The translations under genes and the position numbers were made by a program. Under the pieces are notes generated by a model. The model did no database searches. It was not told the origin of the DNA and was given only the letters and a program-made list of their open reading frames with translations. A stretch of DNA of 32,114 bases from a virus, in IMG/VR virus record IMGVR_UViG_3300031141_000025, positions 1 through 32,114 of that record; one strand, given 5' to 3'. Below are positions 1 through 32,114 of the stretch, one piece after another (position 1 is the first letter of the stretch; every line of letters begins with the position of its first letter).

Positions 1-1
1 T

Positions 2-400
2 AACGTTTACTCTGTTGACGGGCGCAAAGAGTGCCATGAGAGGGATGAATCAGGCAATTTAGGCTTCTTTAACACCCGCAGTATGCTGTGGTGGAGAATG
101 CGGGAGGCTTTGAACCCTAATAACCTTGAACCGATTGCATTACCGCCAGACAGAGAGCTAAAAGTTGATCTTGCAGCCCCAAAGTGGCAGTTAACCAGTC
201 GCGGTATTCAAGTTGAGGGCAAATCGACGGAATGTAAGGACGGATTTGGAGATCTTAAGAAGAGAATTGGTAGATCGCCCGGAAAAGGCGACTCTGCAGT
301 GTATGCTCTGATACCCGCTAAGAGGAAAGCAGGGGGATTTAACACTTCGCCCAAACGTACTAACTCACGGTATAACCCCCATAAGAACTGGAGACGATAG
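2..400 (+). CDS. terL: Terminase large subunit, C-terminal part (5' end outside window)
   Basis: The reading frame is open from the window edge and ends at TAG 398-400, so only about 132 C-terminal residues are present. They read as the end of the nuclease domain of a phage large terminase: a GFFNTRSMLWWRMREAL segment, then LAAPKWQLTSRG, then a GDSAVYAL segment near the end, in the order seen in podovirus and siphovirus TerL proteins. The protein would cut concatemeric DNA and drive it through the portal with its ATPase, whose domain lies upstream of the window. The tail is basic and ends SRYNPHKNWRR, a motif that recurs at the end of the next small protein. The next gene starts inside the stop codon (TAGTG). 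Its place directly before portal and scaffold genes supports the call. Confidence 0.85.
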   Translation, partial: NVYSVDGRKECHERDESGNLGFFNTRSMLWWRMREALNPNNLEPIALPPDRELKVDLAAPKWQLTSRGIQVEGKSTECKDGFGDLKKRIGRSPGKGDSAVYALIPAKRKAGGFNTSPKRTNSRYNPHKNWRR

Positions 401-573
401 TGTCAGATCTTATACTAACGCCTGAAGAGATAAAGAACGGATGGACTATCTCAACGTTGCAGGCTTACTTCGAGCAAAGGGAACGAGAACAGTCGAAGCA
501 CGTTCTAGCAAAGAAGGTACATAAACCAAATACGCAGAAGAGTAAATATAACCCCCACAAGTGGAGAGGATAA
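400..573 (+). CDS. Small protein sharing the terminase C-terminal motif
   Basis: A 57-residue protein starting at GTG 400, whose first base is the last base of the terminase TAG stop; this favours translational coupling. It begins VSDLILTPEEIKNGWTISTL, has a charged helical middle (FEQREREQSKH) and ends SKYNPHKWRG. That ending closely matches the terminase end SRYNPHKNWRR, and the DNA matches too (tataaccccca at 371 and 547). I do not recognise a family. It could be a small terminase-associated or packaging factor, but that is inferred from position and the shared motif only. The next gene starts one base after its stop. Confidence 0.6.
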   Translation: MSDLILTPEEIKNGWTISTLQAYFEQREREQSKHVLAKKVHKPNTQKSKYNPHKWRG

Positions 574-574
574 C

Positions 575-943
575 ATGAACATATTCCCCGGCTTTGGCGA
601 CCCCAAAGCTTTTGGAAGTAACCCCGAGACTGTTGCAAATACCAAAGCTTTGAATCTGAGAAACGAACAGTTCGCTACTCGTCAGACCCAAAGAACAGCT
701 AATCAGGCCGCAAGAACCGAACGTCGAGATGCTAGAGACTTAACACGGCGCCAGAATACAGCTAACGAAGTCCAGAACAATAATAAAACCTTCAAACAGA
801 TAGTAAGACCAGAGGCCGCTAATATCACGCCGCCTGCTGGAGCTTCTCCGGCGACTACATCATCGGCTTCAAAACCCAACAGCAGTTCTAGTAATACGGT
901 TAATAGACGTAGGAATAATCGCAGAGTTAGGAGAGGACGATGA
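575..943 (+). CDS. MNIFPGFG-type small basic protein
   Basis: 122 residues, no recognised domain. It starts MNIFPGFGDP, almost the same N-terminus as the protein encoded at 1406. The middle is rich in Asn, Arg, Gln and Ala with TARRTxR-like charged repeats and should be helical or disordered. The C-terminal third is Ser/Asn-rich and ends in an Arg-dense tail (RRRNNRRVRRGR). The tail resembles the RRGR motif near the end of the two proline-rich proteins downstream, so this may be a divergent member of the same small family. It lies between terminase and portal and overlaps the next start (ATGA at 940). A structural or packaging accessory role is plausible but unproven. Confidence 0.6.
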   Translation: MNIFPGFGDPKAFGSNPETVANTKALNLRNEQFATRQTQRTANQAARTERRDARDLTRRQNTANEVQNNNKTFKQIVRPEAANITPPAGASPATTSSASKPNSSSSNTVNRRRNNRRVRRGR

Positions 944-1044
944 GCAAGAAAAAGAAGAAGGGCGACGATGGCAAAAGAGATGTAGCTATAAAACCTAATA
1001 CTCAGTCCCAAGGCGGGCGTATAACAAGACCGGGAGCTAAATGA
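940..1044 (+). CDS. Tiny lysine-rich protein (34 aa)
   Basis: A 34-residue reading frame, starting at ATG 940 in an ATGA overlap with the previous stop and ending in an ATGA overlap with the next start at 1041. The product begins MSKKKKKGDDGKRD and ends with RITRPGAK, so it is strongly basic and probably disordered. The overlap at both ends, with no room left for a separate initiation region, is the main reason to believe it is translated. Without it there would be a gap of about 100 bases in an otherwise gapless operon. Function unknown. Confidence 0.5.
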   Translation: MSKKKKKGDDGKRDVAIKPNTQSQGGRITRPGAK

Positions 1045-1409
1045 AAGCTATTGTCGTGTTTTGCAACGTAGAAGGTAAAGGTCATCCATTAGGATGGATG
1101 CTTAAGGATGGGTTTAAACATTGCTTTATTAATTTGCAAACCGATAACGGGTGGGTAGAGTTTGACTACCGGATAGGAATTCCGCTTGTTCGTGTTATGG
1201 CTGCATCGGATTTTGATCTCAACAGCTACTACCGAGATTTAGGGTTTACTACTGTTGAGACAGAACAGGCTAAATGTATCAAGTTTGGCATTAATCTGTT
1301 CTGTGGTACAATAACAGTAGCTAATTGTGTCGGTTTGGTCAAAGCTCTTTTGGGCGTTAAATACTTTTCAGTAACACCTTATCAACTTTACAAGAGACTT
1401 ATAAAATGA
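1041..1409 (+). CDS. Probable permuted NlpC/P60-like (papain-fold) phage protein
   Basis: 122 residues. A His sits in a predicted beta strand (GFKHCFINL, His27), and a Cys begins a predicted helix late in the protein (ANCVGLVKALLGV, Cys96), followed by TPYQLYKRLI. The order His then Cys is that of circularly permuted papain-fold proteins; the ordinary NlpC/P60 order is Cys then His. Proteins with the same CVGxVKxLLG...TPyqLY ending are common near portal genes of marine phages and are usually left as hypothetical. The family resemblance is from memory; the permuted-peptidase reading is inferred. If active it could cut peptidoglycan or an amide bond. If not, it may be a structural papain fold. 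The ATGA overlaps at both ends place it firmly in the operon. Confidence 0.7.
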   Translation: MKAIVVFCNVEGKGHPLGWMLKDGFKHCFINLQTDNGWVEFDYRIGIPLVRVMAASDFDLNSYYRDLGFTTVETEQAKCIKFGINLFCGTITVANCVGLVKALLGVKYFSVTPYQLYKRLIK

Positions 1410-1639
1410 ATATATTTCCCGGCTTCGGCGGTGGCCCCGGTGCTCCGCCCCCACTTCCGCCTCCATTGCCTCCTCCAGTTGCTCGGGCTGATCCGGCTGT
1501 TGAACAGGCTAAATTAGATTTAAAAAACAGTGTGGCGAAACGCAGAGGTCGTGCGGGTTCTATACTAACTCAAAACAAGTCCACTGGTGGTAGTATTCTA
1601 AACGAATCTGCAACTGGTGAAGAAGGGAACTTAGGATAA
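1406..1639 (+). CDS. Proline-rich RRGRAGS small phage protein, copy 1
   Basis: 77 residues. The N-terminus is MNIFPGFGGG, then a proline-rich stretch (APPPLPPPLPPPV), a short helical part, and a C-terminal KRRGRAGSILTQ motif. Short proteins with a Pro-rich front and an RRGRAxSILT-type end are frequent just upstream of podovirus portal genes; their function is not known to me. The start overlaps the previous stop (ATGA at 1406). It is paralogous to the next gene, sharing the Pro tract and RRGRAGS, and shares its first eight residues with the protein at 575. Confidence 0.75.
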   Translation: MNIFPGFGGGPGAPPPLPPPLPPPVARADPAVEQAKLDLKNSVAKRRGRAGSILTQNKSTGGSILNESATGEEGNLG

Positions 1640-1641
1640 TT

Positions 1642-1884
1642 ATGAAAAACCTTTGTATAATACCGGGCGGTGGGTCACCACCTCCCAGACCCCCTCCTCC
1701 GCCCCCGCCACCGCCTCCACCGCCTCCTCCGCCTCCACCTCCTGTGGAAACGAAGCAGTCGAATAAAGAGGTGTTGGCTCGTCGCAGAGGCCGTGCTGGA
1801 TCTCAGTTATCAGGATCTTCGTCCGGTGGTTTAGGAACATCAAGCGAGACGGGCGGAAATATAACCACTAAGAAACTAGGTTAA
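1642..1884 (+). CDS. Proline-rich RRGRAGS small phage protein, copy 2 (18 consecutive Pro)
   Basis: 80 residues. After a short N-terminus (MKNLCIIPGGG) the codons give SPPPR and then 18 uninterrupted prolines, encoded by a mixture of all four Pro codons. A charged segment follows, then LARRRGRAGSQLSGSS and a Gly/Ser-rich tail. It is a tandem paralogue of the protein at 1406. A run this long stalls bacterial ribosomes unless elongation factor P acts, so output may depend on the host factor. The portal gene begins three bases after its stop, so stalling here could also affect portal translation; that is an inference. Confidence 0.75.
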   Translation: MKNLCIIPGGGSPPPRPPPPPPPPPPPPPPPPPPVETKQSNKEVLARRRGRAGSQLSGSSSGGLGTSSETGGNITTKKLG

Positions 1885-1887
1885 CAC

Positions 1888-3588
1888 ATGGAACTTAAAA
1901 CTCCCCAAGAGAGAGTTAATCATCATATAAAAAAGCAGGCCGCCGCCAGTAATCGTCGGTCTCAGTTTGAAGAGCATTGGAGCGACCTGTCTAGGGTACT
2001 TTTACCTACTCGACAAGGTTTTACCCAGACTGTTGTAGACGGCGATTATCGCATGGAGAACATCTTTGATGGTACTCCTATGCAAGCCGCTCGTAGTCTG
2101 GCAAACACTGTTGGAGCTATGATCCGTCCAGAAGGGCAGACATTAGCGGAAGTAAAAGCCCAAGATGACACTTTAAATCAACAGGGAGAAGTTCAAGAGT
2201 GGATGGGTCGGGCTACCGAGATTCTCGATAGTCATATACGAAATCCCCTTGCGCGGTTTAGACAAGCAACAGGGGAAGTCGACCTTGACCTCGTGGTAAT
2301 GGGTACTGGTATTCTGTTTGTAGGTCTGGCAAAGTCTCAGGAGAATTTACTTTATCAGTCTGTACATCTTAAAGATGGTTATCCCATGTTTGATGACGAG
2401 GGTAATCCTTATGGAATGTATAGAACGAAGAAGATGTTCATCTGGCAAGCCGAGCTGAAGTTTGGCAAAGAGAATTTGTCAAAAACTGTTCAGGAGAAGA
2501 TCCAGAACAACCAAACTGACGATAAGATAGATCTAATGTATTGGGTTGGAGATAGGAAGAACAAAACTATTGAAAACCCTATATTTGCTAAAGACTTTCC
2601 AATCGAAGAGCTTTGGATGGAAACTCAAACCAAACATATTATTGCGGAGGGCGGTTTCCACGAATTCCCTTTTGTAATTCCACGGTGGGATACATCCACC
2701 GGGGAAGAGTACGGCAGATCGCCGGGTATGATTGCGTTACCTGATAGTAATACCCTGCAGTCTATGGGTGAGACTATTCTGGTGGCAGGTCAGCGACTTG
2801 CTGATCCACCAATCATGGCGCCGAACGACGGGGCTTTCCAAGAAGTTATGACTTATCCCGGTGGGATTAGTTACTACGACGTGGAGACTGCGGCATCGGT
2901 AGGTGGTAATCCATTCTTCCCTATGATATCTGGCAACAACTTGCCGGTGACTAGAGATATGCAGACAGATATTAGAAACCAAGTAGCTGCTGCGTTCTTC
3001 AAAAACATCCTAAACTTGCCGCAGGGTGGGCCACAGATGACTGCTACGGAGATCATCCAGCGTAAAGATGAGTTCATTCGTGAAGTTGGGCCTGTATTTG
3101 GTAGGTTTCAGACTGACTATAACGAACCTCTGGTAGATAGGTCTTTTAGATTGTTGATGCGGGAAGAAGCTTTTGGTGAGATCCCAGAGGTACTTTCGGG
3201 ACAGAATATTAAGTTTGAGTTTGATTTGCCTGTAGATAAGATTAAGAAACAAGTCCAATCTGCCGCAGCTACCGATTGGGCTATGCAAGTTATGCAGATG
3301 GCACAGATAGCTCCAGAAGCAAAACATCTGGTAAACGTTGATGCTCTTGCACGTTTCAAGGCTGATGCAGCTTCGTTGCCACATGATATAATGAACACTA
3401 GAGAAGAAGTACAAGCTAAAGTTGAAGCGGAGAATGCTAAGATGGCTGAGATGCAGAAACTTCAAGCCGCTGATATGCAGGCCGGTATCATTGGAAAAGG
3501 CGCTAAAGCCGCCAAGGATGCGGGACTGATACAAGACCCTGACGCACCCGTAGATCCTAACGCACCACAACAGGGAGTCCCCGCTTAA
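1888..3588 (+). CDS. Portal (head-tail connector) protein
   Basis: 566 residues, the usual size for podovirus portals of the Head-tail_con family (T7 gp8-like). The N-terminal region (SQFEEHWSDLSRVLLPTR, then NIFDGTPMQAARSLANTVGAM) and the central WDTSTGEEYGRSPGMIALPD segment with a following Q-rich helix are characteristic. The C-terminal third is helical and ends in an acidic, Gln/Ala/Pro-rich tail. Twelve copies would form the ring at the unique capsid vertex through which terminase pumps DNA and to which tail tubular A binds. It follows terminase and the small proteins and precedes the scaffold, as expected. The start is ATG 1888 after a short gap. Confidence 0.93.
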   Translation: MELKTPQERVNHHIKKQAAASNRRSQFEEHWSDLSRVLLPTRQGFTQTVVDGDYRMENIFDGTPMQAARSLANTVGAMIRPEGQTLAEVKAQDDTLNQQGEVQEWMGRATEILDSHIRNPLARFRQATGEVDLDLVVMGTGILFVGLAKSQENLLYQSVHLKDGYPMFDDEGNPYGMYRTKKMFIWQAELKFGKENLSKTVQEKIQNNQTDDKIDLMYWVGDRKNKTIENPIFAKDFPIEELWMETQTKHIIAEGGFHEFPFVIPRWDTSTGEEYGRSPGMIALPDSNTLQSMGETILVAGQRLADPPIMAPNDGAFQEVMTYPGGISYYDVETAASVGGNPFFPMISGNNLPVTRDMQTDIRNQVAAAFFKNILNLPQGGPQMTATEIIQRKDEFIREVGPVFGRFQTDYNEPLVDRSFRLLMREEAFGEIPEVLSGQNIKFEFDLPVDKIKKQVQSAAATDWAMQVMQMAQIAPEAKHLVNVDALARFKADAASLPHDIMNTREEVQAKVEAENAKMAEMQKLQAADMQAGIIGKGAKAAKDAGLIQDPDAPVDPNAPQQGVPA

Positions 3589-3598
3589 CAGGAGATTA

Positions 3599-3784
3599 AT
3601 GGAAAAGGAAAGTATTACGGAAACACCAACTAGATCAAGATATTGTAGCAGATGCGATGCGAAATTTAGGTTTCAATGCGTATGCCCAAATCATACTGCC
3701 ATGTCGTGGCAGATGAAGAACGTGTTTCACAGTGGTAAACGACACAAGGGTAAAGATGCTTGGGATAAAATTAATTCAGAGTAA
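3599..3784 (+). CDS. Small zinc-ribbon-like protein
   Basis: 61 residues with a good ribosome binding site (AGGAG at 3590). The segment RYCSRCDAKFRFQCVCPNH holds Cys16, Cys19, Cys27, Cys29 and His32, a spacing able to bind one zinc ion. The C-terminal half is basic with aromatic residues (SWQMKNVFHSGKRHKGK). No family recognised. It sits directly behind the portal gene. A nucleic-acid-binding or structural role is possible, with zinc binding inferred only from residue spacing. Confidence 0.6.
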   Translation: MEKESITETPTRSRYCSRCDAKFRFQCVCPNHTAMSWQMKNVFHSGKRHKGKDAWDKINSE

Positions 3785-3807
3785 CGTTAACTAAAGGGAG
3801 TATTGAT

Positions 3808-4032
3808 ATGCCAGAAGGAGTAGGTTACGGGTCTAAACGGAAACGCGAAAAGAAGCTCACCAAGGACTCAAAGCCTCTGACACCAAAGGAGATTGAGAAG
3901 GAGTTCCATGGTAAACACCAAGTAGAAAACCCGAAAGCTAAGACGAAGATACGCTCGGTATCTAAGAAGAAGGAACTAAAAGATAGAAAAGCGGCTTTTG
4001 AAAAACGCAAACGAGATAGGGGTAAAAAATAG
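3808..4032 (+). CDS. Small highly basic protein
   Basis: 74 residues, ATG 3808, preceded at a suitable distance by AAGGGAG (3794-3800). The sequence begins MPEGVGYGSKRKREKK and is dominated by Lys, Arg and Glu, ending KRKRDRGKK; no hydrophobic core is apparent, so it is probably helical or disordered. The MPEGVGYG start resembles short phage proteins found next to portal genes, but I cannot name a family. Along with the two basic proteins at 4036 and 5487 it forms a group of Lys/Arg-rich products around the scaffold gene. Confidence 0.65.
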   Translation: MPEGVGYGSKRKREKKLTKDSKPLTPKEIEKEFHGKHQVENPKAKTKIRSVSKKKELKDRKAAFEKRKRDRGKK

Positions 4033-4035
4033 CCA

Positions 4036-4242
4036 ATGGATAAAGATAAAATGACGAGGAGAAAGCGTCCACCACTACCCGGTAGCGCCCGGAGAAAAGG
4101 CGACACCAAATCCACACCGTTGGAAAGATCGGACGCGGCGGAGGAGCGTAGACGAAAGAGGGCTAAAGAAAATAAGAAGAAAAAGCCCCCGAGCAGGGAA
4201 AGTATAAAAAAGAGAGCAGACGATATATTTAAGGATTTTTGA
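4036..4242 (+). CDS. Small highly basic protein
   Basis: 68 residues, starting three bases after the previous stop. It reads MDKDKMTRRKRPPLPGSARR and continues with dense Lys/Arg, ending IKKRADDIFKDF. No known domain. Its composition suggests nucleic-acid binding or a disordered packing peptide, but nothing in the sequence fixes a role. An internal ATG (MTRRKRP) is an alternative start. The next gene starts three bases after its stop. Confidence 0.6.
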   Translation: MDKDKMTRRKRPPLPGSARRKGDTKSTPLERSDAAEERRRKRAKENKKKKPPSRESIKKRADDIFKDF

Positions 4243-4245
4243 CAA

Positions 4246-4581
4246 ATGCCAACCAACAGGAAAACCAAGGCGGAACAGAAGGTTGAAATAAATGATCTTG
4301 ATATGTTTGAGAGATCTTCTCAGTACACATCTGTAGAGGAGAGACATCAGGATTTTAAGATATTATTCACTTCTACGCCGATGGGTGAGAAAGTGTTCCG
4401 AGAGATCCTCGGCATGGGGTACATCCTGAATGATACTACGAAGTTTAATAAGTACGGTGTAGATACGAATGCTACATTAATTTCAACTGGGGAGCGGAAA
4501 CTTGCTCTGGCTATTCATAAGACTACTACGGTAGAGCCGCCTCCGCCCCCACCTGATAAACAAATTACGAGGCGAGGATAA
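4246..4581 (+). CDS. Bbp19-like phage protein
   Basis: 111 residues. The core DFKILFTSTPMGEKVFREIL, followed by a GERKLALAIHK segment, matches the pattern of the Bbp19-like family: short proteins carrying a D-F-x-x-L...G...V-x-x-x-I-L helix and a later G-x-R-x-x-A-x-x-I helix, found between portal and scaffold genes of many podoviruses. Function in that family is not established. The C-terminus is a PPPPPPD tract followed by a basic end. It lies three bases after the previous stop and two bases before the scaffold gene, so it is expressed with the head proteins. Confidence 0.7.
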   Translation: MPTNRKTKAEQKVEINDLDMFERSSQYTSVEERHQDFKILFTSTPMGEKVFREILGMGYILNDTTKFNKYGVDTNATLISTGERKLALAIHKTTTVEPPPPPPDKQITRRG

Positions 4582-4583
4582 TT

Positions 4584-5486
4584 ATGGCTGAATCAGAAGT
4601 AGCAGAAGAAACAACTGAAGATGTAGGGGAAGAATCAACTGAGGATACCTCAGATGAAACTGAATTAGAGGATACTACTGATGAGGGCGCTGTCGATACA
4701 GACTGGCGGGAATCTATTCAGGATGCAGATCTTCGTAAACACGCAGAACGCTTTACAACTCCTGAAGCGCTAGTCAAAGCTAATCTCGACTACCGCAAGA
4801 AGGAAGGTAAATCTGTATCCAGACTATCAGAGGATTCCACTGACAAAGAAGTAGATGCTTATCGGGAAGCTTTAGGTGTCCCTAATGATGTTGATGGCTA
4901 TGAGTTTCCGTTACCAGAGGGTTACGACAGAACCGATGCTATGATGGATTCAGAGGACACTTGGTCGAATTTGTTTCTAAATAATAACGTTCCTAAAGAG
5001 ACTGCTGATGTTTTGGTATCTGCCTTTAGGGAAGAACTTACAAAGATGCAAAGCGCCTCAGCAGAAGCTGATGCTAAGTACGCTAAAGATTCGACGGATG
5101 CTTTGCGGGCAGAGTGGAAAGACGACTATGATAAGAATCTCATCTACGCAGCTCGAGCAAGTGAGCAGCTACTTGGAGATGACTATCAGGATGCAAGATA
5201 TATTGAAGATAAATCAGGTGCATACATTCTCGACAATCCTATCATGGCAAAGATGTTTGCAACGTTGGGCCGCCAAATGGGAGAGGGTAGTCTCGGTAGT
5301 GTAGTCACAGGTAGCGAACGCGAGACGCTGATGGCAAAAGCTAACAGCTTACGAGAACAAACACGAGCAGCTCTCGCTAAACAAGACACTGCGGGCGCAA
5401 ATAAACTAGCGGCACAGGAACGTGAAGTCCTAGAACGTATGGATGGAAATGTGCCTGTTGTCGGACAAGATGGGAGACAGTTTTAA
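4584..5486 (+). CDS. Scaffolding (capsid assembly) protein
   Basis: 300 residues. The first ~40 are extremely acidic (Glu/Asp/Thr repeats such as EETTEDVGEESTED). A globular part follows with YRKKEGKSVSRL and EALGVPNDVDGYEFPLPEGY, a phrase typical of podovirus scaffold/assembly proteins. The rest is a long helical, Gln/Ala/Arg-rich C-terminal region (QTRAALAKQDTAGANKLAAQE) that should form coiled coil and bind the capsid protein. It would guide procapsid formation and then leave or be degraded. It starts behind GAGGA at 4574 and lies just before the capsid transcription unit. Confidence 0.85.
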   Translation: MAESEVAEETTEDVGEESTEDTSDETELEDTTDEGAVDTDWRESIQDADLRKHAERFTTPEALVKANLDYRKKEGKSVSRLSEDSTDKEVDAYREALGVPNDVDGYEFPLPEGYDRTDAMMDSEDTWSNLFLNNNVPKETADVLVSAFREELTKMQSASAEADAKYAKDSTDALRAEWKDDYDKNLIYAARASEQLLGDDYQDARYIEDKSGAYILDNPIMAKMFATLGRQMGEGSLGSVVTGSERETLMAKANSLREQTRAALAKQDTAGANKLAAQEREVLERMDGNVPVVGQDGRQF

Positions 5487-5849
5487 TTGAGTCACCAAGA
5501 AAGTAGTACAATCTCGGAAGATGGTAGGATCTACGTTGTCAACACCGCAGGCTTTAAGACTACCGGCGGTGCGCTTAACGCCACGAGATCAAAAAAGAAT
5601 CGGAAAAGGGTGAAGCCTAAAAGCTTCCCCGACACCGACGAGGGTTTTATTGCAGCGGAAAACGAAAGTGAGAGGCGGTCTACTGAAGCGACTGACGCAC
5701 GGCAACGAAATTCTGAAGGCCGAAAAGGCGCGGAAAACTTTAGTCGTGTGCCACACCACAAGAAACATCTGACTAAAAAGGAAGAGAAGAAGCGGCTCGA
5801 AGAACGCCGGAAAAGAAAACGAGAAAGAAAAGAACAGAACAAACGTTGA
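5487..5849 (+). CDS. Basic protein between scaffold and capsid genes
   Basis: 120 residues read from TTG 5487, directly behind the scaffold stop. The front (EDGRIYVVNTAGFKTTGGALNATRSKKNRKR) looks folded, while the last third is almost pure Lys/Arg/Glu (KKEEKKRLEERRKRKRERKEQ), probably one long charged helix. I do not recognise the family. The TTG start is uncertain, but no ATG offers itself before the conserved-looking front. Its TGA stop (5847-5849) lies inside the -35 box of the capsid promoter, so the gene end and the promoter overlap. Confidence 0.6.
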   Translation: MSHQESSTISEDGRIYVVNTAGFKTTGGALNATRSKKNRKRVKPKSFPDTDEGFIAAENESERRSTEATDARQRNSEGRKGAENFSRVPHHKKHLTKKEEKKRLEERRKRKRERKEQNKR

Positions 5850-5874
5850 CAAAATAGGCAATATTTGTTATCAT
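5846..5874 (+). promoter_or_regulatory. Strong sigma70-type promoter of the capsid gene
   Basis: TTGACA (5846-5851) is a perfect -35 box and TATCAT (5869-5874) a 5/6 match to the -10 consensus, with the ideal 17-base spacer. Transcription should begin near 5881. The spacing and the same TATCAT -10 recur in the promoter before the tail fibre gene. The -35 box overlaps the stop codon of the preceding gene. Confidence 0.8.
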
Positions 5875-5880
5875 AAAGTA

Positions 5881-6061
5881 TTAGGTAGATTCCCTTAATC
5901 GGCCCTACCATCGTAGTATACATTACCAACGCCCCGTTCCCAGTATAGATGACGGCCCCGAAAGGTCTCCCCGATTCAAACTTGACATAACGGCTTCCGG
6001 CGGAAATGTAGGATTTTATTCACGGTCATATTGACCACATTATATTTTACGGAGGCTTCAA
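5881..6061 (+). promoter_or_regulatory. Long 5' leader of the capsid mRNA
   Basis: About 180 bases between the predicted transcription start and the capsid ATG without a convincing reading frame, unusual in this compact genome. It contains GC-rich pairing segments (for example around GGCCCCGAAAGGTC at 5953-5966 and CGGCTTCCGGCGG at 5991-6003). It ends in a strong ribosome binding site, GGAGG at 6051-6055, six bases before the ATG. A second TTGACA at 5982 has no good -10 partner. A role in mRNA stability or translational control of the capsid gene is inferred. Confidence 0.4.
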
Positions 6062-6958
6062 ATGTCTACATCTATTAATAATGCGTTTATAACGCAATAC
6101 GAGCGTGACGTTCACGACGTGTTCCAGAGAGACGGTTCAGTATTGAAACCTACTGTCCGGTTCAAGTCTGATGTTGTTGGCTCAGTAGCAACCTTCCAAA
6201 AGATCGGAAAAGGTACAGCTACAACTAAAGCACGTCATGGTACTATTACACCCATGAATCAAACCCATACCGCAGTATCAACGACACTCGCTGATTTCTA
6301 TGCTGGTGACTGGGTTGATAAACTGGATGAAGCTAAGATCAACATCGACGAGCGTATGGCTATTGCTCGTGGTGGTGCTAAAGCTTTGGGTCGTAAAGTA
6401 GATAGTCAGCTAATGACTATTCTCGATTCAACATCTCAAACAACTGTAACTTTAACAGTTACTACTTCTGCAAAAGTTAGAAACGGCCTTCTCGACATGG
6501 TGGAAGCCATGATCGTTAATGATGCTTATGAGCCGGGTAATATGTACGGAGTTATGTCCCCCCATCTATGGGCGGCTGCTTCTACCATTAATGAGTTTGC
6601 TAGTTCTGATTATGTCGGTAGCGACGGACTTCCCTTTAACGTTGGTGCTCCCGTAGGGATGTTCAAACGTTGGGCTAACGTTCTGTGGACTGTACATTCT
6701 GGTGTTCCTAATGTTGGAACGTCTACTTCCAAGATGTTTATCTGGAATAAGGATGCTATAGGATATGCCGCTGGCAAAACTCCTGCAAACCTAGCTGGTG
6801 CTGGCAAAGAAACATCTGTCGGCGCAGATATTACTTGGCACGGCGACCGCGCAGCTCACTTTGTGAATCATGCGATGTCAGGCTCTGCTGTATTAATTGA
6901 TGATGCTGGCGTTATTGAGGGAACCCTCAACGATACTTCAGCTCTACCAGTTTCTTAA
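6062..6958 (+). CDS. Major capsid protein
   Basis: 298 residues. The sequence follows the pattern of podovirus major capsid proteins: an N-terminal arm (INNAFITQYERDVHDVFQ), then FQKIGKGTATTKARHG, a WVDKLDEAKINIDER segment, a helix (MAIARGGAKALGRKVDSQL), LDMVEAMIVNDAYEPGNMYGVMSPHLW, and a C-terminal beta region with WHGDRAAHFVNHAMSGSAVLID. It should adopt the HK97 fold and assemble into the icosahedral shell on the scaffold. It has its own promoter, a long leader, a near-perfect ribosome binding site and a terminator directly behind it, all in keeping with the most abundant protein of the virion. Confidence 0.9.
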   Translation: MSTSINNAFITQYERDVHDVFQRDGSVLKPTVRFKSDVVGSVATFQKIGKGTATTKARHGTITPMNQTHTAVSTTLADFYAGDWVDKLDEAKINIDERMAIARGGAKALGRKVDSQLMTILDSTSQTTVTLTVTTSAKVRNGLLDMVEAMIVNDAYEPGNMYGVMSPHLWAAASTINEFASSDYVGSDGLPFNVGAPVGMFKRWANVLWTVHSGVPNVGTSTSKMFIWNKDAIGYAAGKTPANLAGAGKETSVGADITWHGDRAAHFVNHAMSGSAVLIDDAGVIEGTLNDTSALPVS

Positions 6959-6963
6959 TTTTT

Positions 6964-6994
6964 CGGGGGCTTTTGTTAGCCCCCGGATCTTTTT
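6964..6994 (+). terminator. Rho-independent terminator after the capsid gene
   Basis: CGGGGGCT (6964-6971) pairs with AGCCCCCG (6978-6985) across a six-base loop, followed by a T-rich stretch (TTTTT at 6990-6994, then more T). It starts six bases behind the capsid stop. It should end most capsid transcripts while letting some read through. Confidence 0.85.
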
Positions 6995-7016
6995 ACTTTT
7001 TACAGAGGACTTTCTA

Positions 7017-7310
7017 ATGGCATATGTACCGGGAAATTTAGTCCAGACGAGTAATGGGAATGGCTACTCGACCTATCGTTATGATAGTTTGGAAGCCACC
7101 ACTCTCGTGGACATCGATGGATACTTTAACAACACGGACGACGATCTCAATCTGGCTGCCGGGGATCTTATTCTCGTAGTTGATTGGGCAACCGCAGTTC
7201 GCACGGGGACAATCTCAACTTGGGGTTTTCTCATGGTCATGGCGGTTGATGCTAATGGTGTTGTTGATCTAGCTGAAGCATTGGTTGGAGTAGTAACCAA
7301 CACTGACTAA
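7017..7310 (+). CDS. Small virion protein behind the capsid gene (decoration/head-fibre-like)
   Basis: 97 residues from ATG 7017, chosen because it lies after the terminator and has AGAGGA upstream; the frame is open further 5' but that part overlaps the capsid gene. The sequence (MAYVPGNLVQTSNGNG, YRYDSLEATTLVDIDGYFNN, AAGDLILVVDW) belongs to a common group of short phage proteins of the form MAY..NLV...G....Y.S.D....VD..GYF.......GD.I. These follow the capsid gene in many podo- and siphoviruses and are usually listed as structural. A capsid-decoration role is likely from position but not shown. The gene stands alone between two terminators. Confidence 0.75.
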   Translation: MAYVPGNLVQTSNGNGYSTYRYDSLEATTLVDIDGYFNNTDDDLNLAAGDLILVVDWATAVRTGTISTWGFLMVMAVDANGVVDLAEALVGVVTNTD

Positions 7311-7317
7311 CTAATTT

Positions 7318-7355
7318 CTGGTAACGAAGTTCGCTTCGTTACCAGATTTTATTTT
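7318..7355 (+). terminator. Strong rho-independent terminator with TTCG loop
   Basis: A perfect 12-base-pair stem, CTGGTAACGAAG (7318-7329) with CTTCGTTACCAG (7334-7345), closed by a TTCG tetraloop and followed by ATTTTATTTT. It lies eight bases after the preceding gene and 20 bases before the next one. Confidence 0.9.
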
Positions 7356-7375
7356 ACCAAAACAGGAGAACAAGT

Positions 7376-7855
7376 ATGATTAAGGCGAAAACGCATAACC
7401 TCAATAAACCCGAAGATGGTAACTACGGTAAACAGTTTAACTACATATGTAAAGACCACGATATTAATACCTGCTTTCAACCGGGCTTTTTTGATCCCCT
7501 ATCGGGAAATTTCATGGCTGGTGATACTGTGCGGTGTATTAAGATAAAGGACGAGAGGGTTACTGCGATGGCGGAGGGGATAGTTCTTGAAGTAAGTTCT
7601 ACTTCTACTGTTCGCGCTGTTGAATTTACGCCTATATCGAAAGTTACTACATTTTCTGATAAGCTACCTGAAGAAGATAAACCTAAAGAGGAAGATGGCC
7701 CCGATTACATCAGGGAAAACGGAACAGTAAAATACAACTATACCAACAAAAACTGGGATATACTGGTTGACGGTGAGATTGTTCATACGTCGAACAACAA
7801 AATAGAAGCTAACAGTATCGCTAGAGGCGACCAACCTATCCCCGTTGCTGCTTAA
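7376..7855 (+). CDS. Hypothetical protein before tail tubular A
   Basis: 159 residues, ATG 7376 behind CAGGAGAA. No family recognised. The N-terminal ~90 residues look like a compact beta domain (FFDPLSGNFMAGDTVRCIKI, then AMAEGIVLEVSSTSTVRAVEF). A short acidic linker follows (LPEEDKPKEEDGPDY), then a second small part with KYNYTNKNWDILVDGEIVHTSNNKIEA. Two beta-type domains joined by a charged linker would suit a virion surface or decoration protein. The place between the capsid unit and tail tubular A supports a structural role, but this is inference. Confidence 0.7.
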   Translation: MIKAKTHNLNKPEDGNYGKQFNYICKDHDINTCFQPGFFDPLSGNFMAGDTVRCIKIKDERVTAMAEGIVLEVSSTSTVRAVEFTPISKVTTFSDKLPEEDKPKEEDGPDYIRENGTVKYNYTNKNWDILVDGEIVHTSNNKIEANSIARGDQPIPVAA

Positions 7856-7864
7856 GGAGTAAGC

Positions 7865-8470
7865 ATGGCAAGTGAAACAAGTATCGCTAATGTGGCGTTA
7901 CGCCTCGTGGGGGGCACCCGCATTACGTCGCTTACTCAGGGCACACCTAACGCTAACGCAGTTCAGGATCTCTATTCTAATGTCAGAGACGAGCTTTTGG
8001 AGTACCCTTGGAACTTTGCTACCAAGCGCGTTAAGCTTGCAGCGTCAACTACCGCGCCGGTCTTTGGGTTTGATAATGCGTTTGCCTTGCCATCCGATTG
8101 GCTTTTTACCATATCAGCTCACGATAATGATGCGGGGGTTGGAACTATAAACTTCCGACATGAGCAGGTTGCGTCACAAAATGTCATATCCAGCGACGTA
8201 GAATCTATATATCTAGTATACACTTTCAAAGAAACTGACTCCAATCTTATGTCTGCGGGTTTTAGAAAGGCGCTGTCTTCTGCTCTAGCAAGAGACCTAG
8301 CCGTCACTATAGCCAACTCCAATATTTTAGAAGACCAGCTCTCCAAAAGGGCCACGAAAGATTTAGCCCGAGCGAAAGGTCTCGATGCTATGGGGTCGTT
8401 CTCAGAACCTCGCCCTCGTGGATCATGGGCCAATTCTAGAAACCGATCTGGTTTTGGGTTTAGTAACTAA
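7865..8470 (+). CDS. Tail tubular protein A (adaptor, T7 gp11-like)
   Basis: 201 residues, the usual size of podovirus tail tubular A. The first 60 residues carry the family pattern: SIANVALRLVGGTRITSL, then LYSNVRDELLEYPWNFATKRVKLA. FGFDNAFALPSDWL follows, then a helical C-terminal part (MSAGFRKALSSALARDLAVTIANS) and a Gly/Arg/Asn-rich end. Twelve copies would bind the portal and join it to the tail nozzle. Its stop overlaps the start of tail tubular B (TAATG). Confidence 0.9.
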   Translation: MASETSIANVALRLVGGTRITSLTQGTPNANAVQDLYSNVRDELLEYPWNFATKRVKLAASTTAPVFGFDNAFALPSDWLFTISAHDNDAGVGTINFRHEQVASQNVISSDVESIYLVYTFKETDSNLMSAGFRKALSSALARDLAVTIANSNILEDQLSKRATKDLARAKGLDAMGSFSEPRPRGSWANSRNRSGFGFSN

Positions 8471-11277
8471 TGCCTAAAGTCCACCCATTAACTCCATCCA
8501 TGAACACAGGGGAGCTATCTCCCCGACTATCCGCTAGAGTAGACTTCAACAAGTACCCCAGTGGCGTCGAAACGCTTGAAAACTTTACTGCCCTTCCAGA
8601 AGGTGGTATACAACGCCGTCCGGGGAGTCGATATGTAAGCGCTACAAAGACCGGCGCAACTATAAAATCTCGCCTTAAGAAATTCCAATTTTCAACTACG
8701 CAGAATTACGTTCTCGAAATGGGTGACGGTACTATGCGATTCTACCGAAATCAAGGACAGATCACTGTCCCAGATGTCTCGGCGGGCGTTGCTAATGGAA
8801 CCTTTCCGACCGGCATTGCGTCTTGGACAGATAAATCTGGTGCTGGGTCTTCTATAGCGCATGACGCTACCAATGACAGAATGACCCTAACGTCTAACGG
8901 AACCACAAATGCAGGGGCAGAGCAAGAAATAACAAATTCGTCTGCGGTAGAGCACGTTGTACAATTCCAAGTTATAGGTGCCCCCGGAGACTATCTTATC
9001 TTCAGCGTTGGTACATCCACTGGCGGAACTCAGATTGTTGATACATTCGTAGCAGAGGTTGGATACCACGGGTATGCATTCACTGCAACAGCAGCCAATT
9101 TCTTTATAAGGTTTGAAAACGAATTAGCAAAAGGAATCCAACTTGATAACGTAGCTATACTAGACAATGAGCCTATGGAGATAAAGACTCCATATGCGGC
9201 AGCGGATCTTTATGAAATAGAAGGGCCGCAGTCTGCTGATATCTTGTATATGTTTCACGGATCATACCCAACTTATAGATTAGAACGCCGAGGTAATACT
9301 ACTTGGTCTCTAATAGAAGTCCCGTGGCAGGATGGCCCGTGGGGAACGGAGAACCTTTCGGAAACGACCATGACGGCATCAGCCGCTACTGGGCTTGGCG
9401 TTAACTTTACAATATCAACTATAGTAGGCGTTAATGGAGGATTAGGTTTTCAATCAACAGATGTAGGCCGGTCGATTAGGTTGAGCGACGAGGCTACCGT
9501 TAACTGGGGATGGGGGGTGATCACATCTATTACGAGTACGACAGTTGCCGTAGTTGATATTGAACGAACCGTTGTGAGTACTGCAGCAGAAACTAAATGG
9601 AGACTTGGATCATGGTCAGCAACTACAGGATACCCGTCAACTGGGGCTTTCTTTGAGCAAAGATTATATGCAGCAGGAAGCACAGATCAGCCACAAACCT
9701 TCTGGGCATCAAACACCGGGGACTTCGAGAACCACGCCCCTGACTCTGACCCGACGGAGGGGACTTATGATGAGACTGTTCACGACGACGATGGCCTTGA
9801 TTTTACTATTAGCGCTGATAACGTTAATGCTATCAGATGGATGTCGGCGGGAGAAGATACACTTTCAATCGGTACGACCGGCGGTGAGTGGATTCCATCT
9901 TCTACCGGATCAGTTATAACACCTTCAGATATTACAGTTAGACGACAGACTACACATGGGTCAGCCCAAATTGCCCCTGTGAGAGTTGATAATATTGTTC
10001 TTTTTGCACAACGTGCTAAGAGAAAGATCCGAGAATTTGGATTTACGTTCGAGACAGACGGGTACCAAGCGTTTGACATGACTCGACTTGCAGAACATAT
10101 TACTCAAAGCGGTATTGTTGAGATGGATCACGCGGAAGAGCCTGATGCACAGATATGGGTTGTACGAGGAGACGGGCAGCTTCCTGCCATGACATTTAGA
10201 CGCCAAGAAGATGTCGTTGGATGGGGACGGCATATATTCGGCGGTAGATTTGGAACCGCTACAGTTACCGTTTCAGACTACGCTAATCTCGCAGCGGGCG
10301 CTACATTAGATTTAATTCAGTCCAATGGAGAGACAATCACATTTACATCTGAGGCTGCTGGCGCGGCTGTGCCGTCGGAAACTTTGGGATTTCGACCCAA
10401 CACTTCAAATAATGTAACAGCGGATAATATATTTACGGCTATCAACGCCCATGCAAATTTTACTGTGGCTAACCCTGCGGCAAATGTAATTACTATAACC
10501 GAAACTACTCACGGAGCCACTGGGCTTTTGAGTATAATAAGTTCCGACAAAACACGGCTTGCAGTAACTAGCGAAGGTCACGCTGTTGTTGAAAGTGTTG
10601 TAGTTATACCGGGCGCCAACGCGGTTGGGCAGACACATGATTCGTCTGCCCGAGATGAAGTATGGATTCAGATAAAAAGGACTATAAATGGCGCTACAGT
10701 TAGAAACGTAGAGTTTCTAGAAAGACAATATGATAATGATCAGGACACGGAAGACGCATTCTACGTTGACTCGGGGCTTACTTATGACAGCACTCCTACT
10801 TCATCGTTAACTGGGCTAGGACACTTAGAAGGCCAGACTGTAAAGGTCTGGGCCGACGGTGCCTTGCATTCAGACATGGTGGTTACAAGCGGCGGTATAT
10901 CACTTGATATCCCGGCCTCCGTGGTACAGGTAGGACTTGGATTCACACATAAACTGCAGACATTAAAGATTGAAGGGGGAAACCCCTCGGGTACGGCAGT
11001 AGGACGTAACAAACGAATTAACGGAATTACGTTTGTAGTTCTTTACAGCCATACTATAAAGTATACCGTTTCAGCCGGAGCGGCGTTTATCAAGAACGAT
11101 TTCAGAGAGGTTTCAGACGCTATGGATACAGGTACCCCCATATTCACAGGAGAACTTTTTGTGGAAGTGGAAGGCAACTGGGAGTCTGACCCTCGTATTT
11201 GGGTGCAAAACAGCGACCCTGCCCCATTCACGCTTCTGGCTATAGCTCCAGAGGTTAAAATCAATGCATCAGTGTAG
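8470..11277 (+). CDS. Tail tubular protein B (nozzle, T7 gp12-like) with inserted domain
   Basis: 935 residues. The start (MNTGELSPRLSARVDFNKYPSGVETLENFTALPEGGIQRRPGSRYV) is diagnostic of podovirus tail tubular B. So are the later LWASNTGDFENHAP-like region, the IGTTGGEWIPSS and VLFAQRAKRKIREFGF segments, and VWIQIKRTINGATVRNVEFLERQ. Six copies would form the tail nozzle through which DNA leaves. Family members run straight from a VVGWxRHxxxGxF segment to an ESVxVIPG segment. Here about 110 Thr/Ala/Asn-rich residues (roughly 595-705) are inserted between GRFG and VVESVVVIPG. The nozzle is longer than T7's for this and other expansions. Confidence 0.9.
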   Translation: MPKVHPLTPSMNTGELSPRLSARVDFNKYPSGVETLENFTALPEGGIQRRPGSRYVSATKTGATIKSRLKKFQFSTTQNYVLEMGDGTMRFYRNQGQITVPDVSAGVANGTFPTGIASWTDKSGAGSSIAHDATNDRMTLTSNGTTNAGAEQEITNSSAVEHVVQFQVIGAPGDYLIFSVGTSTGGTQIVDTFVAEVGYHGYAFTATAANFFIRFENELAKGIQLDNVAILDNEPMEIKTPYAAADLYEIEGPQSADILYMFHGSYPTYRLERRGNTTWSLIEVPWQDGPWGTENLSETTMTASAATGLGVNFTISTIVGVNGGLGFQSTDVGRSIRLSDEATVNWGWGVITSITSTTVAVVDIERTVVSTAAETKWRLGSWSATTGYPSTGAFFEQRLYAAGSTDQPQTFWASNTGDFENHAPDSDPTEGTYDETVHDDDGLDFTISADNVNAIRWMSAGEDTLSIGTTGGEWIPSSTGSVITPSDITVRRQTTHGSAQIAPVRVDNIVLFAQRAKRKIREFGFTFETDGYQAFDMTRLAEHITQSGIVEMDHAEEPDAQIWVVRGDGQLPAMTFRRQEDVVGWGRHIFGGRFGTATVTVSDYANLAAGATLDLIQSNGETITFTSEAAGAAVPSETLGFRPNTSNNVTADNIFTAINAHANFTVANPAANVITITETTHGATGLLSIISSDKTRLAVTSEGHAVVESVVVIPGANAVGQTHDSSARDEVWIQIKRTINGATVRNVEFLERQYDNDQDTEDAFYVDSGLTYDSTPTSSLTGLGHLEGQTVKVWADGALHSDMVVTSGGISLDIPASVVQVGLGFTHKLQTLKIEGGNPSGTAVGRNKRINGITFVVLYSHTIKYTVSAGAAFIKNDFREVSDAMDTGTPIFTGELFVEVEGNWESDPRIWVQNSDPAPFTLLAIAPEVKINASV

Positions 11278-11302
11278 ATAATAGGACAAGAGAGGCTATA
11301 AT

Positions 11303-11743
11303 ATGTTAAGATATAGTGACTGGCCTGACCGACTTAGTGGATTCTTAAAAGAGCGGCATAACACCCCTTTCGAGTGGGGTAAATCCGATTGTTGTCTTTT
11401 CGCAGCGGACGCTGTTCAAGCTATTAACGGTTCAGACCCTGCTCACTTCTTCAGATCCAAATACAGTACGATGAAGGAGGCTATTAAATTCATCAAACAT
11501 TTCTCAGGGGGCGGCGTTGAAGAAACTGTGGAGAAGATTTTTATGGAAATGGGACATAAACAAGTATCTTTGGAGTCATCGAATTCGGGCGACGTGGTGC
11601 TCATGGATGTCGAAAATGTTCACCCGGAAGCATACGGATTAACCACTGGAATTCTATTTGACAAGACGATGGCAATAGCCCAAGGGACGGACGGATTGGT
11701 TTACGTTGACAATCCAGATGTTAAAAAGGTGTGGGCTATATGA
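11303..11743 (+). CDS. DUF6950-type NlpC/P60-like protein
   Basis: 146 residues. WPDRLSGFLKERHNTPFEWGKSDCCLFAADAVQAINGSDPA matches the DUF6950 phage family, in which the Cys-initiated helix (DCCLFAADAV, Cys30/31) is at the position of the NlpC/P60 nucleophile. The later SGDVVLMDV strand also fits that fold. The usual histidine of the active site (HVGI in NlpC/P60) is replaced here by GLTTGILF, so catalysis is uncertain. Such proteins sit between tail and internal virion genes and may help the virion open the cell wall during DNA ejection. The next gene overlaps in an ATGA. Confidence 0.75.
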   Translation: MLRYSDWPDRLSGFLKERHNTPFEWGKSDCCLFAADAVQAINGSDPAHFFRSKYSTMKEAIKFIKHFSGGGVEETVEKIFMEMGHKQVSLESSNSGDVVLMDVENVHPEAYGLTTGILFDKTMAIAQGTDGLVYVDNPDVKKVWAI

Positions 11744-12387
11744 ATAGCAATCTAGATTCTATACTCAACTGGCCTGTTGTTACGGGTTGTGCCAGAGTAT
11801 CAGACGGTTGTAACAGTTGTCCTTCGTACTGGGAATACAAGAGACTGGGGAAAAGTTATAACCCCGTTGAACATCCCGAAGTTCTTAACATCCCACTGGA
11901 GAACCCAAATCCATCTCATTATGAAGTAGCTTTTGGATCGGATTTGTTTCATGTGGATGTAGAACTAGCGTTCCAGAAGAAAGTTTTTGCATTGATGAAC
12001 GAAGCTCACTGGCACACTTTTTCAGTGGGGACGAAACGAATTGGTCGAGCACTCATTCACAGTTCAATGTTCACATGGTCAGATAACATAATTTGTACGG
12101 TGCCCGTAGAGTCGGGGCAGTACGAGTGGAGAATTGATTTGTTAAGACATATGCCCGCAAAAAAGAAAGTCATTTCTATAGTGCCTATTCTGGGGCCATT
12201 TAGTAGTGACTTGAATTTAAGTGGCATAGATGCAGTTGGAGTAAAAGAAGAAACGTGGGGATACAGAAGACCCGCTGACCCTAAATGGGCGGAAGATATT
12301 CATAGACAATGTTTAGCACAAAAGGTGGCTTTTGGCGACACTGCGATGACATACAATAAAGAAGGACAAGATAGTTATGCCGTTTAA
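11740..12387 (+). CDS. DUF5131 (phage Gp37/Gp68) radical-SAM-like protein
   Basis: 215 residues from ATG 11740 (ATGA overlap); a GTG three codons earlier is less likely. The front LNWPVVTGCARVSDGCNSC keeps the family's three cysteines (17, 24, 27). FGSDLFHVDV, KVFALMNEAHWHTFSVGTKR, VPVESGQYEWRIDLLRHMPAKKK and VIVPILGPF-like segments, then WAEDIHRQCLAQKVAFG, follow the DUF5131 order. Family members are thought to be radical-SAM-related; the reaction is unknown. Differences from the usual pattern are a CPS in place of CYA after the last Cys, IVPILGP in place of the EPLLGP phrase, and no clear GGESG motif. It is an enzyme-like gene inside the virion module and probably expressed late. Function unknown. 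Confidence 0.8.
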   Translation: MNSNLDSILNWPVVTGCARVSDGCNSCPSYWEYKRLGKSYNPVEHPEVLNIPLENPNPSHYEVAFGSDLFHVDVELAFQKKVFALMNEAHWHTFSVGTKRIGRALIHSSMFTWSDNIICTVPVESGQYEWRIDLLRHMPAKKKVISIVPILGPFSSDLNLSGIDAVGVKEETWGYRRPADPKWAEDIHRQCLAQKVAFGDTAMTYNKEGQDSYAV

Positions 12388-13054
12388 TTACGATAAATAC
12401 GCCGATTTCAGATATACCGAAGACGTATCTAAGATATTTAAGAACTGCTACTGCTTTGGCGCGGCTTTCACTGCCACTGCTGGTGGTGCCATGTTAACCG
12501 GGGGTGCCGCCGTATCGGCAAATTTAGCATTAGCTAGTACGCTAGTAAGCGTTGTAGGAGCGGTCTCACAAGGACAGTCTCAGGCAGCTAACGCAAGATT
12601 CCAAGGACAAGTAGCGGGGCAAAACGCCGAGCTGGCTAGGCGAAATCAGGTTAGGTCTCAACAGCAGGCGGTTATAGATGAAGAAGATTTTCGACGCGAT
12701 TCAGCCGCTTCAATAGCTCGTAGATTTGCTGCAGGAGGAGCTACGGGTCAACTTCTTGACAGGGGATCTTTTGCCTCCACTCAGGGTCAGGCAGCCGGGG
12801 AGGACGAATTAACCGCGCTGCGTTTAAGAAACCAGTTTGCGGTGAGAACAGGGGACTTTGGACTGGAAGCACAGAATGAAACAGCTCAAGGGCAGCTCTT
12901 CGGGGCACAGGCCAAGCAGGCCGGAACTAGCTCGCTGTTCAACGCGGGGTCATCTCTTTTCAGCGGCGCTAGTAGCATATCCTCTAAAATCCCAAGTAGT
13001 TCCCCCAAAAAAACAAGCACGTTGAAGAGTAAATACCCTAGCATCAAATTCTAA
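12377..13054 (+). CDS. Internal virion protein (T7 gp14-like position)
   Basis: 225 residues. A hydrophobic Ala/Gly-rich segment (residues ~28-65, GAAFTATAGGAMLTGGAAVS then LASTLVSVVGAVSQG) could span a membrane. Then comes a Gln/Ala/Arg-rich helical region (ARFQGQVAGQNAELARRNQVRSQQQ) with a DFRRDSAASIARRFAAGGATG segment, and a Ser-rich tail. This layout is typical of small ejection proteins that enter the outer membrane at infection. The start overlaps the preceding gene by 11 bases; the first ~25 residues are unusual for the family, so a later start cannot be excluded. Confidence 0.75.
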   Translation: MPFNYDKYADFRYTEDVSKIFKNCYCFGAAFTATAGGAMLTGGAAVSANLALASTLVSVVGAVSQGQSQAANARFQGQVAGQNAELARRNQVRSQQQAVIDEEDFRRDSAASIARRFAAGGATGQLLDRGSFASTQGQAAGEDELTALRLRNQFAVRTGDFGLEAQNETAQGQLFGAQAKQAGTSSLFNAGSSLFSGASSISSKIPSSSPKKTSTLKSKYPSIKF

Positions 13055-13080
13055 ATAATCTTACTAAACGAGATATAATA

Positions 13081-15480
13081 ATGACAGCTCTCCCAGAAAT
13101 TACACAAGGCCGACCAAATCCGGTACACCGTAACCGAAACGTCAATTCGCCGGTAGAGGTACAGCCTAATAATACAGGCTTTGTAGCATCTAACGTAAAA
13201 CGCAATGTCACGTCCAATTTAAAAGGGCCGGGGGATGCGCTCGTTAAAGCTGGATCGAGAATAATGGACATATCCGACGATTATCAGGCCGCCGCTGACG
13301 CTGAGTATAATGCCCGACTAAAAATGGAAGGCGATCAAGCCGATGACGACATGGCAGAATATTTAGCTCAATACAAAAATGACTCCGCTGCTGATATCGA
13401 AGCGTCGGACTTAAGTACGGAAGAAGGCATCGAAGAGTACACAACAAGAGTCGCCCGTACAAATGAAAAGTTTAGCGGAAAAATGGACGGCAGTGTGAAC
13501 CGGCATCGTTACAATTCTAAACTGGAGATCGCCGCACTTTCATCCGATACCACGGCTAACAAAAGTATTGGAGTGATTAGAGACACTAAAAATAGTGAGC
13601 GCGCCACGAACGATGGAATGAGTTATATAGCAGAATTCCCCTTGGGGTCGAAGGTTTCACAAATGATGGATGGGATCTTTGAGCGTGTTCACACGTCTGG
13701 CGGAGCCTTGGAAGCTAATAAGAAAACGACGATATTCACGACTCTGGTGAGGCAGGCTTTGACACAGCGTCTGAAATATCTCAGCCGCCAGTACGCTGAC
13801 CCAGCCGATCTGGAAGCTTTTTTGAGTGACCCCCTCACCCGAAGTTATATGAGCAAGGGGCTACTGGACGCAGCACAAGTGGGGAAGGAGGAACAAGCTA
13901 ATATACGATTTGACAACTCCCCAGAAGGGCGAAAATTCAAAGCTAATAATAAGTTCTACGAGGGCGCGCCAAAGGCTAAAGATTACCCGAGTGTTGAGTT
14001 ATACGTACACGACTTATCGATGTACTACAGGGCGCATGAAAGAGCTATCCCCGAACACATTTTGACCCCCGGCTCCACAGTAAATGTCGCCGGTACTACA
14101 GTGGGAGAGGGTAAGGATCGTCCCCCTGTTACTAATGTTGTCCCAGAGGGTTCCACGTTGGCTAAAACTCCAATTGATGGCAAGAGTGTCGGTGAAACTA
14201 CATTCCAAACCCCAAATCCACGGGTGAACGTAAGCTTTAAAAATGGAGACGGATCATTAACATCCGCCGCAGTCGATGATCTACGCACTGGCGCACAGGG
14301 TCTTATACCAGAGAGCAGTGACATAAACGGTAGCAAACAGGGTTTTACAGACTTAGAGACAGCATATATGTCGGATGTAGAACTGAAGGCGAATGAGATA
14401 CTACTTGCTGATACGGGTAGAATGACCCCGAAGCAGGCGCTGGCGGAGGCGGAGAGACTAATTCCTAATAAGCCCGAGAAATACGATTTTTATAAGGCGG
14501 GGCATCGTGCATTTAACAACGCTCCAAATTTGGAATCACCACCATTTAAAACTACGCCTGACGGTATAAAAGAATTCGCCGCTGGGTTTGACCAAGATGC
14601 TTCAGAGTTAACTCTGATGCTTACGGGGATGAAGGATGCCAATGGAGATCCTCTGGACTTAAGTAAAGCTACTGACCTTTTCTCAGCCGTGCAGTCGGGA
14701 TTTAACACGGTTCTGGGAACATTCAGTGACTCTCTAGTTCATAAAGAAACTGAAGAAGCCCGAATGAATTTAGCACTCTTAGCACGAGACTTTATCAGAC
14801 TGTTTAGTTTAAACCCCCGCTTTGTGGTAAAGGAGCAGATAATTCTTGCCAAGATATTCTCTGATCCATCCATATGGACAAACCATGCAAAAGCGAAAGT
14901 TGCGATTGCTACTTTTAGAACCCAGCTAGAGAGTCGAAGTAACGCGGAACTAGGTAAACTAACGGGGTTCCGCCCATTGGACGAGAAAAACCTTGCAGTA
15001 GATACTCTGGCAATTCTCGGACGTATCCATAGGCGCATGAAACGCTTTGAAGATGGTGATGTAAATTCAACCTTACCAGTACCCGGGGGTAGTCTAAACG
15101 ATAACGAAAACGCAATTAATGATCTAAATCCTGACGACCTAACAGAAGAACAGGCAATTCTATATGGGTTTCAAGATCGCAAATCTGAAGGCGCATCGGT
15201 TACTCCGCCGAGCAACCCGAAAGACGTAGCTCCCGCGAGGATTACGCCGCCTAGAAAAGCCCAAACGAGCACTGGGGATGAAACCCTTGATGTAATAAAT
15301 GCCGCCAATAACGGAAATATGACGTCGCTAAAAGACTTTAATATTCCCGCGCTCATAGAAGCGCTGTCGGACGGAACGCTTTCGGATGATACTCGACAGG
15401 AAATTCGAGGCGCTCTCGCACTTTTTAAAGACTTCACAGTAGCACAAATTAATGATGCTGACATAACGAAACGGAAATAA
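13081..15480 (+). CDS. Large internal virion protein (T7 gp15-like position)
   Basis: 799 residues, largely helical and hydrophilic. The N-terminus (MTALPEITQGRPNPVHRNRN) is flexible; next a helix with DYQAAADAEYNARLKMEGDQADDDMAEYL, as often seen at the front of phage ejection proteins. Low-complexity linkers appear near residues 340-400 and 690-760 (Pro/Thr/Asp-rich). No enzymatic motif is apparent. Position between the gp14-like protein and a still larger internal protein suggests it is part of the ejected channel. The family call rests on gene order, size and composition, not on a specific motif. Confidence 0.65.
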   Translation: MTALPEITQGRPNPVHRNRNVNSPVEVQPNNTGFVASNVKRNVTSNLKGPGDALVKAGSRIMDISDDYQAAADAEYNARLKMEGDQADDDMAEYLAQYKNDSAADIEASDLSTEEGIEEYTTRVARTNEKFSGKMDGSVNRHRYNSKLEIAALSSDTTANKSIGVIRDTKNSERATNDGMSYIAEFPLGSKVSQMMDGIFERVHTSGGALEANKKTTIFTTLVRQALTQRLKYLSRQYADPADLEAFLSDPLTRSYMSKGLLDAAQVGKEEQANIRFDNSPEGRKFKANNKFYEGAPKAKDYPSVELYVHDLSMYYRAHERAIPEHILTPGSTVNVAGTTVGEGKDRPPVTNVVPEGSTLAKTPIDGKSVGETTFQTPNPRVNVSFKNGDGSLTSAAVDDLRTGAQGLIPESSDINGSKQGFTDLETAYMSDVELKANEILLADTGRMTPKQALAEAERLIPNKPEKYDFYKAGHRAFNNAPNLESPPFKTTPDGIKEFAAGFDQDASELTLMLTGMKDANGDPLDLSKATDLFSAVQSGFNTVLGTFSDSLVHKETEEARMNLALLARDFIRLFSLNPRFVVKEQIILAKIFSDPSIWTNHAKAKVAIATFRTQLESRSNAELGKLTGFRPLDEKNLAVDTLAILGRIHRRMKRFEDGDVNSTLPVPGGSLNDNENAINDLNPDDLTEEQAILYGFQDRKSEGASVTPPSNPKDVAPARITPPRKAQTSTGDETLDVINAANNGNMTSLKDFNIPALIEALSDGTLSDDTRQEIRGALALFKDFTVAQINDADITKRK

Positions 15481-18400
15481 ATGACGACTCTCCCCGGTAA
15501 ACAAACAGCGGTTAAACCTACTCAAGACTCAGTTCCCGAGGAAGTATTTCCAAAGGCTCCCGTGCAGAATACGGCTACACCCGCTCCTATGCAGGAAGAG
15601 GTTACACCTGCCCCTATGCAGGAAGAGGTTACACCTGCCCCTATGCAGGAAGAGGTTACACCTACCCCTATGCAAGAGGTTGATCCCCTACCGCTGGATG
15701 TTCAACCAGCCCCCGATTCAGACGTTGATGCAACAATAAGTTTAGAGAAGAAAGCCAGTCCACAAGCAGTCGCCCGATTAAAGCGTAAGCAATCTGCTAT
15801 TCGCGCTCGCGTAGATCGTGAAAAAACATTGCAAATACGCCGGGACAGACATCAAGCTAAAAAAGAAGAAATCGCTATAAATAGAATTGAACGTTATCGA
15901 TCCGGCATAAACTCGGTGTTTCTTGACATTCTAGACTTGCCGGGTGATGCAGTAAGCGCAATATTAAATCAACTGCTGTTCCCGCCCACCCCGGGGGAAG
16001 GTAGACCTGACGGGCCTATCCCCTCTGGCGGATTCAGAGAGATGAGCAGGTTCTTGGGCGCGTACGCGGACAAACTACCTGATGGGTTTATACAGAGTTT
16101 TTTAGGCAATATGGGACTGGAAGCTCCCGCCGAGGATGTGTTTGGAAATGTGGGAACGCAAGAACGCTCAGAAGAATTTGAAGATGGGCGCATGATGGGC
16201 GAAGGGCTGGTTTTTAGCCTTCTTTCACCCGGATTAGCGGCTCTTAAAGTCCCAAAGTGGGGGCCGATATCTAATATCACGAAAATAAAACGCTTTTTCA
16301 AAAGCACCGGCGAGTTAGCTGTGGCACACCCTCTGCAAACTATTACTGTGGAAACAATCGCAACAGGTACGGCTGCCGTAGGTTTACGCATTGGGAAGAA
16401 CAAGTACCCAGATTCCGTAGCAGCGCAGTTTATAATGGGTATGATGGGGGGAAGTACCGCAACTCTGTTACCTTTAAGAACTATATATGGCACGGGCAAA
16501 CAGCTTGGGGGAAGTTTCTTAGACGCATGGGGGTCGCCTGCCGCGCTTAGAAACGCCCAGAAACAATTACAAAAACGTGTAGGGTCTGCGGAGGATTTAG
16601 AAGCAGGGCTAAAACGCCTTGAAAAAGGCGATCAAGGGGAAGACGCCCCCGGATTTTATAAACTTCTTTCTCCTGCGGAGCGTACCGAGTTAAAAGCCGC
16701 AATCAATTTTCAGACGGCTTTCTTTAGAGACGAAGAAACTAGACAGCTAGGGGAGTTTGCCCGATGGCGGCAGATGCATGATCTTCTCATTGAGATAGGT
16801 AGAACTCCCGCAGTTAAAAAAGATCTGCCGGTAGGATCAGTTATCGCAGATGAACTAAACAAAATCAATATATTATTAGAATCCCGTTTAAGTACGGTGA
16901 TGATGAAACTCTTAAAACAGGCCAACGATTTAAAAGCCACTATGTCGCCTAAAATGGCGAATATCTACGCCAAAGAGCTAATACTAGAAGAGTTAGAGAT
17001 TGCTGAAAACTCTTTGAAGATTTTATGGAAACGGGTTGACATGAAAGTGGATTCTCCCACATCAGCCGCTACGTCTACATTTAAGAGACTACTACAGGAA
17101 GTTGAAAGAGAAGAAGGTCGAACTTTATTTAAATTAGGCAACGAAGACGCCGGTGGGGATCTGCACAAATTTCTAGGGTATTGGAAAACTATCCCCGCAG
17201 TAAAAGCTATAAAGGCTAAAAAGGCTGTCCCGGCGAGTGGGCTGTTTGGGTCTAAACAACAAAAGGCTCAAAAGGCCGTCAAGGGTAGAAAAGCGGTAAA
17301 GGCCAAAAATGTGTGGGTAAAAGGTGAGTGGGGCGATCAAGTATCGCTTTCAAGACAACAGGGACTGCGCTCGAGAATATTACAAATTGTTAGGGAAGAG
17401 CGAACGGCTCTTGCCCCTAATATGAGAAGAATATCACTACTAAATGACTTAGCGGAATCTATGTTGCACGGAATGGGGGGAGCTAAAGGCGCGGTATCTA
17501 AAAATAAAGACTACTTAACCGCCTTAAGAGCTACACGGGCAGTGAAAGAGCGGTTCGCTGATAAACCCATAGCAGACATTCTTCGCGTGAACCGCAATGG
17601 TGACAAAGTCCCACCGAGCCTTACCCTTGAGAATATATTCACTGGTGCAGGAAAAGGCGGAGCTGCACAAGGGCAGGCTATATTTGAAAGGATATTAAAA
17701 TCTCTCGAGGGAGGGTCGCCAGATGCGCCGGTAGAATTAATAGGCGCCGCAGAGCAGTTGATAAAATACCGAGTTAATCGTGAGGTCATTAGCAACGGTA
17801 AGGTTGATGTATCCGCAGCCGAGGAATTTCTAAAAACCCACGCCACGTTGATGGATACCCCGGCGCTTAGGAGTATCAGAGACGACATAGAAGAGCTTGT
17901 GAAAAGCGGAAACATAGTTGAGTTTAAACGCCTGAAAAACGTTCAGCTAACCAAACAAGTAAACGATCCTAAATTGTCAATGGCGGCTTTTTATGTCGGG
18001 AATGGGCCAGCATTATCGTTTAAGAAAATACAAAACACCTTCGACCCAAAAATGGTAGATGCTATGATAGTAGATCTACTGGATAAAGTGAAAACTAACC
18101 CTGAAGCAAAAGACGGGTTAGATGGTCACTTATTTTTATGGATGCTGGATCAGGCAAAGGTCAAACAGACCATGAACTTGGAAACTCCTGAGATTATATC
18201 GGGAGCAACACTGGAAAGCCTGTGGAACACTAAAAACGTTCAGAAGATGGGGAAAGCAATATTCTCGCCAGAGCGCCGGGACATGATGGAAAAAGTAATT
18301 ACGTCGGCTAAAAAGCTGGACGTAATCCTACACGCCCACGCCTCTAAGGGCGGAACCTTTGACCTTACCCCTAATGTGCTAATTGAACGAATATTGAGGT

Positions 18401-18753
18401 ATGCCGCGCTCCGATTCAGCCCGCTTCCATCGGGAGGGGGAGGTTCTATCGCGGCAGCACAACTGGTGTCTGAAAATGTCAGAGATGCGTTTAGAACCCG
18501 TTTCAAAGACCCTGCTCTTCACATTCTATACGATGCGTTTTTAAACAAAAACGAAGATCTACTAAAGTCTTTGTTTATGAATATAGAAACGCCTAAAGAG
18601 GCTCGATTTGTCGCCACACAGGTTAACTCATGGTTTTATGCAACAAACTTTGCTCTTGGCGAGAGGATCATAAATGACGCGGAAGAAGATCAGCGTTTAT
18701 CAGAAAAGAACAAAATCGACATTCATATGAGATCAGATAACATCCCACAATGA
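15481..18753 (+). CDS. Very large internal virion protein (T7 gp16-like position)
   Basis: 1090 residues, starting directly behind the previous stop. The front carries a Pro/Met/Glu repeat (TPAPMQEEV, three full and one partial copy) and then a Lys/Arg-rich helix. A middle part (~residues 160-350) is Gly-rich and partly hydrophobic (GEGLVFSLLSPGLAALKVPKW and AAQFIMGMMGGSTATLLPLR). A Lys/Ala linker lies near residues 573-615 (KAIKAKKAVP, KAVKGRKAVKAK), and the rest is helical. I see no lysozyme or transglycosylase motif. Size and place make it the largest ejection protein, probably reaching the inner membrane. Name by synteny only. Confidence 0.65.
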   Translation: MTTLPGKQTAVKPTQDSVPEEVFPKAPVQNTATPAPMQEEVTPAPMQEEVTPAPMQEEVTPTPMQEVDPLPLDVQPAPDSDVDATISLEKKASPQAVARLKRKQSAIRARVDREKTLQIRRDRHQAKKEEIAINRIERYRSGINSVFLDILDLPGDAVSAILNQLLFPPTPGEGRPDGPIPSGGFREMSRFLGAYADKLPDGFIQSFLGNMGLEAPAEDVFGNVGTQERSEEFEDGRMMGEGLVFSLLSPGLAALKVPKWGPISNITKIKRFFKSTGELAVAHPLQTITVETIATGTAAVGLRIGKNKYPDSVAAQFIMGMMGGSTATLLPLRTIYGTGKQLGGSFLDAWGSPAALRNAQKQLQKRVGSAEDLEAGLKRLEKGDQGEDAPGFYKLLSPAERTELKAAINFQTAFFRDEETRQLGEFARWRQMHDLLIEIGRTPAVKKDLPVGSVIADELNKINILLESRLSTVMMKLLKQANDLKATMSPKMANIYAKELILEELEIAENSLKILWKRVDMKVDSPTSAATSTFKRLLQEVEREEGRTLFKLGNEDAGGDLHKFLGYWKTIPAVKAIKAKKAVPASGLFGSKQQKAQKAVKGRKAVKAKNVWVKGEWGDQVSLSRQQGLRSRILQIVREERTALAPNMRRISLLNDLAESMLHGMGGAKGAVSKNKDYLTALRATRAVKERFADKPIADILRVNRNGDKVPPSLTLENIFTGAGKGGAAQGQAIFERILKSLEGGSPDAPVELIGAAEQLIKYRVNREVISNGKVDVSAAEEFLKTHATLMDTPALRSIRDDIEELVKSGNIVEFKRLKNVQLTKQVNDPKLSMAAFYVGNGPALSFKKIQNTFDPKMVDAMIVDLLDKVKTNPEAKDGLDGHLFLWMLDQAKVKQTMNLETPEIISGATLESLWNTKNVQKMGKAIFSPERRDMMEKVITSAKKLDVILHAHASKGGTFDLTPNVLIERILRYAALRFSPLPSGGGGSIAAAQLVSENVRDAFRTRFKDPALHILYDAFLNKNEDLLKSLFMNIETPKEARFVATQVNSWFYATNFALGERIINDAEEDQRLSEKNKIDIHMRSDNIPQ
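15577..15681 (+). repeat. 27-bp in-frame tandem repeat (TPAPMQEEV)
   Basis: Three 27-base units (15577-15603, 15604-15630, 15631-15657) and a fourth partial 24-base unit (15658-15681), each encoding TPAPMQEEV or TPTPMQEV. The second and third units are identical, so the array is young and likely to vary in copy number between relatives. It makes a flexible acidic/proline linker at the front of the large internal virion protein. Confidence 0.9.
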
Positions 18754-18766
18754 TGAGCAGTAATAC

Positions 18767-18795
18767 TTGAGTTTATACCCCACAAATGGTATCAT
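18767..18795 (+). promoter_or_regulatory. Sigma70-type promoter of the tail fibre gene
   Basis: TTGAGT (18767-18772), a 17-base spacer, and TATCAT (18790-18795), in the 76-base gap before the fibre gene. The -10 and spacing are those of the capsid promoter, and both are followed by an AAAG shortly downstream. A small GCCT/AGGC hairpin (18803-18814) lies in the leader. Confidence 0.7.
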
Positions 18796-18829
18796 ACATA
18801 AAGCCTAAAAAGGCATCAAAGGAAAAAAC

Positions 18830-20662
18830 ATGACTCTAACAGCAACTACCAATAAAGTAGCATATTCAGGGGATGGCTCTACGACGTCGTTCCCAGTAAC
18901 GTTTATCTACTGGGAAGACACCACCGTAAAAGTAATTCTGTCCAACAACACAACAGGTGTTGAGACAGTGTGGACGGCGGGCACTCAGTACAACCTCACA
19001 GGGGGTGATGGTGCCGTAGGTACACTTGCTATAGATACGAGTCCCACAGATTATACCCCAGCCTCCGGCGAAACCTTAACAATCAAGAGTAATCATCCCG
19101 TTACGCAGACCACTGCGTTGCCCCTTGGAGGAGCTTTTCCGTCTACGACGATGGAAGATAGGATGGATAAGAATGTAAGATTAGTACAGCAGGTTCAAGA
19201 AGAACTCGATAGGGCGGTTAAATTCCCTGAAAGTTCCGCAACCACCGGGGTTTCCATTACAGATCTGACAGCTTCGCAGCTTCTTAGGGTTAACGCGGCT
19301 GCGGATGGCATAGAAAATGTCTCGATGACAGACTTAGCTATGGGCATATTCCGGGGTAATTGGGCCGCATCAACTGCTTATGCAGTCCGAGACATCGTAA
19401 AAGACACTTCTAATAATAATATCTACATAGTTTTAACCGCTCATACCTCTAGTGGGGCGCAACCAATATCTAGCAATACAGATGTAGCTAAGTGGGCTTT
19501 ACTTGTAGATGCAGCAGCAGCCGCAGCATCCGCCGCAGCCGCTTCTACTAGTGCCTCCAATGCCGCAACGAGCGCCTCTAATGCTTCAACTAGCGCAGGT
19601 ACGGCGTCAACACAAGCTTCAGCAGCCAGTACATCGGCTGGAACCGCGTCAACCCAAGCTTCAGCAGCCAGTACATCAGCAGGAACCGCAAGTACACAAG
19701 CAACGGCTTCGAGTAATTCAGCCGCCGCTTCTGCTGCTTCTTATGATTCTTTTGATGACAGGTTTCTGGGGGCAAAGACATCAGATCCAAGCGTTGACAA
19801 TGACGGGGATACTCTGATTGACGGGGCTTTATTTTTCAGAACTGACCAAGCGGTGATGAAGGTATACAAGTTAAGTACCACAACGTGGTTAAACACAACT
19901 CCTTCATCTACAAATCAAGGTCATATAAACACAGTTTCCGGTATTGCCTCAGATGTTACTGCTGTAGCGGGGAAAGCTACTGAAGTAGGCCGATTAGGTA
20001 CAGCGGCGGCAGTTGCTGATATGGCAATTCTGGGTACATCGGACGTAGTAACCGATATGAATGTGCTTGGCACGGCTGCGATTATTGCGGATATGGCTAT
20101 TCTCGGCACATCTGCTATTGTTGCAGATATGGCAATATTAGGGACAAGTGACGTAGTTGCTGACATGAATGTTTTGGCAACATCAGATGTGGTTGTGGAT
20201 ATGAATGTGTTAGGTACTTCAGCCAATGTAACTGCTATGAACACGCTAGGGACTTCTGCCAATGTTACGGCAATGTCCACTGTTTCAGGTGCGATAGCAA
20301 ACGTCAACACGACTGCAAGCAATATAGCATCAGTAAATAACTTCGCAGAAGTGTACAGGATTGCAGGTGCAGACCCCGGTTCTTCGTTAACAGAAGGGGA
20401 TTTGGTCTTCAGGACTGATACTGACACGATGAGAGTTTACAACGGTTCGGCTTGGCAGAATGTTGCTCCGATTGCAACGGCAATGGCTTTCGGGACTGTC
20501 TCGGTGGCAGGGCAATCGAATGTCGTAGCTGACTCAACATCCGATACTATGACTTTAGTAGGCTCTGGAGGAACTTCAATAACAACCAATGCAGGAACCG
20601 ATACCGTAACTATTTCATCAACCGCAGGTGCAAGTGTCGGTCTTGTTCTGGCACTCGGATAA
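18830..20662 (+). CDS. Main tail fibre protein (T7-fibre-like N-terminus)
   Basis: 610 residues. The first ~150 residues are the N-terminal attachment domain of T7-type fibres (YSGDGSTTSFPVTFIYWEDTTVKVIL, then FPSTTMEDRMDKNVRLVQQVQEELDRAVKFP), which binds the tail hub. Next comes a carbohydrate-module-like part (GNWAASTAYAVRDIVKDTSNNNIYIVLTAH), an Ala/Ser/Thr coiled region with 14-residue repeats, seven 12-residue repeats (DMAILGTSDVVT type), and a C-terminal domain with GDLVFRTDTDTMRVYNGSAWQNVAP. It has its own promoter, and AAAGGA precedes its ATG. It probably trimerises; the tip may be supplied by the fibre genes downstream. Confidence 0.9.
   Translation: MTLTATTNKVAYSGDGSTTSFPVTFIYWEDTTVKVILSNNTTGVETVWTAGTQYNLTGGDGAVGTLAIDTSPTDYTPASGETLTIKSNHPVTQTTALPLGGAFPSTTMEDRMDKNVRLVQQVQEELDRAVKFPESSATTGVSITDLTASQLLRVNAAADGIENVSMTDLAMGIFRGNWAASTAYAVRDIVKDTSNNNIYIVLTAHTSSGAQPISSNTDVAKWALLVDAAAAAASAAAASTSASNAATSASNASTSAGTASTQASAASTSAGTASTQASAASTSAGTASTQATASSNSAAASAASYDSFDDRFLGAKTSDPSVDNDGDTLIDGALFFRTDQAVMKVYKLSTTTWLNTTPSSTNQGHINTVSGIASDVTAVAGKATEVGRLGTAAAVADMAILGTSDVVTDMNVLGTAAIIADMAILGTSAIVADMAILGTSDVVADMNVLATSDVVVDMNVLGTSANVTAMNTLGTSANVTAMSTVSGAIANVNTTASNIASVNNFAEVYRIAGADPGSSLTEGDLVFRTDTDTMRVYNGSAWQNVAPIATAMAFGTVSVAGQSNVVADSTSDTMTLVGSGGTSITTNAGTDTVTISSTAGASVGLVLALG
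19586..19711 (+). repeat. 42-bp in-frame repeats (STSAGTASTQASAA)
   Basis: Three consecutive 42-base units encoding 14-residue, two-heptad Ala/Ser/Thr repeats. They extend a longer Ala/Ser-rich stretch and should form part of a trimeric fibre shaft. Confidence 0.8.
20018..20269 (+). repeat. Seven 36-bp in-frame repeats (DMxxLGTSxxVx)
   Basis: Seven units of 12 residues, such as DMAILGTSDVVT, DMNVLGTAAIIA and AMNTLGTSANVT, preceded by a half unit (RLGTAAAVA) and followed by AMSTV. The regular Met/Leu/Val positions suggest a repeating shaft. This repeat type is common in fibres of marine phages. Confidence 0.85.
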
Positions 20663-20677
20663 TAAAGGAGCAAGAAG

Positions 20678-21004
20678 ATGGCAGAAGTTTATCAACGCGC
20701 ACAAGCAGAACTAACAACAGCTTTAGCTACTATATACACTTGCCCCGGTGCTACTAGCGCAGTGGTCATAGGGATGCGATTCACAAACATAGATGGATCA
20801 AGTTCTGTAAATGTTGAAGCAAAAGTAGGAGCGAGTGGTTCAACTAAATATGTGCTTGCTCCTAGTACTCCGTTACCAGTCGGATCATCACTGTCAGGAT
20901 TGAGTGGTGACAAACTCATAATGGAAGCTGGCGAGATACTTGAAGCGAAGGCATCTGCCAATGGAGATGCAGATATTATGCTAAGTGTTTTGGAGATTTC
21001 TTAA
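20678..21004 (+). CDS. Small fibre-module protein
   Basis: 108 residues behind AAGGAG (20664). The sequence is beta-type (TTALATIYTCPGATSAVVIGMRFTN, then SSVNVEAKVGAS, then IMEAGEILEAKASANGDADIMLSVLEIS) and resembles short proteins that follow fibre genes in many marine phages, likely a small jelly-roll-like virion component. Function unknown. It lies 15 bases behind the main fibre gene, and the next fibre gene starts directly after its stop. Confidence 0.75.
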   Translation: MAEVYQRAQAELTTALATIYTCPGATSAVVIGMRFTNIDGSSSVNVEAKVGASGSTKYVLAPSTPLPVGSSLSGLSGDKLIMEAGEILEAKASANGDADIMLSVLEIS

Positions 21005-21958
21005 ATGGGATATATAGGAAATACACCAGCAGAGAAGTATAGCTCGTTAACACAGCAGACTTTTAGCTCTCCTACTGGCACTAGCTTTACGCTAGATCAA
21101 GCAGTAACTAGTAGCGTTGACATTGCTTTGTTCATCGATAATGTACGGCAAGACCCTACTACTTATACTGCAAGCGGTACAAGCTTAACGACTAGCACAA
21201 TTAGCAGTCCAAGTACGATGTACTGTTTATTCAATGGGAAGACTACAGGAACTGTAGCCCCTCCAGCGAACAGCGTTGACAGTGGAAGTGTAGTCAGTGG
21301 AGCGATTGACGATAGCCATATCACTGGCATGGTGGCTAGTAAATTAACTGGCGTTGTTGCCCCTGCTAATCTGGGAACTGGAACTGCAAGTGCAAGCACG
21401 TTCTTGAATGGTAGTGGTGCATATTCAGAGGCTGGTGGTGGTGCTTGGACAGTTATATCAACAGCCGAAGCTAGTGCTTCAGCTAGTGTAGATTTTACAA
21501 GTGGCATAAATAGTACATACGCCTCTTATGCTGTTGTTTGGACAGCGGTAGTACCAGGCACTAATACTAACACCCTGCAGATGGCTCTAGGTGATAGTGC
21601 AGGTTTCGACACTGTAGGTACTAATTACGCAAGAGCGCAGCTGTATATTGATTCGACACAGAATGGCTCAAATACGGGTCACTCGCCAGGTGAAGCTTAT
21701 GCTTATATGGATGTGCATACAGGTACTGGTACTGGTATGAATACATCAGGGATGGCCATATTTACTAGACCTACAGATGGGGCTTCATATCCTATTATAA
21801 ATTGGTCATTAACAGCTTCCCGTACGGGGCATATGAGAAGAGGTATAGGGAGCGGTTTAAGACTAGCGGCTATTACCGTTGACCGTATCCAATTCTTATT
21901 CAATACAGGAGTGATTGCAAGTGGAAGATTCACTTTGTACGGCATAGCCCACGCTTAA
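21005..21958 (+). CDS. Tail fibre / receptor-binding protein 2
   Basis: 317 residues. The N-terminal beta domain (MGYIGNTPAEKYSSLTQQTF, then SSVDIALFIDNVRQDPTTYTASGTSL) is a common front of marine phage fibres. A linker holds MVASKLTGVVAPANLGTGTASASTFLNGSGAYSEAGGG. A C-terminal beta domain ends with VDRIQFLFNTGVIASGRFTLYGIAHA, typical of a fibre tip that contacts the receptor. The junction GTASxSTFLxG...EAGGG occurs again in the protein at 23786, where a different tip follows, so tips seem to be exchanged at this point. A GGAG ribosome binding site lies inside the preceding gene. Confidence 0.8.
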   Translation: MGYIGNTPAEKYSSLTQQTFSSPTGTSFTLDQAVTSSVDIALFIDNVRQDPTTYTASGTSLTTSTISSPSTMYCLFNGKTTGTVAPPANSVDSGSVVSGAIDDSHITGMVASKLTGVVAPANLGTGTASASTFLNGSGAYSEAGGGAWTVISTAEASASASVDFTSGINSTYASYAVVWTAVVPGTNTNTLQMALGDSAGFDTVGTNYARAQLYIDSTQNGSNTGHSPGEAYAYMDVHTGTGTGMNTSGMAIFTRPTDGASYPIINWSLTASRTGHMRRGIGSGLRLAAITVDRIQFLFNTGVIASGRFTLYGIAHA

Positions 21959-21980
21959 TAATACAAGAGGAATAAATATA

Positions 21981-22229
21981 ATGCCAAGAACTAAAGTAGT
22001 AGCAGGGCCAAACGGATCAGAAACAATTGCACTCACAGCAGAAGAAGAGACTGCCCGTGACGCAGAGGAAGCGGCTTGGACTGCTGGTACGGCAAGACGT
22101 AACGCAACCGCTGAAATACAACGCTTAGAAGGACAGGTCACTAACAGAAGATTGCGTGAAGCATACACAGACTCAACTTGGCTTGATACACAAGAAGAGT
22201 TAATAGTGATAGAGAGAGGTAAACTTTAA
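21981..22229 (+). CDS. Small helical fibre-associated protein
   Basis: 82 residues behind AGAGGA. Mostly charged helix: TAEEETARDAEEAAWTAGTARRNATAEIQRLEGQVTNRRLREAYTDSTWLDTQEELI. The pattern of an EEE-ARDAEEAAW helix followed by an EIxxLExxxTxRRxREA helix is seen in short phage proteins next to fibre genes. A fibre-assembly chaperone role is possible and inferred from position. The next fibre gene starts on the base after its stop. Confidence 0.7.
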   Translation: MPRTKVVAGPNGSETIALTAEEETARDAEEAAWTAGTARRNATAEIQRLEGQVTNRRLREAYTDSTWLDTQEELIVIERGKL

Positions 22230-23771
22230 ATGGCCTTATCAAAAATAACAAACGAAAGTATCAGTACCATGTCTGCAAGTAAGCTGACAGGTTCTTTGCC
22301 CACTTCAAAGCTTGAATACAACCAAGCTATATTAGCTTTTAAGATCGCATCATCAAACCAGTTAGCTAAATTCAGCATGGTCGATCAGGTAGTAGATGAG
22401 TATCAAGATAGCACGGGCGTAGATGCAGGAGCTTCTACTAACGCCAACGTGACTGGATCGGGTTCTTTAAAATATATACTTAGCGGGACTTCAAATTCAA
22501 CAACGTACAGCTATACAGGCTCTAACCAAACATGGACTGCCCCAGCCGGTGTAACTTCAATTACATTAAGTGCGTGGGGAGCCGGAGGAGGCGGCGGATC
22601 GTGTGCTATAGCAGGGTCAACCGCTACGGATTCTGGCGATGGAGGCGGAGGCGCAGGCTTTTGCGGCGCAACGGTCACAACAACTCCTTCAACAACATAT
22701 TCTATTTTAGTCGGGCAATCGTCTATCTCTGTAGATTCTACATCTGCCACTAATAATGCCACTGCTTATGGTGGTGGGGGGAACGGTGGTGGTCAAGCCA
22801 GCCAAAGACTTGGTGGAACGGGAGGTGGAAGAACAGAATTTAGCATAGGGGGTGGAGTTAATGTTCCCGCTGGGACTAGAATTTTAGTAGCCGCTGGCGG
22901 AGGCGGAGGAAGTTCTGCTTACCACTCCCCTGAACTTGCACGAGATGGTGCCGGGGCAGGAGGCGGAGGAACTACTGGATTATCTGGAGAGGGAACGGGT
23001 ACTGTCCCTACTGGCGGAACTCAATCCGCTGGAGGTACGGCTGGAACTGGTAATGGGGCTGTAGCGCAAGCCGCTTTTGCGGGATTAGCAGGACTTGGAG
23101 GTGGAGCGCAGGGGTCTAATGTGGCAATTGATGTTGGATATAGCTCAGGCGGCGGCGGGGGCGGTGGCTTCTACGGCGGCGGTGGGGGAGATTCGGCTGG
23201 GTCATCAGGAAAACGCGCACAGGGCGGCGGCGGTGGGAGTAGCTACGCTAACACAACTTACTGCTCTTCGATTACAAATACTGCTGGAACAACTGCTCCC
23301 GGTATTACTGGAGGTGCAGTAGCAAATTCTTCGGCTTCTAATTACCCCTCTGGTATAGGGGTTGGTGGAGATGGAGTTGATACCTCTGCTTCTACAGGTT
23401 CGGAGGGGGGACATGGTGCATTAGTGCTGGACTACACTGCACTATCTGACGCAACGATACAATCAACCTCAACCACAGCAGAAACTACTCCTACAACTGC
23501 GGATTTAGTTGTGTTGATTGAAGATAATGTAGGCACAGCAACTGTCAATTCGGACATTAAAGGGTACATAAGTAGGAACGGTACAGCTTTTTCTTCCGCA
23601 GTTACCTTCGTTGATGAAGGCGATTGGGGTACGAACAAAAGAATACTGGTGGCTAGAAATGTGGATATCAGCGGGGTGACTACTGGCACTTCAATGAAAT
23701 ATAAGCTAACAACACATAACCAAGGTAGTAAAGATACTCGCATCCACGCTACTTCACTGGCATGGGCATAA
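22230..23771 (+). CDS. Glycine-rich fibre-like adhesin 1
   Basis: 513 residues. It lacks the MGYIG-type N-terminal domain and opens with MALSKITNESISTMSASKLTG. After a beta part comes a glycine-rich domain (~residues 95-400) starting at QTWTAPAGVTSITLSAWGAGGGGG. It has many runs of four or more Gly and a RILVAAGGGGGSSA core, as in the Gly-rich domains of the ALK/LTK type, which fold as packed polyglycine-II helices. A C-terminal beta domain (~410-513) includes SVDIS-like ARNVDISGVTTGTSMKYKLTTHNQ. It is probably a host-binding tip. The gene starts directly behind the previous stop. Confidence 0.8.
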   Translation: MALSKITNESISTMSASKLTGSLPTSKLEYNQAILAFKIASSNQLAKFSMVDQVVDEYQDSTGVDAGASTNANVTGSGSLKYILSGTSNSTTYSYTGSNQTWTAPAGVTSITLSAWGAGGGGGSCAIAGSTATDSGDGGGGAGFCGATVTTTPSTTYSILVGQSSISVDSTSATNNATAYGGGGNGGGQASQRLGGTGGGRTEFSIGGGVNVPAGTRILVAAGGGGGSSAYHSPELARDGAGAGGGGTTGLSGEGTGTVPTGGTQSAGGTAGTGNGAVAQAAFAGLAGLGGGAQGSNVAIDVGYSSGGGGGGGFYGGGGGDSAGSSGKRAQGGGGGSSYANTTYCSSITNTAGTTAPGITGGAVANSSASNYPSGIGVGGDGVDTSASTGSEGGHGALVLDYTALSDATIQSTSTTAETTPTTADLVVLIEDNVGTATVNSDIKGYISRNGTAFSSAVTFVDEGDWGTNKRILVARNVDISGVTTGTSMKYKLTTHNQGSKDTRIHATSLAWA

Positions 23772-23785
23772 CTAAGGATCACTAA

Positions 23786-24742
23786 ATGGCATATATCGGA
23801 AGAGATGTAAATTATGGCAACGCCTCCACAGATCATTTTACTGGATCTGGTGGGGCAACTTACGCCCTCACTTATGACACCTCGACAAATGGGGTAGTAG
23901 TTTCACTGGATGGTGTTGTACAGAAGAACGGTACAGACTTTAATATTACGGGAACATCACTGGTTTTCACATCTGTTGTTGCTAGCCCAATTGCTATCCA
24001 AGTTATATACACAGGTCTTACTTTAGGAATCGGAACTCCCGCAGATGGGACAGTTACAGATGCGAAGATAACAGCGATGGCGGCAAGTAAGCTAACAGGG
24101 ACTATAGCGGATGCTAGATTCCCAGCTACTTTGCCAGCCGCATCAGGCGTTAATCTTACAGCTTTAAACGCTACTAATATAGGAAGCGGCACAGTACCCA
24201 CAGCTAGGCTAGGCTCTGGTACGGCTTCATCAAGTACTTTCTTGAGAGGCGATCAAACGTATGCAGAGGCTGGTGGGGGTAAGGTTTTGCAGGTTGTTTC
24301 GACTGCGAAGACCGACATTTATTCCTCGACTTCTCCTTCAACCTTTGTAAATATAACTGGTTTTACTGTTGCAATCACACCCGCTGCGACCTCAAGCAAG
24401 ATACTAATCACTGTTTCAGTAGGTTACGCAACAACAACAGCCAATAACTCTTACTTCCGATTAGTTCGTGGCACTACTGCAATCGCAATTGGAGATGCAA
24501 GAGGTTCTAGAAAACGTACATGGTTCCAACTGGAGAGGACTTCACAATCATACGGGTACTACGTTTGTTCTTTGACGTTTTTAGATTCTCCATCAAGCAC
24601 TTCAGAAGAGACTTATGCTTTACAAATCGGTGGAACAGGAGATTCATCCCAGATATATGTTAACAGGGCGCATTCTGACCCAGACAGCTCAGAGCTAAGT
24701 ACTGGCTGTAGCACAATTACCGCAATGGAAATAGGAGTATAA
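23786..24742 (+). CDS. Tail fibre / receptor-binding protein 3
   Basis: 318 residues behind AAGGATCA. The N-terminus MAYIGRDVNYGNASTDHFTG, with VVVSLDGVVQKNGTDFNITGTSLVF, is the marine-phage fibre front domain. The linker has MAASKLTGTIADARFPATLPAASGVNLTALN and then GTASSSTFLRGDQTYAEAGGG, shared with the protein at 21005. The C-terminal ~150 residues form a distinct tip (VLQVVSTAKTDIYSSTSPSTFVNITGFTVAITPAATSSKILITVSVGY), a beta sandwich type frequent in phage fibre ends. Part of an array of alternative tips. Confidence 0.8.
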   Translation: MAYIGRDVNYGNASTDHFTGSGGATYALTYDTSTNGVVVSLDGVVQKNGTDFNITGTSLVFTSVVASPIAIQVIYTGLTLGIGTPADGTVTDAKITAMAASKLTGTIADARFPATLPAASGVNLTALNATNIGSGTVPTARLGSGTASSSTFLRGDQTYAEAGGGKVLQVVSTAKTDIYSSTSPSTFVNITGFTVAITPAATSSKILITVSVGYATTTANNSYFRLVRGTTAIAIGDARGSRKRTWFQLERTSQSYGYYVCSLTFLDSPSSTSEETYALQIGGTGDSSQIYVNRAHSDPDSSELSTGCSTITAMEIGV

Positions 24743-24744
24743 CA

Positions 24745-25041
24745 ATGGATATTATTAGTGCAATCCTCGCAATTAACCCACAGGCTTCTTGTTCTGTTAA
24801 TGCGGAAGACTACGATCAGATCAGTTGGCTGAATGGGACTGCTGAAATCAGTAAAGCAGACATCATAGCAAAACAGGCAGAACTTAAAACTGCTTATGAT
24901 GCCCTAGATTACAGTAGAAAACGTAAGGTTGAATATGATTCATTAAATCAATTAGAGCTTATTAGTGAGGATTCTGTTGCGGGTACAACAACACATAAAG
25001 ATGCTGTTCTTGCGATCAAAGCTAAGTACCCAAAACCCTAA
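24745..25041 (+). CDS. XkdW-like small fibre-associated protein
   Basis: 98 residues with AGGAG seven bases before ATG 24745. The front (MDIISAILAINPQASCSVNAEDYDQISWLNGTAEISKADI) has the INPxAxxxV...DxxxIxWLNG pattern of XkdW-like phage proteins that follow fibre genes. A helical part with YDALDYSRKRKVEYDSL comes next. A fibre chaperone or assembly role is guessed from this setting. A remnant of a glycine-rich fibre reading frame follows directly behind its stop. Confidence 0.7.
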   Translation: MDIISAILAINPQASCSVNAEDYDQISWLNGTAEISKADIIAKQAELKTAYDALDYSRKRKVEYDSLNQLELISEDSVAGTTTHKDAVLAIKAKYPKP

Positions 25042-25171
25042 TAGCGACGATGTAGATTATCTAGTAGTCGCTGGCGGTGCTAGTGCTGGTGGTGTAGCAA
25101 TGAAGGCTGAGTGGGCAAATCAGGCGGCAGGCAAAGTAGCCCGTTTGCATGGCTGGGCTGTTAACTATTAA
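25042..25171 (+). pseudogene. Possible remnant of a glycine-rich fibre gene
   Basis: The stretch between two genes is open in one frame and reads DDVDYLVVAGGASAGGVAMK, then AEWANQAAGKVARLHGWAVNY and a TAA. The DYLVVAGGASAGG part matches the IDYMVVAGGGGGGAG start of the glycine-rich domain in the next gene (DNA near 25567). There is no start codon before the motif in this frame; only ATG 25100 could start a 23-residue product. It is best read as a leftover of fibre-gene recombination or a frameshifted piece, but a short expressed peptide is not excluded. Confidence 0.45.
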
Positions 25172-25182
25172 AGGGATAACAC

Positions 25183-26277
25183 ATGACACAGACTAAAGTA
25201 ACCTCAAATTTAATCACAAGCGTTGACGCTAGCAAGCTGACAGGGACTTTGCCAGCTATATCAGGGGCAAGCCTTACAGGTTTGCCGAGTGATATAACGA
25301 AATCTAGCTCTGAACCTACTGGAACTACTAATCCTAGTGGCGGTGTTGGTACTGTATGGTTGAGAACTACTACAGGAGAAATGTACTGCTGTACTGATGC
25401 AACTACTAATGCAAATGTTTGGACTAATATTGGAGATGGTTCAGGAATACAGCCTTTCTTACCTACTACAGCAACTGGAGGAACCATAACGACTTCAGGG
25501 TCATATCGATACCATACCTTCACTGCTTCTGGTACTTTTGCGGTATCTGCCGTAGGCCAAGTAATTGATTATATGGTTGTTGCGGGTGGAGGAGGAGGAG
25601 GCGCAGGGTACTACGCTGGTGGAGGTGGTGCGGGGGGTTATCGTGCTATAGCATCTTTTTCTCCATCAATTACGAGCTACACTGTGACTATTGGTGGTGG
25701 CGGTGCAGGGGCTACAAGCAATCACCAAAATGGAACTGTAGGTCAAGATTCTGTTTTCGGCTCTACAACTTCAAGTGGTGGTGGTTACGGATCAGGATAT
25801 AGTTCTGGTAATGGTGGTGGTTCTGGTGGTTCAGGGGGTGGTGGTGCAGGAGTATCTGGTTCTGCTGGAGCATCGGGCGCAGGAAACGCTGGTAGTCACT
25901 CCCCAGTTGAAGGTTATGCTGGTGGTTCGGGTGGGAACGCTTTTAGTGCTGGAGGCGGAGGCGGTGCTTCTGGGGTAGGGGCGAATGGCACGAGTGGAGC
26001 AACGGTTGGAGGCTCTGGTGGACATGGATTACAGTGGCTTGACGGCACTATATATGCTGGTGGGGGCGGGGGTGGTTCTTACTCTGGCTTTACTGGAGGT
26101 CGATCTACTGGGGGTGATGGTGGTGGAGGCCAAGGTGGAGATTATACTGCGGCTACCCAAGCTGCAACTGGTGGAACTGTTAACACTGGCGGTGGTGGTG
26201 GAGGTAATGGCACTAGCTCTGGGAATGGTGGCGCAGGCGGATCAGGAGTAGTAATCGTAAGATACGAATTTCAATAA
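25183..26277 (+). CDS. Glycine-rich fibre-like adhesin 2
   Basis: 364 residues behind AAAGGGATAA. It starts MTQTKVTSNLITSVDASKLTG without a larger N-terminal domain. A linker part (GGVGTVWLRTTTGEMYCCTDATT) leads into a strand region (YRYHTFTASGTFAVSA). A glycine-rich domain runs to the end (IDYMVVAGGGGGGAGYYAGG, TVTIGGGGAG, many GGGG runs, ending GNGGAGGSGVVIVRYEF). This start-to-end pattern is that of phage glycine-rich tip domains, distinct in sequence from the one at 22230. It is probably a receptor-binding tip. DNA here is rich in GGT/GGC/GGA triplets and may recombine easily. Confidence 0.82.
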   Translation: MTQTKVTSNLITSVDASKLTGTLPAISGASLTGLPSDITKSSSEPTGTTNPSGGVGTVWLRTTTGEMYCCTDATTNANVWTNIGDGSGIQPFLPTTATGGTITTSGSYRYHTFTASGTFAVSAVGQVIDYMVVAGGGGGGAGYYAGGGGAGGYRAIASFSPSITSYTVTIGGGGAGATSNHQNGTVGQDSVFGSTTSSGGGYGSGYSSGNGGGSGGSGGGGAGVSGSAGASGAGNAGSHSPVEGYAGGSGGNAFSAGGGGGASGVGANGTSGATVGGSGGHGLQWLDGTIYAGGGGGGSYSGFTGGRSTGGDGGGGQGGDYTAATQAATGGTVNTGGGGGGNGTSSGNGGAGGSGVVIVRYEFQ

Positions 26278-26288
26278 AGGATAACTAG

Positions 26289-26609
26289 ATGTCTCATTTC
26301 GCAGAAATTAACAGTGAAGGTGTAGTGCAAAGAGTAATAGTAGCAGAGCAGAACTTTATCAATAGTGGTGCAGTTGGTGACAGTTTTAACTGGGTACAGA
26401 CTAGTTACAACAATAACTTTAGGAAACAATACGCTGGCACAGGCTATACCTACGATAAAGCTAAGGATAAGTTTCTTGATCCACAGCCTTATGCTAGTTG
26501 GGCATTGGACGCTAGTGATGATTGGCAACCGCCTACGGCTATGCCTGATGATGACAAGATGTATCGCTGGGATGAAGATACAACGGCATGGGTTGAAGTA
26601 TCTGAGTGA
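26289..26609 (+). CDS. Conserved small fibre-module protein
   Basis: 106 residues behind AAGGA (26276). MSHFAEINSEGVVQRVIVAEQ, then WVQTSYNNNFRKQYAGTGYTYDKAKDKFLDPQPYASWALD and a WDEDTTAWVEV end are the marks of a short protein widespread in cyanophages and other marine phages, always near fibre genes. Its role is unknown. It closes the fibre module and overlaps the next start (GTGA). Confidence 0.8.
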   Translation: MSHFAEINSEGVVQRVIVAEQNFINSGAVGDSFNWVQTSYNNNFRKQYAGTGYTYDKAKDKFLDPQPYASWALDASDDWQPPTAMPDDDKMYRWDEDTTAWVEVSE

Positions 26610-26752
26610 TAAAAGCGGTGCTTTTTATGCTAATAGTGTCTCAAATTAGCTGCGCTAGTGCTGTATCTTTCACAATATCAGCAGCGGGAAGTGTTGTAGG
26701 CGATGTAGCGATGGAAGAATTTAGGGAGTCACAATGTGGTCGCACCGAATGA
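26606..26752 (+). CDS. Small exported or lipoprotein-like peptide (48 aa)
   Basis: GTG 26606 overlaps the previous stop (GTGA); ATG 26627 is an alternative. The product starts MIKAVLFMLIVSQISCASAV, a signal sequence with a hydrophobic core and either a lipoprotein-like Cys (QISC, a weak lipobox) or a signal peptidase I site after CASA. A short polar tail follows (SFTISAAGSVVGDVAMEEF). It lies directly before holin-like genes and overlaps the next one by 17 bases. It could be an outer-membrane spanin partner or another exported peptide. No family recognised. Confidence 0.5.
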   Translation: MIKAVLFMLIVSQISCASAVSFTISAAGSVVGDVAMEEFRESQCGRTE

Positions 26753-27050
26753 TATTTCAAATCTGGTTCAAGAAATTGGGATACCAATGGTCACAGCGAT
26801 TGGTTTCGCGGCTGGTGGATGGTGGCTCATTCGTTATATCCTCACATCCATTGTAGCGAAGATTACAGAAGCACAGGCGCAAACTGAAGCAGATATAAAA
26901 GATGTTAAACAAATCGTTATCGCGCTAATCGACAAAACTACGGTGGCTCAATCAGATCTAATTCGACTTGATACTATGATAAGAGTGCGATATGGATTAG
27001 CTCCAGATGAGCGGCGAATTGGCAGAAACCCCGATGGAAAGGTAAAGTAA
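26736..27050 (+). CDS. Single-span membrane protein, holin-like
   Basis: 104 residues, GTG 26736 behind AGGGAG at 26723. One transmembrane segment (IGIPMVTAIGFAAGGWWLIRYILTSIVA in two overlapping parts, about residues 12-40). A helical, partly charged region follows (AQTEADIKDVKQIVIALIDKTT) and then a basic end (RYGLAPDERRIGRNPDG). Similar one-span proteins stand before endolysin genes in marine phages and are listed as holins. Function is inferred from topology and place. The next gene starts on the base after its stop. Confidence 0.65.
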   Translation: MVAPNDISNLVQEIGIPMVTAIGFAAGGWWLIRYILTSIVAKITEAQAQTEADIKDVKQIVIALIDKTTVAQSDLIRLDTMIRVRYGLAPDERRIGRNPDGKVK

Positions 27051-27275
27051 TTGGACAAAGTTAATGAATTAATCGTAGCTGGAGCAAGTGCAGTACTCGG
27101 CGTCTGCCTATGGATATGTAAGCGGATGTTCAAGTCGATTGATATAGCCCATGAACGTATAGATAAACTAGAATCAAAACTCGTAGACCGAGAATATCTA
27201 GAAAATCAATTAGCGCCTATTAGGCAGGATCTGAATATAATCCTTAAACACCTATTAGAACAGAAGAAACCATGA
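27051..27275 (+). CDS. Single-span membrane protein with coiled coil
   Basis: 74 residues from TTG 27051, immediately behind the preceding stop. An N-terminal transmembrane segment (VNELIVAGASAVLGVCLWIC, about residues 3-23) is followed by a charged helix (HERIDKLESKLVDREYLENQLAPIRQDLNII) likely to form a coiled coil. This is the topology of an inner-membrane spanin or a holin/antiholin partner. With the preceding membrane proteins it makes a lysis-type cluster. The TTG start is inferred from direct coupling. Confidence 0.6.
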   Translation: MDKVNELIVAGASAVLGVCLWICKRMFKSIDIAHERIDKLESKLVDREYLENQLAPIRQDLNIILKHLLEQKKP

Positions 27276-27297
27276 CAAACTATAAGGAGGTATGACA

Positions 27298-27390
27298 ATG
27301 GAGAAGTTTTACAAACTAATGTGGGACGAACGTTTTCACGCCCTGAGTTTTACAGCAGGGTATCTGGTATGTTGTTACTTTAGACACTAA
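27298..27390 (+). CDS. Very short gene with perfect Shine-Dalgarno (30 aa)
   Basis: ATG 27298 is preceded by AAGGAGG (27284-27290) at ideal distance, the best ribosome binding site in this part of the window. The product starts MEKFYKLMWDERFHALSFTA and ends GYLVCCYFRH; it has a hydrophobic, aromatic C-terminal half but no clear long membrane span. No family known to me. Its position behind holin-like genes and before a strong terminator suggests a late, highly translated peptide, perhaps membrane associated. Confidence 0.5.
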   Translation: MEKFYKLMWDERFHALSFTAGYLVCCYFRH

Positions 27391-27449
27391 GTCGGAGACT
27401 ATAATGTTTTACGGGTACGCCTTGCCCTTCCTGACATTACAGTCTTCAT

Positions 27450-27485
27450 AGCCGCGTAAGGATTCGTCCTTGCGCGGCTTTTTTT
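27450..27485 (+). terminator. Very strong rho-independent terminator
   Basis: AGCCGCGTAAGGA (27450-27462) pairs with TCCTTGCGCGGCT (27467-27479) through a TTCG loop, giving a 13-pair stem with a single G-T wobble, followed by seven T. It ends the fibre and lysis transcription unit and separates it from the amidase and replication genes. Confidence 0.93.
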
Positions 27486-27502
27486 ATTTGAGGTTTAAAC
27501 GC

Positions 27503-27832
27503 ATGACTAAAAAAGAGTTGAGGATTAAACTCAAATCTCTAAAGACTCTTGACATCATACTGGTGGAGTGGGTTGACGCAGAGAAAGACGACGGCGCTGG
27601 GTGGGTTGATATAGAAGAGGTAATTCCGGCGACTAACCAGAGATATGTGACCGCTGTAACCGTGGGATTTTACATCGGATACAGTAAAGAGCTGTTGCGT
27701 TGTACATCGGACTATGATAAAAGTAACAAGAAGATCTATGGAACAAATGATATTCAACTATCAAATATAAAATCTATCACAAGGATGGTGGACATTGAGA
27801 GAAATAAAAAAGATCGTAATCCATTGCTCTGA
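27503..27832 (+). CDS. Small conserved phage protein, predicted beta barrel
   Basis: 109 residues from ATG 27503 behind GAGGT; an earlier TTG in frame lies inside the terminator and is rejected. DIILVEWVDAEKDDGAGWVDIEEVI, then VTAVTVGFYIGYSKELLRCTSDYD and IQLSNIKSITRMV follow a pattern seen in many short phage proteins: V-x-W-x-D....W.D......TVGF-x-I....I-x-I. That would suit a small SH3/Sm-like barrel. Function unknown. Its end overlaps the amidase gene by 38 bases. Confidence 0.7.
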   Translation: MTKKELRIKLKSLKTLDIILVEWVDAEKDDGAGWVDIEEVIPATNQRYVTAVTVGFYIGYSKELLRCTSDYDKSNKKIYGTNDIQLSNIKSITRMVDIERNKKDRNPLL

Positions 27833-28229
27833 TTCAGACTGGGGAACGGTAAAAGACATTGATGAATGGCATAAAGAGCGTGGGTGGGACGGAGTGGGTT
27901 ATCATTTCGTAATTACAAATGGCGTACAACGCTCGATGTATAAATACCGCGCTAAAGACGATGGCATCCTCCAACGTGGCAGAGATATAGAGAAGACCGG
28001 CGCTCACGTTAAGGGGCACAACAGCGACAGCGTAGGAATATGTCTAGTAGGAAAACATCACTTTACTGGCAAACAACTATATGACACTCTGCCGACTTTA
28101 GTTCGTGCGCTGCTCGTATCTTATCACCTCACACCTGAAGACGTGTACGGACATAACCAGTTCGACCCGGGCAAAACCTGTCCGTCATTTGATGTCAAAT
28201 GGTTCAGAGAAATGTTGAACAATGAGTAA
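27795..28229 (+). CDS. T7 lysozyme-like N-acetylmuramoyl-L-alanine amidase (endolysin)
   Basis: 144 residues, TTG 27795. The PGRP/Amidase_2 fold is clear. Zinc ligands are His10 (IVIHCSDS), His120 (VYGHNQFD) and Cys129 (KTCPSFD), with Tyr36 (GYHFVI) and Lys127 at the catalytic positions known from T7 lysozyme. It cuts the amide bond between muramic acid and L-alanine in peptidoglycan to burst the cell. T7 lysozyme also binds its phage RNA polymerase; whether this one has such a role cannot be told. There is no signal peptide, so it depends on a holin, and candidates lie just upstream. Confidence 0.93.
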   Translation: MREIKKIVIHCSDSDWGTVKDIDEWHKERGWDGVGYHFVITNGVQRSMYKYRAKDDGILQRGRDIEKTGAHVKGHNSDSVGICLVGKHHFTGKQLYDTLPTLVRALLVSYHLTPEDVYGHNQFDPGKTCPSFDVKWFREMLNNE

Positions 28230-28446
28230 AGTATTCTACGAGATGAAGGTGTTCGACAAAGACATGAATCTCAAATATATAGTTCCCGCAAGCGAAGTCG
28301 AACATCGTCATGTTGCGGCGGTTGAAAGAAACCCCGAGCAATTTCCGTCAGGAGAGTATGGGCCTCAAAAGGTAAAACTTAAAATGGGTAAGAGCTGTGA
28401 AGGTGATGCCAGCCCCCTTTGCGATAATATCGTGGAAATAACGTGA
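28222..28446 (+). CDS. Hypothetical small protein
   Basis: 74 residues, overlapping the amidase end by eight bases. It reads MSKVFYEMKVFDKDMNLKYI, then EVEHRHVAAVERNPEQFPSGEYG, and ends with two Cys (CEGDASPLCDN). No family recognised. It is tightly coupled to genes on both sides (its TGA overlaps the next GTG), so it is probably expressed with the amidase. Confidence 0.65.
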   Translation: MSKVFYEMKVFDKDMNLKYIVPASEVEHRHVAAVERNPEQFPSGEYGPQKVKLKMGKSCEGDASPLCDNIVEIT

Positions 28447-28802
28447 AGAATAAAATTCTATTTGCGCTAGTGTTAGCGTTTGTGCTAGAGTTGTCTTTGA
28501 GTTCAGCAGGAGAAATCACCAACTGGGAACCCGTTCAAGACCGTAACATGGTTGTTACAGTAAGAACGATTGATAAAGATGGGGTACATGAAATCCAATA
28601 TAAATATCACATGAGATCCAACCCCGTGCGAGTCCACCCGTGTGACGAAGTACAACACTTCCCAGAGCTGAACGAAATATGGTTGACAACTCAGGAGGCA
28701 AGGCCGCATATGTATATAATCAGCAACAACTACAACGCATACAAACCGGAGGGTCAAGACAATTGGATAGGAGTTGATTCCGACGGACAGGATATCAGAT
28801 GA
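28443..28802 (+). CDS. Secreted or periplasmic small protein
   Basis: 119 residues from GTG 28443 (GTGA overlap). A classic signal peptide opens it: MKNKILFALVLAFVLELSLS, with cleavage likely after SSA. The mature part (~97 residues) is polar: NMVVTVRTIDKDGVHEIQYKYHM, one Cys (HPCDEV), then IWLTTQEARPHMYIISNNYNAY and a Gly/Asp-rich end. No family recognised. A phage protein sent to the periplasm next to the endolysin could serve in lysis or in exclusion of other phages; both are guesses. Its TGA overlaps the dCTP deaminase ATG. Confidence 0.7.
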   Translation: MKNKILFALVLAFVLELSLSSAGEITNWEPVQDRNMVVTVRTIDKDGVHEIQYKYHMRSNPVRVHPCDEVQHFPELNEIWLTTQEARPHMYIISNNYNAYKPEGQDNWIGVDSDGQDIR

Positions 28803-29335
28803 TATTGTCCGACTTTGAAATTGAGCAAGAGCGCATGATCGAGCCTTTTGAGCACGGGAAGAAGGGATCTCCTAGCTACGGGCTAAGTTCATATGGATAT
28901 GATATACGTTTGGGTGAGGAGTTCATCGAGTACACCACAAACTATCCGGGGGATTTAGACCCTCGTAACCCCGGCGCGATGCGTGAAGGAAAACACTACT
29001 CTAAGCGACAAACTTCAGATACCCTAGTGCTACCCGCTGGTGGGTTCATATTAGGCCACAGCGTGGAGGTTCTAACGATGCCCCATGATGTAGTAGCTAT
29101 GGTAAAAGATAAATCAACTTATGCTAGACTCGGCGTGACCGTACAGAACACTGTACTGGAACCCGGATGGACAGGTCAAATAACTTTAGAAATAACTAAC
29201 CATAATTCGAGACCTGTGATACTATTAGTTGGTGAAGGAATAGCACAACTTATGTTTTGGAAAGGTAAGCCGTGTATGACACCCTATGGAGACGGTAAAT
29301 ACCAAGATCAAACTGGCGTAGTACTGCCAAGATAA
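28799..29335 (+). CDS. dcd: dCTP deaminase
   Basis: 178 residues with the family motifs in order: SSYGYDIRLG (31-39), KDKSTYARLGV (103-113, Ser106 and Arg110 at active-site positions), LEPGWTGQITLEITN (120-134, catalytic Glu131), EGIAQLMF, and KYQDQTG at the end. It converts dCTP to dUTP in the soluble pool, giving dUMP for dTTP synthesis; some relatives are bifunctional and also hydrolyse dUTP, which cannot be decided here. It starts in an ATGA overlap. Phages carry it to raise the thymidine nucleotide supply during replication, or for uracil-derived DNA if other genes exist outside the window. Confidence 0.93.
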   Translation: MILSDFEIEQERMIEPFEHGKKGSPSYGLSSYGYDIRLGEEFIEYTTNYPGDLDPRNPGAMREGKHYSKRQTSDTLVLPAGGFILGHSVEVLTMPHDVVAMVKDKSTYARLGVTVQNTVLEPGWTGQITLEITNHNSRPVILLVGEGIAQLMFWKGKPCMTPYGDGKYQDQTGVVLPR

Positions 29336-29468
29336 CCGCGCCTTGTTTTTCATCGAATCAGCCGGTGTCGTGTTGGGCGCATAAATACGACACGATTTCA
29401 TTGGGGTCGACGGGGGACGACTAGCTGATAATCCCCCAATCCTTTAAAATACAAAACAGGAGAATATA
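29336..29468 (+). promoter_or_regulatory. Structured non-coding gap before the replication genes
   Basis: 133 bases without a gene in a region where genes otherwise overlap. It has two inverted repeats: GTGTCGT (29365-29371) with ACGACAC (29387-29393), and ATTGGGG (29400-29406) with CCCCAAT (29434-29440), the second enclosing a GTCG/CGAC pair. Between them AAATACGAC (29383-29391) resembles the front of a T7-class promoter but lacks its CTATAGGG part. A TAAAAT at 29445 has no -35 partner. The next gene has CAGGAGAA before its ATG. Promoter, operator or attenuator are all possible. Confidence 0.4.
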
Positions 29469-29933
29469 ATGGCGACCAAGGATGTCAAGGCGAAGGTAAA
29501 AAAGCCGAAGGTGAAGGCTGATGCACCCGTAAAAGAGAAAGAAACTTTGGAAGACCGTCTTACACTGGCATACTATATGTTAGCGGGGGTAGTTGACAAG
29601 AACACACAGTGTATGGCAGCCCTTCTCACTGCACTGGAGATGGCGGCGGAAACACAAGCGCAAAATGCCACCCACCTAAAAGTAGTTCCCCCACCGCAGG
29701 AACCAATCCCAATTAAATCCGTTATAGACCCTGTAGATGAAGTAGATAAATTACACGTCTACACCGTATCCGAATGCCAAAAAGTATTGTTAGGTGTAGG
29801 AGGTGCTAAAGGTAAAGAGACAGCGTTCGAACTTCTCAAAAAGTATGGGGCTGAAAGAATCAGCGAATTATCACCTGCGGATTTCCATTTGTTCGTCGAG
29901 GATGGAAACAAGATTATAGAAGGTGAACTATGA
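29469..29933 (+). CDS. Hypothetical protein before the nuclease gene
   Basis: 154 residues. The front is Lys-rich (MATKDVKAKVKKPKVKADAPVKEK), then a helix LTLAYYMLAGVVDKNTQCMAALLTAL, a proline linker (VVPPPQEPIPIK), and a C-terminal helical domain (VYTVSECQKVLLGVGGAKGKETAFELLKKYGAERISELSPADFHLFVE). That last part resembles small helical domains found in phage proteins next to recombination nucleases; I cannot name it. It overlaps the nuclease gene (ATGA), suggesting a common function, perhaps a DNA-binding cofactor. Confidence 0.7.
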   Translation: MATKDVKAKVKKPKVKADAPVKEKETLEDRLTLAYYMLAGVVDKNTQCMAALLTALEMAAETQAQNATHLKVVPPPQEPIPIKSVIDPVDEVDKLHVYTVSECQKVLLGVGGAKGKETAFELLKKYGAERISELSPADFHLFVEDGNKIIEGEL

Positions 29934-31138
29934 CCGAACTAGCACACGCGAAGTTATCAGCCAGTGGATCACATAGATGGATAACGTGTCCGGGGTCAGT
30001 TACCTTGGAAAGCGACCTACCTGACACAACATCCGAGTTCGCAGAGTATGGTACAGCCGGACACACGCTTGCACAGATGTGTCTGGAAAATGTATGTCCA
30101 GCTCTATCTTACAAAGGACAGAAACTCAACGTCTCTGACAATTACCCCGAGGGTTTTGCAGTTGATGATGAGATGATTGAAGCCGTCCAACAGTATCTAG
30201 ATTACTGTAACGGTCTAGCAGGGCAGCATGAGTTCATCGAACATCGAGTTGACTTTTCTAACTGGGTTCCAGAAGGATTTGGCACATCGGATTATATAAA
30301 GCTCGACAAGAATGCCGACTGCCAGATCATCCACTGCGTTGACTTAAAGATGGGTAAAGGGGTAAGAGTCTTTGCTGATAGTAACCCGCAGGGTATGTTA
30401 TACGCTCTGGGTATACTAAACACAATGGACATGGCTTTTGATTTTCGTGATGAGGATCTCGTTAACATCGTAATTGTACAACCTCGCTTGGATCATATCG
30501 ATGAATGGATGACAACCGTTGGCGAACTTAAGACGTGGGCGCAAGATGTAGTGTCTCCTGCGGCTAACAAAGCGTGGGCGGGAGAGTTAGAATTCCATCC
30601 GGGGGACAAGCAGTGCAAGTTCTGCAAAGCGAAGTCTTCTTGTAAAGCTCTTGCGGAACATAGCATTGAGGCAGTATCAAAGATATTTCATCCTTTACCC
30701 GAGGTAGAGATTGATCTCAAGGAAGCCCACGCGCTTACTAACGAAGAAATCGGTAAATTAATACCATTAACCGATGGCATTATTGACTGGTGCAAGGCGT
30801 TACAAAGCTACGCATTCAACCTGATGGAAGGCGGTACGACTATCCCCGGCTACAAGTTAGTGCAAGGTAGAGCGGGAAATAGAAAGTGGGTTGACGAAGC
30901 CGAAGTGAGTATGCTATTATCCAAAAATCAATTTGGGGATGAAGATATATTTCAGCCTCGTAAGTTGTTAACTCCGCCAAATATGGTGAAGTTACTCAAG
31001 GTCGCCGGAGAGTCCGACGATCTTATTTCTAATCTTTGGGTTCAGCCCAGAGGTAAACGTACAATGGCGACGAACAGTGACCCAAGGGATGAGATTATCC
31101 CAGAGCCACAGGTCGAGTTCAGATCCATTGAACCTTAA
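29930..31138 (+). CDS. DUF2800 nuclease (RecB/Cas4-like PD-(D/E)XK exonuclease)
   Basis: 402 residues. The order is that of the DUF2800 family: LSASGSHRWITCPGSV (Cys20), YGTAGHTLA (His45), GFGTSDYIKL (Asp121), HCVDLKMGKG (Asp138, Lys140), the QGMLYALG motif (Gln154, Tyr158), and QCKFCKAKSSCKALA (Cys229, 232, 238). One early and three late Cys are arranged as in Cas4/AddB proteins, where they hold an iron-sulfur cluster. It likely degrades DNA 5' or 3' ends in recombination or host DNA breakdown. The C-terminal ~150 residues are a separate helical region. The DUF2815 gene follows, the usual partner. Confidence 0.87.
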   Translation: MTELAHAKLSASGSHRWITCPGSVTLESDLPDTTSEFAEYGTAGHTLAQMCLENVCPALSYKGQKLNVSDNYPEGFAVDDEMIEAVQQYLDYCNGLAGQHEFIEHRVDFSNWVPEGFGTSDYIKLDKNADCQIIHCVDLKMGKGVRVFADSNPQGMLYALGILNTMDMAFDFRDEDLVNIVIVQPRLDHIDEWMTTVGELKTWAQDVVSPAANKAWAGELEFHPGDKQCKFCKAKSSCKALAEHSIEAVSKIFHPLPEVEIDLKEAHALTNEEIGKLIPLTDGIIDWCKALQSYAFNLMEGGTTIPGYKLVQGRAGNRKWVDEAEVSMLLSKNQFGDEDIFQPRKLLTPPNMVKLLKVAGESDDLISNLWVQPRGKRTMATNSDPRDEIIPEPQVEFRSIEP

Positions 31139-31154
31139 AACTGGAGAAGACTTT

Positions 31155-31796
31155 ATGTCTACTAACGAAGAGCAGTTGCGCGAAAAGATGACGATCAATA
31201 TGAACGACCACACCCGCCCGGTGCGTATCTCCTACGCGAAGATTTTCGACAAGGAAAAGAACGACCTGTCAGGCAACATGGAATACTCTGCGATGTTTCT
31301 CATCGATAAGAGTGATACCAAGACAGTGAAGCAGGTCAAGGATGCCATCCATTCCGCGATGACCTTGAAATGGGGAGCTGAAACACCTAACGGGGTTCGT
31401 ATTCCGTTGCGTGACGGCGACAAGTCCGGGCCAACCGGCGTCCCATCTGGAGCAACACCCGGAGAAGCTCCTTACGGAGGTCACTTCTTCATCAACGCAA
31501 AGAACACCACTGATGCGGGGCCAGCCCTGTGGGATCAGCAAGGTGCATTATCCCGCGAGTTTGATAAGGGGAAGATTGCATCAGGGGACTACGTTCTATG
31601 CGCGTTGAACACATATGCTTATGATAACAAATCCAAAGGCGTTGGGTTTGGTCTTCAAGGCGTTCAGCTTGTTAGAAAAGGGGAAGCTCTCGGCAACTCC
31701 TTCGACGGCTCGAAAGTGTTCGGCAAAATCCCAGTAGCAGCAGATGTCCAAGGTGCAGACGCAGTATCTGTAGACTTTGACAAGATGATGGGTTAA
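31155..31796 (+). CDS. DUF2815 single-strand DNA-binding protein
   Basis: 213 residues from ATG 31155 behind GGAGA; an in-frame ATG at 31077 overlaps the nuclease gene and is rejected. RPVRISYAKIFDKEKNDLSG, then YSAMFLIDKSDTKTVKQVKDAI, YGGHFFINAKNTT and ISG-like KIASGDYVLCALNTYAYDNKSKGVGFGLQGVQLVRKGE match DUF2815, a phage OB-fold family related to T7 gp2.5. It should coat single-stranded DNA at forks and recombination sites. Codon use and GC seem higher at the start than in neighbours. The C-terminus is acidic (SVDFDKMMG), as in SSB proteins that bind partners. Confidence 0.87.
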   Translation: MSTNEEQLREKMTINMNDHTRPVRISYAKIFDKEKNDLSGNMEYSAMFLIDKSDTKTVKQVKDAIHSAMTLKWGAETPNGVRIPLRDGDKSGPTGVPSGATPGEAPYGGHFFINAKNTTDAGPALWDQQGALSREFDKGKIASGDYVLCALNTYAYDNKSKGVGFGLQGVQLVRKGEALGNSFDGSKVFGKIPVAADVQGADAVSVDFDKMMG

Positions 31797-31802
31797 ATTA
31801 TT

Positions 31803-31832
31803 GGGGGCTGGCACTCGTCAGCCTCCAGTTTT
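31803..31832 (+). terminator. Rho-independent terminator after the SSB gene
   Basis: GGGGGCTG (31803-31810) pairs with CAGCCTCC (31819-31826) with one G-T wobble over an eight-base loop, then AGTTTTATT. Moderate strength; it may reduce polymerase expression relative to the binding protein. Confidence 0.7.
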
Positions 31833-31854
31833 ATTCTTCGCAGAAGGTACGCCA

Positions 31855-32114
31855 ATGACCCAAGTTCACTTTGATTACGAAACATATTCCGAATGTGATA
31901 TACGAAAAGCAGGAGCATATGCATACGCACTTCATCCTTCGACACGCATTCTGTGTATGGGATATGCTTACGACGACAAGCCGCCACAACTATGGGTAGA
32001 AGGATTGCCCCTCCCCGATTTTGTTTTACACCCCGATTACTTTGAAGTTCACGCATGGAATTCTTTCTTCGAGTGGGTCATATGGACTCACTGCTGGAAA
32101 GACCGCCCAACCCC
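31855..32114 (+). CDS. DNA polymerase, N-terminal DnaQ-type exonuclease part (3' end outside window)
   Basis: ATG 31855 behind AGAAGG, open to the window edge (86 codons). The first residues VHFDYETYSECDIRKAGAYAYA hold the exonuclease I motif D-x-E (Asp7, Glu9) in the FDYET setting typical of the 3'-5' exonuclease domain of phage family A DNA polymerases. ILCMGYAYDD and the VHAWNSFFEW segment (motif II Asn/Phe-Glu) follow. The rest of the polymerase should lie downstream. It could also be a stand-alone exonuclease; the DUF2800-DUF2815-polymerase order favours the polymerase. Confidence 0.82.
   Translation, partial: MTQVHFDYETYSECDIRKAGAYAYALHPSTRILCMGYAYDDKPPQLWVEGLPLPDFVLHPDYFEVHAWNSFFEWVIWTHCWKDRPT

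Follow-up and report, generated by a model that had tools for sequence, protein, structure and literature searches.

What does the long non-coding gap ahead of the replication genes of this virus encode? The window, by which we mean the whole stretch of DNA analysed, is a linear virus fragment of 32,114 bases that runs, as judged by eye, from the end of a terminase-like gene to the start of a DNA polymerase-like gene. The best phage matches of its portal gene were Pelagibacter phages at only ~32% identity, so that a close cultured relative was not found. The gap (29336-29468, 133 nt) is bounded by the stop codon of a dCTP deaminase gene at 29335 and the start codon of a 154-aa gene at 29469, and these flanks bear out the preliminary description of the locus, which had called the gap non-coding. 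The same description had reported paired inverted repeats and a T7-promoter-like core, and had offered a phage promoter, an operator, a replication start or an attenuator or leader of the early operon as possible readings.

A search with the capsid protein retrieved related contigs, among them G004 (52,290 bases), whose DUF2800 gene is 62% identical to that of the window and in which the gap sequence recurs before the replication genes (L094:2692-2855). A profile built from the two DUF2800 sequences led to G028 (53,417 bases, IMGVR_UViG_3300032278_000010), with the element at L100:2494-2626. Aligned over the gap, G004 is identical to the window at 96/132 bases and G028 at 80/129 bases. DNA identities for the window-G004 and window-G028 pairs were 73% and 62% for the element, 61% and 56% for DUF2800, 59% and 60% for the ssDNA-binding protein (SSB) gene, 69% and 66% for the amidase, and 52% and 49% for the phrog_408-like gene; between the window and G004, the 73% of the element stands against 51-69% for five neighbouring genes. 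On these figures, the non-coding element is kept better than the neighbouring genes, except for the amidase in the window-G028 comparison.

Several features of these contigs were recorded along the way. G028 has a minus-strand half (~5145-28990) with an N4-like RNA polymerase, an ATPase and a family-A DNA polymerase, and a plus-strand part (~36000-52000) with fibre (by eye), lysis and replication genes like those of the window, plus a second family-A DNA polymerase. Because its minus-strand half is unlike the window, G028 is either a mosaic phage or a chimeric assembly; under both readings, the element's own region is syntenic with the window. Downstream of the element in G004 (L094:7193-9491 and 14415-16583), family matches were found to ribose-phosphate pyrophosphokinase and nicotinamide phosphoribosyltransferase, and also to an RtcB-type tRNA ligase and an RNA ligase. 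An array of 20 tRNA genes at ~7.6-10.6 kb (7 in L095:7632-8721 and 13 in L291:85-1587) shares the phage with two RNA ligase-type genes, and ~20 copies of a 15-base tandem repeat lie near the contig end (L094:18461-18768). Just before the portal gene of the window (1406-1884), two adjacent small genes have, by eye, long proline runs and similar C-terminal stretches, and a similar gene is seen by eye at 14743-14985 of G004.

The element and its surroundings in the window are as follows.

27450 to 27479, plus strand: intrinsic-terminator-like site with a 13-pair stem and a T-run; the RNA lies ~1.9 kb downstream.
29336 to 29437, plus strand: predicted structured RNA core of ~102 nt, built of three hairpins plus three pseudoknots and conserved also in G004 and G028.
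29438 to 29457, plus strand: spacer between the fold and the Shine-Dalgarno sequence, carrying UUUAAAA (from the sequence).
29458 to 29462, plus strand: Shine-Dalgarno sequence AGGAG of the downstream gene (from the sequence); GGAGA is kept in 3/3 sequences.
29469 to 29933, plus strand: first downstream gene, phrog_408-like by a weak family match (E 0.0002), function not assigned.
29930 to 31138, plus strand: DUF2800/exonuclease-family gene, by family match.
31155 to 31796, plus strand: gene of an Enc34/gp2.5-type SSB, the candidate repressor; its start codon was picked by comparison.

The same order is found in 3/3 contigs: a terminator-like site, lysis-type and small secreted-type genes, the element, and then the phrog_408-like, DUF2800 and SSB genes. 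The terminator-like sites of G004 (L094:1075-1098) and G028 (L100:1263-1284) lie, like that of the window, before the lysis genes; the scan of the window called 4 sites in total, near the shuffled mean of 3.0. The phrog_408-like match is stronger in the relatives (E 2e-5 in G004 and 2e-7 in G028), and the SSB of G004 was recognised by its 58% identity to that of the window. In all three phages, the stop codon of the phrog_408-like gene overlaps the DUF2800 start as ATGA, while the SSB start follows closely behind the preceding gene with a Shine-Dalgarno sequence of its own. Counted from the element, the SSB gene comes third in the window and G028 but fourth in G004, where an extra 121-aa gene follows the RNA element. 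The dCTP deaminase gene (28799-29335) directly precedes the element in the window only, a small secreted-type gene taking this place in G004 and G028. With the deaminase present only before the window element and the 121-aa gene only after that of G004, the element has persisted while its neighbours changed. In the window and G004 it starts just past the stop codon of the previous gene; in G028 it overlaps this codon.

Comparison of the three sequences points to six helices, three of them hairpins (Pa, P2 and P3) and three of them pseudoknot pairings (PK1, PKa and PK2). Their positions in the window, with the support for each, are listed below.

29338 to 29342, plus strand: PK1 5' strand GCGCC, predicted to pair with GGCGC of loop 2 (29376-29380); 3/3 sequences. 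Once one loop base is moved in G028, its outer pair is U-A instead of G-C; the other four pairs are invariant.
29351 to 29367, plus strand: predicted hairpin Pa, CATCG/CGGTG with a 7-nt loop, arms at 29351-29355 and 29363-29367; 3/3 sequences, 2 double-change pairs.
29357 to 29362, plus strand: PKa 5' strand ATCAGC in loop a, predicted to pair with GCTGAT (29424-29429); 17/18 cells, one cell being unpaired in G004, with 3 double-change pairs.
29368 to 29395, plus strand: predicted hairpin P2, TCGTGTTG/CGACACGA, whose loop holds GGCGC (PK1) and the A-rich AUAAAUA; 3/3 sequences, 3 double-change pairs.
29405 to 29422, plus strand: predicted hairpin P3, (G)GTCG/CGAC(T) with loop ACGGGGGA, arms at 29405-29409 and 29418-29422; 3/3 sequences after one gap move in G028, 3 double-change pairs including the outermost one (G-U/A-U/C-G).
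29412 to 29417, plus strand: PK2 5' strand GGGGGA in loop 3, predicted to pair with TCCCCC (29432-29437); 3/3 sequences after one gap move in G028, 2 double-change pairs.

Over the window, G004 and G028 (n = 3), the six helices comprise 35 pairs with 104/105 cells paired and 14 pairs changed on both sides, which are the compensatory changes that the preliminary description had proposed to look for; these figures hold after three gap moves (one nucleotide in G028 each for P3 and PK2, one loop base for the outer pair of PK1), which lie in unconserved stretches and were guided by the pairing itself. In the untouched MAFFT alignment, PK1 (4 pairs), Pa, PKa and P2 together pair in 68/69 cells (98.6%) with 8 double-change pairs, each value being reached by 0/500 shuffles, and when the partners are slid by 1-3 columns pairing falls to 25-53%. 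All six helices in the same alignment reach 95.2% of cells paired and 10 double-change pairs (0/500 shuffles). One of the five measures, that of further pair types, was not above shuffles (179/500 for four helices and 66/500 for six). After the three gap moves, five helices with 4 or more pairs carry two or more double changes each, the maximum in 2000 column shuffles being 3; with no gap moved there are three such helices, a number reached by 4/2000 column shuffles, and this unadjusted alignment supports Pa, P2 and PKa. Counted over helices with 4 or more pairs, double changes number 13 on the plus strand vs 7 on the reverse complement. Since the latter supports the pairs less well, the working form is the plus-strand RNA.

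When run unguided, RNAalifold drew Pa, P2 and PK2 but not PK1, PKa or P3; a further helix in its output, reaching the ribosome site, was rejected by us. Minimum free energy folds of the three sequences mixed true and competing stems, and enumeration of helices with a tolerance of 2 columns found 39 with at least two double changes vs a shuffle mean of 34.6 and a maximum of 59. A first hand alignment, in which the G028 anchors were misplaced, had given four helices that have 4 or more pairs and carry a double change (4/1000 shuffles as high) and two helices with at least two double changes (14/1000 shuffles), and was superseded. The single-strand RNA fold of the gap has a z of -1.06, with 26/200 shuffles as good; the lone fold is thus not unusually stable, and the inverted repeats by themselves proved little. 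Pseudoknots are invisible to such single-sequence folding. Taking the comparative evidence together, it is very probable that positions 29336-29437 encode a conserved structured RNA.

The hairpins Pa, P2 and P3 are consecutive, and the pairing partner of each loop lies outside the hairpin to which the loop belongs. For loop 2 this partner is the 5' tail; loops a and 3 both reach into the 3' tail, loop a to the strand just past P3 and loop 3 to the last C-run. As predicted from the three sequences, the plus-strand RNA consists of three interlocked H-type pseudoknots. In each hairpin, one stem strand runs into a pseudoknot strand with no intervening base, and such direct continuation is the classic H-type layout. 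The A-rich third loops of pseudoknots often sit in a neighbouring groove. The A-rich part of loop 2 is AUAAAUA in the window and CUUAAAUA in G028, and AUAAAUA as a third pseudoknot loop would explain the conserved AAAT that had been taken for the front of a promoter. Loop 2 differs in length (window, 12 nt; G028, 13 nt; G004, 37 nt). Invariant bases include AAAT within this loop, AC within loop 3 and UU behind PK1.

Both inverted repeats of the preliminary description are present in the window (I1, GTGTCGTGTT/AATACGACAC; I3, ATTGGGG/CCCCAAT), but neither is the pairing that was conserved. The first was drawn in the wrong register, the conserved stem being TCGTGTTG/CGACACGA (29368-29375/29388-29395); the second, GC-rich one is not conserved, and the pairing kept there is GGGGGA/TCCCCC (29412-29417/29432-29437). 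Helices PK1, Pa, PKa and P3 were absent from that description.

A covariance model of the three sequences (R1) gave bit scores of 146, 134.6 and 132.3 for the sequences from which it was built, which shows only that all three fit one model. Among 48 whole records, R1 had matches at E<=1 in 4 and strong ones in 3, with no further strong match; we regarded three weak places (E 0.09-0.5) as chance matches. Further loci (52, 80 and 24 sources) held no other strong match. By R1, the element was found in none of the 11 loci of a DUF2800 scan (27-38% identity), and a scan of dCTP deaminase homologues did not find it. Two of the 35 loci of an amidase scan are G004 and G028, and the best R1 match in the other 33 (E 0.22, L241) lies in an apparent coding region, judged by eye. 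R1 on 80 capsid-gene loci reached at best E 0.31, and it found nothing in 24 loci from a genome scan (best E 7), all of which were also read by eye. DNA similarity searches against 50,697 phage records used two queries from the window (2 kb and 146 nt) and one from G028 (133 nt). Over the element, they gave nothing other than short matches at chance level, the best having an E of 0.4 and none covering more than 24% of the query.

One pattern scan gave, beside G004, two matches (L096 and L097) that are chance occurrences in coding sequence. In another pattern scan there were at least 119 stretches; 118 loci were scanned with a loose descriptor that would miss diverged copies, and only the G028 locus (L124) was judged real, so more homologues may exist. 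The loose four-helix descriptor matched 59 places in a reversed control of 3,985,222 bases, a few of them being the reversed true element, which means that pairing alone is not diagnostic; requiring six helices left one chance match (L008) beside the true loci among those scanned. Against Rfam 15, the window had no match at the gathering cut-off and three sub-cut-off matches at E<=10, the best being PreQ1 at 12.2 bits (cut-off 39, E 7); G028 had no match at E<=10, and G004 only one on the opposite strand, outside the fold and starting at the downstream gene (E 0.28). Such an element was not found in the open-licence literature, among the matches listed.

While the structure is the well-supported part of our reading, the function is inferred from position and analogy. 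The element would be a cis-acting leader that sets the translation and/or stability of the phrog_408-like/DUF2800/SSB mRNA. In this model, a protein encoded by the operon, SSB being the foremost candidate, would attach to the knot and extend from it across the spacer and the ribosome site; shutting off the first gene would then silence the rest via the ATGA-coupled junction. The distance from the fold end to the AUG is 31 nt in the window, 29 nt in G004 and 24 nt in G028; with the fold ending 24-31 nt before the AUG, the Shine-Dalgarno sequence is not itself covered by it. We consider cis control of the downstream operon probable, whereas SSB autoregulation in particular, which is suggested by analogy, is doubtful. 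Taken as a whole, the cis-acting leader is the best explanation, and we give it about an even chance. Two of the earlier guesses, an operator and an early-operon leader, agree with what was found, namely a conserved structured RNA immediately before the replication genes.

A DNA element, that is a phage promoter, a repressor site or a hairpin-extruding replication origin, could be suspected from the inverted repeats, the location before the replication genes and the N4-like RNA polymerase of G028. The core AAATACGAC noticed earlier is indeed present, at 29383-29391; comparison with G004 and G028 places it in the A-rich pseudoknot loop and the beginning of the P2 3' strand. A T7-type promoter is not supported. 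AATACGAC occurs once in the window, with 0.99 occurrences expected by chance, so that the second copy sought is missing. With up to 3 mismatches, the 17-nt T7 promoter consensus had 0 sites in the window, G004 and G028, the T7 control giving 16. The surroundings of the core are not kept between the relatives either: AAATACG is retained in G028 and followed by GTACGG vs ACACGA in the window, G004 has AAATGCG, and as DNA the core and its continuation (G028 AAATACGGTACGGG, G004 AAATGCGACACAGG, window AAATACGACACGAT) are not conserved. A search for a single-subunit RNA polymerase (PF00940) found none in the window, which is a fragment, or in G004, the T7 control being positive; the polymerase of G028 is a diverged N4-like one of 583 aa, ~22 kb from the element, on the opposite strand and in the contig part unlike the window. 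Promoter-like sites were seen directly before the element in G028 (9/12 matches, L100:2459-2487) and after the fold in the window (10/12 matches, 29443-29470), such matches occurring overall at about the chance number; directly before the element, the window and G004 have none. A replication start is at odds with the compensatory pattern, which is that of a plus-strand RNA: pairs are kept via G-U intermediates, the plus strand scores above its complement, and 3/6 helices are crossing pairs. In our opinion, a DNA element is highly improbable here. Attenuation at a conserved intrinsic terminator is not supported either: plus-strand scans (loops of 3-8 only, P2 being beyond reach) called none in the element, and no U-run is conserved behind any stem, G028 alone having, by eye, GUUUUU after P2.

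Other functions of a structured RNA have to be weighed as well. The element could be a riboswitch, a knotted aptamer that controls the replication operon in response to a small molecule changing in infection, such as a nucleotide, an NAD precursor or an amino acid. A compact multi-pseudoknot leader near a ribosome site, with invariant AAAT, AC and UU, would suit this role, G004 has the phosphoribosyl-pyrophosphate and nicotinamide-salvage genes downstream, and riboswitches are reported from some marine phages (PMC9004378). However, Rfam gave no match above noise in the window, G004 or G028, invariant unpaired bases are few, and neither the Shine-Dalgarno sequence nor any conserved terminator is part of the fold; we regard a riboswitch as unlikely. 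It is just as unlikely that the RNA is a device for stability or processing, whose pseudoknot-locked ends would block 5' or 3' exonucleases or guide a cleavage that parts lysis-gene from replication-gene mRNA. Such a role would fit tails that both pair with domain loops, and also the setting within a same-strand gene series, ~1.9 kb past a terminator-like site. In the window and G004, moreover, no promoter-like site immediately precedes the element, which begins right after a stop codon there and overlaps it in G028. Against it, G028 does have a promoter-like site there (9/12, near the chance number for such sites), the exonuclease-resistant RNAs that we know of come from eukaryotic RNA viruses, and no such RNA from a phage was seen among the matches listed in the open-licence literature. 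Finally, the nascent RNA could act like put, binding the host RNA polymerase to allow read-through of terminators in the replication operon. The put RNAs of HK022 are structured cis elements that act without phage proteins (PMC9378689), and no phage polymerase was found in the window fragment or G004; on the other hand, put consists of two stem-loops downstream of early promoters, whereas three pseudoknots are predicted here with no promoter established nearby, and we regard this as quite improbable.

Returning to the cis-acting leader, we describe the element as a structured phage leader RNA whose architecture is not known to us from any described family. It is possible, albeit tentative, that it represents a new class of phage regulatory RNA, a stand-alone switch that senses a replication protein or a metabolite and times the DNA-replication module in a group of uncultured phages. 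To our knowledge, regulatory pseudoknots have rarely been described in DNA phages. With a triple-pseudoknot leader conserved among uncultured phages, a second case of different structure would be at hand, in which the switching of replication genes by a phage could be tested. Such a leader would further demonstrate that an RNA of this kind can escape single-sequence folding as well as Rfam searches, and that two relatives are enough to reveal it.

Among known systems, flavivirus-type exonuclease-resistant RNAs are similar in that a hairpin loop pairs downstream and closes a knot; they belong to a different virus realm, and the similarity was compared through Rfam searches alone. Like manA, wcaG and other marine-phage RNA motifs, the element is a structured leader RNA (PMC2864571), but no Rfam model matches it. 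The STAXI motif is also a pseudoknot RNA near genes of ssDNA-binding proteins; it has two or three copies of a single pseudoknot, whereas the three pseudoknots here are different, interlocked and not repeats (PMC2864571). With HK022 put, the element shares the nature of a structured cis RNA in a phage early-type transcript; put is a ~70-nt element of two stem-loops downstream of early promoters with no trio of pseudoknots (PMC9378689).

An analogy for the proposed mechanism is offered by gene 32 of T4, where the SSB recognises a pseudoknot operator and spreads over a less structured, UUAAA-rich ribosome site (PMC535899, PMC3014915). As in the T4/RB69 gene 32 operator, a phage pseudoknot RNA lies here upstream of a spacer and ribosome site in an operon of replication proteins, and its 5' end may extend into the reading frame before it, as happens in G028 (PMC535899, PMC3014915). 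The spacer motif UUUAAA is found in the window and G028 and is absent in G004. Of the features typical of T4 gene 32, covariation points to a pseudoknot 5' of the ribosome site, whereas the SSB gene is not directly downstream. The T4 operator is a single pseudoknot of ~28 nt before ssb itself; the RNA described here spans ~102 nt, has three predicted pseudoknots and precedes another gene, with ssb third or fourth in the operon and encoding an Enc34/gp2.5-type protein whose binding to the knot is putative.
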